Shown here piece after piece: positions 1 through 45,594 of a stretch of 45,594 nt of DNA. Positions within the stretch are counted from its first letter, which is position 1; each line of letters begins with the position of its first letter. The notes under the pieces were generated by a model. It made no database searches. It worked only from the letters and a program-made list of their open reading frames with translations, and was not told where the DNA came from. Made by a program: the position numbers and the translations under genes. Source of the stretch: an uncultured Flavonifractor sp. (GTDB lineage: Bacteria > Bacillota > Clostridia > Oscillospirales > Oscillospiraceae); assembly GCA_947346365.1 (NCBI GenBank), contig CANAAV010000021.1:1-45594 (forward strand). The letters run 5' to 3'.

Positions 1-1341
1 GATGTTATGACCGTACTGGCGCTGGATGGATTCGACTCATATGTGGTAGGCGGGTGCGTCCGAGATAGCCTGCTCGGTATGGAACCACACGATTGGGATA
101 TCTGCACCAATGCAACACCCAATGAAGTTTTGGAAACCTTTTCAAAGCGTAATATCAAAATCATCGAAACAGGTATCAAGCATGGAACAGTCACTGTCTG
201 CCTGGATGGCGCCGGAGAGCAGTACGAGGTCACGACATTCCGCATCGACGGTGAATACTCAGATGGACGCCATCCAGATAATGTGAGTTTCACGCCAAGT
301 CTTCTGGAAGATTTGGCACGGCGTGATTTTACCGTGAACGCTATGGCATATAATGAGGCCGCTGGCCTGATTGACCCATTCGGCGGAGAGAAAGCCTTAC
401 AGCGCAAAAAAATCTCATGCGTTGGCAATCCAGCAGATAGATTTCAGGAGGATGCTCTGCGTGTCATGCGCGCGATCAGGTTCGCATCTACCTACGGGTT
501 TTCCATTGAGGAAAACACAGCGGCTGCAGTTCACCAGTTCGCACCACATCTGAATGACATTGCTGTAGAGCGCATCCAGGCAGAGCTGTGCAAGCTCCTA
601 CTTGGCAAAGGCGTCCTTGAGGTCTTGCTTGACTATAACGATGTGATTGCGACCATCATCCCTGAAATTTCACCTTGTATCGGGTTTGACCAAAAGAACC
701 GCTACCATGAGTACACAATCTATGACCACATCGCCCATGCCGTTGCCAATTACACAGGTGATGATATCTCAGTCAAGGCTGCGCTCTTGCTCCACGACAT
801 TGGAAAACCGCAATGTTACACGGAGGATGAGCGCGGCGGTCACTTCTACGGCCACGGCGTACCAAGCCACGCTATTGCAGACACGGTGACCAAACGGCTG
901 CGCTTTGACAACAAGACCAGAGACGAGGTTCTCACGCTGGTTCTATACCATGATTCCGTCATTGAGCCCACCTACAACGTGGTTCGCCGGTGGCTGAACA
1001 AGATTGGAGAAACGAACTTCCGTAAACTCCTCCAGGTTCGGATGGCCGATATCAAAGCTCACGCGAAAGGTACTCAGGCGTCCCGAATCGAGCGGTGTCT
1101 GGCGCTCCACGATATTTTGGACGAGGTTATAGCGCAGGAGCAGTGCTTTTCCATGAAGGATTTGGCTATTCGTGGTAAGGACGTTATGTCATTGGGGGTT
1201 CCAGAGGGTAAAATCGTTGGAGATACGCTTCGGCATATCCTTAATATGGTCATCAACGGAGAAATTCCAAACGAGATTGAAGTCCAGATGGGTGTGGCCA
1301 AACAGTATTTGACGGAGCATCAACATGAGTGGAAAGAATGA
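1..1341 (+). CDS. cca: CCA tRNA nucleotidyltransferase, possibly 5'-partial
   Basis: This enzyme adds or repairs the 3' CCA of tRNAs in the cytoplasm from CTP and ATP. The amino-terminal nucleotidyltransferase head shows VVGGCVRD followed by the metal-binding HDWDICTNATP. A GGRHPDNVSF stretch and RDFTVNAMAYN follow, then the tRNA-binding neck (RVMRAIRFA). The carboxy-terminal half has an HD phosphohydrolase signature (LLLHDIGKP, YHDSV). The first ATG in the window is at 7, but the frame is open to base 1 and VVGG comes unusually early, so the true start probably lies upstream. The gene lies next to a decayed excisionase/integrase pair rather than in a translation operon, so it may be accessory DNA; that is an inference. 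Confidence 0.93.
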   Translation, partial: DVMTVLALDGFDSYVVGGCVRDSLLGMEPHDWDICTNATPNEVLETFSKRNIKIIETGIKHGTVTVCLDGAGEQYEVTTFRIDGEYSDGRHPDNVSFTPSLLEDLARRDFTVNAMAYNEAAGLIDPFGGEKALQRKKISCVGNPADRFQEDALRVMRAIRFASTYGFSIEENTAAAVHQFAPHLNDIAVERIQAELCKLLLGKGVLEVLLDYNDVIATIIPEISPCIGFDQKNRYHEYTIYDHIAHAVANYTGDDISVKAALLLHDIGKPQCYTEDERGGHFYGHGVPSHAIADTVTKRLRFDNKTRDEVLTLVLYHDSVIEPTYNVVRRWLNKIGETNFRKLLQVRMADIKAHAKGTQASRIERCLALHDILDEVIAQEQCFSMKDLAIRGKDVMSLGVPEGKIVGDTLRHILNMVINGEIPNEIEVQMGVAKQYLTEHQHEWKE

Positions 1342-1368
1342 GCCGAAGTATCCAAAGGGCGAGCGTGT

Positions 1369-1773
1369 ATGGGTGGGCTAAACCTCCTCTTTGGCGCCGC
1401 TGGGGTCCGGAATTTTAACCGACTCCTGCCGCCTCAAGCTGGCTTCAGTCCGGAGGTTGTTCCACTCCTGCGATATTTTAAGCAAGCGGAGCTCCCAACC
1501 TGTATGTCGTGCCAAGGGCACAACACCACAAATATGTCCGTATTCTGGATTGAGTTTGATAAATCAGTAACCAGTGAGGACCTCATTGAGTTCCAGCGCA
1601 AGCACACAAGCAAATACGGAGGATTTTGTAGTAATGGGCAGTTTGTCATAAGAATTTTGGCCAATTCAACTGGTGTTGGGACAGATGTTGAGTTCAGCTA
1701 CCAATATACAGCCGCGACCATCGAAGCAGCCATGGAAGACTTATCGCATTGGAAGAATGGAGACGGCCCATGA
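1369..1773 (+). CDS. Hypothetical protein (134 aa), possibly frameshifted at its start
   Basis: I do not recognise this protein. It has no signal peptide or membrane segment, and a central TCMSCQGHNTTNMSVFWIEF stretch. The 3' end overlaps the ATG of the following excisionase remnant (ATGA), as in a compact operon. The ribosome site before 1369 is weak. An ATG at 1325, overlapping the cca stop, opens an 18-codon reading frame that ends at 1381 and would join this frame after a one-base shift. The original gene may therefore have started at 1325 and been frameshifted, like its two downstream neighbours. It is probably a passenger of the decayed element. Confidence 0.5.
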   Translation: MGGLNLLFGAAGVRNFNRLLPPQAGFSPEVVPLLRYFKQAELPTCMSCQGHNTTNMSVFWIEFDKSVTSEDLIEFQRKHTSKYGGFCSNGQFVIRILANSTGVGTDVEFSYQYTAATIEAAMEDLSHWKNGDGP

Positions 1774-1979
1774 CTAAAGAACCAATGTCTATCCCGTCTG
1801 GGGGGCGCTACACAATGTCGGTAGAAGAAGCCGCCTCCTATTTCAGAGTCGGCATCAACAAGCTGCGAAGAATCATCAGCGAGGATGCCAACGCAGACTT
1901 CATTTTATGGAATTAGAATAGGGCTCAAATAAAACGTCGGAAATTCGAGGAGTATATTGATAGATGCAACGAAATTTAA
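1770..1979 (+). pseudogene. Excisionase (Tn916 Xis-like), interrupted by an amber codon
   Basis: The frame from ATG 1770 reads MTKEPMSIPSGGRYTMSVEE, then EAASYFRVGINKLRRI, a small winged-helix DNA-binding fold like the excisionase of Tn916-type elements. It runs to FILWN and meets TAG at 1914-1916. The same frame then continues as NRAQIKRRKFEEYID to TAA at 1977, which is the expected end of this family. The total of 69 codons matches the usual excisionase length. One nonsense codon therefore separates a complete gene from a truncated one. It sits directly upstream of an integrase that is also broken. An excisionase normally biases the integrase towards excision, so this element is probably locked in place. 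Confidence 0.8.
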
Positions 1980-1988
1980 GGCATTATA

Positions 1989-2017
1989 TTGAAATCCGCC
2001 TTGCCATATGCTATAAT
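1989..2017 (+). promoter_or_regulatory. Sigma-A type promoter for the integrase remnant
   Basis: TTGAAA (1989-1994), a 17-bp spacer and TATAAT (2012-2017) form a near-consensus promoter about 45 bp upstream of the integrase ATG at 2061. Its preservation shows the decay lies in the coding sequences, not the control region. Confidence 0.65.
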
Positions 2018-2030
2018 AACTTGTTATGTT

Positions 2031-2058
2031 ATGCTCCTGCCATCACGGAAAGGAGCAT
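2031..2058 (+). promoter_or_regulatory. Hairpin covering the integrase ribosome-binding site
   Basis: ATGCTCCT (2031-2038) is exactly complementary to AGGAGCAT (2051-2058) across a 12-nt loop. The second arm contains the AGGAG that serves the ATG at 2061, so the folded leader would hide the ribosome site and could hold integrase translation low. The pairing is seen directly; the regulatory role is inferred. Confidence 0.45.
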
Positions 2059-2060
2059 AT

Positions 2061-2760
2061 ATGCCAGATAAACGAAAAGACAGCAAGGGCAGAACGCTCA
2101 GAAACGACGAGACTCAGCAACCGGATGGGAGGTATACATTTCGGTATGTAGATGAGAACGGTGAGCGGAGGACGGTATATAGCTGGAAGCTCGTAGCAAC
2201 TGACAAGTTGAAGGACGGACAGCGTGGTCAAGAATCCCTCCGTGAAAAAGAGAAAAGAATCCTCAAAGACCTTGACGACCATATCAAGACAAAAAACGCA
2301 GAGAAAGTTACAGTTGACGATATGTTCGAGAAGTTCATGGATATTCGGATAGACCTACGGGGTATGACAAGGAAATGCTATAGAGACCTGTTCACAGTAC
2401 ACGTCTCTCCAAGCATTGGCGGAAGGCCCGTAGGTAAAGTTAAGCCATCAGATATCCAGAAATTATACCAAAGCGCTGTTGCCGAACGTGGAGTCACACC
2501 TTCAACAGTTCAAAAAATCCACTCTGTGGTATACCACGTCTTTGAAATCGCAGTCGTTGACAATCTCATCCGAACAAACCCTTCGTCCAATGCTTTCAGG
2601 TATTTTGCCAAGTCAAATGATGGGGTGTCAAGCCCAGAGAAGCCCTCACGGTTGAACAGCAGGAGAAGTTCATTGACTTCGTGTATTCTTCTCATATATA
2701 CAGCAGGTTGGGAAGCCTGTTTACTGCGTTACTGAGGACTGGCCTCAGAAGTAGAGAGGT
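2061..2760 (+). pseudogene. Tyrosine recombinase/integrase, frameshifted and truncated
   Basis: The start is ATG 2061, after AAGGAG. The amino-terminal arm-binding domain (PDGRYTFRYVDENGERRTVY) and the SAM-like core-binding domain (VTVDDMFEKFMDI through SDIQKLYQSAV) are intact and resemble Tn916-family integrases. Near 2633-2636 one base appears to be missing. The reading frame then becomes nonsense to a stop at 2735, while a neighbouring frame continues as REALTVEQQEKFIDFVYSSH and ends in LLRTGLRSREVV. That TGLR is the first catalytic arginine motif. The remaining catalytic domain (HxxR, GH and the tyrosine) is absent because the smc gene begins immediately. It cannot be active as a recombinase. 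Confidence 0.85.
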
Positions 2761-2769
2761 GGTGAGAGT

Positions 2770-5700
2770 ATGTACCTAAAAGCGCTGGAAATTCAGGGAT
2801 TTAAATCCTTTCCAGAAAAAACAGTCCTCTCTTTTGGCGAGGATATCACCGCCATTGTAGGCCCCAACGGCAGCGGAAAGTCCAACATCTCCGACGCCGT
2901 ACGCTGGGTTATGGGGGAGCAATCCACCCGCGCCCTGCGAGGTGGCAAGATGGAGGACGTGATTTTTGGCGGTACCGCCAAGCGCCGCCAGCTGGGCTTC
3001 GCGGAGGTCTCCCTGGTTTTGGACAACACAGACCACCTATTCACCCTGGAGGACAGCGAGGTCATGGTTACCCGGCGGTATTACCGCTCCGGCGAAAGCG
3101 AATACTACATTAACCGCCGCTCTGTCCGGCTCAAAGACGTCAACGAGCTGTTTATGGACACCGGTTTGGGCCGGGAGGGCTATTCCATTATCGGCCAGGG
3201 CAAAATAGATGAGATCCTCTCGGTAAAAAGCGCCGACCGCCGGGAGGTCTTTGAGGAGGCTGCCGGCATCTCCCGCTTCCGCCACCGGAAGGAGGAGGCC
3301 CAGCGCCGCCTGGAGCGCACCGATGAAAATCTGGTGCGCATTACCGACAAAATTGACGAGCTGGAGCTCCAGGTAGAGCCCCTGCGCCAGCAGAGCGAAA
3401 AAGCCAAACGCTTCCTGCTCCTGCGGGATGAGCTGCGGGGGCTTGAAATCTCTCTATGGCTGGATCAGCTGGAAAATCTGCGCGCCAGCGCCATTAAAAT
3501 CCTCTCCGACTATGAAAACGCCGTGCGCCAGAAGCAGGAAACCCAGCAGGCGGTAGAGGCCCTTTACGCCGCCGCCGAGCACTTTTCTGCTCAAATGCGG
3601 GAAAAAGACCTGCAGGCCGAGGGCATCCGTTTTACTATGATGCAGCGGGAAGCCGACGCCAACGGTCTGGAGAGCAGCATTGCCGTTTTAAAAACCAATA
3701 TCCAAAACAATCTGGAGAATACCGGCCGGGTCCGCCGGGAGCTGGACCAGCAGGAGGACCGCGCCGGATCTATCGGCGCTCAAATCGACCAGCGCCGGGC
3801 CCGGTTGGAGACTCTCTTAAGCGAGATGGAGCAGGCGTCCGCCCAGCTTGCCGCCCAGCAGGTCCAGGCGGAGGCCGCCGCCCGCTCCGCCGGAACGCTG
3901 GAGGAGGAGATGGAATCCCTGCGGCAAAAGGAGGCGGTGGAGGCCTCCTCCGCCTCCGAGGCCAAAGCTCTGCTGTCCGCTCTGGCCGCCGCCGCTCAGG
4001 AGCTCTACGACCGGGACGAGAAAATTCGTCAGGAGCTGTCCACCGGCGCAGAACAGCTGCGCCAGGCCCGGAAGGAGCAAAAAAAAGCCGCAGACGCGTT
4101 GGCTCAGGCCCAGGAAGACCGGGACGCCCTGCACAATATCATCAGCGGCTATACCCTGCGCCGGGATGCCCGGCAGCAAAAAGCCAAGCAGGCCGAAGAC
4201 CAGCGTGTCAGGCTGCAGATGGAGGAAAACAACCTTCACTCCCGCATCCGGATGCTCTCTGAGATGGAAAAGCTCTACGAGGGCTATTCCAAAGCGGTCA
4301 AGCTGGTGATGGGGGAGGCGCAGCGGGGACAGCTGCGGGGAATTCACGGGCCGGTGGCGGGGCTGATTCATGCGCCCGACCGCTGCGCCGTCGCCATTGA
4401 AACCGCTCTGGCCGGCGCCATGCAGCACGTGGTGGTGGACACCGACCAGACCGGCAAAGCCGCAATTCAATATTTAAAGCGCAGAGACGCGGGCCGGTGC
4501 ACCTTCTTACCCTTAAATACCATCCGCCCGTCGGATTTCCGGGACCGAAGTGTCGCAGACGAACCCGGCTTTGTGGGCATGGGAGACGCCCTTATTGCGT
4601 TCGACCCGCAATATCAGCGGATTTTTTCCAATCTGCTGGGCCGCACGGTCATCGCCGAGGACATGGACCGCGCACTGGCCATGGCCCGCAAATACGGCCA
4701 CCGCTTTAAAATTGTCACGCTGGACGGGCAAGTGCTCAACCCCGGCGGCTCCATGACCGGCGGCTCCGCCAGCCGCAGCGCCGGCATCCTCAGCCGTTCC
4801 AACGAGCTGGAGCGGCTGAGGGAACAGCTCGGCGGCGTACAGCAGCAGCTGGAGCAGGCCGTGCGCACGGTGGAAGATACCCAGCGGGAGGCCGCCGCCG
4901 CCATTTACGATCTGGAGACCGCTCAAGCTCAGCAGCGCCAGCATGAGGACGCCGTGCTCCAGCTGACGGAGCGCAGGGACCGCTTTGACGAACAGGTCAG
5001 TACTCTAGAAAGCCGCCAGGACGCCCTGCGCCAGGAGCTGGAGCAGCTCAAAGCCCGCTCCCTCCAAACGCAGCAGGACACCCAAAACGCCCGCAGCCGG
5101 ATTGAAGCGCTGGAGGGTTCCGCCGCCGCCCTGCGCGCCCAGGCCCAGAGCAAATCCCAGGGGCAAACCCGCCTTCAGGAGCAGCTGGAAGCCATTAGTG
5201 GGGCGGTTGCCGACCTGAACGTACGCCTGGCGGCCCTGGATGCGGAAAAAGCCGCTTCGGAGAAAAGTCTCCACGAGCTGGAGGCCCTGCGGGACGAGCT
5301 GTCCGGCGACCGGGCGGAACGGGAACGGCTGGTGGCGGAATTTCAGGCCCAAAATACCGCTTTGGAACAGGAAATCTTAGAAAAGGAGCGCCAGCTTCAG
5401 TCCATTCGCCTGGAAAACCGGCAGCGGCAGGAGGCCGCCGGCCGGGCCAATCAGGAAAAGCTGGCCTTAGAGGCCCAGCGCAACCAGGCCGACAAGGATG
5501 CCAGAGACAAAAATACCGAGCTTTTATCCATGGAGCGGGAGGTGGCCGCTCTGGACCAAAAGCGCGCCGCCGCCGCCATGGAGGAAAAACAGCTGCTGGA
5601 TAAGCTCTGGGAGACCTATGAGCTCTCCCACGAGGCCGCCCGCGCCCAGCGGGTAGAGCTGGAGAGCGTGTCCAAGGCCCAGCGCCGGGTGGGCGAGCTC

Positions 5701-6339
5701 AAGCGCGGTATATCCGCCCTGGGCAACATCAATCTGGACGCCATTGAGGAATTCCAGCGGGTCAATGAGCGCTACACCTACCTTACCAGCCAGCGGGACG
5801 ACGTGCGCACCGCCAAGGAGGAGCTGGAGGGCATTATTGGGGACATCACCGAGGAGATGCGCACCATTTTCGCCCAGCAGTTCGGCATGATCAACGCCGC
5901 TTTCCAGCAGACCTTTCTGGAGCTCTTTGGCGGTGGAAAGGCCACCTTGGAGCTGGAGGACCCGGAGGATATTCTCAACTGCGGCATTGAGATCCGGGTG
6001 CAGCCGCCGGGAAAAGCCTTGAAAATCATCACGCTGCTCTCCGGCGGTGAAAAGGCCTTTGTGGCAATCGCCCTGTACTTCGCCATTTTAAAGGTCCGGC
6101 CCACCCCGTTTTGTGTCATGGATGAGATTGAGGCGGCCTTGGACGACGCCAACGTCACCCGCTTCGCCCACTATCTGCGGCAGATGTCGGACAAAACCCA
6201 GTTTATCGTCATCACACACCGCCGGGGCACCATGGAGGAGGCCGACGTGCTCTACGGCGTCACCATGCAGGAGCAAGGGGTCAGCCGTCTGCTGACCATC
6301 AATCTCAATGACGTAGAGCGGGAGCTGCACATCAAATAG
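2770..6339 (+). CDS. smc: Chromosome segregation ATPase SMC
   Basis: SMC is the core of the condensin-like complex with ScpA and ScpB; it organises and helps resolve the replicating chromosome. At 1,189 residues it is of normal length. Walker A is GPNGSGKSN (about 31-39), followed by the long coiled coil, a hinge around 500-660, the return coil, the ABC signature LSGGEKA (about 1090) and Walker B FCVMDEIEAALDD (about 1115-1126). The ribosome site AGGTGGTGAG precedes ATG 2770. It is followed by ftsY after 42 bp, the usual Firmicutes order. The usual upstream neighbour rnc is not here; a broken integrase abuts the gene instead. Confidence 0.98.
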   Translation: MYLKALEIQGFKSFPEKTVLSFGEDITAIVGPNGSGKSNISDAVRWVMGEQSTRALRGGKMEDVIFGGTAKRRQLGFAEVSLVLDNTDHLFTLEDSEVMVTRRYYRSGESEYYINRRSVRLKDVNELFMDTGLGREGYSIIGQGKIDEILSVKSADRREVFEEAAGISRFRHRKEEAQRRLERTDENLVRITDKIDELELQVEPLRQQSEKAKRFLLLRDELRGLEISLWLDQLENLRASAIKILSDYENAVRQKQETQQAVEALYAAAEHFSAQMREKDLQAEGIRFTMMQREADANGLESSIAVLKTNIQNNLENTGRVRRELDQQEDRAGSIGAQIDQRRARLETLLSEMEQASAQLAAQQVQAEAAARSAGTLEEEMESLRQKEAVEASSASEAKALLSALAAAAQELYDRDEKIRQELSTGAEQLRQARKEQKKAADALAQAQEDRDALHNIISGYTLRRDARQQKAKQAEDQRVRLQMEENNLHSRIRMLSEMEKLYEGYSKAVKLVMGEAQRGQLRGIHGPVAGLIHAPDRCAVAIETALAGAMQHVVVDTDQTGKAAIQYLKRRDAGRCTFLPLNTIRPSDFRDRSVADEPGFVGMGDALIAFDPQYQRIFSNLLGRTVIAEDMDRALAMARKYGHRFKIVTLDGQVLNPGGSMTGGSASRSAGILSRSNELERLREQLGGVQQQLEQAVRTVEDTQREAAAAIYDLETAQAQQRQHEDAVLQLTERRDRFDEQVSTLESRQDALRQELEQLKARSLQTQQDTQNARSRIEALEGSAAALRAQAQSKSQGQTRLQEQLEAISGAVADLNVRLAALDAEKAASEKSLHELEALRDELSGDRAERERLVAEFQAQNTALEQEILEKERQLQSIRLENRQRQEAAGRANQEKLALEAQRNQADKDARDKNTELLSMEREVAALDQKRAAAAMEEKQLLDKLWETYELSHEAARAQRVELESVSKAQRRVGELKRGISALGNINLDAIEEFQRVNERYTYLTSQRDDVRTAKEELEGIIGDITEEMRTIFAQQFGMINAAFQQTFLELFGGGKATLELEDPEDILNCGIEIRVQPPGKALKIITLLSGGEKAFVAIALYFAILKVRPTPFCVMDEIEAALDDANVTRFAHYLRQMSDKTQFIVITHRRGTMEEADVLYGVTMQEQGVSRLLTINLNDVERELHIK

Positions 6340-6381
6340 CCCCGCCGTCTTCCGCTATTTTCACGGAAAGGAATCAGAGCC

Positions 6382-7281
6382 ATGGGATTTTTTGAGAAAA
6401 TTAAGGCGGGCCTCGCCCGCACCAAGGAGAACATCGGCCACTCCCTTGACAGCCTCTTTGCCGGCGAGCTGGACGACGATTTTTACGATGATCTGGAAGA
6501 GGCGCTGATCCTCAGCGACATGGGCGCGCAAACCGCCATGGACGCCGTAGAGCGCCTGCGCCAGCGGGTCAAGGAGGAAAAAATCAAACAGGCCGAGGGG
6601 GCGCGCGGCTGCCTGCGGCAGATTTTGCAGGAACTGCTCCAGGCCGGCGAGTCCTCTCTCCGCCTGGATACCACCCCGTCGGTGGTGCTGTTTATCGGAG
6701 TTAACGGCGTAGGTAAAACCACTACCATCGGTAAGCTGGCCTCCCGGCTCAAGGGCGAGGGGAAGCGGGTGCTCCTGGCCGCCGCGGACACCTTCCGGGC
6801 CGCCGCCGCCGACCAGCTGGAGATCTGGAGCCAGCGGGGAGGCGTGGAGCTGGTGCGCCAGCACGAGGGGGCCGACCCCGCCGCCGTGGTCTTCGACGCC
6901 CTCACCGCCGCCAAGGCCCGCGGCAGCGACGTGGTGCTGATCGACACCGCCGGGCGGCTGCACAATAAGCAAAATCTGATGAACGAGCTGAATAAGATCA
7001 GCCGGGTAGTGGACCGGGAGCTTCCCGGCAGTGCCCGGGAAACTCTGCTGGTGCTGGACGCCACCACCGGGCAGAACGGCCTGATTCAGGCCAAGCAGTT
7101 CAGCCAGGCGGCAGGGGTCACGGGCATTGTCCTCACCAAGCTGGACGGCAGCGCCAAAGGGGGCATCGTCGTGGCCATCGCCCAGGAGCTCCGGGTACCG
7201 GTAAAATTCATCGGCGTGGGAGAAGGGATTGACGATTTGATGCCCTTTGAGGCACAGGCCTTTGTACAGGCCCTGATTTAA
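6382..7281 (+). CDS. ftsY: Signal recognition particle receptor FtsY
   Basis: FtsY is the membrane-associated GTPase that receives SRP-ribosome complexes and hands nascent membrane proteins to SecYEG. The 299-residue protein has the N-domain helices, the G1 loop [10 protein letters not shown] (about 106-115), the [13 protein letters not shown] motif, DTAGR, and the [10 protein letters not shown]/GxGE end typical of SRP GTPases. The acidic A domain seen in E. coli is missing, as usual in Clostridia, leaving a short amphipathic start ([16 protein letters not shown]) for membrane contact. GGAAAGGAA precedes the ATG. It probably shares a transcript with smc and rdgB. Confidence 0.97.
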
Positions 7282-7293
7282 GGAGTGATTCCT

Positions 7294-7884
7294 ATGCAAT
7301 TGGTATTAGCCAGCAAAAACCCTCACAAACTGGAGGAGCTACAGTCCATTTTCTCCAGCCTGGGTGTCCAGGTTATCTCACAGGCGCAGGCCGGCGTAGA
7401 CGTGGACGTGGAGGAGAGTGGAACCACGTTCGAGGAAAACGCCCTGCTCAAGGCCCAGGCGGTAATGCGCTCCAGCGGCCTGCCCGCCGTGGCGGACGAC
7501 TCCGGCCTGTGCGTGAACGCCCTCAACGGCGGGCCGGGGGTCTATTCCGCCCGGTACGGCGGCGAGGGGCTGGATGACGCGGGGCGCTGCCGGCTCCTGC
7601 TGGAAAACCTGCGGGGCGCGCTGGACCGGAGGGGAAAATTTGTCTCCTGCATCTGCTGCTGTTTTCCCGACGGCGGCAGAATTGAGGCCCGGGGCGAGTG
7701 TCTGGGCTCCATCGCCTACGCCCCTAAGGGGGAGGGCGGCTTCGGATACGACCCGGTCTTTTTCCTGCCCAGCCTGAAAAAAACGTTTGCCCAGCTCACG
7801 CCGGAGGAAAAAAATGCCGTCTCCCATCGGGGCGCCGCCCTGCGGGAGTTCGTGGAAAAGCTCCGCGCCAAGCTGGACGGCTGA
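7294..7884 (+). CDS. rdgB: XTP/dITP diphosphatase (RdgB/HAM1 family)
   Basis: This housekeeping enzyme hydrolyses XTP, ITP and dITP to monophosphates so that deaminated purines are not built into DNA or RNA. The substrate loop LASKNPHKLEEL is at the amino terminus. VADDSGLCVNALNGGPGVYS and the FGYDPVFF motif are both present, and the C-terminal SHRGAALREF box is intact. An in-frame GTG at 7285 would add three residues, but it lies inside AAGGAG, so ATG 7294, 8 nt after that site, is chosen (196 aa). It follows ftsY by 12 bp. Confidence 0.95.
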   Translation: MQLVLASKNPHKLEELQSIFSSLGVQVISQAQAGVDVDVEESGTTFEENALLKAQAVMRSSGLPAVADDSGLCVNALNGGPGVYSARYGGEGLDDAGRCRLLLENLRGALDRRGKFVSCICCCFPDGGRIEARGECLGSIAYAPKGEGGFGYDPVFFLPSLKKTFAQLTPEEKNAVSHRGAALREFVEKLRAKLDG

Positions 7885-7925
7885 ACGCCGGAAAGCCTCA
7901 TCACGAACAGATAAGGAGAGCGCCT

Positions 7926-8246
7926 ATGGATCTGACAAGCAAGCAGCGGGCCCAGCTCAGGGGCCTGGCCAACGGCATCGACACCATCGTACACATCGGC
8001 AAGGAGGGCATCGGGGACAACCTGACTGCCCAGGCAGACCAGGCCCTTGAGGCCCGGGAGCTCATCAAGTGCAGGGTTCTGGAAAACAGCCTTCTCTCCA
8101 GCCGGGAGGCGGCCCAGGCGCTGGCAAAGGCCACCCGCAGCGAGGTGGTCCAGGTGATTGGAACCAAATTCGTATTATACCGCCCCAGTCACAAAGCGGG
8201 CAAGCAGGATAAAATTGTTCTGGTGAGGGATAAAAAGCGCAGTTAA
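7926..8246 (+). CDS. yhbY: CRM-domain RNA-binding protein YhbY
   Basis: This is a small (106 aa) single CRM-domain protein associated with the pre-50S ribosome. LTSKQRAQLRGLANGIDTIV is the opening helix, HIGKEGI is the GxxG-like RNA-binding loop region, and KATRSEVVQVIGTKFVLYR is the final strand pair. AAGGAGA precedes the ATG. It lies directly upstream of nadD-yqeK and rsfS, an order widely kept in Firmicutes and linked to ribosome assembly and silencing. Confidence 0.93.
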   Translation: MDLTSKQRAQLRGLANGIDTIVHIGKEGIGDNLTAQADQALEARELIKCRVLENSLLSSREAAQALAKATRSEVVQVIGTKFVLYRPSHKAGKQDKIVLVRDKKRS

Positions 8247-8267
8247 TACGAAAGGGGCGAGAAACAG

Positions 8268-9479
8268 ATGAAGCTGGGTATTTACGGCGGGACCTTTAAC
8301 CCGCCCCATTTGGGCCATGTGGCCGCGGCGCAGTTCGCCATGGACGCCTTGGGTTTGGATCAGCTCCTCTTTGTGCCAGCGGCCCAACCACCCCACAAGG
8401 CTCTTCCGGAAAACGGCCCTACTCCGGAGCAGCGGCTGGCCATGGCACAGATTGCCGCCGACGTGATGCTGCGGCCCGGCCAGGCCCAGGCCAGCGCCGT
8501 GGAGCTCTCCCGCCCCGGCAAGAGTTATACCGCCGATACCCTGCGCCAGCTTCATGCGGAGTATCCCGGCGCCGAGCTGTGGCTGCTCATGGGGACGGAT
8601 ATGTTCCTCACCCTCCAGAACTGGCGGGAACCGGAGACGATTTTTTCCCTGGCTGGAGTATGTGCCTTTGCCCGAACCCAGGCAGACTGCGGGGAGCTCT
8701 TTGCCGCTCAGGCGGAGTTTCTGCACAAGCGCTACGGCGCGCGGGTACGCACCGTTGCACTGCCCCAGGTGGTAGATGTGTCTTCCACCCGCCTGCGGGA
8801 GCTTTTGTCCCGCGGAGAGGGCCAGGAGTACCTCCCCCCCTCCGTGTACGGCTATATTATCCGCAGCGGGCTCTATGGCGTCCATTTAGACCTCACGCGC
8901 CTGCCCAACCGGGAGCTGCGGGCCTGCTCCTACTCCATGATGCGGGCCAAACGCATCACCCATGTCCAGGGGTGCGAGCAGGAGGCCGTCCGTCTGGCCC
9001 GCCACTGGGGGGCCGACCCGGACAAGGCCGCCAGAGCGGCGATTCTCCACGACTGCACAAAATACCTTGAAATGGATGAACAGTTGCAATTGTGCGCAAA
9101 ATATGGTATTGTACTGGACGAGCTGGAGCGCAGAGCGGTCAAGCTCCTTCACTCCAAAACCGGCGCGTGTGTGGCCCGGCATGTATTTGGAGCGGACGAT
9201 GAAATTTGTCAGGCCATCTTCTGGCACACCACCGGCAAAGCCGGAATGGCCCTGCTGGATAAAATCCTGTATATGGCCGATTACATGGAGCCCAACCGGG
9301 ATTTTCCCGGTGTGGAGCGCCTGCGGAAACTGGCCTACGAGGATCTGGACGCGGCGGTCATCGCGGGATGTGAAACCAGCATTCAAGAGATGGATGAGCG
9401 GGGGCTGGAGGTGCACGCAAACACCCTTGCCGCCCGGAATTGGTTAATGAGCCAACGGAAAGGAACCGATCACCCATGA
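8268..9479 (+). CDS. nadD: Fused nicotinate-nucleotide adenylyltransferase NadD and YqeK HD phosphatase
   Basis: Residues 1-205 are NadD, which makes deamido-NAD from nicotinate mononucleotide and ATP: GGTFNPPHLGH at 7-17, LLMGTDMF, and VSSTRLRELL at 171-180. Residues from about 225 form a YqeK-type HD domain, with HVQGCEQEAVRLA, the metal pair LHDCTK (H261, D262), LLHSKTGA and LYMADYMEPNR. YqeK homologues hydrolyse symmetrical diadenosine tetraphosphate (Ap4A). In Bacillus the two are separate adjacent genes; here they are one 403-residue chain with no stop between. The TGA overlaps the ATG of the next gene, so coupled translation is likely. Confidence 0.95.
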   Translation: MKLGIYGGTFNPPHLGHVAAAQFAMDALGLDQLLFVPAAQPPHKALPENGPTPEQRLAMAQIAADVMLRPGQAQASAVELSRPGKSYTADTLRQLHAEYPGAELWLLMGTDMFLTLQNWREPETIFSLAGVCAFARTQADCGELFAAQAEFLHKRYGARVRTVALPQVVDVSSTRLRELLSRGEGQEYLPPSVYGYIIRSGLYGVHLDLTRLPNRELRACSYSMMRAKRITHVQGCEQEAVRLARHWGADPDKAARAAILHDCTKYLEMDEQLQLCAKYGIVLDELERRAVKLLHSKTGACVARHVFGADDEICQAIFWHTTGKAGMALLDKILYMADYMEPNRDFPGVERLRKLAYEDLDAAVIAGCETSIQEMDERGLEVHANTLAARNWLMSQRKGTDHP

Positions 9480-10936
9480 GCTCAGAGCAAAAAAAGAATC
9501 CCCGCGGAGGCGCGCGGCTTCAGCCGGGCAGCGCGCCGTCCAAGCCCCCCAAGCCCCCGAAAAAGCGGGGGAGCAGCGCCTGGGCCAGGCTGCCCACCCA
9601 GCAGAAGGTCCTGCGCATCGCTTTTTTAGTGCTGACCGTCATTGCCGCCGTCATTGTGGCGGGTTTTGTGCTTTTTCATCTCTTCAGCGCCCCGCCGGAC
9701 GTCAGCGTCAAAATTCCGCCCCGGCCACAGGTAACCACGGTGATTGACGAGCAGGGCAACGAGATCGAGGTGGAGGTTCCCGGCCTCTCCGCCGGTCAGA
9801 AAAAGGAGTTTTATACCTTCCTGCTCGTCGGACAGGACACCTTCGGCGGCGGCAACACCGATACGATGATGCTGGCGTCCTACGATGTGCCCAACCAGCA
9901 GCTCAATGTTATGAGCCTGCCTCGAGACACCTTCGTCTCCTACCGGGGGCGCAATGTGCTTCTCAATTCGGTCTATAACCGGGCTGGAGGCGGCGAGGAC
10001 GGCATCGAGGCCCTCAAGCAGGAGGTGGGCGAGCTCACTGGGGTCACTCCCAATTTCTACGTCATTGTCCAGTGGGAGGCTGTCGGTAAGCTGGTGGACG
10101 CCATCGAAGGCGTAGAATTTGAGGTCCCCTTCGACATGTACTACAACGACCTGTCCCAGGACTTTAAAATCAATTTGAAAAAGGGCTATCAGCTGCTGGA
10201 CGGCAACGGGGCCATGGGCTTGCTCCGCTGGCGGCACAACAGCATCGGGGACACCGGGCGCATCGACTACAGCTATGGCTATGCCGAGGGCGACATCGGG
10301 CGCATCCGCACCCAGCAGGCCTTTTTAAAGGCCGTAGTCGCCAAGTGCCTCCAGCCCAGCGTACTGCTGCCCAATCTGACGGAATATCTCAGCATTTTTA
10401 TGGACAACGTCGTCACTGATCTGACCGTTTCCAACATCGCCTATTTCGCTAAGTCCGCCGTAGGCAGTCTGGACATGGAGAACGTGGAGTTTATCACCAT
10501 GCCCTTCAAGTCCGCCGGAGACGGGGCCCATGTGCTGCCCATTGGCTCAGAGCTGCTGGAGCTGGTTAACGCTAAGTTCAACCCCTATCCGGACGACATC
10601 CGGCTTAGCGAGCTGAAGCTGGTCACCGCTATCGCTTCCCCCAGCACCCCCGCTCCGCCGCCGGCGGATACCCCGGAGCCAAGCGAAACCGTCCCGCCCA
10701 CTCCCGACGAAACCAGCCCTCCCAGCACCGGGCAGCCCCAGCCGGGCGAAACCAGCGCACCGGAACCCGGCGGCACGGCCTCTCCGTCTGCCAGCCAGCC
10801 CCCCAGCACCCTCCCGCCGGAGCCGCCGCCAGCGGTTACCGCCCCGCCCGCTGTGGAGCCTACCGCCCCGCCGGCAGTCCAGCCCACTCCTCCCGCTCCA
10901 GACCCCTTTGGACCGGGTATGGAACCGCTGGAATAA
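9476..10936 (+). CDS. LytR-CpsA-Psr family cell-wall glycopolymer ligase
   Basis: LCP enzymes move undecaprenyl-linked glycopolymers such as teichoic acids onto peptidoglycan outside the cell. The 486-residue protein has a basic cytoplasmic start, one membrane segment at about 46-68, and the LCP domain (FLLVGQDTFGGGNTDTMMLAS, VMSLPRDTFVSY, LLRWRHNSIGD). A proline/threonine/serine-rich extracellular tail from about 395 to the end is probably wall-spanning. ATG 9476, overlapping the previous stop and following AAAGGAA, is preferred to an in-frame start at 9440 that would lie within nadD-yqeK. Placement between nadD-yqeK and rsfS is common in Clostridia. Confidence 0.92.
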   Translation: MSSEQKKNPRGGARLQPGSAPSKPPKPPKKRGSSAWARLPTQQKVLRIAFLVLTVIAAVIVAGFVLFHLFSAPPDVSVKIPPRPQVTTVIDEQGNEIEVEVPGLSAGQKKEFYTFLLVGQDTFGGGNTDTMMLASYDVPNQQLNVMSLPRDTFVSYRGRNVLLNSVYNRAGGGEDGIEALKQEVGELTGVTPNFYVIVQWEAVGKLVDAIEGVEFEVPFDMYYNDLSQDFKINLKKGYQLLDGNGAMGLLRWRHNSIGDTGRIDYSYGYAEGDIGRIRTQQAFLKAVVAKCLQPSVLLPNLTEYLSIFMDNVVTDLTVSNIAYFAKSAVGSLDMENVEFITMPFKSAGDGAHVLPIGSELLELVNAKFNPYPDDIRLSELKLVTAIASPSTPAPPPADTPEPSETVPPTPDETSPPSTGQPQPGETSAPEPGGTASPSASQPPSTLPPEPPPAVTAPPAVEPTAPPAVQPTPPAPDPFGPGMEPLE

Positions 10937-10987
10937 AAACGCCGGTATGTTCCCTATAAACTATAGGTTGAAAAAGGAGGAAGCGTC

Positions 10988-11347
10988 ATGACCCCTATGG
11001 AAACCGCACTGTCCTGCGTAAAGGCCCTGGATGCAAAGAAAGGCCAGGATATCAAGCTGTTGGAGACCAGAGAGCTGACCACCTTGGCGGATTACTTTGT
11101 CATCTGCTCGGCCACCTCCACCACCCAGATCAAAGCCCTGGCCGACGAGTGCGAGCGGGTGCTCAAAGAGCTGGGGGAGCCCCCCCACCACATAGAAGGC
11201 CACCGGGGCGGTACCTGGGTCTTGTTGGACTTTTCCTGCGTGGTTGTTCACATCTTCAACGACGAGGCCCGGAAATTTTATGACCTGGAGCACCTGTGGA
11301 GCGATGCGCTCCCCGTGGACCTGGGTGAGGTCTTGACGCAGCCCTGA
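10988..11347 (+). CDS. rsfS: Ribosomal silencing factor RsfS
   Basis: RsfS binds L14 of the large subunit and blocks subunit joining, lowering translation in starvation. The 119-residue protein shows the DUF143 core: KGQDIKLLETRELTTLADYF, SATSTTQIKALADEC, and GTWVLLDFSCVVVHIFNDEA, followed by YDLEHLW. AAAAAGGAGGAAG before the ATG is a strong ribosome site. It is the last gene of the rightward block and is followed by a terminator. Confidence 0.96.
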   Translation: MTPMETALSCVKALDAKKGQDIKLLETRELTTLADYFVICSATSTTQIKALADECERVLKELGEPPHHIEGHRGGTWVLLDFSCVVVHIFNDEARKFYDLEHLWSDALPVDLGEVLTQP

Positions 11348-11371
11348 CCGCCCATCCACAGCCTCCGGTAC

Positions 11372-11430
11372 GCGCATAAAAGAGACTGTCAAAAGCGGCA
11401 AAACCGCTTTTGACAGTCTCTTTTATGCGC
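11372..11430. terminator. Bidirectional intrinsic terminator
   Basis: A perfect 27-bp inverted repeat (GCGCATAAAAGAGACTGTC... and its mirror) with a 5-nt loop lies between convergent rsfS and cls. The A-rich and T-rich stretches within both arms allow it to work in either direction. Confidence 0.85.
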
Positions 11431-11453
11431 TGAGCTTGTCCCCTTCCGCCTAT

Positions 11454-13019
11454 CTACATCAGCGGCGCAAACACTCTCAGCACACTGCGCAGCAGCTTTC
11501 GGGGCCAGGGATGGCGGCGGCACCGCTCCAGGGTGATCTCCTGACTTTTGGCCTGGGTGTTTAAAAAATCCGCTTTAATGTCCAGCACCGTGGGATCATG
11601 GCACAGCCATACTCCGTTTTCAAAATGTAAAAACATACTCCGGTAGTCCATATTCACCGTACCCACCGTACCGTAAATATCATCCACTGCGAAGCATTTG
11701 CTGTGCACAAAACCGGGGGTATACTCATAAATCTTTACTCCCGCCTCCAGCAGAGGCTCATAGTGGGCCCGCGTCATCTCAAAAACCACCCGTTTGTCCG
11801 GCACATGGGGGGTAATGATGCGCACGTCCACCCCCGCCTTTGCCGCTGTGCGCAGGGCGGTATTCACGCTGTCGCTGATGATGAGATAGGGCGTCATAAT
11901 ATAGACATACCGCTCCGCCTTGTGGATGAGATTCAGGTAGACCGTGGCCCCCACCGGCTCTCCGTCCAAAGGCGTGTCTGTATAGGGTTGAACAAAGTGC
12001 CCTTCCCCCAGCTCCGCCTCCGGAGGCAAAGAGGCGGGGCGAAAACGCTCGTATTCCTCATTGGTCCCCCGGATATACTCCCACATGGTCAGGAACATCA
12101 CCGCCATGCTCCAAGCGGCCTCTCCCTTGAGCAGAATGGCGTTGTCCTTCCAGTGGCCAAACTTCTCCTTGGCGTTGATGTACTCATCCGCCAGGTTGAT
12201 GCCTCCGGTAAACGCGGTGTGCCCGTCAATCACACAGATTTTCCGGTGATCCCGGTTATTCATATAGACAGACAGCACCGGGCGGAAGCGGTTAAACACA
12301 CAGCAGGGAATTCCCGTCTCCGCCTCAAACTTCCGGGCGTAGGCCATAGGCAGGGTAAACAGCGAGCCCACATCGTCATAGAGCACCCGTACATCCACTC
12401 CGGCGGCGTGCTTCTCCCGCAAAACCTCCACGATGGAGTTCCAAAATATCCCTCGCTCAATGATAAAATACTCAATAAAAATGAAGCGCTCCGCCCGCCG
12501 CAGCTCCTCCAGCATCACGGGGAACACCTCGTCCCCCAGCGGGAAATACTGGGTATAGGTGTTGGTATAGACCGGACAATGGGCATACTGCTCCAGATAG
12601 TGGGCCTGATTCACCGCGTCGTGCCCAAAGGAAAGCAGCCGCTGCGCCTTACAGTCCCCGTCCAGCAGCTCCACCATCTTTCGTTCCATCTCCTGCATCC
12701 GTCTCTGCTGCCCCTTGGTCAGCCCGTTGCCCCCGCACAGCAGATAAACCAGCCAGCCAAACACCGGGAACAGCAGGATCGGCACCAGCCAGGCGATCTT
12801 ATAGCCCGGATCCCGCTGGGTGTTCACCACCAGCAGCACCGCCAGCAGGGAAAGCAGAATGCATACCCAGTAAAAATAGATAAAATAGGCAGAAAAGAAT
12901 ACGGTCGCCACCAGCAGCACCGCCGCCTGGATCAGGATCAGCACCGCTACCAAGACCGTCCGGTGGAAGAGCAGTGAGGTAACCTTTTTAATGTTTAGCG
13001 TCTTCAGCGTCTGCTTCAT
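11454..13019 (-). CDS. cls: Cardiolipin synthase (phospholipase D family)
   Basis: This membrane enzyme joins two phosphatidylglycerols into cardiolipin. The 521-residue chain has two or three membrane segments (about 20-66 and 75-95), then two phospholipase D domains. Each has an HKD motif: H258, K260, D265 in HRKICVID and H439, K441, D446 in HSKCFAVD, both followed by the GGIN or GTVN turn. ATG 13019 is used because its first bases overlap the dnaE stop (ATGA); longer starts would run back into dnaE. Coupling to dnaE is unusual but is what the sequence shows. Confidence 0.95.
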   Translation of the reverse strand: MKQTLKTLNIKKVTSLLFHRTVLVAVLILIQAAVLLVATVFFSAYFIYFYWVCILLSLLAVLLVVNTQRDPGYKIAWLVPILLFPVFGWLVYLLCGGNGLTKGQQRRMQEMERKMVELLDGDCKAQRLLSFGHDAVNQAHYLEQYAHCPVYTNTYTQYFPLGDEVFPVMLEELRRAERFIFIEYFIIERGIFWNSIVEVLREKHAAGVDVRVLYDDVGSLFTLPMAYARKFEAETGIPCCVFNRFRPVLSVYMNNRDHRKICVIDGHTAFTGGINLADEYINAKEKFGHWKDNAILLKGEAAWSMAVMFLTMWEYIRGTNEEYERFRPASLPPEAELGEGHFVQPYTDTPLDGEPVGATVYLNLIHKAERYVYIMTPYLIISDSVNTALRTAAKAGVDVRIITPHVPDKRVVFEMTRAHYEPLLEAGVKIYEYTPGFVHSKCFAVDDIYGTVGTVNMDYRSMFLHFENGVWLCHDPTVLDIKADFLNTQAKSQEITLERCRRHPWPRKLLRSVLRVFAPLM

Positions 13020-16000
13020 TTTACCACCACATTCTCCTGACCCAGCAGCTCCTCTAATTCCCGAAGCAGCGCCGGGTGGACCAACGCGGGCACCGGCGCA
13101 CTCCATTGCTCCTCCGCTTCAAACTTCGCCTTTAAAAATCCCTGGCCGGGAAACATCGTCAAAATCAACTGTATCTTCCGCCAGCGGGGGTCTTCCGCCC
13201 TGGGCAGGCGAATGTAAATCTTTTGCGGCTCCTTCACCGCTGTCCCCCCTCCCCCGGCCTCTCCCACATGGTCCAGGGGCCGCACCCGGTCGCACATGAG
13301 CTGAGGTGCCTTCTCATCCCGCACGGAGATGCGCCCCTCTGCCAGTATGGGCATATTCTCCTTGAGATATGCCCCGCTCTCTCCCAGCACTCTGGAGAAT
13401 ACCAGCAGCTCTATGGCCCCGCTGTCATCCTCTAGACTGACATAGGCCATCAGGCTGTTATTTCGGGTCGTCTTGGTCTTTGAAGTGGTCACTACCCCCG
13501 CCACAACCACCCGCTGACCGTCCCGGTAGTGCTCCGGTCCCCCCTCCTGGCTAAAATCCCCGGTAATAGAGCCGATCGGCTCCGCCTGACAACGGCGGGC
13601 TAGCTCCCGGTACTCGTCCATAGGGTGTCCCGACAGGTAGAGTCCCGTAGTTTCCCGCTCCATATTCATCAGCTCCCGGCGGGAAAATTCCGGAATATTT
13701 TTTAAATGCATCGGCGCTTCCCGCTCCGGTCCGCCGCCGAGGCCAAACAGGTCAAACTGTCCCTCCAGATTCCGCCGCTTGGCTTGGGCGATGGAGTCCA
13801 CCACCTGTTCATAGGCGTCCAGCAGCTGAGAGCGATAGGCCCCCATGCTGTCAAAGGCGCCGCAGCGGATCAGGTTTTCCAGCACCCGCTTGTTCAGGTC
13901 CGCATGGAACATCCGCCGGCAGAAATCCGGAAAGGAGACAAAGGGACCGCCCTTCTCCCGCTGGAGCACCACGTCCCGAACGAACCCCCGGCCCACCCCT
14001 TTGACCGCCACCAGGCCAAAGCGGATCCCCCCCTCCGACACGGTGAAATCCGCCCCCGACTGGTTGATATCCGGGGGCAGCAGGGAGATGCCGCGCTCCC
14101 GGCATTCGGTGATATACTCGGCCACCTTGCCGCTGGAATCCAGTACGGAAGTCAGCAGCGCCGCCATATACTCCTTGGTATAGTGACATTTGAACCACGC
14201 CGTCTGATACGCCACGATGGCATAGGCCAGCGCGTGGGCTTTGTTAAAAGCGTAATTGGCAAAATCATAGATCTCGTCGTAAATATCCTGGGCTACCTGC
14301 TCTGAAATGCCGTTGGCGGCACAGCCAGCGATGTCCCGCTCCGGATCTCCGTGGAGAAACGCTCCCCGCTCCTTTTCGATATCCTTGACCTTTTTTTTGC
14401 TCATGGCCCGGCGCACCATATCCGCCTGCCCCAGCGAGTACCCCGCCAGACGGCGGAAAATCTCGATTACCTGCTCCTGATAGACAATGCAGCCGTAGGT
14501 CATGGACAAAATCGGCTCCAGCATGGGGTGCTTATAGCGCACCTTATCGGGATTCTGCTTACAGGCGATGAACCGGGGGATGGAATCCATGGGGCCGGGA
14601 CGGTAGAGGGCGATGATGGCGGTGATGTCCTCAATGTTCTGAGGCTTGAGCCCCACGCACACACCCGTCATACCCGCCGACTCCATCTGAAACACTCCGG
14701 AGGTCTTGCCGTCAGAGAGCATCTGAAACACCGCCGGGTCCCCGTCTGGCACATCCGCCAGGGTGAAGCCGGGGCGGTTCTGGGCCACCATGCGCACCGT
14801 GTCGTCCAGCACTGTCAGGTTTCGCAGGCCCAAAAAATCCATTTTCAGCAGGCCCAGCTCTTCCAGCGTCGTCATCACATACTGGGTCACTATTGATTCG
14901 TCATTTTTCGCCAGGGGAACATAGTCCACCACCGGCCTGCGGGTAATGACCACCCCCGCCGCATGGGTGGAGGCGTGGCGGGGCATACCCTCAATGGCCT
15001 TCGCTGTGTCAATTAGCGCGTGGATGCGCTCGTCCCCCTCATAGGAGTCCCGCAGGGGCTTGGAGAGCTTGAGCGCATCGTCCAGGGTAATGTGCAGGTT
15101 GCCGGGGCCGCCGGGGACCTGCTTTGCCACTGCGTCCACATCGGCATAGGGGACGTTCAGCGCCCGACCAACGTCCCGAATAGCTCCCCGGGCCGCCATA
15201 GTGCCAAAGGTGACAATCTGCGCCACATGATCCGCGCCATACTTTTTCTGGACGTATTCAATGACCTCCTGCCGGCGGCGGATGCAAAAGTCAATGTCGA
15301 TGTCCGGCATGGTCACCCGTTCTGGATTCAAAAAGCGCTCAAAATACAGTCCGTATTTCATGGGGTCCACGTCGGTGATATTCATACAGTAAGCCACCAT
15401 GGACCCCGCCGCCGAGCCCCGGCCCGGCCCCACGGGAATGCCCCGCCCTTTGGCATAGCCGATGAAATCGGAGACAATGAGGAAATAGTCTACAAACCCC
15501 ATCTGCCGGATAATCTTCATCTCGTAATCCAGCCGTGCTCGGTACTCCTGCACAGCCTGGGGATAGCGCCGGGCAAATCCCTCTTCACAGAGCTTTTGGA
15601 AATAGGCGTCCCCGTCGGCGTATCCCTCTGGCAGCTTGAATTCAGGCAGGTGGTGAACGCCGAACTGGAACTCCAAATTGCACAGCTGCGCAATTTTCCC
15701 TGTGTTTTCCACCGCCTCCGGGTAGTCAGGAAACAGCGCGGCCATCTCCTGGGTGGATTTGACATAGAGCTCCTGGGTCTCCATGCGCAGGCGGCCGGGG
15801 TCGTCTACCGTCTTACCCATCTGAATGCACATCAGAGTATCCTGCATCTGGGCATCCTCCCGGCGCAGGTAATGGGCGTCGTTGGTGACCACCAGAGGGA
15901 TGCCGGTCTCCTGATGGATCCGGATCAGCCCCTGCGCCACTTCCCGGTCCCCGGGCAGGCCGTGGTCCTGGAGCTCCAGGTAATACCCGTCCTCTCCAAA

Positions 16001-16492
16001 CAGCCCGCGCATCTCCAGTGCCGCCGCCTTGGCCCCTGCGTAATCCCCCGCCAGAATCAGCCGGGGCACCTCTCCAGACCGGCAGGCGGACAGGGCGATC
16101 AGCCCCTGCGCGTGCTCCCGCAGCAGGGCCTTGTCAATACGGGGCTTGATATAAAATCCCTCCGTAAAGGCGGCGGAATCCAAAAAACAAAGATTGCGGT
16201 AGCCCGTCTCGTTGCGGCAGAGGAGAATCAAGTGTCTGGCCTCCGCGTCGTACTCGTGGACCCGGTCGGTCCGCCCCCGGGGAGCTACATAGACCTCGCA
16301 GCCGATGATGGGCTTGATCCCCTCCGCCTTGCAGGCCTTGTAGAAATCCACCACGCCGTACATCACCCCGTGGTCGGTGATCGCTACGGCCTGCTGCCCC
16401 AACTCCTTAACCCGTTTCACCAGCTCCGTAATGCGGCAGGCCCCGTCTAACAGGGAAAATTCTGTGTGCAGATGCAGATGGGCAAAGGCCAT
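13016..16492 (-). CDS. dnaE: DNA polymerase III alpha subunit, DnaE type
   Basis: This is a replicative C-family polymerase. At the amino terminus is the PHP domain (FAHLHLHTEFSLLDGA, ITDHGVMYGV). The palm carries GPGRGSAAGSMVAYC and the catalytic MPDIDIDF. RPGPMDSIPRF, the helix-hairpin-helix and a C-terminal OB fold (QRVVVAGVV, MAYVSLEDDSG) follow. Length is about 1,158 residues, normal for DnaE and without the internal exonuclease of PolC. ATG 16492 follows GAGG at about 10 nt; an in-frame TTG at 16501 is less likely. In Firmicutes DnaE usually extends primers beside PolC, which is not in this window. Confidence 0.96.
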   Translation of the reverse strand: MAFAHLHLHTEFSLLDGACRITELVKRVKELGQQAVAITDHGVMYGVVDFYKACKAEGIKPIIGCEVYVAPRGRTDRVHEYDAEARHLILLCRNETGYRNLCFLDSAAFTEGFYIKPRIDKALLREHAQGLIALSACRSGEVPRLILAGDYAGAKAAALEMRGLFGEDGYYLELQDHGLPGDREVAQGLIRIHQETGIPLVVTNDAHYLRREDAQMQDTLMCIQMGKTVDDPGRLRMETQELYVKSTQEMAALFPDYPEAVENTGKIAQLCNLEFQFGVHHLPEFKLPEGYADGDAYFQKLCEEGFARRYPQAVQEYRARLDYEMKIIRQMGFVDYFLIVSDFIGYAKGRGIPVGPGRGSAAGSMVAYCMNITDVDPMKYGLYFERFLNPERVTMPDIDIDFCIRRRQEVIEYVQKKYGADHVAQIVTFGTMAARGAIRDVGRALNVPYADVDAVAKQVPGGPGNLHITLDDALKLSKPLRDSYEGDERIHALIDTAKAIEGMPRHASTHAAGVVITRRPVVDYVPLAKNDESIVTQYVMTTLEELGLLKMDFLGLRNLTVLDDTVRMVAQNRPGFTLADVPDGDPAVFQMLSDGKTSGVFQMESAGMTGVCVGLKPQNIEDITAIIALYRPGPMDSIPRFIACKQNPDKVRYKHPMLEPILSMTYGCIVYQEQVIEIFRRLAGYSLGQADMVRRAMSKKKVKDIEKERGAFLHGDPERDIAGCAANGISEQVAQDIYDEIYDFANYAFNKAHALAYAIVAYQTAWFKCHYTKEYMAALLTSVLDSSGKVAEYITECRERGISLLPPDINQSGADFTVSEGGIRFGLVAVKGVGRGFVRDVVLQREKGGPFVSFPDFCRRMFHADLNKRVLENLIRCGAFDSMGAYRSQLLDAYEQVVDSIAQAKRRNLEGQFDLFGLGGGPEREAPMHLKNIPEFSRRELMNMERETTGLYLSGHPMDEYRELARRCQAEPIGSITGDFSQEGGPEHYRDGQRVVVAGVVTTSKTKTTRNNSLMAYVSLEDDSGAIELLVFSRVLGESGAYLKENMPILAEGRISVRDEKAPQLMCDRVRPLDHVGEAGGGGTAVKEPQKIYIRLPRAEDPRWRKIQLILTMFPGQGFLKAKFEAEEQWSAPVPALVHPALLRELEELLGQENVVVK

Positions 16493-16549
16493 CGGCCTCA
16501 ATCCTCGCTTTCTCTATGTAGGATACGAATTCTCTGTGTATATGGGACA

Positions 16550-16807
16550 TCACTCCAGGATGATGGTCTTTCCGCACTTGGGGCACTGGATCTCCTCCGC
16601 CCCGCGCTCCAGCGCCTGCTTAAATAAGCTCTCCTTGCAGTTGGGGCAGCGCAGCCCCCGCTCTGCGGCGCCCGCGCTGGCACACATCACAGCAGCGCCT
16701 AAAATGATAATAATGCCCTTATGCAGCAGATAGCCCAGGGCCAGCATAATAAAAAAGAAGCCCACACAGTACATCAGCTGCCGCTTCCATTTCCGTTTCA
16801 TCTTCAT
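16550..16807 (-). CDS. Small membrane protein with C-terminal zinc ribbon (85 aa)
   Basis: The family is not identified. A basic start (MKMKRKWKRQ) leads into two predicted membrane segments (about 11-28 and 30-47). A zinc ribbon follows, with CPNC and CPKC knuckles separated by about 18 residues. The ribbon should face the cytoplasm if the basic start does. GGAGGGG precedes the ATG. The next gene has the same plan, so the two look like a divergent duplicate pair placed between whiA and dnaE. The role is unknown; membrane-tethered metal or nucleic-acid binding is possible. Confidence 0.75.
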   Translation of the reverse strand: MKMKRKWKRQLMYCVGFFFIMLALGYLLHKGIIIILGAAVMCASAGAAERGLRCPNCKESLFKQALERGAEEIQCPKCGKTIILE

Positions 16808-16873
16808 GGATGCTATCCCCTCCCCTTTCCTTTCGGGTTGGCGCTCCCCCGCCGCCCGGCGCTGGAAGCAGTC

Positions 16874-17167
16874 CTATTTCAACGTCAGCTTCCGTCCGCA
16901 CTGCGGACAGGAAACCTGTGTTTTTCCAAAAGCCTGGACCGCCTCCCGGTCTACAATCCTCCCACAGGCGGGGCAGCGCAGCTTTCGTCCGCACACAATC
17001 AGGGCCGCGATAGCCCCAATCAGTACCAGGGTGCCGCCTAAAAGCCAGCCGCGCCCCTCCGCGCCCATCGCGCTGCCCGCCGATGCCGCCATCAGTCCCG
17101 CCATAGCCAGCGCCAGCATCAGCCAGCACAGGTTTCGCCACCGCTTGTCCAAAGTATACTCCTTCAT
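16874..17167 (-). CDS. Membrane protein with C-terminal zinc ribbon (97 aa), paralogue of its neighbour
   Basis: The family is not identified. MKEYTLDKRWRN is followed by two membrane helices (about 13-33 and 43-62) and a zinc ribbon with CPAC and CPQC knuckles, ending in a short basic tail. The start at 17167 follows AAGGAG at good spacing; the longer frame back to 17197 lacks such a site. The architecture matches the 85-aa protein 66 bp downstream, but loop sequences differ. It is probably co-transcribed with whiA and dnaE. Confidence 0.72.
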   Translation of the reverse strand: MKEYTLDKRWRNLCWLMLALAMAGLMAASAGSAMGAEGRGWLLGGTLVLIGAIAALIVCGRKLRCPACGRIVDREAVQAFGKTQVSCPQCGRKLTLK

Positions 17168-17253
17168 TTCTGCCACTCCTTTGCCGTTTCTGCTCAACCG
17201 CCGTTCTCAGCCCGAACGGCGGCCCCGCCGCCCTGTCTCAGCACCGGAGCCGG

Positions 17254-18144
17254 CTATTTTTTTGCCAGCGCTATCAGCTTGCGCAGCCGGTGGTTAAAGG
17301 CAGACTTGGTTACTGGAGGCTCGCACAGCTGTGCCAGTTGGGAAAGGGTCATCTCCGGATGGGCCATGCGCAGGTCCACCGCCTCCTTGAGCTTGTCCGG
17401 CAGCTCCTCCAGCATCCCCCGCTCCTCCAGGCGGTAAATAGCCTCCATCTGCTCCTGGGCGGCGTCTACCGCCTTGTCCAGATTCGCCGCGTCGCAGTTT
17501 ACCCGGCGGTTGATGCTCCCCCGCAGATCCTTCTCCGCTTTGGCGTTCATCAGCTCCATGGCGGCCAAAGGCGCTCCCAGGGCGGTAAGAAAATCCTCAA
17601 TAGCCTCGCTCTGCTTGAAGTAGGTCACATGGTTTCCCTTACGCCGCCCCTCCTTGGGGGAAAAACCCGCCTCCAGCAGCAGGGCGCGCAGCTCTTTGCC
17701 CACGCTCAGATGAGGGGTGCTCAGCTCCAAATGATAGCGTTTAGAGGGATCGGTAACCGAACCCCCCGCTAAAAAGGCCCCCCGGAGAAAGGCGGTGCGG
17801 CAGTGCTCCTCCTCCACCATGGCAAAATTGATGTGGTGGGCCAGGGTCTCCTCCGGCTCACAGCCAAAAGTCCGCCACAGCACACACAGCTTGTCCGCCG
17901 CCGTAATGGAAAACACATACTTTTTCCCCGGCTCCGGCAGGCAGTCAAAATCCAGCTTAAAGGCTTTTTGAAACAGCGGCGGAAGGCGCAGCGCAAAATC
18001 CGGCGACTCTGTGACAATACGCGCCTGCCGTCCGGTAAACTGGTTGCAGTAGAGCAACACCCCGTATGCCTCCGCGCGGGCGCAGCAGCGGCGGCTTAGC
18101 GCCCCCCGGCACAGCTCGCCCTTGGCCTGTGAGGAAAAAGACAT
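17254..18144 (-). CDS. whiA: WhiA sporulation/cell-division regulator
   Basis: WhiA is a DNA-binding protein needed for sporulation in Streptomyces and for normal division and nucleoid segregation in Bacillus. The 296 residues contain the LAGLIDADG-like fold in the first two thirds (GELCRG, FLRGAFLAGGSVTDP, YHLEL) and the C-terminal helix-turn-helix (MTLSQLAQLCEPPVTKSAFN, HRLRKL). The homing-endonuclease catalytic acids are degenerate, as in all WhiA. It is downstream of yvcK, the standard Firmicutes order rapZ-yvcK-whiA. Confidence 0.96.
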   Translation of the reverse strand: MSFSSQAKGELCRGALSRRCCARAEAYGVLLYCNQFTGRQARIVTESPDFALRLPPLFQKAFKLDFDCLPEPGKKYVFSITAADKLCVLWRTFGCEPEETLAHHINFAMVEEEHCRTAFLRGAFLAGGSVTDPSKRYHLELSTPHLSVGKELRALLLEAGFSPKEGRRKGNHVTYFKQSEAIEDFLTALGAPLAAMELMNAKAEKDLRGSINRRVNCDAANLDKAVDAAQEQMEAIYRLEERGMLEELPDKLKEAVDLRMAHPEMTLSQLAQLCEPPVTKSAFNHRLRKLIALAKK

Positions 18145-18238
18145 GCCCTCTTCCCCCTTTCATCTAGCTTAAAACGCAGCGGCCCAGGCGCGTTCACTGC
18201 CGCCGGTGGGGCAGGCCGCGCCGCTGCCCTGCGGGATT

Positions 18239-19255
18239 TTAAAAAATTTTCGTGTCCGCCCGCTCGCTGTAAAGCTCCATAACCGCTTGGGCCAGCCGGA
18301 CCACCGAGTGCCGGGCATAGTCAGACGTCTCCGACGCCAGGGGCCGGGTGACGGCCTCCACCCCCATCGCCTCGATCCTCTCCCGGTCCACCCGGATAGG
18401 AACCGCGTCCTCTTCCCGGTAGCGCTCTACCAGCGGCGCCCGCACTGGGGCGGAGTTGCACAGGCACACGTCCAGCAGCCCCGGCCCCGAGTGGTCCAGC
18501 AGGGCCCTCACATGGTCGGAGGCGGTCATATCCTCGGTCTCTCCGTCCTGGGTCATGATGTTGCAGATGTAAATTTTCAGTGCTTTTGCCGTGCGCACCG
18601 CGTCGGAAATTCCCGCCACCAGCAGATTGGGGATCACACTGGTATACAAGCTCCCGGGCCCCAAGAGAATCAAATCCGCGCCTTGGATCGCCTGCACCGC
18701 TTCAGGCAGCGCCCGGGGCCGCTCAGGCAGCAGGCGCACGCTCTTGATGCGGCAGTCCTGCTGCTTCTTAAAGGCGCAGATCTTGGACTCCCCCACCACC
18801 CGCGCCCCGTTTTCAAAGGTGGCCTCCAGCTCCACGTTGGCATTGGTCACCGGCAGTACCCGCCCGCTGATGGCCAATACCTGGCTCATCCGGGCCACCG
18901 CCTGGTCAAAAGAGTCGGAGATGCCGTTCAGCGCCGCTAAAATCAAGTTCCCAAAGGACTGTCCTGTCAAATTGCCCGAGCCCGCCGGAAAACGGTAGGT
19001 CAAAAGCTGCTCCATCACCGGCTCCACGTTGGCCAGGGCCTCCATGCAGTGGCGGATATCCCCCGGCGGCGGCATTCCCAGATCCTCGCGCAGCTTGCCC
19101 GACCCGCCGCCGTCATCGGCCACTGTAACGATGGCCGTCAAATTCCTGGTGCAGCTTTTCAGTCCCCGGAGCATAGTGGACAGTCCTGTGCCGCCGCCAA
19201 TGGCAACCACCGCCGGTCCCTGCTCCCAGCGGGATGTTTCATCCCATGCCTTCAT
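18239..19255 (-). CDS. yvcK: YvcK/GlmR family gluconeogenesis factor
   Basis: YvcK (GlmR) binds UDP-GlcNAc and stimulates GlmS, steering carbon into the cell envelope during growth on non-glycolytic sources. The Rossmann-type start VVAIGGGTGLSTMLRGLK is followed by TVADDGGGSGKLRE, GDIRHCMEAL, the SDSFDQAVARMSQVL helix and ILLGPGSLYTSVIPNLLV, all diagnostic. ATG 19255 after GAGGAGG gives 338 residues; the frame extends to 19378 but that would overlap rapZ. It starts 11 bp after the rapZ stop, so the two are co-expressed. Confidence 0.95.
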   Translation of the reverse strand: MKAWDETSRWEQGPAVVAIGGGTGLSTMLRGLKSCTRNLTAIVTVADDGGGSGKLREDLGMPPPGDIRHCMEALANVEPVMEQLLTYRFPAGSGNLTGQSFGNLILAALNGISDSFDQAVARMSQVLAISGRVLPVTNANVELEATFENGARVVGESKICAFKKQQDCRIKSVRLLPERPRALPEAVQAIQGADLILLGPGSLYTSVIPNLLVAGISDAVRTAKALKIYICNIMTQDGETEDMTASDHVRALLDHSGPGLLDVCLCNSAPVRAPLVERYREEDAVPIRVDRERIEAMGVEAVTRPLASETSDYARHSVVRLAQAVMELYSERADTKIF

Positions 19256-19266
19256 ATGCTTCCTCC

Positions 19267-20127
19267 TCAGCCGCGGGTCATGTCCCGGTGGTTTTCCACA
19301 GCCTGATAGCCCTTGCGCCGGATAAATTCCGCCAATGCCCGGGTAATGGCGACGCTGCGGTGCCTGCCCCCGGTGCATCCTACCGCCACAACCAATACGG
19401 TCTTACCCTCCTCCACATACTGGGGCAGCAGAAATCCCATCAGCCCCTCCAGGTGCTCCATAAAATCCAGCGTCTGCTGATAGCCGAACACGAAGCTATA
19501 TACCCCATCGTCCAGACCGGTCTGTCCGCGCAGCTCTGCAATGTAATAGGGATTGGGCAGAAAGCGCACGTCCAGCACCAGGTCGGCCTCAATGGGAATT
19601 CCATATTTAAACCCAAAGGAGACCACGTTGACGCTCATGGCCGGACGCTCCGCTCCGCCGCCAAACAGCCGCAGCAGCTCCCCCCGCAGTTTTGCCGTGG
19701 ACAGGGCGGTAGTGTCAATTACATAGTCCGCCCGCTGGCGCACCGGCAGAAGCACCGTCCGCTCCTGCCGCACCGCCGCGTCCAGGGAGGGCAGGCTTTC
19801 CGAGAGCGGGTGCTTACGCCGGGTCTCTTTATAGCGCTTAATGATAGTGTCCACCCCGGCCTCTACAAAGAGTATTTTGTGACCGCAGCCCATCCGATCC
19901 AGCGCGTCAAGGGCGTCAAAAAGTCCTTCGAAGGCCTGTCCGCCCCGGATATCCGTCACCAACGCCACCCGTTCGTACCGGCCCGGCGCGGCCATGCACA
20001 GCTCTGCGAACTTAGGCAGCAGGGGCAGCGGCATATTGTCCACCACATAAAAGCCCATGTCCTCCAAAAAGGAAGCCACCTTACTTTTTCCCGCCCCGGA
20101 CAGGCCGGATATAATCAAAAGTTCCAT
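19267..20127 (-). CDS. rapZ: RNase adapter protein RapZ (YvcJ)
   Basis: This P-loop protein binds glucosamine-6-phosphate and, in E. coli, delivers the GlmZ small RNA to RNase E; in Firmicutes the homologue YvcJ affects competence. The 286 residues have Walker A GLSGAGKS (8-15), the VVDNMPLPLL loop, the RRKHPL segment, and the C-terminal domain with SFGFKYG, DVRFLPNPY and GCTGGRHRSV. The cysteine-glycine-glycine phosphosugar site is intact. It sits between murB and yvcK, linking it to envelope precursor supply. Confidence 0.96.
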   Translation of the reverse strand: MELLIISGLSGAGKSKVASFLEDMGFYVVDNMPLPLLPKFAELCMAAPGRYERVALVTDIRGGQAFEGLFDALDALDRMGCGHKILFVEAGVDTIIKRYKETRRKHPLSESLPSLDAAVRQERTVLLPVRQRADYVIDTTALSTAKLRGELLRLFGGGAERPAMSVNVVSFGFKYGIPIEADLVLDVRFLPNPYYIAELRGQTGLDDGVYSFVFGYQQTLDFMEHLEGLMGFLLPQYVEEGKTVLVVAVGCTGGRHRSVAITRALAEFIRRKGYQAVENHRDMTRG

Positions 20128-20145
20128 AGCAGACCCCGCTCTCCC

Positions 20146-21135
20146 TTAAAATCCCAGTAGCTTTACCTCTGGCTCCAGCAATACCCCGGTCTCCCGCAGC
20201 ACGGTTTCCCGGACCAAGTCCATCAGCCTGCGCACATCCTCCGCCGTGGCCGCTCCCCGGTTAACTACAAAGCCCGCGTGCTTTTCCGACACCTGAGCTT
20301 CGCCCACTGCGGCCCCCTTTAGGCCGCACTGCTCGATCAGGGCCGCGGCAAAATGCCCCTTTGGACGCTTAAATGTGCTCCCCGCGCTGGGCAGGTCCAA
20401 GGGCTGCTTGGCTCTGCGCCGGGCGGAGAGATCCTCCATTCGGGCTTTGATATCCCGCCCACTTCCGGGCGCTAAGGCGAAAGCGGCCTCTATAATCAGC
20501 TGCCTTCCGCCGGTAAACACACTTTGCCGGTAGTCAAAGCCGCACGCTTCCACGCTTAGGGTCCGCTCCGTGCCGTCTGGCTCCAGCACCGTTACGGAAC
20601 AGAGCACCTGGGCTATTTCGCCGCCATAGGCCCCCGCGTTCATCACCACCGCGCCGCCCACGGTGCCGGGGATACCCTGGGCAAACTCCAGCCCCGTGAG
20701 ATTGCGCCCCCACGCGGCGTTGGCCAGCTGTGAGAGCAGTACCCCGCCTCCGCCAAGAAGCCGGCGGTTCACCTCCCGGATCTGATAAAACTCCTCCCGG
20801 TTAACCTGTCCCGCCAATTTGACCGCCAACCCCTCGTACCCCCGGTCCGCCACCAACAGATTGGTGCCGTTGCCAAGGAAAAAGGGGGCGACCCCCTGCT
20901 CTGCCGCCAGCCTCAGCAGCGTTTGGGCCTGACCTTTCGTTCGGGGCAGCGCCATCATCCGGACCGGGCCGCCGATGCGGAAGGAAGTGTGCCGGGCCAT
21001 AGGCTCATACTCCCGCAGCTCCATTTCCGGTATTGCCGCCTCAAGCCGCTTTTTTAAAATAGAAAACCGGTCTGATTTCCCATCCACCTTGATCGCCCCC
21101 AATCGCTTCGCACCTGTCCCGCCAGTCTTTGCCAT
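20146..21135 (-). CDS. murB: UDP-N-acetylenolpyruvoylglucosamine reductase MurB
   Basis: MurB is the FAD enzyme that reduces enolpyruvyl-UDP-GlcNAc to UDP-MurNAc with NADPH in peptidoglycan synthesis. Seen are HTSFRIGGPVRMMALP, FLGNGTNLLVADRG, the FAD-binding GIPGTVGGAVVMNAGAYGGE, FDYRQSVF, and SAGSTFKRP with the proton-donor serine, ending with GEAQVSEKHAGFVVN. The ribosome site before ATG 21135 is poor, and a TATAAT on this strand lies only about 12 bp upstream of the ATG, so the leader would be very short if it is used. The first 20 residues could be excess. Confidence 0.95.
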   Translation of the reverse strand: MAKTGGTGAKRLGAIKVDGKSDRFSILKKRLEAAIPEMELREYEPMARHTSFRIGGPVRMMALPRTKGQAQTLLRLAAEQGVAPFFLGNGTNLLVADRGYEGLAVKLAGQVNREEFYQIREVNRRLLGGGGVLLSQLANAAWGRNLTGLEFAQGIPGTVGGAVVMNAGAYGGEIAQVLCSVTVLEPDGTERTLSVEACGFDYRQSVFTGGRQLIIEAAFALAPGSGRDIKARMEDLSARRRAKQPLDLPSAGSTFKRPKGHFAAALIEQCGLKGAAVGEAQVSEKHAGFVVNRGAATAEDVRRLMDLVRETVLRETGVLLEPEVKLLGF

Positions 21136-21207
21136 GCTTGCTGCTATTATAGCAGATTTCCAGGGAAATTAGAATAGGCGGAGTTGACAAACTCGGAGCA
21201 GCCGCCG

Positions 21208-21714
21208 CTATGGCGCGTCCACCTCTAAAATTACCGTCTCCAGGCCCCGCTTCATGGCGTATTCCAGGGTATACATAGTTCCGCCCAGCATCCCGTCGTA
21301 CACGGCGATGAGCATGGAGGAACGGTCCACCATATAGCGGTTGCGGCGGAGCATACAGCCCCGGTCATAGTGCCGCTGGATCAAAGTCTCCTGATCGCAG
21401 CGCCGCACCAGTTCAAAGTACCGCTGCCGGTCCCGCTCCCGCCAGCGGGCAGCCTGCTCCTCACAGGGAATGCACGCCTCTAAGGTCACGCCGCTCCGGC
21501 GCTCCCGCAGAGCCAGCACTGCATCGCAGAAATAGAAGTCCGCCCCTAAGGCCATGCCGCACATAAAATGCCGCATACCGGCCTGATAGGCGTTCTCTAA
21601 GGACCGCGCCAGCCGGTCCTTCAGTACCAAACAGCGGGCGTCCTGCTCATTCTCCCCCCAAGGGAGTTTTTTCGGACGGTGTCCAGTAAAGCAGCAGGTA
21701 GTTTCAATTTTCAT
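21208..21714 (-). CDS. SLOG/DUF1273-type nucleotide-binding protein
   Basis: The 168-residue protein starts CCFTGHRPKKLPW, the hallmark of the YpsA/DUF1273 branch of the SLOG fold. GMRHFMCGMALGADFYFCDA contains the typical glycine-rich nucleotide loop, and MVDRSSMLIAVYDG with GGTMYTLEYAMKRG completes the Rossmann-like domain. SLOG proteins bind nucleotide-derived ligands; YpsA affects cell division in Bacillus, but the ligand is unknown. It stands alone upstream of murB on the same strand. Confidence 0.85.
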   Translation of the reverse strand: MKIETTCCFTGHRPKKLPWGENEQDARCLVLKDRLARSLENAYQAGMRHFMCGMALGADFYFCDAVLALRERRSGVTLEACIPCEEQAARWRERDRQRYFELVRRCDQETLIQRHYDRGCMLRRNRYMVDRSSMLIAVYDGMLGGTMYTLEYAMKRGLETVILEVDAP

Positions 21715-21863
21715 ACACGGCGTTCCTCCCCGTCCCAGCGAAACAAAGCCTCAGTTTTATACCGCCTATTCTATTATATCCCCGCCTGTAAGTCAACGAT
21801 AATCGAACGCTTGTTTTCCAGCACATTTCACGGAGCCTGGCACAGAAAAATTCGAAAAATATA

Positions 21864-21892
21864 TTGACAACCGGCCTCACTGCCAGTATAAT
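21864..21892 (+). promoter_or_regulatory. Consensus promoter for tRNA-Val
   Basis: TTGACA (21864-21869), a 17-bp spacer and TATAAT (21887-21892) match the sigma-A consensus perfectly, 14 bp before the mature tRNA start. Transcription should begin at about 21899. Confidence 0.88.
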
Positions 21893-21906
21893 AAACAACG
21901 TTGCTT

Positions 21907-21982
21907 GGACGATTAGCTCAGCTGGTAGAGCATCCGCTTGACGTGCGGGAGGTCACAGGTTCAAGTCCTGTATCGTCCACCA
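21907..21982 (+). tRNA. tRNA-Val (anticodon GAC), CCA encoded
   Basis: The acceptor stem GGACGAT pairs with ATCGTCC, A is the discriminator, and CCA is in the DNA (21980-21982). The D arm has TAGCTCAGCTGGTAGAGCA. The anticodon loop TTGACGT gives GAC for valine on a 5-bp stem, and the T arm is ACAGGTTCAAGTCCTGT. All stems close, so the gene should work. Its 3' end abuts the mobile island, and a motif shared with the other element lies 88 bp downstream; it is therefore the probable integration target. Confidence 0.97.
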
Positions 21983-21983
21983 G

Positions 21984-22023
21984 AAAGACCGCTCTTTTCT
22001 CTCGAAAAGAGCGGTCTTTTTAA
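21984..22023 (+). terminator. Intrinsic terminator after tRNA-Val
   Basis: AAAGACCGCTCTTTT (21984-21998) pairs perfectly with AAAAGAGCGGTCTTT (22005-22019) across a 6-nt loop and is followed by T residues. It ends the one-gene tRNA transcript and insulates the leftward barstar gene. Confidence 0.88.
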
Positions 22024-22069
22024 CTTTTTTGCTTGTTTTTCGTGACGGCATACTCTCCGGCCCTTCCGC

Positions 22070-22094
22070 TGACCACGCAGAAAGCCACAGACAG
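22070..22094 (+). repeat. Element-end motif, copy 1
   Basis: TGACCAC, six variable bases, then AGCCACAGACAG. It starts 88 bp after the CCA of tRNA-Val. The same 25-bp pattern recurs at 41956 and 42223 with identical internal spacing. Candidate arm-type binding site for the island integrase. Confidence 0.6.
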
Positions 22095-22125
22095 GAAAAA
22101 TCTTCATTTCAGAGGATATCTGATG

Positions 22126-22434
22126 CTAAACGATGAAAGCTGAGTTGTCACCAAAATCATTGCTTTCGATCTGAACAGTCACTTTTTCATTGTCACGCTG
22201 AAGATCTTCAAAAAGTTCCAGCATTATTTCGGTTGCTTCGTTCATCTCTGAGGGAATTTTTTCAATATTCTTCAGCACTATTGTGGTTGGAAATTCAAAC
22301 GAGCAATCAAGGCAATCCCAAAGAGCGTCCATATTGTGCCCATAGTAATCTGGCAGATTGAACACCTCTTTGAAATACTCATGTAGTGTCCAGAGAGACT
22401 TGATACCATTAAAGTCTAAAATGATATAATTCAT
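22126..22434 (-). CDS. Barstar-family immunity protein
   Basis: Barstar is the tight cytoplasmic inhibitor of barnase ribonucleases. The 102-residue protein has LPDYYGHNMDALWDCLDC, matching barstar's inhibitory helix. D36 and D40 correspond to barstar D35 and D39, which plug the barnase active site, and W39 corresponds to W38. The preceding helix (LHEYFKEVF) and the terminal VTVQIESND strand also fit. ATG 22434 overlaps the toxin stop (ATGA) and follows GGGAG; an ATG at 22449 is possible but lacks that spacing. Overlap with the toxin means coupled translation, as expected for an inhibitor. Confidence 0.9.
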   Translation of the reverse strand: MNYIILDFNGIKSLWTLHEYFKEVFNLPDYYGHNMDALWDCLDCSFEFPTTIVLKNIEKIPSEMNEATEIMLELFEDLQRDNEKVTVQIESNDFGDNSAFIV

Positions 22435-23036
22435 AGCAGGTTCTCCCATCCTATCTCATAAAAGGTGCGATAATGGTTATAGGTTGCGAACAAAAGCCCA
22501 TCGTTTGAATAGAGTAGCCGACGGCCATTTCTAATCCCACTTACATAATCAAAATCTGCTTCATACCAGATCCTTCCTGGTTTTTCAGGAAGCCGATGAT
22601 CGCGGTTTTTATAAATCATACCACCAATCATTTTTCCGGGCAATACATCGGCTAGATTTCCAAGCCAGCTTTTCCACCCTAACTTTTCTGCTTCTTTTTT
22701 CTTAAGGTAATAGGATGGAAGTGTTCCATGTAGCCAAACATACATATCAACGCCATTGATCCCAGCCAGTGTTGCAGTGCCAACTAAAATTGCTATTAAC
22801 TTTTCTATGAAGCATCGGCAGTTTGGATGAACAGGAATCTGATAAATTTGTGGATCAATAGAAGAAAAGATTCTACCATGCATGGATGCACAGTAGTAAC
22901 AGGTTCTTGCAGTAACAATTGCGCGCCAAACTTTCCAATTAGGGCTGGTGTATGTGGTCCAGTTTGCTTTTTTAAGAGTAGCATTTTCATGTAACGCGTT
23001 GAGTAAAGCACCCCCAGCTTTTATTACTCGGTACAT
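22431..23036 (-). CDS. Barnase-type RNase toxin with an N-terminal phage MuF-like domain
   Basis: Residues 110-201 align with barnase: LGWKSWLGNLADVLPGKMIG, IYKNRDHRLP, IWYEADFDYVSGIRNGRRLL, YSNDGLLF and NHYRTF. All six key residues are conserved (K113, R145, E159, R169, R173, H188, corresponding to barnase K27, R59, E73, R83, R87, H102), so a guanine-preferring endoribonuclease is expected. Residues 25-80 carry C46-x2-C49 and the HPNCRC box (H70, C73, C75) of phage MuF/minor-capsid proteins, probably zinc-binding. No signal peptide is seen. Phage-borne MuF-toxin fusions are known; this short copy has no other capsid genes around it. AGGAGG precedes the ATG within a hairpin. Confidence 0.88.
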   Translation of the reverse strand: MYRVIKAGGALLNALHENATLKKANWTTYTSPNWKVWRAIVTARTCYYCASMHGRIFSSIDPQIYQIPVHPNCRCFIEKLIAILVGTATLAGINGVDMYVWLHGTLPSYYLKKKEAEKLGWKSWLGNLADVLPGKMIGGMIYKNRDHRLPEKPGRIWYEADFDYVSGIRNGRRLLYSNDGLLFATYNHYRTFYEIGWENLL

Positions 23037-23041
23037 AGACG

Positions 23042-23081
23042 ATTCCTCCTATAGGAGCATATTTTCACATATAGGAGGAAT
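23042..23081 (-). promoter_or_regulatory. Inverted repeat covering the toxin ribosome-binding site
   Basis: ATTCCTCCTATA (23042-23053) and TATAGGAGGAAT (23070-23081) are 12-bp perfect inverted arms with a 16-nt spacer. On the toxin strand the proximal arm contains the AGGAGG used by the ATG at 23036, so a leader hairpin would hide it. Two CACCTAAA copies 25 bp apart (23083, 23108) lie just upstream and could be an operator. Confidence 0.55.
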
Positions 23082-23175
23082 GCACCTAAAAGTTGTACAT
23101 TTCTATACACCTAAACCAAAAGTTTTCCGTGGAATTAAGGATAATAGTGATACATTTTTGATAGTCGCCTTTTCT

Positions 23176-24600
23176 TCAACTCTGGGGAATGCCAGCGAAC
23201 AATCCAGTGGCAATTTCCGTTTTCATCTTTCTAATCAGCCGAGCCAGCTTTTCCTCACATTCGGCTTCAGTAGTGGCGTAGATGTTCCGGGCTATCCGTT
23301 TTCCGTTGACCTTTGGGGAGTAGCGCCCCTCCCATAGGTGGTCGCTGATTTGCGTGACGCAGCCCGTCCCCGGCTTGCGGTATTTGCCCTTGACCGCCTG
23401 GAACGCAGTGCAGGCGGACTTTTTCGGAGTTTCTGTCTTTGGCTGAGGCTCCACCTTTACGATGGCCCGGTCGATTTTTGCCGCCGCCGACTGCCGCATT
23501 TCGTCGGTGACGTGGGCGTAGACATTCAGCGTTGTGGCACTGGAGACGTGGCCAATAACGGCGGACAGGGTCTTGATGTCCATGCCATGCTCCAGGGCGT
23601 TGGTGGCGAATGTGTGTCGGAGGTCGTGGAAGCGGACATGCTTGCAGCCCGCCCGCTCCAGGACGATGGCCAGCTTCTTTCGGACAGCAGTAGGGTCCCG
23701 AGGAGAATCTTCCTTTCTGGGTGAGGGGAACATCCACCGGGAATTGATGCCCTGCCGGTAGCCTTTCAGGATATCCAGCACTGACGTTGGGAGGATGACA
23801 GATCTGCTGGAAGATTTGGTCTTAGGCTGGGTTACGGTCAGTTTACCCTTTACCCTCTGCACCTGTCGTTCCACCCGCAGCGTCCCAGTTTTGAAATTGA
23901 GATCGTCCCACTGGAGAGCCAGAAGTTCGCCGCGGCGCAGTCCGGTGGACAGTTCCAGCAGGAGAAGCTCGAAGCAGTCGTTTTCTCTCGCCTGAATCAG
24001 CAGCCGCTGCATCTCCTCCTGGGTCAACACCTGCATCTCCTTGGGATGAGTGGCAGGAGCTTTACAGGCAAGGGCGGGATTTTTCAGGATCAGCCCTTGG
24101 GTTACCGCCCTGTCCAGCGCCACCCGGCAGGTCACATGACAGCTTTTCACCATGCGGTCCGACAGGCCAGGACCGTATTCCGACCTGCGGAGGAGCCGAC
24201 CTCCCTGTTTGAGGCGGACGTAAAACTGCTGGAGGTCGCCGGGGGTGAGCTTAGCCAGCGGAATATGCCCCAACTCCGGGATGATGTGCTGGTAGATGCG
24301 GTTCTCATAGTCCGCCTGGGTCTTGGGGCGGATGGTGGGCTTGCACTCCGTTTGATACCAGCGGTCCATCCAAGCCCCGAAGGTCATATCCGCTTTGGGC
24401 CGCTGCTCCGGTTTAGCTGTTTTCAGGCTGTCCCGCAGTGCTTTGAGTTTCTCCTCACATTCCCGTTTAGTTTTCGCCAGCACATTTTTTGTTTTGGGCA
24501 ATCCCTTCTCGTTGCGCCCAATGACGTATCTGCCTTCCCAGCGGCCATCCTTCCTCTTATGGATGCTGCCGTCCCCGCGGCTGCTCTTTCGCTTTGCCAT
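23176..24600 (-). CDS. Tyrosine recombinase (integrase A) with an extra C-terminal arm-like domain
   Basis: A 474-residue site-specific recombinase. Residues 9-55 are the AP2-like arm-binding domain (GDGSIHKRKDGRWEGRYV), about 73-180 the SAM-like core-binding domain, and 190-380 the catalytic domain with R222 (TGLRRGE), H325 and R328 (HDLRH), H351 (IGH) and nucleophile Y361. After the catalytic domain, residues 411-455 repeat the arm motif in degenerate form (CVTQISDHLWEGRYSPKVNG, ATTEAECEEKL). AAGGAGGTGAG precedes ATG 24600. It lies 12 bp downstream of integrase B. A closely related enzyme is encoded at 42300-43721. Confidence 0.95.
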   Translation of the reverse strand: MAKRKSSRGDGSIHKRKDGRWEGRYVIGRNEKGLPKTKNVLAKTKRECEEKLKALRDSLKTAKPEQRPKADMTFGAWMDRWYQTECKPTIRPKTQADYENRIYQHIIPELGHIPLAKLTPGDLQQFYVRLKQGGRLLRRSEYGPGLSDRMVKSCHVTCRVALDRAVTQGLILKNPALACKAPATHPKEMQVLTQEEMQRLLIQARENDCFELLLLELSTGLRRGELLALQWDDLNFKTGTLRVERQVQRVKGKLTVTQPKTKSSSRSVILPTSVLDILKGYRQGINSRWMFPSPRKEDSPRDPTAVRKKLAIVLERAGCKHVRFHDLRHTFATNALEHGMDIKTLSAVIGHVSSATTLNVYAHVTDEMRQSAAAKIDRAIVKVEPQPKTETPKKSACTAFQAVKGKYRKPGTGCVTQISDHLWEGRYSPKVNGKRIARNIYATTEAECEEKLARLIRKMKTEIATGLFAGIPQS

Positions 24601-24612
24601 AAGCTCACCTCC

Positions 24613-25764
24613 TTAGAGAATATCCTGTATGAAGTCGCCCACGACCTGGGCGGCATGGCGCTGCATGTCTCCCGTGACGTGGGCGTAGGTGTCCAGCGTG
24701 AAGCTGGCCTTGGTGTGGCCTAAGATACCGGATAGGGTCTTGGCATCCACTCCGCCGGCCAGAGCGTGGGTCGCGAATGTGTGACGAAGATCATGGAATC
24801 GAATATCAGGCAATCCCGTCTCCGCCAGAAGCTTCTTCAACTGCCGGTAGGCACTTTCAGGGCGGGTGGGGCTTTCCGGTTTTAACAGATCAGGAAATAT
24901 CCACTCCGTCAGTGCGGTTTCTTCCCTCTTTTTCAGAAGCTGGATCGTACTGTAGGGCAGCAGGATCGTCCGCTTCCCGGCGTAGGTTTTGGTATCCCCC
25001 ACTTCCAGCGTACCGCCCTTTCCGGAGCGGATGGTGCGGCAGATTTTCAGCGTCCCAGCTTTGCTGTCGAAGTCCTCCCATTTGAGACCGCACAGCTCAC
25101 CCCGGCGCAGACCTATAGTCAGTTCCGTGTAGAAGAAGTCGTGCCAGAGGGTATCCTTGCGAATCGCTGTCATGAGGGCGTCCAACTGTTCATTGTTGAG
25201 AATACGCTTCGACTTGTTTGATACCTTGGGTGGCATCACCTGACCGGCAGGATTGTCGGGCAGCAGATCTTCTGCTTCAGCTGTTTTCAGCGCGTGGTGA
25301 AGGATGGTATGAATGCCATGCACGGTGGTTGGCGAAAGTCCGGGGTGATTGCTTTTCCCCTTGGCGATCCGTCCATGTTCCAGGAGGAACGTATACAGAT
25401 CGTTCAAATCGGATGGTGTAATCTTAGACAGTTGCTTTTGTCCCAAATAGGGATTGACGTGGTTGTTAATATCTCGCCGGTATCCCTCCAGGGTGTGACT
25501 GCGGATGGTTCCCACCATGCGCTCGTCCAGCCATTTGTCCAACCATTTTGAGAGAGACATCCTGCTCTGCTCTGTCAGCTCTACCCCCCGGTAGGCGTCA
25601 ATGTTCTGGTGGAGCTTGGCGGTCAGTTCCTTTTGTGTGTCGGCATAGATGTACCGAAAGATAGACTCGCCGTTTTCCTTGTGACCCACCACGATGCGGC
25701 CCTCCCAGCGTCCGTCATCACGCTTGCGCACCATGCCGTCGCCCGACGGCCTGCGTTTTGCCAT
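24613..25764 (-). CDS. Tyrosine recombinase (integrase B)
   Basis: A 383-residue recombinase of standard layout: arm-binding domain (GDGMVRKRDDGRWEGRIVVG), core-binding domain (about 68-175), and catalytic domain with R220 (IGLRRGE), H324 and R327 (FHDLRH), H350 (LGH) and Y360. It is diverged from integrase A and has no carboxy-terminal extension. Its stop is 12 bp before integrase A, so the two are translated together and may act as a pair on different sites or strands. The carboxy-terminal half is the closest match to the recombinase part of the fusion at 43679-45394. Confidence 0.95.
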   Translation of the reverse strand: MAKRRPSGDGMVRKRDDGRWEGRIVVGHKENGESIFRYIYADTQKELTAKLHQNIDAYRGVELTEQSRMSLSKWLDKWLDERMVGTIRSHTLEGYRRDINNHVNPYLGQKQLSKITPSDLNDLYTFLLEHGRIAKGKSNHPGLSPTTVHGIHTILHHALKTAEAEDLLPDNPAGQVMPPKVSNKSKRILNNEQLDALMTAIRKDTLWHDFFYTELTIGLRRGELCGLKWEDFDSKAGTLKICRTIRSGKGGTLEVGDTKTYAGKRTILLPYSTIQLLKKREETALTEWIFPDLLKPESPTRPESAYRQLKKLLAETGLPDIRFHDLRHTFATHALAGGVDAKTLSGILGHTKASFTLDTYAHVTGDMQRHAAQVVGDFIQDIL

Positions 25765-25767
25765 TTA

Positions 25768-26064
25768 TTATTCACCTCCAGTCCGAATATCACCGTCGTC
25801 GTCATCCATACACTCCGCCATCAGCCTCACGCCTAACCGAAAGCCCAGAATGAAATTCTCGGCCGCTGTGATGCTGTCGATCTCATGCTGTGACCGGATG
25901 AGTTTTGTGAGAGCCTCTTGCCCAGTTTCCCCGAGCTGCTCCATGAGTTGTTTTTCACAGCTGGCGGCACGAGCTACCGCTTTTTCCATCTCTGAGCCGG
26001 GGGTCATCCTCTGCTCATTGGGTGTGATGTTGCCGTAGTAGAGATCTTCCAGGGTTTTTCTCAT
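25768..26064 (-). CDS. DUF6809-like small protein (98 aa)
   Basis: MRKTLEDLYYGNITPNEQ and the closing ENFILGFRLGVRLMAE are the two signatures I associate with the DUF6809 group of small Clostridia proteins; the function is unknown. The middle is helical with charged faces. ATG 26064 follows AAGGAGG; a longer frame to 26121 lacks a site. It sits between the relaxase and integrase B, 3 bp before the latter, as an intimate part of the mobility operon. In the second element this gene is absent, lost in the deletion that fused relaxase and integrase. Confidence 0.72.
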   Translation of the reverse strand: MRKTLEDLYYGNITPNEQRMTPGSEMEKAVARAASCEKQLMEQLGETGQEALTKLIRSQHEIDSITAAENFILGFRLGVRLMAECMDDDDGDIRTGGE

Positions 26065-26190
26065 TTCAACCAACCTCCTTTGCAGCAACACACAATACCC
26101 TAACTGCACTTGAATAGCCATCCCTGTTGAGCAGAGTTATCAGAAATTTAATAGGTTGCTCTTCATTGTAGACGGTAGCGCAATCGACGA

Positions 26191-27933
26191 CTATCCCATC
26201 GCCATCGTCTGGCTCTGGGCCTGCTCCTCGTGGTCATCCGCCTTGTGACCCATAGCGACCTTCTTCTCTCTGAGCTGCGCCAGCCGCTTTCGGTCGATTT
26301 GGATTCCGCCGGGGATGGAGAGCGGTGGTACCTGGTCCTGAAAAATATGGCCCATGTGATGAAGCAGTCGAGTGACCGACAGCATGACCGAGGGAGGCTT
26401 CAGACTGTTCCAGCGGTCCAGGAAAAACTGAGCGTATTCGTTGCCCTGCGCGGCGGACTGTGAGAACCAGTAGTGGGCCTGCGTCTGATTTTGCCTGTCC
26501 AGATACAGCTTACCGAGAGCGTATTGGGCAAACTGGTTTCCGGTCTTGGCTGACTGGGTGAGGTACTCCTGTGCTTTGGCGGAGTCTCTCTCCACGATCT
26601 CACCCTTGAGATACTCTTTGCCCAGACGGTAGGCGGCGCAGTCACTCCCATGGTGGGCGGCATACTCTAACCATTGGATTCCCAACTCGGCGTCGTGCAC
26701 TTCCGCATCGTCGGTGAGGTACAGTTTACCCAGAGCGTACTGCGCTGGCACATGACCCTGCCGGGCCGACTGGTCGAACCAGTATTGCGCTTCCACATTG
26801 TCTGGAATCAGAACCGGGCCGTCCCGGTAGAGCTTGCCGACGAGATACTGCGCATCAGGGTCACCACTTTCAGCTTTGCGGATCAACTGTGCCGCCGCTT
26901 CATCCCTGTCACCCATCGGGGCGGTGTCATCCTGTGTAACCATCCATAGCTCCCAACAGTCGTGTGGTAGGTCGGAGGTGAGTTCCTGCTTCTCCATCTC
27001 CTCATCCTCGAAAGTGACTTTGCCCATGCGGATGTTCTCTGCTTCCTGAATGACCGCGTTCTTGATGGAACGGAAATCCTTCTGTTGAGACAGCGGCGGA
27101 CGTTGGCGCTCTCGCTCGGAATAGAAATCCTTGATCTGACATTGGAGTTCCCACCACATTTGATAGCACTCGTTGATAGCAGGCAATTGTTCCAGCTTGT
27201 CAACGATTTCGTCTACGGTTTTCTTCACGGCTTTGGGGAGGTAGCCGTAGGTTTTCTTACCTGTCACTGTTTCCAACTGAGCGGCCAGTGTTACCATTAA
27301 CGACTCCACTTCAGGGTGGTTGCCGAGGTTGATCTGCATTTCCTGCGCCAGGGCTTTCATTTCTTCTCTGGCCCTGCGCACCAGTTCATCTCTGGAGGAA
27401 GACTTCTGCTCGTAGGTGTGGAGCATCCCCTGCTTGAAAATGTCGTTGGTCAGCGCGGACTTGATTTTGCGGATGCCATCCTTGGAGAGGTACGCCTGTC
27501 CCGGCTTCACTGACCACGCCATCATGTGGATATGGGGGTGGCCGCCCTCGTCGTGGAAGGCGGCGTACCAGCGAAAGTCGCCGGGCGGGATATTCATCGC
27601 GGCGGCGATCTCATTGCGGTGGGCTCGGATCAAGTTGCGCCACTGCGCAGCGTGGTCGTACCCCAGCCGCTCGGCGTCCTCCCGCTTGAGGGAGATGACG
27701 TGCATCCAGATGTTGCCGGGGTACTCGTTCAGCTCCTTCATGACGGCGTCCATACCTACGCTGCCCTCGTCGCCGAAGAGGCCGTGAGAGCGCGGGCGCT
27801 CCGCCATGTACTCCATGTAGCCGGAGGGCAGCAGCTCCACGCCCTCGCGGGTACCGATGTATTTCAGGTAACCTCCCGGACCACCACCAGCGCCGCCCTT
27901 GATGTAGGGACTCTTGACGATCAGTCTTGCCAC
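26191..27933 (-). CDS. MobP-type relaxase with C-terminal Sel1 repeats
   Basis: This is the conjugative nickase that cuts oriT and leads one DNA strand to the recipient. Residues 1-330 are the relaxase: a basic start (ARLIVKSPYIKGG), GGYLKYIGTREGVE, a mid-domain WMHVISLKREDAERLG, and the metal-binding histidines H127, H132, H134, H136 in FHDEGGHPHIHMMAW. I judge it closest to the MobP3 group. From about 355 to 510 are four or five Sel1-type helical repeats (AQYLVGKLYRDG, AQYALGKLYL), usually protein-binding. The start is GTG at 27933, overlapping the RHH gene by 13 bp. No type IV secretion genes are in the window, so transfer must use another element's machinery. Confidence 0.9.
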   Translation of the reverse strand: MARLIVKSPYIKGGAGGGPGGYLKYIGTREGVELLPSGYMEYMAERPRSHGLFGDEGSVGMDAVMKELNEYPGNIWMHVISLKREDAERLGYDHAAQWRNLIRAHRNEIAAAMNIPPGDFRWYAAFHDEGGHPHIHMMAWSVKPGQAYLSKDGIRKIKSALTNDIFKQGMLHTYEQKSSSRDELVRRAREEMKALAQEMQINLGNHPEVESLMVTLAAQLETVTGKKTYGYLPKAVKKTVDEIVDKLEQLPAINECYQMWWELQCQIKDFYSERERQRPPLSQQKDFRSIKNAVIQEAENIRMGKVTFEDEEMEKQELTSDLPHDCWELWMVTQDDTAPMGDRDEAAAQLIRKAESGDPDAQYLVGKLYRDGPVLIPDNVEAQYWFDQSARQGHVPAQYALGKLYLTDDAEVHDAELGIQWLEYAAHHGSDCAAYRLGKEYLKGEIVERDSAKAQEYLTQSAKTGNQFAQYALGKLYLDRQNQTQAHYWFSQSAAQGNEYAQFFLDRWNSLKPPSVMLSVTRLLHHMGHIFQDQVPPLSIPGGIQIDRKRLAQLREKKVAMGHKADDHEEQAQSQTMAMG

Positions 27934-28349
27934 TGGTCATCTCCATCATCCGGTTGCTCTCTGACTTTCTGCTCAAAGGTCAGTAAGCCGTTGGTGGCCT
28001 TCACGTTCTTCACACTGTCCGCTCGCAGTTTGCGCAGGTAGTCGCTATCCATCCGGATACAATCGAGGACGGCGCTGATCCCCATGTCCATCTCTACGGC
28101 CAGCTTATAGAAAAGCCGGGCCAGTCTGTCTTCGAACATCCCCAGCCGCCCGTCGATAGCGGACTGAATCGCTGCGGGGAGCATTTCGTTCTGCTCCGCC
28201 TCAAGAAGATCCTGGTAGTGGGCGATGGCTCTTTCAATGAATTCGTTTTTGCTCCGGCTGCCATCCAGGCGGTAGTCCCGTTCCAATCGGAACTCCGTGA
28301 TCGGGGACAGTCGAATAGTCATTTTGTGGGTGTTTTCTGTTTTGCTCAT
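27921..28349 (-). CDS. Ribbon-helix-helix relaxosome accessory protein
   Basis: The 142-residue protein opens with MTIRLSPITEFRLERDYRL and SRSKNEFIERAIAHYQDLL, a ribbon-helix-helix DNA-binding fold as in MobC/NikA partners of relaxases. A helical tail follows (LFYKLAVEMDMGISAVLDCI, ADSVKNVKATNGLLTFEQKV). ATG 28349 follows GGAGG. Its stop lies inside the relaxase gene, so the two are coupled, and it should bind oriT just upstream. A near-identical tail is encoded at the window's right edge. Confidence 0.85.
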   Translation of the reverse strand: MSKTENTHKMTIRLSPITEFRLERDYRLDGSRSKNEFIERAIAHYQDLLEAEQNEMLPAAIQSAIDGRLGMFEDRLARLFYKLAVEMDMGISAVLDCIRMDSDYLRKLRADSVKNVKATNGLLTFEQKVREQPDDGDDQWQD

Positions 28350-28471
28350 AATATCCTCCAAATTGTGTGTTTGGTGCCGGGGAAAGCTCTGCCGCTCTAA
28401 GGGCGAGCCCCGAGATGAGGTCAAACGCTCTTTTTTCTCTCTGGAATGAGGTCACTCCGTATCCCCGAAAA

Positions 28472-28490
28472 CTGCCCGCACTGCGGGCAG
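28472..28490. promoter_or_regulatory. Candidate oriT hairpin or mobility operator
   Basis: CTGCCCGCA and TGCGGGCAG are 9-bp perfect arms around one base, in the 214-bp gap between the replication-like gene and the mob operon. Accessory proteins and relaxases often recognise such a palindrome. A terminator of the upstream gene is the alternative, although no T run follows on that strand. Confidence 0.35.
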
Positions 28491-28563
28491 AAGTGGCTAG
28501 CGGGGCGCCAACAAGGCGGCACGCGTTTATCCTGCTTCTTTCCGTCCCCTCGTACACTGGCGT

Positions 28564-29319
28564 TCAACTGGTGCACAGCAGCTTGCACTGTTGGGGCGGG
28601 TCAGGTGCTGCCGGAGCGGAGCCCGGGGCACACAGGGCCGCTTTGGGGTGACAGCGGTCGTATTCCGCTTGCTGTCGGAGGACACGTCCGCGCTCTGCAT
28701 CCAACTCCAGTTGATGTAGCTGCCGCTGATGGAACGTATCTACCGCCGACCTCACCGGCAGGATCGTGTAGAGGTTGTTGCCCTTCCACTTCATCCCGCA
28801 CTTGTCGAAGTAGCTGCTGGGCTCCACAGTGATCAGTCCCATCTCCAAGAGGGTACTGATACTTTTCATTGCGGTGTTCTTAGAGACTCCGGTCGCCGCA
28901 GAGATAGTGTTGTAGCTTGGGTGGCAAGTGTGCGTCCGGCGATCCTCGATTAGCAACAGATAGGCGTAGACCAGAAACGCAGAGGGTGAGAGATTCAGCA
29001 GAAACACCTCGTTGGGCAGAGTGAAAAATTTTTCGCTGGTGATGCACTGAACGTCCAGCGCAAGAGACCGTTCAGCCGTAACGAGTTCTTTGTCAACCAG
29101 AGCCTCCAGATATTTTTTCACTGTACTTGCCGTCATGTGGACGCCTGCTGCGATTACCTCCGGAGTGAGTGCGCTGGGAGCGCGGCGATAGCAGAGGTAG
29201 GAAAAAATTGTGAATTCAACCGGCTTGAGTTTGTACTCCCACACTGCGTTGGGTACGGCGAAACGATAGTGCCGCGGGTTACGGCGAGGCCACCCGATAG
29301 GCGTTGCTCGCCGCCTCAT
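28564..29319 (-). CDS. Helix-turn-helix, replication-initiator-like protein
   Basis: About 251 residues. The opening HYRFAVPNAVWEYKLKPVEF and IFSYLCYRRAP resemble the amino-terminal domain of plasmid and ICE RepA-like or replisome-organiser proteins. Two winged-helix units follow (LTPEVIAAGVHMTASTVKKY and CHPSYNTISAATGVSKNTAM), and the tail is basic and proline-rich. ATG 29319 follows GGAGGG. It overlaps the stop of the excisionase-like gene, so they form one leftward unit with the mob genes. A role in replication of the excised circle is likely but unproven; a plain regulator is possible. Confidence 0.65.
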   Translation of the reverse strand: MRRRATPIGWPRRNPRHYRFAVPNAVWEYKLKPVEFTIFSYLCYRRAPSALTPEVIAAGVHMTASTVKKYLEALVDKELVTAERSLALDVQCITSEKFFTLPNEVFLLNLSPSAFLVYAYLLLIEDRRTHTCHPSYNTISAATGVSKNTAMKSISTLLEMGLITVEPSSYFDKCGMKWKGNNLYTILPVRSAVDTFHQRQLHQLELDAERGRVLRQQAEYDRCHPKAALCAPGSAPAAPDPPQQCKLLCTS

Positions 29320-29531
29320 AGCTGCGACCCTCCAGTCGTGTTCTGCTCCACCCACTGGATGAACTTCTCCTTGGGCACCACCATCCTGTTGCCGATTTTC
29401 AGCACCGGGAAACCCGATTCATGCATCAGCTCGTAGCCACTGGATGGTGATACGCCCAACACCTTCGCCACCAGTTCCGCATTGAGGAACAGCGGCAGTT
29501 CACTGTAGTCTTTGAATTGAGATATTTTCAT
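29316..29531 (-). CDS. Excisionase-like helix-turn-helix protein (71 aa)
   Basis: LFLNAELVAKVLGVSPSSGY, ELMHESGFPVLKIGNRMVVP and KEKFIQWVEQ form the MerR-like winged helix of the excisionase/HTH_17 group. Such proteins bend attachment-site DNA for excision or regulate the element. ATG 29531 follows AAAGGAAA at 5 nt; the longer frame to 29609 has no site. It is the first gene of the leftward mobility unit, facing away from the DUF6076-like gene. Confidence 0.8.
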   Translation of the reverse strand: MKISQFKDYSELPLFLNAELVAKVLGVSPSSGYELMHESGFPVLKIGNRMVVPKEKFIQWVEQNTTGGSQL

Positions 29532-29834
29532 TTTGTTTCCTTTCTGTAATTTTGTTGTTGGCCACGCACCGTACACCTTCCAGCCCCAGGTCGTCTGCGG
29601 CGTTTTCACTCTGTTGGCACGCTCACTCCGCTACGGAGGTCTTGGCGCTGCTTATCTCAGGGAGTATGAACTCCGGTGGTGGGTATTCAGTTGTCGAGGT
29701 GCAGATGGTAGTTGACTATTCCTTTCAGATGTGATATAGTCTACTCACCGATGCGGCTATCGTAACACAGCAGAGCAATATTGTCAATAGATAAAAATAA
29801 AATGATAGTCTATTTTGCGAGAGGAGAAATTCGG
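29532..29834. promoter_or_regulatory. Divergent intergenic region with two rightward promoters
   Basis: No gene is visible. On the plus strand TTGACT (29712-29717), 17 bp, TATAGT (29735-29740), and TTGTCA (29781-29786), 17 bp, GATAGT (29804-29809) form two promoter-like pairs ahead of the gene at 29835. Both -10 regions lie in an ATAGTCTA repeat (29736 and 29805), which could be an operator shared by both. Leftward transcription of the mobility unit must also start here, but I see no clear pair. Confidence 0.5.
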
Positions 29835-30590
29835 ATGGATTTTCCAAAACTGACTTTCCCGCTGACTGTGGACTTTGGTGATACAGAATATTGGGTTGGA
29901 GACCAGGGCCCATTTAAGTACGGCGCTGCGGTGACGGCGTTTTTCATCGGAGAGGATATTGGGCCTGTCTCCAACGACGGCATTCCTTTGATGCATGAGC
30001 TGGAGCATCAGCTCCAGACCTTCGGCAGTCATCTCCAGCCCTATGTGAGAGAACGTGCGATAGATTCAGACTCCTTTTTCTATCCCGAGGAGCAGTCCGT
30101 CAGCAATTCCATGTGCTTTGCCTTTCATGTTACAGGAACGAATACCGGAATTATGGCCGAGCGGTACACTTTTTCTTCTCTGCATGACTTCCTCTACGTG
30201 GAGTTGGGTAAGGCAATCCTTCGTGGCAACGCGCCCCGGCAGTGCCGTCTGTGCGGACGATGGTTCCTTCATGAGCAGGGAGACCGGGCGATGTACTGCG
30301 AGCGCATTGCGCCCGGCGAGGAGAGCAAGACCTGCCGGGAGGCCGGGGCGCGGGCGGTCTTTGAAAAGAAGATTCAGGACGAGGAAACCTGGAAGCTCTA
30401 CAAACGGGCGTACAAAAAATACTACGCCCGCTATATGAAGGGGAATATGAGTGAGGCGGACTTCAAGGCTTGGGCAACACAGGCGGCGGCTGACCGGGAT
30501 GCCGCGATCGAGCAGATCACGCCGGAGATCGACGCGGCGCTGAAAGCACAGATCATTGAGCAGCTGCGAGAGAAACTGAACCGTCAGTGA
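29835..30590 (+). CDS. DUF6076-like protein with a cysteine-rich zinc motif (251 aa)
   Basis: MDFPKLTFPLTVDFGDTEYW opens a globular region with no membrane segment. In the middle, CRLCGRWFLHEQGD and MYCERI form a CxxC...C zinc-binding site typical of proteins annotated DUF6076 in Clostridia mobile elements. The carboxy-terminal third is helical and basic (LYKRAYKKYYARYMKG, AIEQITPEIDAAL). ATG 29835 follows GAGGAG at 8 nt. It is transcribed away from the mobility unit and ends 57 bp before the AmmeMemoRadiSam genes. The function is unknown; DNA or RNA binding is a guess. Confidence 0.6.
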   Translation: MDFPKLTFPLTVDFGDTEYWVGDQGPFKYGAAVTAFFIGEDIGPVSNDGIPLMHELEHQLQTFGSHLQPYVRERAIDSDSFFYPEEQSVSNSMCFAFHVTGTNTGIMAERYTFSSLHDFLYVELGKAILRGNAPRQCRLCGRWFLHEQGDRAMYCERIAPGEESKTCREAGARAVFEKKIQDEETWKLYKRAYKKYYARYMKGNMSEADFKAWATQAAADRDAAIEQITPEIDAALKAQIIEQLREKLNRQ

Positions 30591-30647
30591 GCGGGGCCCT
30601 ATCTTTGGAGACACAGGTGCAGTTTATTTTGGTAAGGAGGATTTGAC

Positions 30648-32036
30648 ATGTCTATTCTTGGAGCAGTGATTGTCCCTCACCCGCCGCTGATCATTCCCGC
30701 AGTGGGACGCGGGCTGGAGCAGGAGGTCCAGACCACCATCGACGCTTACCGGACCGTCGCGAAGCAGGTGGCGGCCTGGAATCCGGAGGTGCTGATCGTT
30801 ACCTCGCCCCACCAGATCATGTACGCCGACTACTTCCACATCTCGCCGGGCCGGGGCGCCACCGGAGATATGTCCGCCTTCGGCGCGGCCCAGACCAAGC
30901 TACAGGTGGAGTACGACGAGGTACTGCGAGATGAGATCATCCGCTGTGGGGAAGCCGCCGGCCTCCAGGTCGGGACGCTGGGTCAGCGGGACCCATATCC
31001 GGACCACGGCACGTTTGTGCCTCTGTACTTTTTGCGGGAAGCCGGGGTGGACTGCCCCATCCTCCGTATCGGCCTGTCCGGATTTTCGCCGTTGGACCAC
31101 TACCGGCTGGGCCAGTGCATCGCCCAGGCTGTGGAGAACCTGGGCCGCCGCACGGTGTTCATCGCCAGCGGCGACCTGTCCCACAAGCTGAGGGACGACG
31201 GTCCCTATGGCTTCGCCCCGGAGGGGCCGGAGTTCGACCGTCAGGTCACAGAGGCGATGGCCGCCGGAGACTTCCTGCGCTTTTTGACTATGGACCTGCC
31301 CCTCTGCGAGCGGGCGGCGGAGTGCGGCCTGCGCTCCTTCCAGATCATGGCCGGCGCGCTGGACGGACGAGCTGTGGAATCGAAGCTCCTCAGCTACGAG
31401 GGCGTCACCGGCGTGGGCTACGGGGTGGCCACCTTTGCTGTCACCGGCCCGGACGAGAACCGCCGGTTTGGTGCACAGTGCGCAGAACTGGAGCGCGCTC
31501 ATCTGGCAGAGAAAAAAGCCTCCGAGGACCCCTGGGTCAAACTGGCCCGGTTGTCCCTGGAGACCTTTGTGAAAACAGGAAAGCAACTGAAACATTTGCC
31601 GGAGGACTTGCCCGCTGAGCTGACCAAGCAGGCTGCAGGGGCCTTTGTCTCCCTCCACGCCCACGGCCGGCTCCGGGGCTGCATCGGGACCACCGGACCG
31701 ACCACGGGCAGCGTGGCCTGGGAGATCGTGCAGAACGCCGTCTCCGCCTGTGCCAGGGACCCCCGCTTTCCGCCGGTGACCGTGACAGAGCTGGACAGCC
31801 TGGAGTACAGCGTGGATGTGCTGGGCGCGCCAGAGCCTATCTCCTCTCCGGCGGAGCTGGACGTGAAAAAGTACGGTGTGATTGTCTCCTGCGGCGGTCG
31901 CCGGGGCCTGCTGCTGCCCGACCTGGAGGGCGTAGACACGGTGGAGCAGCAGATCGACATCGCCCGCCAGAAGGGCGGTATCAGCTCCCGGGAGAAGTAC
32001 ACCCTGGAGCGGTTTGAGGTGGTGCGGCATTTATGA
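30648..32036 (+). CDS. AmmeMemoRadiSam protein: MEMO-like domain fused to AMMECR1
   Basis: Residues 1-265 are the MEMO/extradiol-dioxygenase-like fold (VIVPHPPLIIPAVG, VLIVTSPHQIMYADYFH, DHGTFVPLYFLR, FIASGDLSHKL), with the three metal-ligand histidine sites seemingly present. Residues about 285-462 are AMMECR1 (GAFVSLHAHGRLRGCIGTTG, AVSACARDPRFPPVT, YSVDVLG, KYGVIVSCGGRRGLLLPDLE). Haft-type AmmeMemoRadiSam loci encode these with a radical SAM enzyme, and the next gene is exactly that. The biochemical role is still unknown; protein or metabolite modification has been suggested. AAGGAGG precedes the ATG, and the stop overlaps the next start. Confidence 0.94.
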   Translation: MSILGAVIVPHPPLIIPAVGRGLEQEVQTTIDAYRTVAKQVAAWNPEVLIVTSPHQIMYADYFHISPGRGATGDMSAFGAAQTKLQVEYDEVLRDEIIRCGEAAGLQVGTLGQRDPYPDHGTFVPLYFLREAGVDCPILRIGLSGFSPLDHYRLGQCIAQAVENLGRRTVFIASGDLSHKLRDDGPYGFAPEGPEFDRQVTEAMAAGDFLRFLTMDLPLCERAAECGLRSFQIMAGALDGRAVESKLLSYEGVTGVGYGVATFAVTGPDENRRFGAQCAELERAHLAEKKASEDPWVKLARLSLETFVKTGKQLKHLPEDLPAELTKQAAGAFVSLHAHGRLRGCIGTTGPTTGSVAWEIVQNAVSACARDPRFPPVTVTELDSLEYSVDVLGAPEPISSPAELDVKKYGVIVSCGGRRGLLLPDLEGVDTVEQQIDIARQKGGISSREKYTLERFEVVRHL

Positions 32037-32854
32037 TCTGCGAGCTGTGTTTTCACCACTGTAATTTGTCCGAGGGACAGACTGGCTTCTGTCGGGCGAG
32101 GGCCTGTCGAAATGGGGCCATTGTCCCTTTGAACTACGGCAAGATCACCAGTCTGGCCCTGGACCCCATTGAGAAGAAACCTCTGCGGCGGTTCCACCCC
32201 GGCAGTCAGATATTGTCCGTGGGCAGCTTTGGATGCAATCTGCGCTGTCCCTTCTGTCAGAACCATGAGATTTCCATGTCTGGAGACGGGGAGCTTGAGG
32301 CGGCGGAGGTTTCCCCAGAGGCGCTGGCGGACAAGGCGCTTGAGCTGCGGCCCTACGACAACATCGGAGTGGCTTACACCTACAACGAGCCGCTGATCGG
32401 CTATGAGTACGTCCGGGACTGCGCCGCCCTGGTCCGTGAGCGGGGGATGGTCAACGTACTGGTGACCAACGGCACCATTGAGGAGGCCCCCTGGAGGGAA
32501 CTGCTCCCACTCATCGACGCCGCCAACATCGACCTGAAGGGATTTACTCAAGAGTGTTACCAGCGACTGGGCGGTGATTTGGAGACGGTGAAACGCTCCA
32601 TCGTCCTGGCGGCGGAGCGGTGTCATGTGGAGGTGACCACCCTCCTGATCCCCGACGAGAATGACAGCGAGGAGGAGATCAGAAGTCTGTCCCAATGGCT
32701 GGCGTCGATAGACCAGAACATCCCGCTGCACCTGTCCAGATTCTTCCCACGGTATCGGATGATGGACAGGCCGCCTACGCCAGTGGAGCGGGTGTATCAT
32801 CTGGCGGATGTGGCGAGGGAGTACCTGTCCTTTGTCTATACGGGGAATTGTTGA
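32033..32854 (+). CDS. amrS: AmmeMemoRadiSam system radical SAM enzyme
   Basis: The 273-residue protein has the radical SAM cluster motif C68-x3-C72-x2-C75 in GCNLRCPFCQN, which holds a [4Fe-4S] cluster that cleaves S-adenosylmethionine. An additional amino-terminal cysteine group (CELCFHHC, GFCRARAC) may hold a second metal site. YTYNEPLIGYEYV, TNGTIEE and NIDLKGFT are the usual activase-like signatures, and the end RFFPRYRM with PTPVERVY fits the AmrS family. Start and stop overlap the MEMO-AMMECR1 gene (ATGA), so both are made together. The pair has core-like codon use although it lies in the island. Confidence 0.94.
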   Translation: MICELCFHHCNLSEGQTGFCRARACRNGAIVPLNYGKITSLALDPIEKKPLRRFHPGSQILSVGSFGCNLRCPFCQNHEISMSGDGELEAAEVSPEALADKALELRPYDNIGVAYTYNEPLIGYEYVRDCAALVRERGMVNVLVTNGTIEEAPWRELLPLIDAANIDLKGFTQECYQRLGGDLETVKRSIVLAAERCHVEVTTLLIPDENDSEEEIRSLSQWLASIDQNIPLHLSRFFPRYRMMDRPPTPVERVYHLADVAREYLSFVYTGNC

Positions 32855-32874
32855 GGAGAACTGGGACGCTTTTA

Positions 32875-32903
32875 TTGCCGAAGACATCTGGGGATGGTAT
32901 AAT
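32875..32903 (+). promoter_or_regulatory. Promoter of the type I restriction-modification operon
   Basis: TTGCCG (32875-32880), 17 bp, TATAAT (32898-32903), with TG one base before the -10 (extended -10), lies 37 bp before the hsdM ATG. A GGGAGGG site precedes the ATG. Confidence 0.65.
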
Positions 32904-32939
32904 AAGGCGAATTGTGTAAAACCATGGGAGGGTATATGT

Positions 32940-34954
32940 ATGAGCAACGACAAAATTACCGAGGTGGGCGTCAATATACAGGAGAAGGCCACGGTCATCT
33001 GGAATATTGCCAACGCCTTGTTTGGCTACTTTAAGCCCCACGAGTACGGCCTTGTGATCCTCCCTATGACGGTGGTGAAGCGATTCCACGACTGTCTGCT
33101 TCCTACCCATGCCGCTGTGCGGGAACAGTACGAGAAGGTAAAGAAGTTAGCCGTCATCGATGGTTTTCTGACCCGCGCCTCTGGCTATCAGTTTTACAAC
33201 ACCAGCAAGTACACCTTCGATCTGCTGCTTTCCGACCCGGACAATATTGAGGCGAATTTCCGGGACTACTTGGCGGGCTTTTCGCCAAATGTTCAGGATG
33301 TCCTTGCCAAATTTGATTTCGACAATATCATCAAGCGCATGGTGGAATGCAATTCTTTGTATTTGGTGATCAAGGAATTTGCCTCACCCAAAGGTTACCT
33401 TGGCCTGGACAAGATCGGCGCTGTGGACTGCGGCTACATCTTTGAGGATCTGGTGCGCCGCTTCTCTGAATCCTACGATGAGGAGGCCGGGGCACACTTC
33501 ACCAGTAGGGATATTATTTATCTAATGACAGACATTCTGCTTTCTGACGCTGATTTGACTCGGGCGGGCAATGTCACCGTCTACGACATGGCGATGGGTA
33601 CTTCCCAGATGCTTTCCTGTATGGAGGAACGGATTCACGACCTCAACGAGGAGATCGAGGTGACCTGCTTTGGGCAGGAGTTGAACCCAGCCACCTACGC
33701 TATCGCCAAGGCCGACATGATGATTCGAGGCGGCGATCCTAACAATATGCGGTTCGGTGACACCCTCTCCGACGACCAGTTCAAAGGCTTCACCTTCCAA
33801 TATTGCATCTCTAATCCGCCCTTCGGCATCGACTGGAAGCGAGAGCAGAAGGCGGTGGAGGCGGAGGCTGCTTTGGGCGAATTGGGGCGCTTCGCTCCCG
33901 GTCTGCCCAAAATCAGCGACGGACAGCAGCTCTTTCTCCTAAACGGCCTGTCCAAGCTGGCCCCCAACGGGAAAATGGCCATCATCCAGAACGGCTCCCC
34001 GCTGTTCTCCGGGGACGCCGGCAGCGGCCCGTCCAATATTCGGCAGTATATCTTGGAGAACGACTGGCTGGATGCTATTATCCAGCTCTCCACCGACCAG
34101 TTTATGAATACGGGCATCAGCACCTATATTTGGGTGCTGTCCAAGGACAGCCTGACTACCGTACCGGGAAGGTGCAGCTGATCGACGCCTCCCACTGCTA
34201 CGAATCCCGTAGGAAGAACATCGGCACCAAGCGCAACGACATCACCGACCTGTGCCGGAGCCTGATCGTCCGGGCCTACGGCGAGTACCAAGACGGCGCT
34301 GTGTATGGCGACAAGGGCGGCGTGTACTGCGAGAGCAAGGTGTTCGGCTCGGAGGAATTCGGCTACAACAAGATCGTGGTGGAGCGGCCTCTGCGATATA
34401 ACTATTCTACTGCAGAGGAGCGTATCCAAAGCTTGAAAGAACCTGATGTATTGGATGACCTGAGTGGGGGTGAAGAGTATGATCCCCCGTATCTCCGGTG
34501 GCAAACAGCCCTTCGCGATATAGACCAAACTAAGCTGTTCGACAATGAGAAAGAGTTCCGTGATGCAGTAGAAGCGGTCTTAAATGCCCACGGCTTTGGC
34601 GGCCTCATGGTAGACTTTGATATCGTTGTGCAGTTCTGCCGACAAGAAGATGATACATCGCAAATTGTAACGAAAAAGGGGAAACCTGTTCCAAGTGTGG
34701 CAAAGCGAGACACGGAAAATGTACCACTGGTGGAGGACATTGACCGCTATTTTGAGCGGGAAGTGCTGCCCTACGCCCCCGATGCCTGGATCGACCACAA
34801 GAAAACCAAGGTGGGGTATGAAATTCCCATGACCCGGTACTTCTACAAGTACCAGCCCCCGGAGCCGGTAGAGGACATCGAGGAGCGGATCACCACCCTG
34901 GAGGCCGATATTGCCGCCAGCTTGAAGGCGCTGTTCCATGAGGAGGGTGAGTGA
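32940..34954 (+). pseudogene. hsdM: Type I restriction-modification methyltransferase HsdM, frameshifted
   Basis: HsdM methylates adenine in the site chosen by HsdS and is needed for both modification and restriction. The amino-terminal helical domain and most of the N6-methyltransferase are in one frame: the SAM motif VYDMAMGTSQML (about 215-226), FGQELNPATYAIAKADMMIR, and the catalytic NPPFG (292-296). At about codon 403 (near 34149) the frame changes. TYIWVLSKD is followed by an early stop at 34179-34181, while QPDYRTGKVQLID continues in the next frame to 34954. One base seems deleted (AAG read as AG). The catalytic domain is complete in the first part, but the carboxy-terminal assembly region is separate. 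Partial function, slippage or a sequencing error are possible. Confidence 0.88.
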
Positions 34955-36222
34955 TGGCACGGGAGATGAAGGACAGCGGGGTTGCGTGGCTGGGAGTTAT
35001 TCCGGTTAATTGGAAGTCTGATAGAGTTAAACACTATTATGCAACGCACAAATTTGTTGTGGGAGAATCAGCAGACAAGTACGAAAGACTGGCCCTTACG
35101 CTAAATGGAGTAATAAAAAGGCCTAAAGAAGATCGTACAGGGCTGCAGCCTGATGCTTTCAATGGATACCAGGTATTAAAGCGGGGTGAACTGGTATTCA
35201 AGTTAATTGATCTTGAGAATGTTTCTACAAGCCGTGTTGGTTTTTCGCCTTATACTGGAATTGTTTCGCCAGCGTATATTGTCCTAAAACCAAATAGAAC
35301 AGTCAATCCCCGGTTCGGTTATTATTATTTCATCTCACTTTGGCAGAGAGAAATCTTTAACCATCTGGGAGATGATGGAGTAAGAAGCTCCCTCAATGCG
35401 AATGATCTCCTTAACTTGCCATATCTATTTCCTCTTCTCGACGATCAAAATCAGATTGTAGTTTATCTTGACAGGAAATGTTCTGAAATTGACGCTGTTT
35501 TGAAAAAAACACGAGATTCGATTGAGGAGTACAAAAAGCTGAAACAGGCCATCATCACCCAGGCTGTCACCAAGGGCATCCGGGGAGATAGGCCGATGAA
35601 GGAGAGCGGAGTTATCTGGCTCGATACAGTTCCAGCAGAATGGACGATCAGCAAAATCAAATATACAATCTTCCCTAAAGAAAAGCCCGTTTTGCCCATG
35701 GATGAAGTTATAACTTGTTTTCGAGACGGAACCGTGACATTACGGAGAAATAGGCGTGAGGAGGGCTTCACGATTTCCTTCACTGAGAATGGCTATCAGG
35801 GGGTGGACGTTGGAGACCTCGTGATCCATGGGATGGATACATTTGCCGGAGCGATTGGTTGCTCTGACAGCCGTGGAAAAACATCTCCTGTTGTTCATGT
35901 TTGCTCTACTGTTGGCAACAACCGCTATTTCATGTATTTCCTACGCTATATGGCATATTCCGGTGTCTTGATGGATTTTTCAAACGGAGTCCGCATCCGT
36001 TCAAGCGATTTTAGAAACTTTAAAAAGCTGGCTGTATTTGAGATGCTTGTCCCGCCTTTGAGAGAGCAGAATAAAATTGTTGACTACCTCGACAGTACTC
36101 TTGCGAAAATTGATCAGGTAATAAAGCAGAAAGAAATACTGATTAGTGAGCTAGAAGCTTGCAAAAAGTCTGCTATTTATGAGTATGTGACGGGGAAGAA
36201 GGAGGTGCCGAATGCTTATTAA
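34954..36222 (+). CDS. hsdS: Type I restriction-modification specificity subunit HsdS
   Basis: HsdS reads the bipartite target site for the HsdM/HsdR complex. The 422-residue protein has two target-recognition domains, each starting with SGVAWLGVIPVNW or SGVIWLDTVPAEW. Each is followed by a coiled-coil spacer (VYLDRKCSEIDAVLKKTRDS, VDYLDSTLAKIDQVIKQKE), the normal circular symmetry. ATG 34954 overlaps the hsdM stop. The two domains are AT-richer than hsdR, as is usual for exchanged recognition domains. The next gene begins inside its last codons. Confidence 0.94.
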   Translation: MAREMKDSGVAWLGVIPVNWKSDRVKHYYATHKFVVGESADKYERLALTLNGVIKRPKEDRTGLQPDAFNGYQVLKRGELVFKLIDLENVSTSRVGFSPYTGIVSPAYIVLKPNRTVNPRFGYYYFISLWQREIFNHLGDDGVRSSLNANDLLNLPYLFPLLDDQNQIVVYLDRKCSEIDAVLKKTRDSIEEYKKLKQAIITQAVTKGIRGDRPMKESGVIWLDTVPAEWTISKIKYTIFPKEKPVLPMDEVITCFRDGTVTLRRNRREEGFTISFTENGYQGVDVGDLVIHGMDTFAGAIGCSDSRGKTSPVVHVCSTVGNNRYFMYFLRYMAYSGVLMDFSNGVRIRSSDFRNFKKLAVFEMLVPPLREQNKIVDYLDSTLAKIDQVIKQKEILISELEACKKSAIYEYVTGKKEVPNAY

Positions 36223-36772
36223 GTTGGTTGAAGACATAGAACGCGCAATAGAGCATGAATGTTACTTTTCGGCGCTGGCATTGGCATTGACACTGCCTGA
36301 TATTTGTGGAAAAGCAGAGTATCCAGAGTTGAATGTTGGAGAACGATATAAAAAATGGTGTCAAAAATATATCTGCCCAATACGCTCAAAAGAAGACCCT
36401 TATTCTGGAGATATGCCCTATTTAAATGAAGATATGATTTTTAGCCTACGCAACTTTTTTCTGCATCAGGGCACACCCAATGTAGAACCATCGAGCATTT
36501 GGGATGACCGTTGCCAAATAGATCATTTCAAACTTAAAATAACCGACCCTGATACGCCTGATGGTGAATTATCTATGGTTTCATATAGCGCTGGCATGAA
36601 AATCGACCGTCGGGAGATTACTGTGGGTGTACGGGATATTTGTTACCGTCTGCGTGTTGCAGCAAAAAAGTATTATGAAGAAAATGTCCACAAGTTTACA
36701 TTCTTCAATTTTGCTCTCGAAGATAGCCGTAAGAAAACCAATCCTTTTTACTGCTTACAGGGGAAAAAGTGA
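36212..36772 (+). CDS. HEPN-like protein embedded between hsdS and hsdR (186 aa)
   Basis: No family name is certain. Residues 1-90 are helical: an opening [20 protein letters not shown], the [11 protein letters not shown] turn, [11 protein letters not shown], and a final helix [12 protein letters not shown]80-N-x3-H85 is the R-x4-H arrangement of HEPN ribonucleases, with asparagine after the arginine as in active members. The remaining part is beta-rich ([19 protein letters not shown]). ATG 36212 follows GGAGG and overlaps hsdS; the stop overlaps hsdR, so it is a true operon member. HEPN RNases often act in abortive infection, and PrrC sits inside an hsd locus in E. coli. RNase activity here is an inference. 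Confidence 0.6.
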
Positions 36773-39700
36773 TGGAAACGACCGAAAAACGCTTTGAATC
36801 CGACATCGAATCCGCCCTTCTCTCCCCTGCTGGCGGCTATACCAAAGGTACTGACACATACGATCCTGAATTGGGCCTGTACGTTAACACTCTGATCGAC
36901 TTTATCCGGGCTACTCAACCCAAGGAGTGGGCCAGGTTTGAGCGGCAGAACGAGGTAAATCCGGTGCGGAAGTACTGCCTTGCTTTTAACGCCGCCTGTG
37001 ACGCTGACGGCCTTGTTTCCGTCCTCCGCCACGGTTTCAAGCACAAAGGTATCACATTCCGTGTCTGCTATTTCAAGCCGGAGTCCGGCCTCAATGATAC
37101 CGCTGCCCAGCGATACGCCCAGAATGTGATTTGCTGTTACCGTCAGTGGTACTACTCCGCCGACACGAAAAAATCCGTGGACATGGTGCTGACAGTGAAC
37201 GGAATCCCGGTTTTCGCCTTTGAACTGAAAAACCAGTACACCGGTCAGAACGTGGAGAACGCCAAGCGGCAGTGGATGTATGACCGGGACCCGCGTGAGG
37301 TGTGTTTCCAGTTTAACAAGCGCATTTTAGGCTATTTCTGCGTGGATCATCTGGAGGTCTGGATGGCCACTAAGCTGGCCGGGAAGGATACATACTTCCT
37401 GCCCTTCAACCAGGGTTCCAACGGGGCCGGGCAGGACGGCGGCAAGGGCAATCCGCCAAACCCGGACGGCTACCCCACGGCCTACCTCTGGGAGCAGGTC
37501 TTTCAGAAGGACAGCATGATGGATATTTTGCAAAAGTTTATCCATTTGCAGGTCAAGGAAGAAAAGAAACGGATGCCGGACGGCGCTGAGAAACTGGTCA
37601 AAAAGAAAACGCTGATTTTTCCCCGCTATCACCAGCTGGACGTGGTGCGGAAGCTGTTGGAAGATGTGTCTGCCAACGGAGCGGGACGAAACTATCTTAT
37701 CCAGCACAGTGCAGGCTCCGGAAAATCCAACTCTATCGCTTGGACGGCCTACCGTTTGGCATCGCTGCACAACAGGGAGGACAAGCCCGTATTCAGCAGT
37801 GTGGTAGTCGTCACCGACCGCACAGTGCTGGATGCCCAGCTCCAGGAAACTATCTCCGGCTTTGACCACACGCTGGGCGCGGTGGAGACGATTGGGGAAG
37901 ATAAAACCTCCAAGGATCTGCGGGACGCTTTGAACGCCGGGGTGCGGATCATTGTTACTACCCTGCAAAAGTTCCCAGTGATCTTCCGGGAGGTGGACAA
38001 GGCCGCAGGACGTTGCTTTGCTATCATCGTGGATGAGGCCCACTCCTCCCAGACGGGCAGCGCCGCCCTCAAGCTGAAAACGGCGTTGGCGGACACCGAG
38101 GAGGCTCTGCGAGAGTATGCCGAGCTGGAGGGCAAGGCTGAGGAAGAACTTGATCCAGACGACAAGCTGATGCAGGAGATCATCGTTCAGGGGAAGCACA
38201 AGAACCTGTCCTTCTTTGCCTTCACCGCTACGCCAAAGGATAAAACGTTGGAGCTGTTCGGGACAGAATATGAGGACGGCAGTTTCCATCCTTTCCACAT
38301 CTACAGTATGCGGCAGGCCATTGAGGAGAATTTCATTCTGAACGTTCTCCAGAATTATATGACCTATGAGACCTGCTTCAAGATTGCCAAGACAACAGCG
38401 GACAATCCAGACCTCCCGGCCAGCCGCGCCGCCAAGGTAATTCGAAGATATCAGGAGCTGCACCCCTACAATATCAGTCAGAAGTCACAGATCATCGTGG
38501 AGACGTTTCGGGAGACCACCCGGCATAAAATCGGCGGGCGGGGGAAGATGATGGTGATCACATCCTCCCGTCTGGCGGCGGTGCGCTATTATCACGAGGT
38601 CAAACGGTATATTCAGGAGCAAGGATATGATGATGTTGAGATTTTGATTGCCTTTTCCGGGGCGGTCAGGGACGGCGACGAGGAGTACACCGAGCCAAAG
38701 CTGAACGTGAGGAGTGACGGTAGCCATATCGCTGAAACCCAGACCAAGGCGGAGTTTCACGAGAATTTTAATGTGCTGATTGTGGCGGAAAAGTATCAGA
38801 CCGGCTTTGACGAGCCGCTGCTCCATACCATGATTGTGGACAAGAAGCTGAAAAGTGTGAAAGCGGTGCAGACTCTATCCCGACTGAACCGCACCTGCCC
38901 AGGCAAAAACGATACTTTTGTGCTGGATTTTGTGAATACACAGGAGGACATTCTAGAGGCTTTCCAGCCGTTTTACCAGGAGACAATGCTCCAGCAGGAG
39001 GTCAATACCGACCTGATTTACCAGACACAAAGAGAACTGAGGGGCTATGGGATTTACTCCGATATAGACATTGAGGCTTTTGCCAAGGAGTATTTCAAAA
39101 CAGGGCGGCAGGATGCCAGATCCATGGGACGAATGACCAGCATCCTGAAGCCAGTGGCAGACCGATACAACCAAAAGACCACAGATGAACGGTATCAATT
39201 CCGGCGGCAGCTCCGGAGCCTGATTAAATGGTACAGCTATATCTCTCAAGTTATCCGTATGTTTGACAAGGACTTACATAAGGAGTTCGTATTCTGTTCC
39301 TATCTGCTGGGCCTTCTCCCGACAGAAGCGGTGGATATGGTAGACTTGGAGGGCAAGCTGAAGCTGGAGTATTACAAGCTGCAAAAGACCTTTGACGGGC
39401 AAATTGAACTCCAGGAGATTAAGGGGGTCTATGAGCCAGCCAAGCAGAAAGGTGCGGCGGGACACGACCCAAAGGAGCCTTTAGACGAGATCATCGAGAA
39501 AATCAACGAGAAATATAAGGGTGCATTTACAGAAGGCGACCGGGTACTGCTGAATGCACTTCATACCAGGCTTATGGCTAATAAGAAACTGGCGAGTATG
39601 GCAAAAACCTCTGATCCGCAAATTTTTGCGGAGAGTATTTTCCCAAAGGCGTTTGGCGATGCTGCCCAGGACAGCTATATGGAATCACAGGATACCTATA

Positions 39701-39786
39701 CCACATTGTTTGAGGATCAGCATAAGTATAACGCCATCATGAGCGCTCTGGCAGAAGTGATCTATAGAGAGTTGCGAAACCAATAA
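36772..39786 (+). CDS. hsdR: Type I restriction endonuclease subunit HsdR
   Basis: HsdR is the ATP-driven translocase and nuclease that cuts unmodified DNA at a distance. The 1,004 residues begin with the nuclease domain, whose catalytic stretch is [12 protein letters not shown] (an E-x-K box). The helicase core has Walker [10 protein letters not shown] (about 314), [16 protein letters not shown] followed by SSQTG (about 419), FTATP (about 483) and the late [15 protein letters not shown] and SRLNR motifs. The carboxy-terminal helices contact HsdM. GGGGAAAAAG precedes ATG 36772, which overlaps the HEPN-like stop. If HsdM is inactive the cell avoids self-cutting, because HsdR needs the assembled complex. 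Confidence 0.95.
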
Positions 39787-39827
39787 CTCTATTTCCAACT
39801 TAATTATAGAACAGAAAGGTGTAGCAT

Positions 39828-40784
39828 ATGAAAAAATGGATGCCACTAAGAGGCGATTTTGTTGAAGACAATGAAAGTGTTGTTTTTCAAGGAATACCGC
39901 AACAATCGCCTGATAATAGAACACCCAATAGCTTCTTAGCGGGGCAGGTTGCCCGAGAGGGAATTATTTTATTTGAGGATGTACTTGCAAACGGGGTAAT
40001 AAAGGCCACAGTAGAGTTTGAAGAATTTGATAAGGGCGATATAGCGCAGATTGTTTTCAATTATCAGAGTGATTTGGCATATATGTCCGCTGGAGTTTCA
40101 AATGCCCAGGCAAAATATGTATTCAACTTGACCAATGGGCAGATGAATACAATTTGCGCAGCAGGATTTGTAGAAAATTTGCCTACTACAAAATTTGATA
40201 TGAACTTACAAATAATTGGCTCTTTTTTGGGACTATATATTAATGGCATTAGAGTTTTGACATCAGCAATTCCTCTTTTGGTAAGTCAAACTCAAGTTGG
40301 CATTTGGGTTAAGAGTAGAAAAAATGTAGTGATAAAGGATTTTACAGCAATTTGTAAACAACCAGAAGTTTTCATAGTATCTCAGTTTGGTGGCGATTAT
40401 GATATACTATATGACGAGGTAATTAAGCCCGTTTGTATCAAACTCCACTATGATCCGATTCGTGGTGATGAAGTTGCTAGTTGCTCTATGATATTAAGTG
40501 ACATTATTACGTCAATACAAAATTCAGCAGTTATTATTGCTGATATAACCCCGGATAATCCTAATGTGTTCTATGAAATCGGCTACGCCCACGCATTAAA
40601 AAAACCAACAATTCTTCTTTGTGATAAGGCCCTCCGTGATAGACTGCCATTTGATGTTTCAGGGTTCAGAACGATTTTCTACGATAATTCGATTGGTGGC
40701 AAAAGGAGAGTCGAGGAAAAGTTGGAAGTATACCTTCAAAATATTAACAACTCTCTTGGCGTGGCTGGTGGAAGTATAGTGTAA
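39828..40784 (+). CDS. Two-domain protein: jelly-roll-like N-terminus, nucleoside-deoxyribosyltransferase/TIR-like C-terminus
   Basis: I know no name for this 318-residue architecture. Residues 1-178 are beta-rich with the rhythm of a concanavalin/LamG-type sandwich (NGVIKATVEFEEF, IAQIVFNYQ, FLGLYINGIRVLTS, GIWVKSR), which could be a binding or sensing domain. Residues 180-310 are Rossmann-like: FIVSQFGGDYDILYDEVIKP, AVIIADITPDNPNVFYEIGY, AHALKKPTILLCD and LPFDVSGFRTIFY. E250 in FYEIGYAHAL sits where nucleoside 2-deoxyribosyltransferases and related nucleosidases keep their catalytic glutamate; a TIR-like NAD-cleaving fold is the alternative. It follows hsdR by 41 bp with its own AAAGGTG site and AT-rich codons, so it is probably a defence effector. 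Confidence 0.62.
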   Translation: MKKWMPLRGDFVEDNESVVFQGIPQQSPDNRTPNSFLAGQVAREGIILFEDVLANGVIKATVEFEEFDKGDIAQIVFNYQSDLAYMSAGVSNAQAKYVFNLTNGQMNTICAAGFVENLPTTKFDMNLQIIGSFLGLYINGIRVLTSAIPLLVSQTQVGIWVKSRKNVVIKDFTAICKQPEVFIVSQFGGDYDILYDEVIKPVCIKLHYDPIRGDEVASCSMILSDIITSIQNSAVIIADITPDNPNVFYEIGYAHALKKPTILLCDKALRDRLPFDVSGFRTIFYDNSIGGKRRVEEKLEVYLQNINNSLGVAGGSIV

Positions 40785-40873
40785 ATATGTGTATACGGCA
40801 CATAAAAATCAAGAGCAGACCGTGGTTGCAATCTGTTCCTGATTTTGGGTCTACATATTTAGAAATTGTCCCG

Positions 40874-41647
40874 CTATGCGTAAAAGTTGACGCTGTTGGG
40901 TATCCCGACGAACATGTAGCAGTAGGTGATGCCGTCGCGCTGGGTCACGCCCACGCCGATGCAGTCGCATCTGGGGTCGATCATGGTTTCAAAGTGTCCG
41001 GGGGAGTTGATCCAGTTGTCGACGGCGCGCCGGGCGGCGTCGGCTGTGCCGGTGAACACGGTCAGGTTGTCGCCGAAGCCGTAGGGATATCCGGCATCGG
41101 CAGCGGCCTGGCTCTCCTCCGGAGCGTGATGCCAGGTGTAGCGCCGGTTGGAGCAAGTCTGGGCGGCATTCATCAGGGCCTCGCTGACCGGCAACTCCGA
41201 CACCCCATTGGCCTTGCGGGTCTGGTTGATGAGACGGATCATCTCCTGCCGTATTGCCATGTTGTCCACCAAGCTGGCGCTGTCCCCGATAGTGGGAGCT
41301 TCCGGTGCGGCGAGGGCAGCGGAGCCGACCGTCAGCGTCATGCTCCCACGCTCCCCGGCGCTGTTGGAGGCGGTGATCTCTGCGGTCCCCTCCGCCTTGG
41401 CAACAGCCACCCAGAAGGTCAGCACCTGCTCCACTGCCACCATGTCCGGGTCGCTGGAGGTGACGGTGTAGTTCGTGCCGCTGGGGCCAATGATGAGGCC
41501 GCTCCGCTCTCCGACTTCCAGGGAGCTACCCTTGTAGCTACTCACCCGGATGGTTGGGGCCTCCGCTGCCGTGGCGGGGATAGCGAGGGTTGTTGCGAGG
41601 ATTGTTGCTGTCAGTGCGGCGGTGGTGCGCTTTTTGATACTGGTCAT
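40874..41647 (-). CDS. Secreted CAP/SCP-domain protein
   Basis: A 257-residue protein with a signal peptide (basic MTSIKKRT, then ALTATILATTLAIPATAAEA, cleavage after AxA near 27). An Ig-like/BIG2-type domain follows (PTIRVSSYKGSSLEVGE, ITASNSAGERGSMTLTV), then the CAP domain (EMIRLINQTRKANGVSELPV, ALMNAAQTCSNRR, WINSPGHFETMIDPRCDCIG, GVGVTQRDG). CAP domains occur in bacterial wall-associated and sporulation-linked proteins; their activity is mostly unknown. ATG 41647 follows GGAGG. It is on the strand opposite to the hsd cluster and has no partner genes here. Confidence 0.88.
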   Translation of the reverse strand: MTSIKKRTTAALTATILATTLAIPATAAEAPTIRVSSYKGSSLEVGERSGLIIGPSGTNYTVTSSDPDMVAVEQVLTFWVAVAKAEGTAEITASNSAGERGSMTLTVGSAALAAPEAPTIGDSASLVDNMAIRQEMIRLINQTRKANGVSELPVSEALMNAAQTCSNRRYTWHHAPEESQAAADAGYPYGFGDNLTVFTGTADAARRAVDNWINSPGHFETMIDPRCDCIGVGVTQRDGITYCYMFVGIPNSVNFYA

Positions 41648-42090
41648 TTGCTTTTCCTCCTGATTTCTGTATTTTGTAGGGCTTTCGCAAGCAACACGAT
41701 ACCGGAATAGGAGGCAAAAGTCGATAGGGACAAACGGAGAAATACAGAGGTGAAAAGCAAGCAAATTATACAGTGTCCTCGTGCGACAGGACTTTAGGAA
41801 ATCTGCTTATCATTGTAGACGGAGGTGCAATTCATCGCTTGATACCTCCCCAGAGTTGACAGTCGGTTTAAGACAGCCTGATTCAAATTTGACCACTTTC
41901 TTGGCCTGGAACAATATTGCTTCAGGACTGGAAACCCAAGTGCCGCAAGGGTTTCTGACCACATAACCAGCCACAGACAGGAGTGGAATACATGGAAACG
42001 CTGTTTTCAAAGAGTGTCGGAAAGCAAATGAAATGGAGCAAAAACGGCTATAAACAAGCGAAAAATATACAAAAAATATTGCCATGGCAG
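41648..42090. other. Non-coding end region with mobility-site relics
   Basis: No convincing gene is present. At 41810-41822 TCATTGTAGACGG and its flanks resemble the sequence just after the relaxase gene of the first element (26163-26175), suggesting a deleted relaxase end. A TGACCAC half-motif is at 41890 and the complete element-end motif at 41956-41980. The remainder, up to the tRNA fragment, is AT-rich and without signals I can name. Confidence 0.45.
41956..41980 (+). repeat. Element-end motif, copy 2
   Basis: TGACCAC, six bases, AGCCACAGACAG, matching the 22070 and 42223 copies in sequence and spacing. This copy lies upstream of the tRNA fragment, so it may belong to the opposite end of the first island. 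Confidence 0.6.
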
Positions 42091-42135
42091 TTGGTAAGGA
42101 TGAGGTCGGCGGTTCGAATCCGCCCAGCAGCTCCA
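42091..42135 (+). pseudogene. 3' half of tRNA-Thr (GGT), probable att core
   Basis: The sequence runs from the anticodon loop (TTGGTAA, anticodon GGT) through the 3' anticodon arm (GGATG), the variable loop AGGTC, and a closed T arm (GGCGG, TTCGAAT, CCGCC). It ends with the acceptor strand CAGCAGC, a discriminator and CCA (42133-42135). It matches tRNA-Thr in sequence. The 5' half is missing: the bases before it do not form the D arm or acceptor partner. Integrases that target tRNA genes often use exactly the stretch from the anticodon loop to the 3' end as the att core, leaving such a copy at one end. Confidence 0.85.
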
Positions 42136-42136
42136 G

Positions 42137-42173
42137 AAAGTCCAGTTTTTCCTGTGGGAAAGGCTGGATTTTT
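42137..42173 (+). terminator. Terminator-like hairpin after the tRNA-Thr fragment
   Basis: AAAGTCCAG pairs with CTGGATTTT (one G-T pair), with an inner TTTCC/GGAAA stem, and T residues follow. Position directly after CCA matches the terminator after tRNA-Val at the other element end; the first bases after each CCA are also alike (GAAAG, one base, CC). Confidence 0.6.
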
Positions 42174-42222
42174 CTTGTATTTCAGCACTTTTCTCGCTGA
42201 TTTGAATTTCTGAATTTGGGTT

Positions 42223-42247
42223 TGACCACACAAACAGCCACAGACAG
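42223..42247 (+). repeat. Element-end motif, copy 3
   Basis: TGACCAC, six bases, AGCCACAGACAG. It starts 88 bp after the CCA of the tRNA-Thr fragment, exactly the spacing of copy 1 after tRNA-Val, and lies just before the terminator of integrase C. Confidence 0.62.
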
Positions 42248-42253
42248 AGAAAA

Positions 42254-42290
42254 ACGGCTCACCGAGAGGATATCCCACTCGGTGAGCCGT
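42254..42290 (-). terminator. Intrinsic terminator of the second-element integrase
   Basis: ACGGCTCACCGAG (42254-42266) and CTCGGTGAGCCGT (42278-42290) are perfect 13-bp arms around 11 nt. Read leftward the stem ends in TTTTTCT, so it terminates the integrase C operon 9 bp past its stop. Confidence 0.85.
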
Positions 42291-42299
42291 AGATTTTTG

Positions 42300-43721
42300 T
42301 CAGCCTGCTTTCAGACGCACTCTTTCAGCGGCGATTTCCGCTTTCATTTCTACGATCATCTCTGCCAGCAGTTTTTCACACTCTTCCTCACTGTGAGCGT
42401 AGATGTTCCGAGGGTGTCTTTTGCCATCCGGCCAGATAGGAGAGTAGCGTCCTTCCCAGAGCTTCTCGTTGATCTGAGTGACGCATCCGGTCCCCGCTTT
42501 ACGCCTCTGGCCTTTGTGGGCCTGGAATGTACTGGGAACAGGCTTCCGAGGTGCTAACTGACTCTCTGCTTGTAGCTCAGTTTTGCCGATACCCTGGTCG
42601 ATTTTTACCGCCGCTGTACGGCGCATCTCATCGGTAACGTGAGCGTAGATGTTCAGTGTGGTGCTACTGGAGACATGGCCGATAATAGTGGACAGGGTCT
42701 TGATATCCATCCCATGCTCCAGGGCAGTGGTAGAAAATGTGTGCCTGAGATCGTGAAATCTGATTTTCTTACATTCTGCCCGTTCCAGAACGGTCTGTAA
42801 TCTTTTGCGAACTGCGGCTGGGTCTCTGGGAGAGTCCTCACTGACCGGGGAAGGAAACATCCACCGGGAGTTCACGGTTTTTTTGTAGGCCTTGAGGACG
42901 CCCAGAACAGGCACAGGGAGGATCACGCTGCGGTTGCCAGCCTTGGTTTTGGGTGGAGAGGCCACCAGCTTGCTCTTTATCCGATGAACCTGTCGCTGTA
43001 CTCGGAGTTCCCCAGTGCGGAGGTTGAGGTCATCCCATTGGAGGGCGCATATCTCGCCCCGCCGCAGTCCAGTGGAGAGCTCCAACAGGAGAAGCTCGAA
43101 GCAACTGTCCTCTTTGGCTTGGATCAGCAGACGTTGGATTTCCTCCGGAGAAAGCACCTGCATTTCTCTGGCTTTGGCGGAGGGGAGACGGCAGCCATCG
43201 GCGGGATTGCGGAAGAGGAGCTTTTCCGCAACGGCCTTGTCCAGTGCGGCATGGAGGGTGGTGTGGATGCCCCGAACAGTCTGGTCGGACAGTCCTTCAC
43301 CATATAATTCAGACCGGAGCAGTCTGCCGCCCTGCTTGAGTTTAGCGTAGAACTGCTGGATGTCGTTGGTGGTCAGTTTGTCCATCTGGATATTGCCCAA
43401 GGCTGGGGTGATGTGCTGGTAGATGCGCCGCTCGTAGGACATCTGAGTATTGGGGCGGAGATTGGATTTCTTATAGGTCTGATACCAGATATCCAGCCAG
43501 TCCCCCAATAGGATTCCAGGTTTAGGCTGTTCAGGAGCAGGAGCCTGGATGCTGTCCCTCAGTGCCTTGAGTTTTGCGATACAGTCCGACTTGGTCTTTG
43601 CCAGAACATTTTTGGTGACGGGGAGGCCTTTATCGTCGTAGCCGACGACTACCCTCCCCTCCCAGCGGCCGTCTTTTCTCAGGCTGACGCCGCCGTCCCC
43701 GCGCTTTCTGCGTTTTGCCAC
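42300..43721 (-). CDS. Tyrosine recombinase (integrase C), close relative of integrase A
   Basis: A 473-residue recombinase with the same plan as integrase A: arm-binding GDGGVSLRKDGRWEGRVVVG, core-binding domain, and catalytic residues R220 (TGLRRGE), H323 and R326 (FHDLRH), H349 (IGH) and Y359. It also has the same carboxy-terminal second arm-like domain (GTGCVTQINEKLWEGRY, HSEEECEKLL). Much of the length is identical to integrase A. The start ATG 43721 lies inside the 3' end of the relaxase-recombinase fusion (43 bp overlap). It is the integrase nearest the tRNA-Thr fragment and probably acts there. Confidence 0.95.
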   Translation of the reverse strand: MAKRRKRGDGGVSLRKDGRWEGRVVVGYDDKGLPVTKNVLAKTKSDCIAKLKALRDSIQAPAPEQPKPGILLGDWLDIWYQTYKKSNLRPNTQMSYERRIYQHITPALGNIQMDKLTTNDIQQFYAKLKQGGRLLRSELYGEGLSDQTVRGIHTTLHAALDKAVAEKLLFRNPADGCRLPSAKAREMQVLSPEEIQRLLIQAKEDSCFELLLLELSTGLRRGEICALQWDDLNLRTGELRVQRQVHRIKSKLVASPPKTKAGNRSVILPVPVLGVLKAYKKTVNSRWMFPSPVSEDSPRDPAAVRKRLQTVLERAECKKIRFHDLRHTFSTTALEHGMDIKTLSTIIGHVSSSTTLNIYAHVTDEMRRTAAVKIDQGIGKTELQAESQLAPRKPVPSTFQAHKGQRRKAGTGCVTQINEKLWEGRYSPIWPDGKRHPRNIYAHSEEECEKLLAEMIVEMKAEIAAERVRLKAG

Positions 43722-45394
43722 GGTTTCATCTCCTCTCCAAGGTAATCAGTCAGAAAGCCGCCGACAATGTCAGCGGCACGCTTCTGCATATCGCCGGTGG
43801 TGTGGGTATAGGTATCCAGAGTGAAGGACGCTTTGGTGTGGCCAAGGATTCCAGCCAGGGTTTTGGCATCCACACCGCTGGACAGCGCATGAGTTGAGAA
43901 TGTGTGTCTGAGGTCGTGGAAGCGGATATTTGGCAGTCCAGCCTCCGCCAGAAATTTCTTCAGCTGTCGGTAGGCACTGTCGGGATTCATAGGAGCCTCT
44001 GGACGAAGTGGATCGTGAAAGATCCAGGGAGAGAAGGATTTCCGTTTTCGTTCTTTTAGTAGTTCCGCTGTACTGGGCGGTAGGACGATCTTCCGTGTGC
44101 CGGCGTAGGTTTTAGTATCTCCTGCCACCAGCCTGCCGCCCTTTTCCCGGTGAAGAGTTCGGTTGACTTTCAGGATACCGTTGCGCTCGTCGAAGTCAGA
44201 CCACATGAGGCCGCAGATTTCACCCCGGCGCAGGCCGGTGGTCAACTCAGTGTAGAAGAAGTCATACCAGATTTCATCGGCTTTGATTGCTGTCAGGAAA
44301 ACATCCAGCTGCTCCTCAGTTAGAATCTTCATTGGCTGATGAATCACCTTAGGCGGCTCCATCTCGTCAGCGGGATTGACAGGAATCGGGGCGGTGTCAT
44401 CCTGTGTGACCATCCACAACTCCCGGCAGTCGTGTAACAGGTCAGAGAACTCTGTGGGTTCCTCCATCTCCTCGTCCTCAAAAGTGACTTTGCCCATGCG
44501 GATGTTCTCCGCCTCCTGGACAACCGCGTTCTTAATAGAACGGAACTCCTTCTGCTGTGAGAGCGGCGGACGCCGGCGTTCCTTCTCCGAATAAAAATCT
44601 TCTATTTGACACTGGAGCTCCCACCAGACTTGATAACATTCATCAATGACGGGCAGCTGCTCCATCTGATCAACGATTTCATCCACGGTTTTCTTTACCG
44701 CTTTGGGAAGGTAGCCGTATTTTTTCTTGCCCTTCACTGTCTCCAACTGAGCGGCCAACGTCATCATCAGTGATTCCACCTTTGGATGGTCGCCGATGCA
44801 GGTCTGCATCTCCTGTACCAGAGACTTCATTTCCCCTCTGGCCCTGCGCACCAGTTCATCCCTGGAGGTGGACTTCTGCTCATAGGTGTGGAGCATCTCC
44901 TGCTTGAAAATATCGTTGGTCAGCGCGGACTTGATTTTGCGAATACCATCTTTGGAGAGATACGCCTGTCCCGGTTTCGCTGACCACGCCATCATGTGGA
45001 TGTGGGGGTGGCCACCCTCGTCGTGGAAGGCAGCGTACCAGCGGAAGTCGCTGGACGAGATATTCATCGCGGCGGCGATCTCGTTGCGGTGAGCCTGGAT
45101 CAGGTTGCGCCACTGGGCAGCGTGGTTATATCCCAGTCGCTCGGCGTCCTCCCGTTTAAGGGAGATAATGTGCGTCCAGATGTTTCCAGGGTATTCGTTC
45201 AATTCTTGTGCTACTGCATTCATGTCTACGCAGTCCTCGTCACCGAAGAGACCGTGGGAGCGTGGACGCTCTGCCATATACTCCATGTAGCCAGCGGGCA
45301 GCAACTCCACGCCCTCACGGGTACCAATGTACTCCAAGTAGCCTCCAACTCCACTGCCGCTGATGTAGGGACTCTTGACGATCAGTCTGGCCAC
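43679..45394 (-). CDS. Relaxase-tyrosine recombinase fusion protein
   Basis: Residues 1-337 match the first 339 residues of the MobP-type relaxase at 26191-27933, including GGYLEYIGTREGVE and the metal-site histidines in FHDEGGHPHIHMMAW (H124, H129, H131, H133). At QDDTAPI the match changes without a stop to PVNPADEMEPPKV. From there to the end it matches residues from about 170 of integrase B, with catalytic R389 (TGLRRGE), H493 and R496 (FHDLRH), H519 (LGH) and Y529. The Sel1 repeats, the DUF6809-like gene and the recombinase arm/core-binding domains are absent, as expected from one in-frame deletion of about 1.6 kb. The start is GTG, as in its relative. Whether it is functional is unknown. 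Confidence 0.9.
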   Translation of the reverse strand: MARLIVKSPYISGSGVGGYLEYIGTREGVELLPAGYMEYMAERPRSHGLFGDEDCVDMNAVAQELNEYPGNIWTHIISLKREDAERLGYNHAAQWRNLIQAHRNEIAAAMNISSSDFRWYAAFHDEGGHPHIHMMAWSAKPGQAYLSKDGIRKIKSALTNDIFKQEMLHTYEQKSTSRDELVRRARGEMKSLVQEMQTCIGDHPKVESLMMTLAAQLETVKGKKKYGYLPKAVKKTVDEIVDQMEQLPVIDECYQVWWELQCQIEDFYSEKERRRPPLSQQKEFRSIKNAVVQEAENIRMGKVTFEDEEMEEPTEFSDLLHDCRELWMVTQDDTAPIPVNPADEMEPPKVIHQPMKILTEEQLDVFLTAIKADEIWYDFFYTELTTGLRRGEICGLMWSDFDERNGILKVNRTLHREKGGRLVAGDTKTYAGTRKIVLPPSTAELLKERKRKSFSPWIFHDPLRPEAPMNPDSAYRQLKKFLAEAGLPNIRFHDLRHTFSTHALSSGVDAKTLAGILGHTKASFTLDTYTHTTGDMQKRAADIVGGFLTDYLGEEMKPWQNAESAGTAASA

Positions 45395-45594
45395 TGGTCA
45401 TCACCTGCTCCATCGTCCAGTTGCTCCCTGGCTTTTTGCTCGAAGGTCAGCAGACCGTTGGTGGCCTTCACATTTTTCACACTGTCTGAGCGCAGCTTCC
45501 GCAGGTAGTCCGCATCTACCTGAATGCAATCGAGGATGGCGCTCATACCCATGTCCATCTCTACAGCCAGCTTGTAGAAAAGCCGGGCCAGCCT
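45382..45594 (-). CDS. Ribbon-helix-helix relaxosome protein, 5' end outside window
   Basis: The last 70 codons are present: RLARLFYKLAVEMDMGMSAI, LDCIQVDADYLRKLRSDSVK and NVKATNGLLTFEQKAREQL, ending GDDQWPD. This is close to the carboxy terminus of the protein at 27921-28349. The DNA-binding ribbon would lie beyond base 45594. The stop lies inside the first codons of the fusion gene, the same overlap as in the first element, so the mob gene order is kept. Confidence 0.85.
   Translation of the reverse strand, partial: RLARLFYKLAVEMDMGMSAILDCIQVDADYLRKLRSDSVKNVKATNGLLTFEQKAREQLDDGAGDDQWPD

Follow-up and report, generated by a model that had tools for sequence, protein, structure and literature searches.

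The prototype of the MOBL relaxases is RelLS20 of pLS20, in which the catalytic tyrosine is Tyr26, near the N-terminus, and the HUH motif is important for relaxases of this type (PMC5313138, as far as its accessible text goes). Among recombinases, Int of Tn1549 has core-binding and catalytic domains that jointly encircle the DNA, according to the accessible part of PMC5871717. Among the titles and opening lines of abstracts listed for the open-licence PMC literature (subscription papers and preprints lay outside this scope), no relaxase-recombinase fusion was found, and the sole use found of the term relaxase-integrase referred to combinations of genes.

Here, we analyzed a window (the whole stretch of DNA under study, 45,594 nucleotides) that starts with the first base of contig 21 of a draft assembly (44 contigs, 85.8% complete) and in which the locus of interest, L001, stops at the contig end, position 45594. 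In this locus a relaxase is joined in frame to a tyrosine recombinase. On the basis of current results, the fusion is probably a scar left by a recent deletion, private to this genome, in an integrative mobilizable element (IME) undergoing decay, and not a selected enzyme.

Domains and setting of the fusion frame

Two elements of one family were identified in the window, and their features are listed below. The labels IntA and IntB (two tandem recombinases) and MobC-like are our own.

43679-45394, minus strand: fusion frame of element 2, 571 aa, GTG start (ORF reading, Pfam/NCBIfam)
44385-45394, minus strand: relaxase-derived part, MobP3/MobL residues 1-337, catalytic domain complete (HMM and blastn)
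43679-44386, minus strand: recombinase-derived part, starting at about residue 167 of the 401-residue IntB and running to its end, catalytic domain only
44384-44387, minus strand: deletion junction, with AT at 44385-44386 common to both ends and 1659 bp absent relative to the unfused loci L030 and L037
42300-43721, minus strand: IntA of element 2, intact second tyrosine recombinase, 473 aa (ORF, Pfam)
45382-45594, minus strand: 3' part of the MobC-like gene of element 2, cut by the contig end
42091-42104, minus strand: element 2, right end with core CTCATCCTTACCAA, in the element-borne 3' half of tRNA-Thr
27921-28424, minus strand: MobC-like gene of element 1 (no Pfam or NCBIfam family match)
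26191-27933, minus strand: relaxase of element 1 (580 aa), an unfused paralogue that has both the Sel1 repeats and the C-terminal tail
25768-26121, minus strand: DUF6809 protein of element 1; in L030 and L037 its counterpart falls within the segment that element 2 has lost
24613-25764, minus strand: IntB of element 1, unfused, with N-terminal SAM-like domain, 383 aa (ORF, Pfam)
23176-24600, minus strand: IntA of element 1, 474 aa (ORF, Pfam)

Positions 43679-45394, for which the sequence-only reading named no strand, contain 10 stops when read on the plus strand and are open for 571 codons on the minus strand. Both domains of the in-frame fusion proposed by the sequence-only reading were matched by profile models: Pfam placed MobL at residues 1-329 (E 2e-59; 201.9 bits, cut-off 28.5) and Phage_integrase at 357-532 (E 7e-23), and NCBIfam placed MobP3 at 30-291 (325.7 bits against a cut-off of 150), reaching the model end (315/315). 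Because the MobP3 match runs to the last model position, the relaxase catalytic domain is whole and not the catalytic half that had been described. The three-histidine (HUH) region, HDEGGHPHIHMMAW, occupies residues 124-137, and two candidate N-terminal catalytic tyrosines, Y19 and Y22, lie within GGYLEYIGTREG. The recombinase catalytic residues (R...HxxR...H...Y) are present as numbered earlier, at R389, H493, R496, H519 and Y529. The SAM-like core-binding domain PF14659 was detected by Pfam in both IntA proteins and in IntB of element 1, and not in the fusion. The best sequence matches with solved structures were the Int proteins 6en0, 6emy and 6emz, which we take to be Int of Tn1549.

Element 2 spans 42091 to the contig end at 45594. 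It consists of the 3' part of a MobC-like gene, followed by the fusion and by an IntA gene whose first 43 bp are shared with the fusion frame. The full set of MobC-like gene, relaxase with Sel1 repeats, DUF6809, IntB and IntA is present in element 1 (23176-28424). It was previously suggested that element 1 keeps the unfused ancestors in the same order; the order is indeed the same, but element 1 is a more distant paralogue rather than the ancestor, its identity being 85% in the relaxase half and 63% in the recombinase half.

Elements of this family insert into the anticodon arm of tRNA-Thr(GGT) and bring a 3' half of the gene with them. L030, L037 and L040 sit in such a gene, with CTCATCCTTACCAA at the joint in the anticodon arm. 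Element 2 carries the tRNA-Thr 3' half but adjoins non-tRNA DNA, and the same holds for L042, L043 and L090. The flank of L090, which belongs to a one-contig genome (G369), is also that of element 2 (85.8% identity over 1.3 kb). In the search for the left flank of element 2, one match (79% over 125 bp) fell close to where L090 ends on the left (C25:35026-35149). With regard to the criteria for an IME, the right end of element 2 with its tRNA-Thr half is present on the contig; the left end lies beyond it, and neither this end nor its flank was found in the assembly. A collapsed repeat as the cause of the contig end, tested by proxy, was not found (element 1 and L037 were 77-94% identical per 100 bp around and before mobC).

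The deletion and the parts lost

Two loci in the genome_contigs data set have the unfused form of element 2. L030 (NZ_KE159714.1, Oscillibacter sp. 1-3) was 93% identical over the relaxase half, 92% over the recombinase half and 94% over IntA, and L037 (CAJTEA010000042.1) 89%, 97% and 96%, respectively; blastn over the relaxase-derived block gave 94.9% for L030 and 89.5% for L037. Both are collinear with element 2 up to the joint and give an identical gap of 1659 bp (553 codons, in frame) with AT common to its ends, which supports the earlier proposal that one in-frame deletion made the fusion. The junction had been placed at about 44383; its exact place is 44384-44387. Relative to these two loci, element 2 has lost relaxase residues 338-577 (the last 240), the DUF6809 gene and IntB residues 1-166, and this stretch was matched elsewhere in the assembly by element 1 alone. 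Any deletion leaves the frame intact with a chance of one in three, and the sequence past the joint formed an open reading frame before the deletion; thus, the long open frame alone is no evidence of use. The shared AT is of a size that may arise by chance (an estimate rather than a calculated value), so it fits illegitimate joining and indicates no particular enzyme. When the nearest relative was followed in 200-bp steps, relaxase blocks were 99-100% identical to L030, and recombinase blocks 98-100% identical to L037, L038, L040 or L090. Recombination is frequent in this family, and the switch of nearest relative is not limited to the joint.

The fusion is without the Sel1 region and the C-terminal tail of the relaxase. 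All 49 full-length unfused frames in the loci analyzed have the tail: the pattern G[HL][KRQ]x[DN][DGV][HYV], a feature defined in this analysis and not a published one, occurs in the last 50 residues of each and nowhere upstream. These 49 were the distinct, unfused frames of 440 aa or more, and 6 of the 55 closed frames were left out (the fusion, its partial copy L006, and the truncated L035, L014, L029 and L049). It should be noted that a stricter pattern matched 38 of the 55 closed frames and was then widened after the list had been viewed. Of these 49 relatives, 46-49 have residues in the part that is missing from the fusion, as they do in the catalytic domain, and the mean information content of the missing part per 20-residue step is 2.0-2.9 bits (1.9-4.0 bits in the retained part). 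Since the relatives were found mainly via the catalytic half, conservation of the tail region is not an effect of the search. A GHKxDDH-like tail is often followed by a Met-rich end (for example, at 26191-27933 of the window and in L030 and L037). Its presence in 49 of 49 relatives makes the tail a testable candidate signal for recruitment to the type IV channel. On the recombinase side, the IntB part of the fusion is without its arm and core-binding part, and IntA is intact.

We also measured selection on the two parts of the frame. Pairwise dN/dS was 0.08-0.20 between the relaxase part and six relatives and 0.05-0.15 between the recombinase part and seven relatives. Compared with L030 and L037, the relaxase part has 19 codons private to the fusion, with 12 synonymous and 8 non-synonymous changes; private changes in the same part numbered 15.5 synonymous and 11.5 non-synonymous in L030, and 63 and 26 in L037. 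The recombinase part has 6 fusion-private codons (5 synonymous changes, 1 non-synonymous). Neutral decay of the frame, which the earlier reading had considered as one outcome, was not seen, in that there are no stops, frameshifts or excess of amino-acid changes. Most of the divergence is probably older than the deletion, and therefore the private changes speak clearly for neither side.

Related elements and the search for other fusions

Broken copies recur in the element family. By hand count, the relaxase frame is broken in 4 of the 34 loci that are uncut by a locus end (L035, L039, L048 and L049), and of 38 uncut loci, 7 have an IntB frame of fewer than 370 codons (L034, L051, L062, L067, L073, L080 and L081), IntB matches below 48% identity having been left out of the count. 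In L062 (Flintibacter muris strain DSM 110149, 5304-5858), an upstream gene is directly followed by a 184-aa IntB remnant that begins at about residue 226, and IntA is whole. L062 shares with the fusion the element family, the loss of the IntB front and an intact IntA, but it differs in its breakpoints, has no relaxase joined and has lost the first catalytic Arg. This is a distinct deletion that, as in element 2, spared IntA.

Some other forms were also observed in the family. In three loci, L093 (G000 C29, about 670-1911), L067 (about 2517-3713) and L080, the conserved HDLRH motif near residue 327 is the point at which IntB is interrupted; the inserts of about 1.2 kb in C29 and L067 share sequence by eye, and no Rfam family was matched inside these two inserts. 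The sister elements L090 and L040 have no relaxase but keep DUF6809, IntB and IntA, and both recombinases are intact. The MobC-like gene of L090 is distant (29% to that of element 1), and the L040 gene is similar by eye.

The two-domain architecture, which had been suggested as something to look for in other genomes, was found in the window assembly only, within the samples searched, an outcome that the earlier reading had named as refuting its idea. With three candidates scored per genome, the window was the only fusion among the matches listed for 400 genomes of the family and, at E <= 1e-60, in 394 genomes of the order, 71 of which had a match; the two samples overlap. A joint-spanning locus was found in none of the 53 loci from genome_contigs, in a scan that catches only loci sharing exact short query peptides. 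A single place covering 80% of the query was present in 0 of 1740 matching phage records and 0 of 474 matching plasmid records, and viral_contigs yielded one weak recombinase match. The genus is represented by this genome alone, and a fusion restricted to close kin would escape these searches.

Several matches with unusual ranges or lengths were checked one by one. L099, L100 and L070 (query ranges starting at 264-272) and the phage match H3 (223-566) are ordinary IntB proteins, as IntB of element 1 aligns with them from residue 1. The relaxases of L012, L036 and L041, whose ranges end at 353-378, are not fused; their frames are 582-589 codons long, and the usual tail is present in L012 and L041. 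The same tail closes the long relaxase frames of L098 (616 aa), L097 (720 aa) and L096 (898 aa). The one-by-one check covered the loci named so far; the matches listed also include some with slightly extended ranges (for example, G644, 1-351, and G413, 280-565 with a frame of 403) and, in the order-genome search, relaxase frames 907-1015 aa in length.

Origin and possible activity of the fusion

Because the fusion was seen in one genome only, within the samples searched, and both halves miss parts that their relatives have, it most probably represents a remnant rather than a novel type of enzyme. Element 2 probably descends from an IME in the order MobC, MobP3/MobL relaxase, DUF6809, IntB and IntA, in which a single illegitimate deletion of 1659 bp joined the remaining relaxase and IntB pieces in frame. 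If the fusion protein is made, its relaxase domain would be expected to fold and might nick oriT, but with the conserved tail absent transfer would fail or drop. Its recombinase catalytic domain would presumably support no integration or excision, since the att site would be poorly gripped without the core-binding domain. The frame could still deliver ribosomes to the overlapping IntA start, so that an in-frame deletion would be less harmful to IntA than an out-of-frame one. As a scar, the locus would be a well-placed example of IME decay by internal deletion with IntA spared. On the other hand, the frame has no decay signs inside it and keeps the named catalytic residues, which counts against a scar.

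It is unlikely that the genes are unfused in the cells and that the joint arose as an artefact of sequencing or assembly. The draft state of the assembly, the contig end 1.2 kb from the joint (in mobC) and the different nearest relatives of the two halves (L030, 94.9%, for the relaxase; L040, 93.8%, for the recombinase and IntA) might point that way, but gene order and orientation match the unfused element, L030 and L037 agree on the length of the deletion, and the window contains no N. An overlap of 2 bp is far too short for a mistaken join by an overlap or k-mer assembler. Moreover, the mosaic of nearest relatives runs throughout the element, not at the joint alone, and a missing piece of the element 2 type does not occur elsewhere in the assembly.

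Readings in which the fusion does some work fare less well. A truncated relaxase that nicks oriT and permits a degree of mobilization when assisted in trans (by element 1, for instance), with a recombinase domain that is either passive or weakly partners IntA, is rather improbable: the relaxase catalytic domain is complete, and a full-length relaxase and an IntB belonging to this family are retained in element 1, which lies on this contig as well, but the relaxase tail found in every full-length relative suggests that it is needed. We consider it very improbable that the relaxase domain substitutes for the arm and core-binding domains by bringing the recombinase to oriT, so that one protein both nicks and recombines. 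The completeness of the relaxase domain to the end of the MobP3 model, the five named catalytic residues, the open frame and the retained overlap with the IntA start would all be compatible with such an enzyme; against it stand the occurrence in one genome only, within the samples searched, the loss of both the relaxase tail and the core-binding domain, and the joint encircling of DNA by the two domains of Tn1549 Int (PMC5871717, accessible part). Expression as a single-chain nickase-recombinase in which relaxase specificity replaces the core-binding domain is hardly to be expected, with no example in our searches. The earlier idea of one chain nicking and recombining under relaxase guidance was therefore not borne out, given a single assembly, the loss of tail and arm/core-binding parts and a family with recurrent broken copies. 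If it were a fusion enzyme after all, it would provide a new route linking transfer and integration.

The locus may finally be compared with the known systems. For MpsA/MpsB of Salmonella Genomic Island 1, a recombinase-like protein has itself been proposed as the relaxase, unlike in the fusion; MpsB resembles a core-binding domain, and the accessible text of PMC6414798 names no fusion to an HUH relaxase. The N-terminal 337 residues of the fusion are like MobL/MobP3 relaxases (PF18555, NF041499), with the HMM match to the model end and the three-histidine region, but where close relatives have Sel1 repeats and the C-terminal tail, the fusion has an integrase catalytic domain. With the Xer and conjugative-transposon Int recombinases (PF00589; best solved match 6en0) it has the catalytic R, H, R, H and Y in common, whereas the place of their arm and core-binding domains is taken by a relaxase domain.
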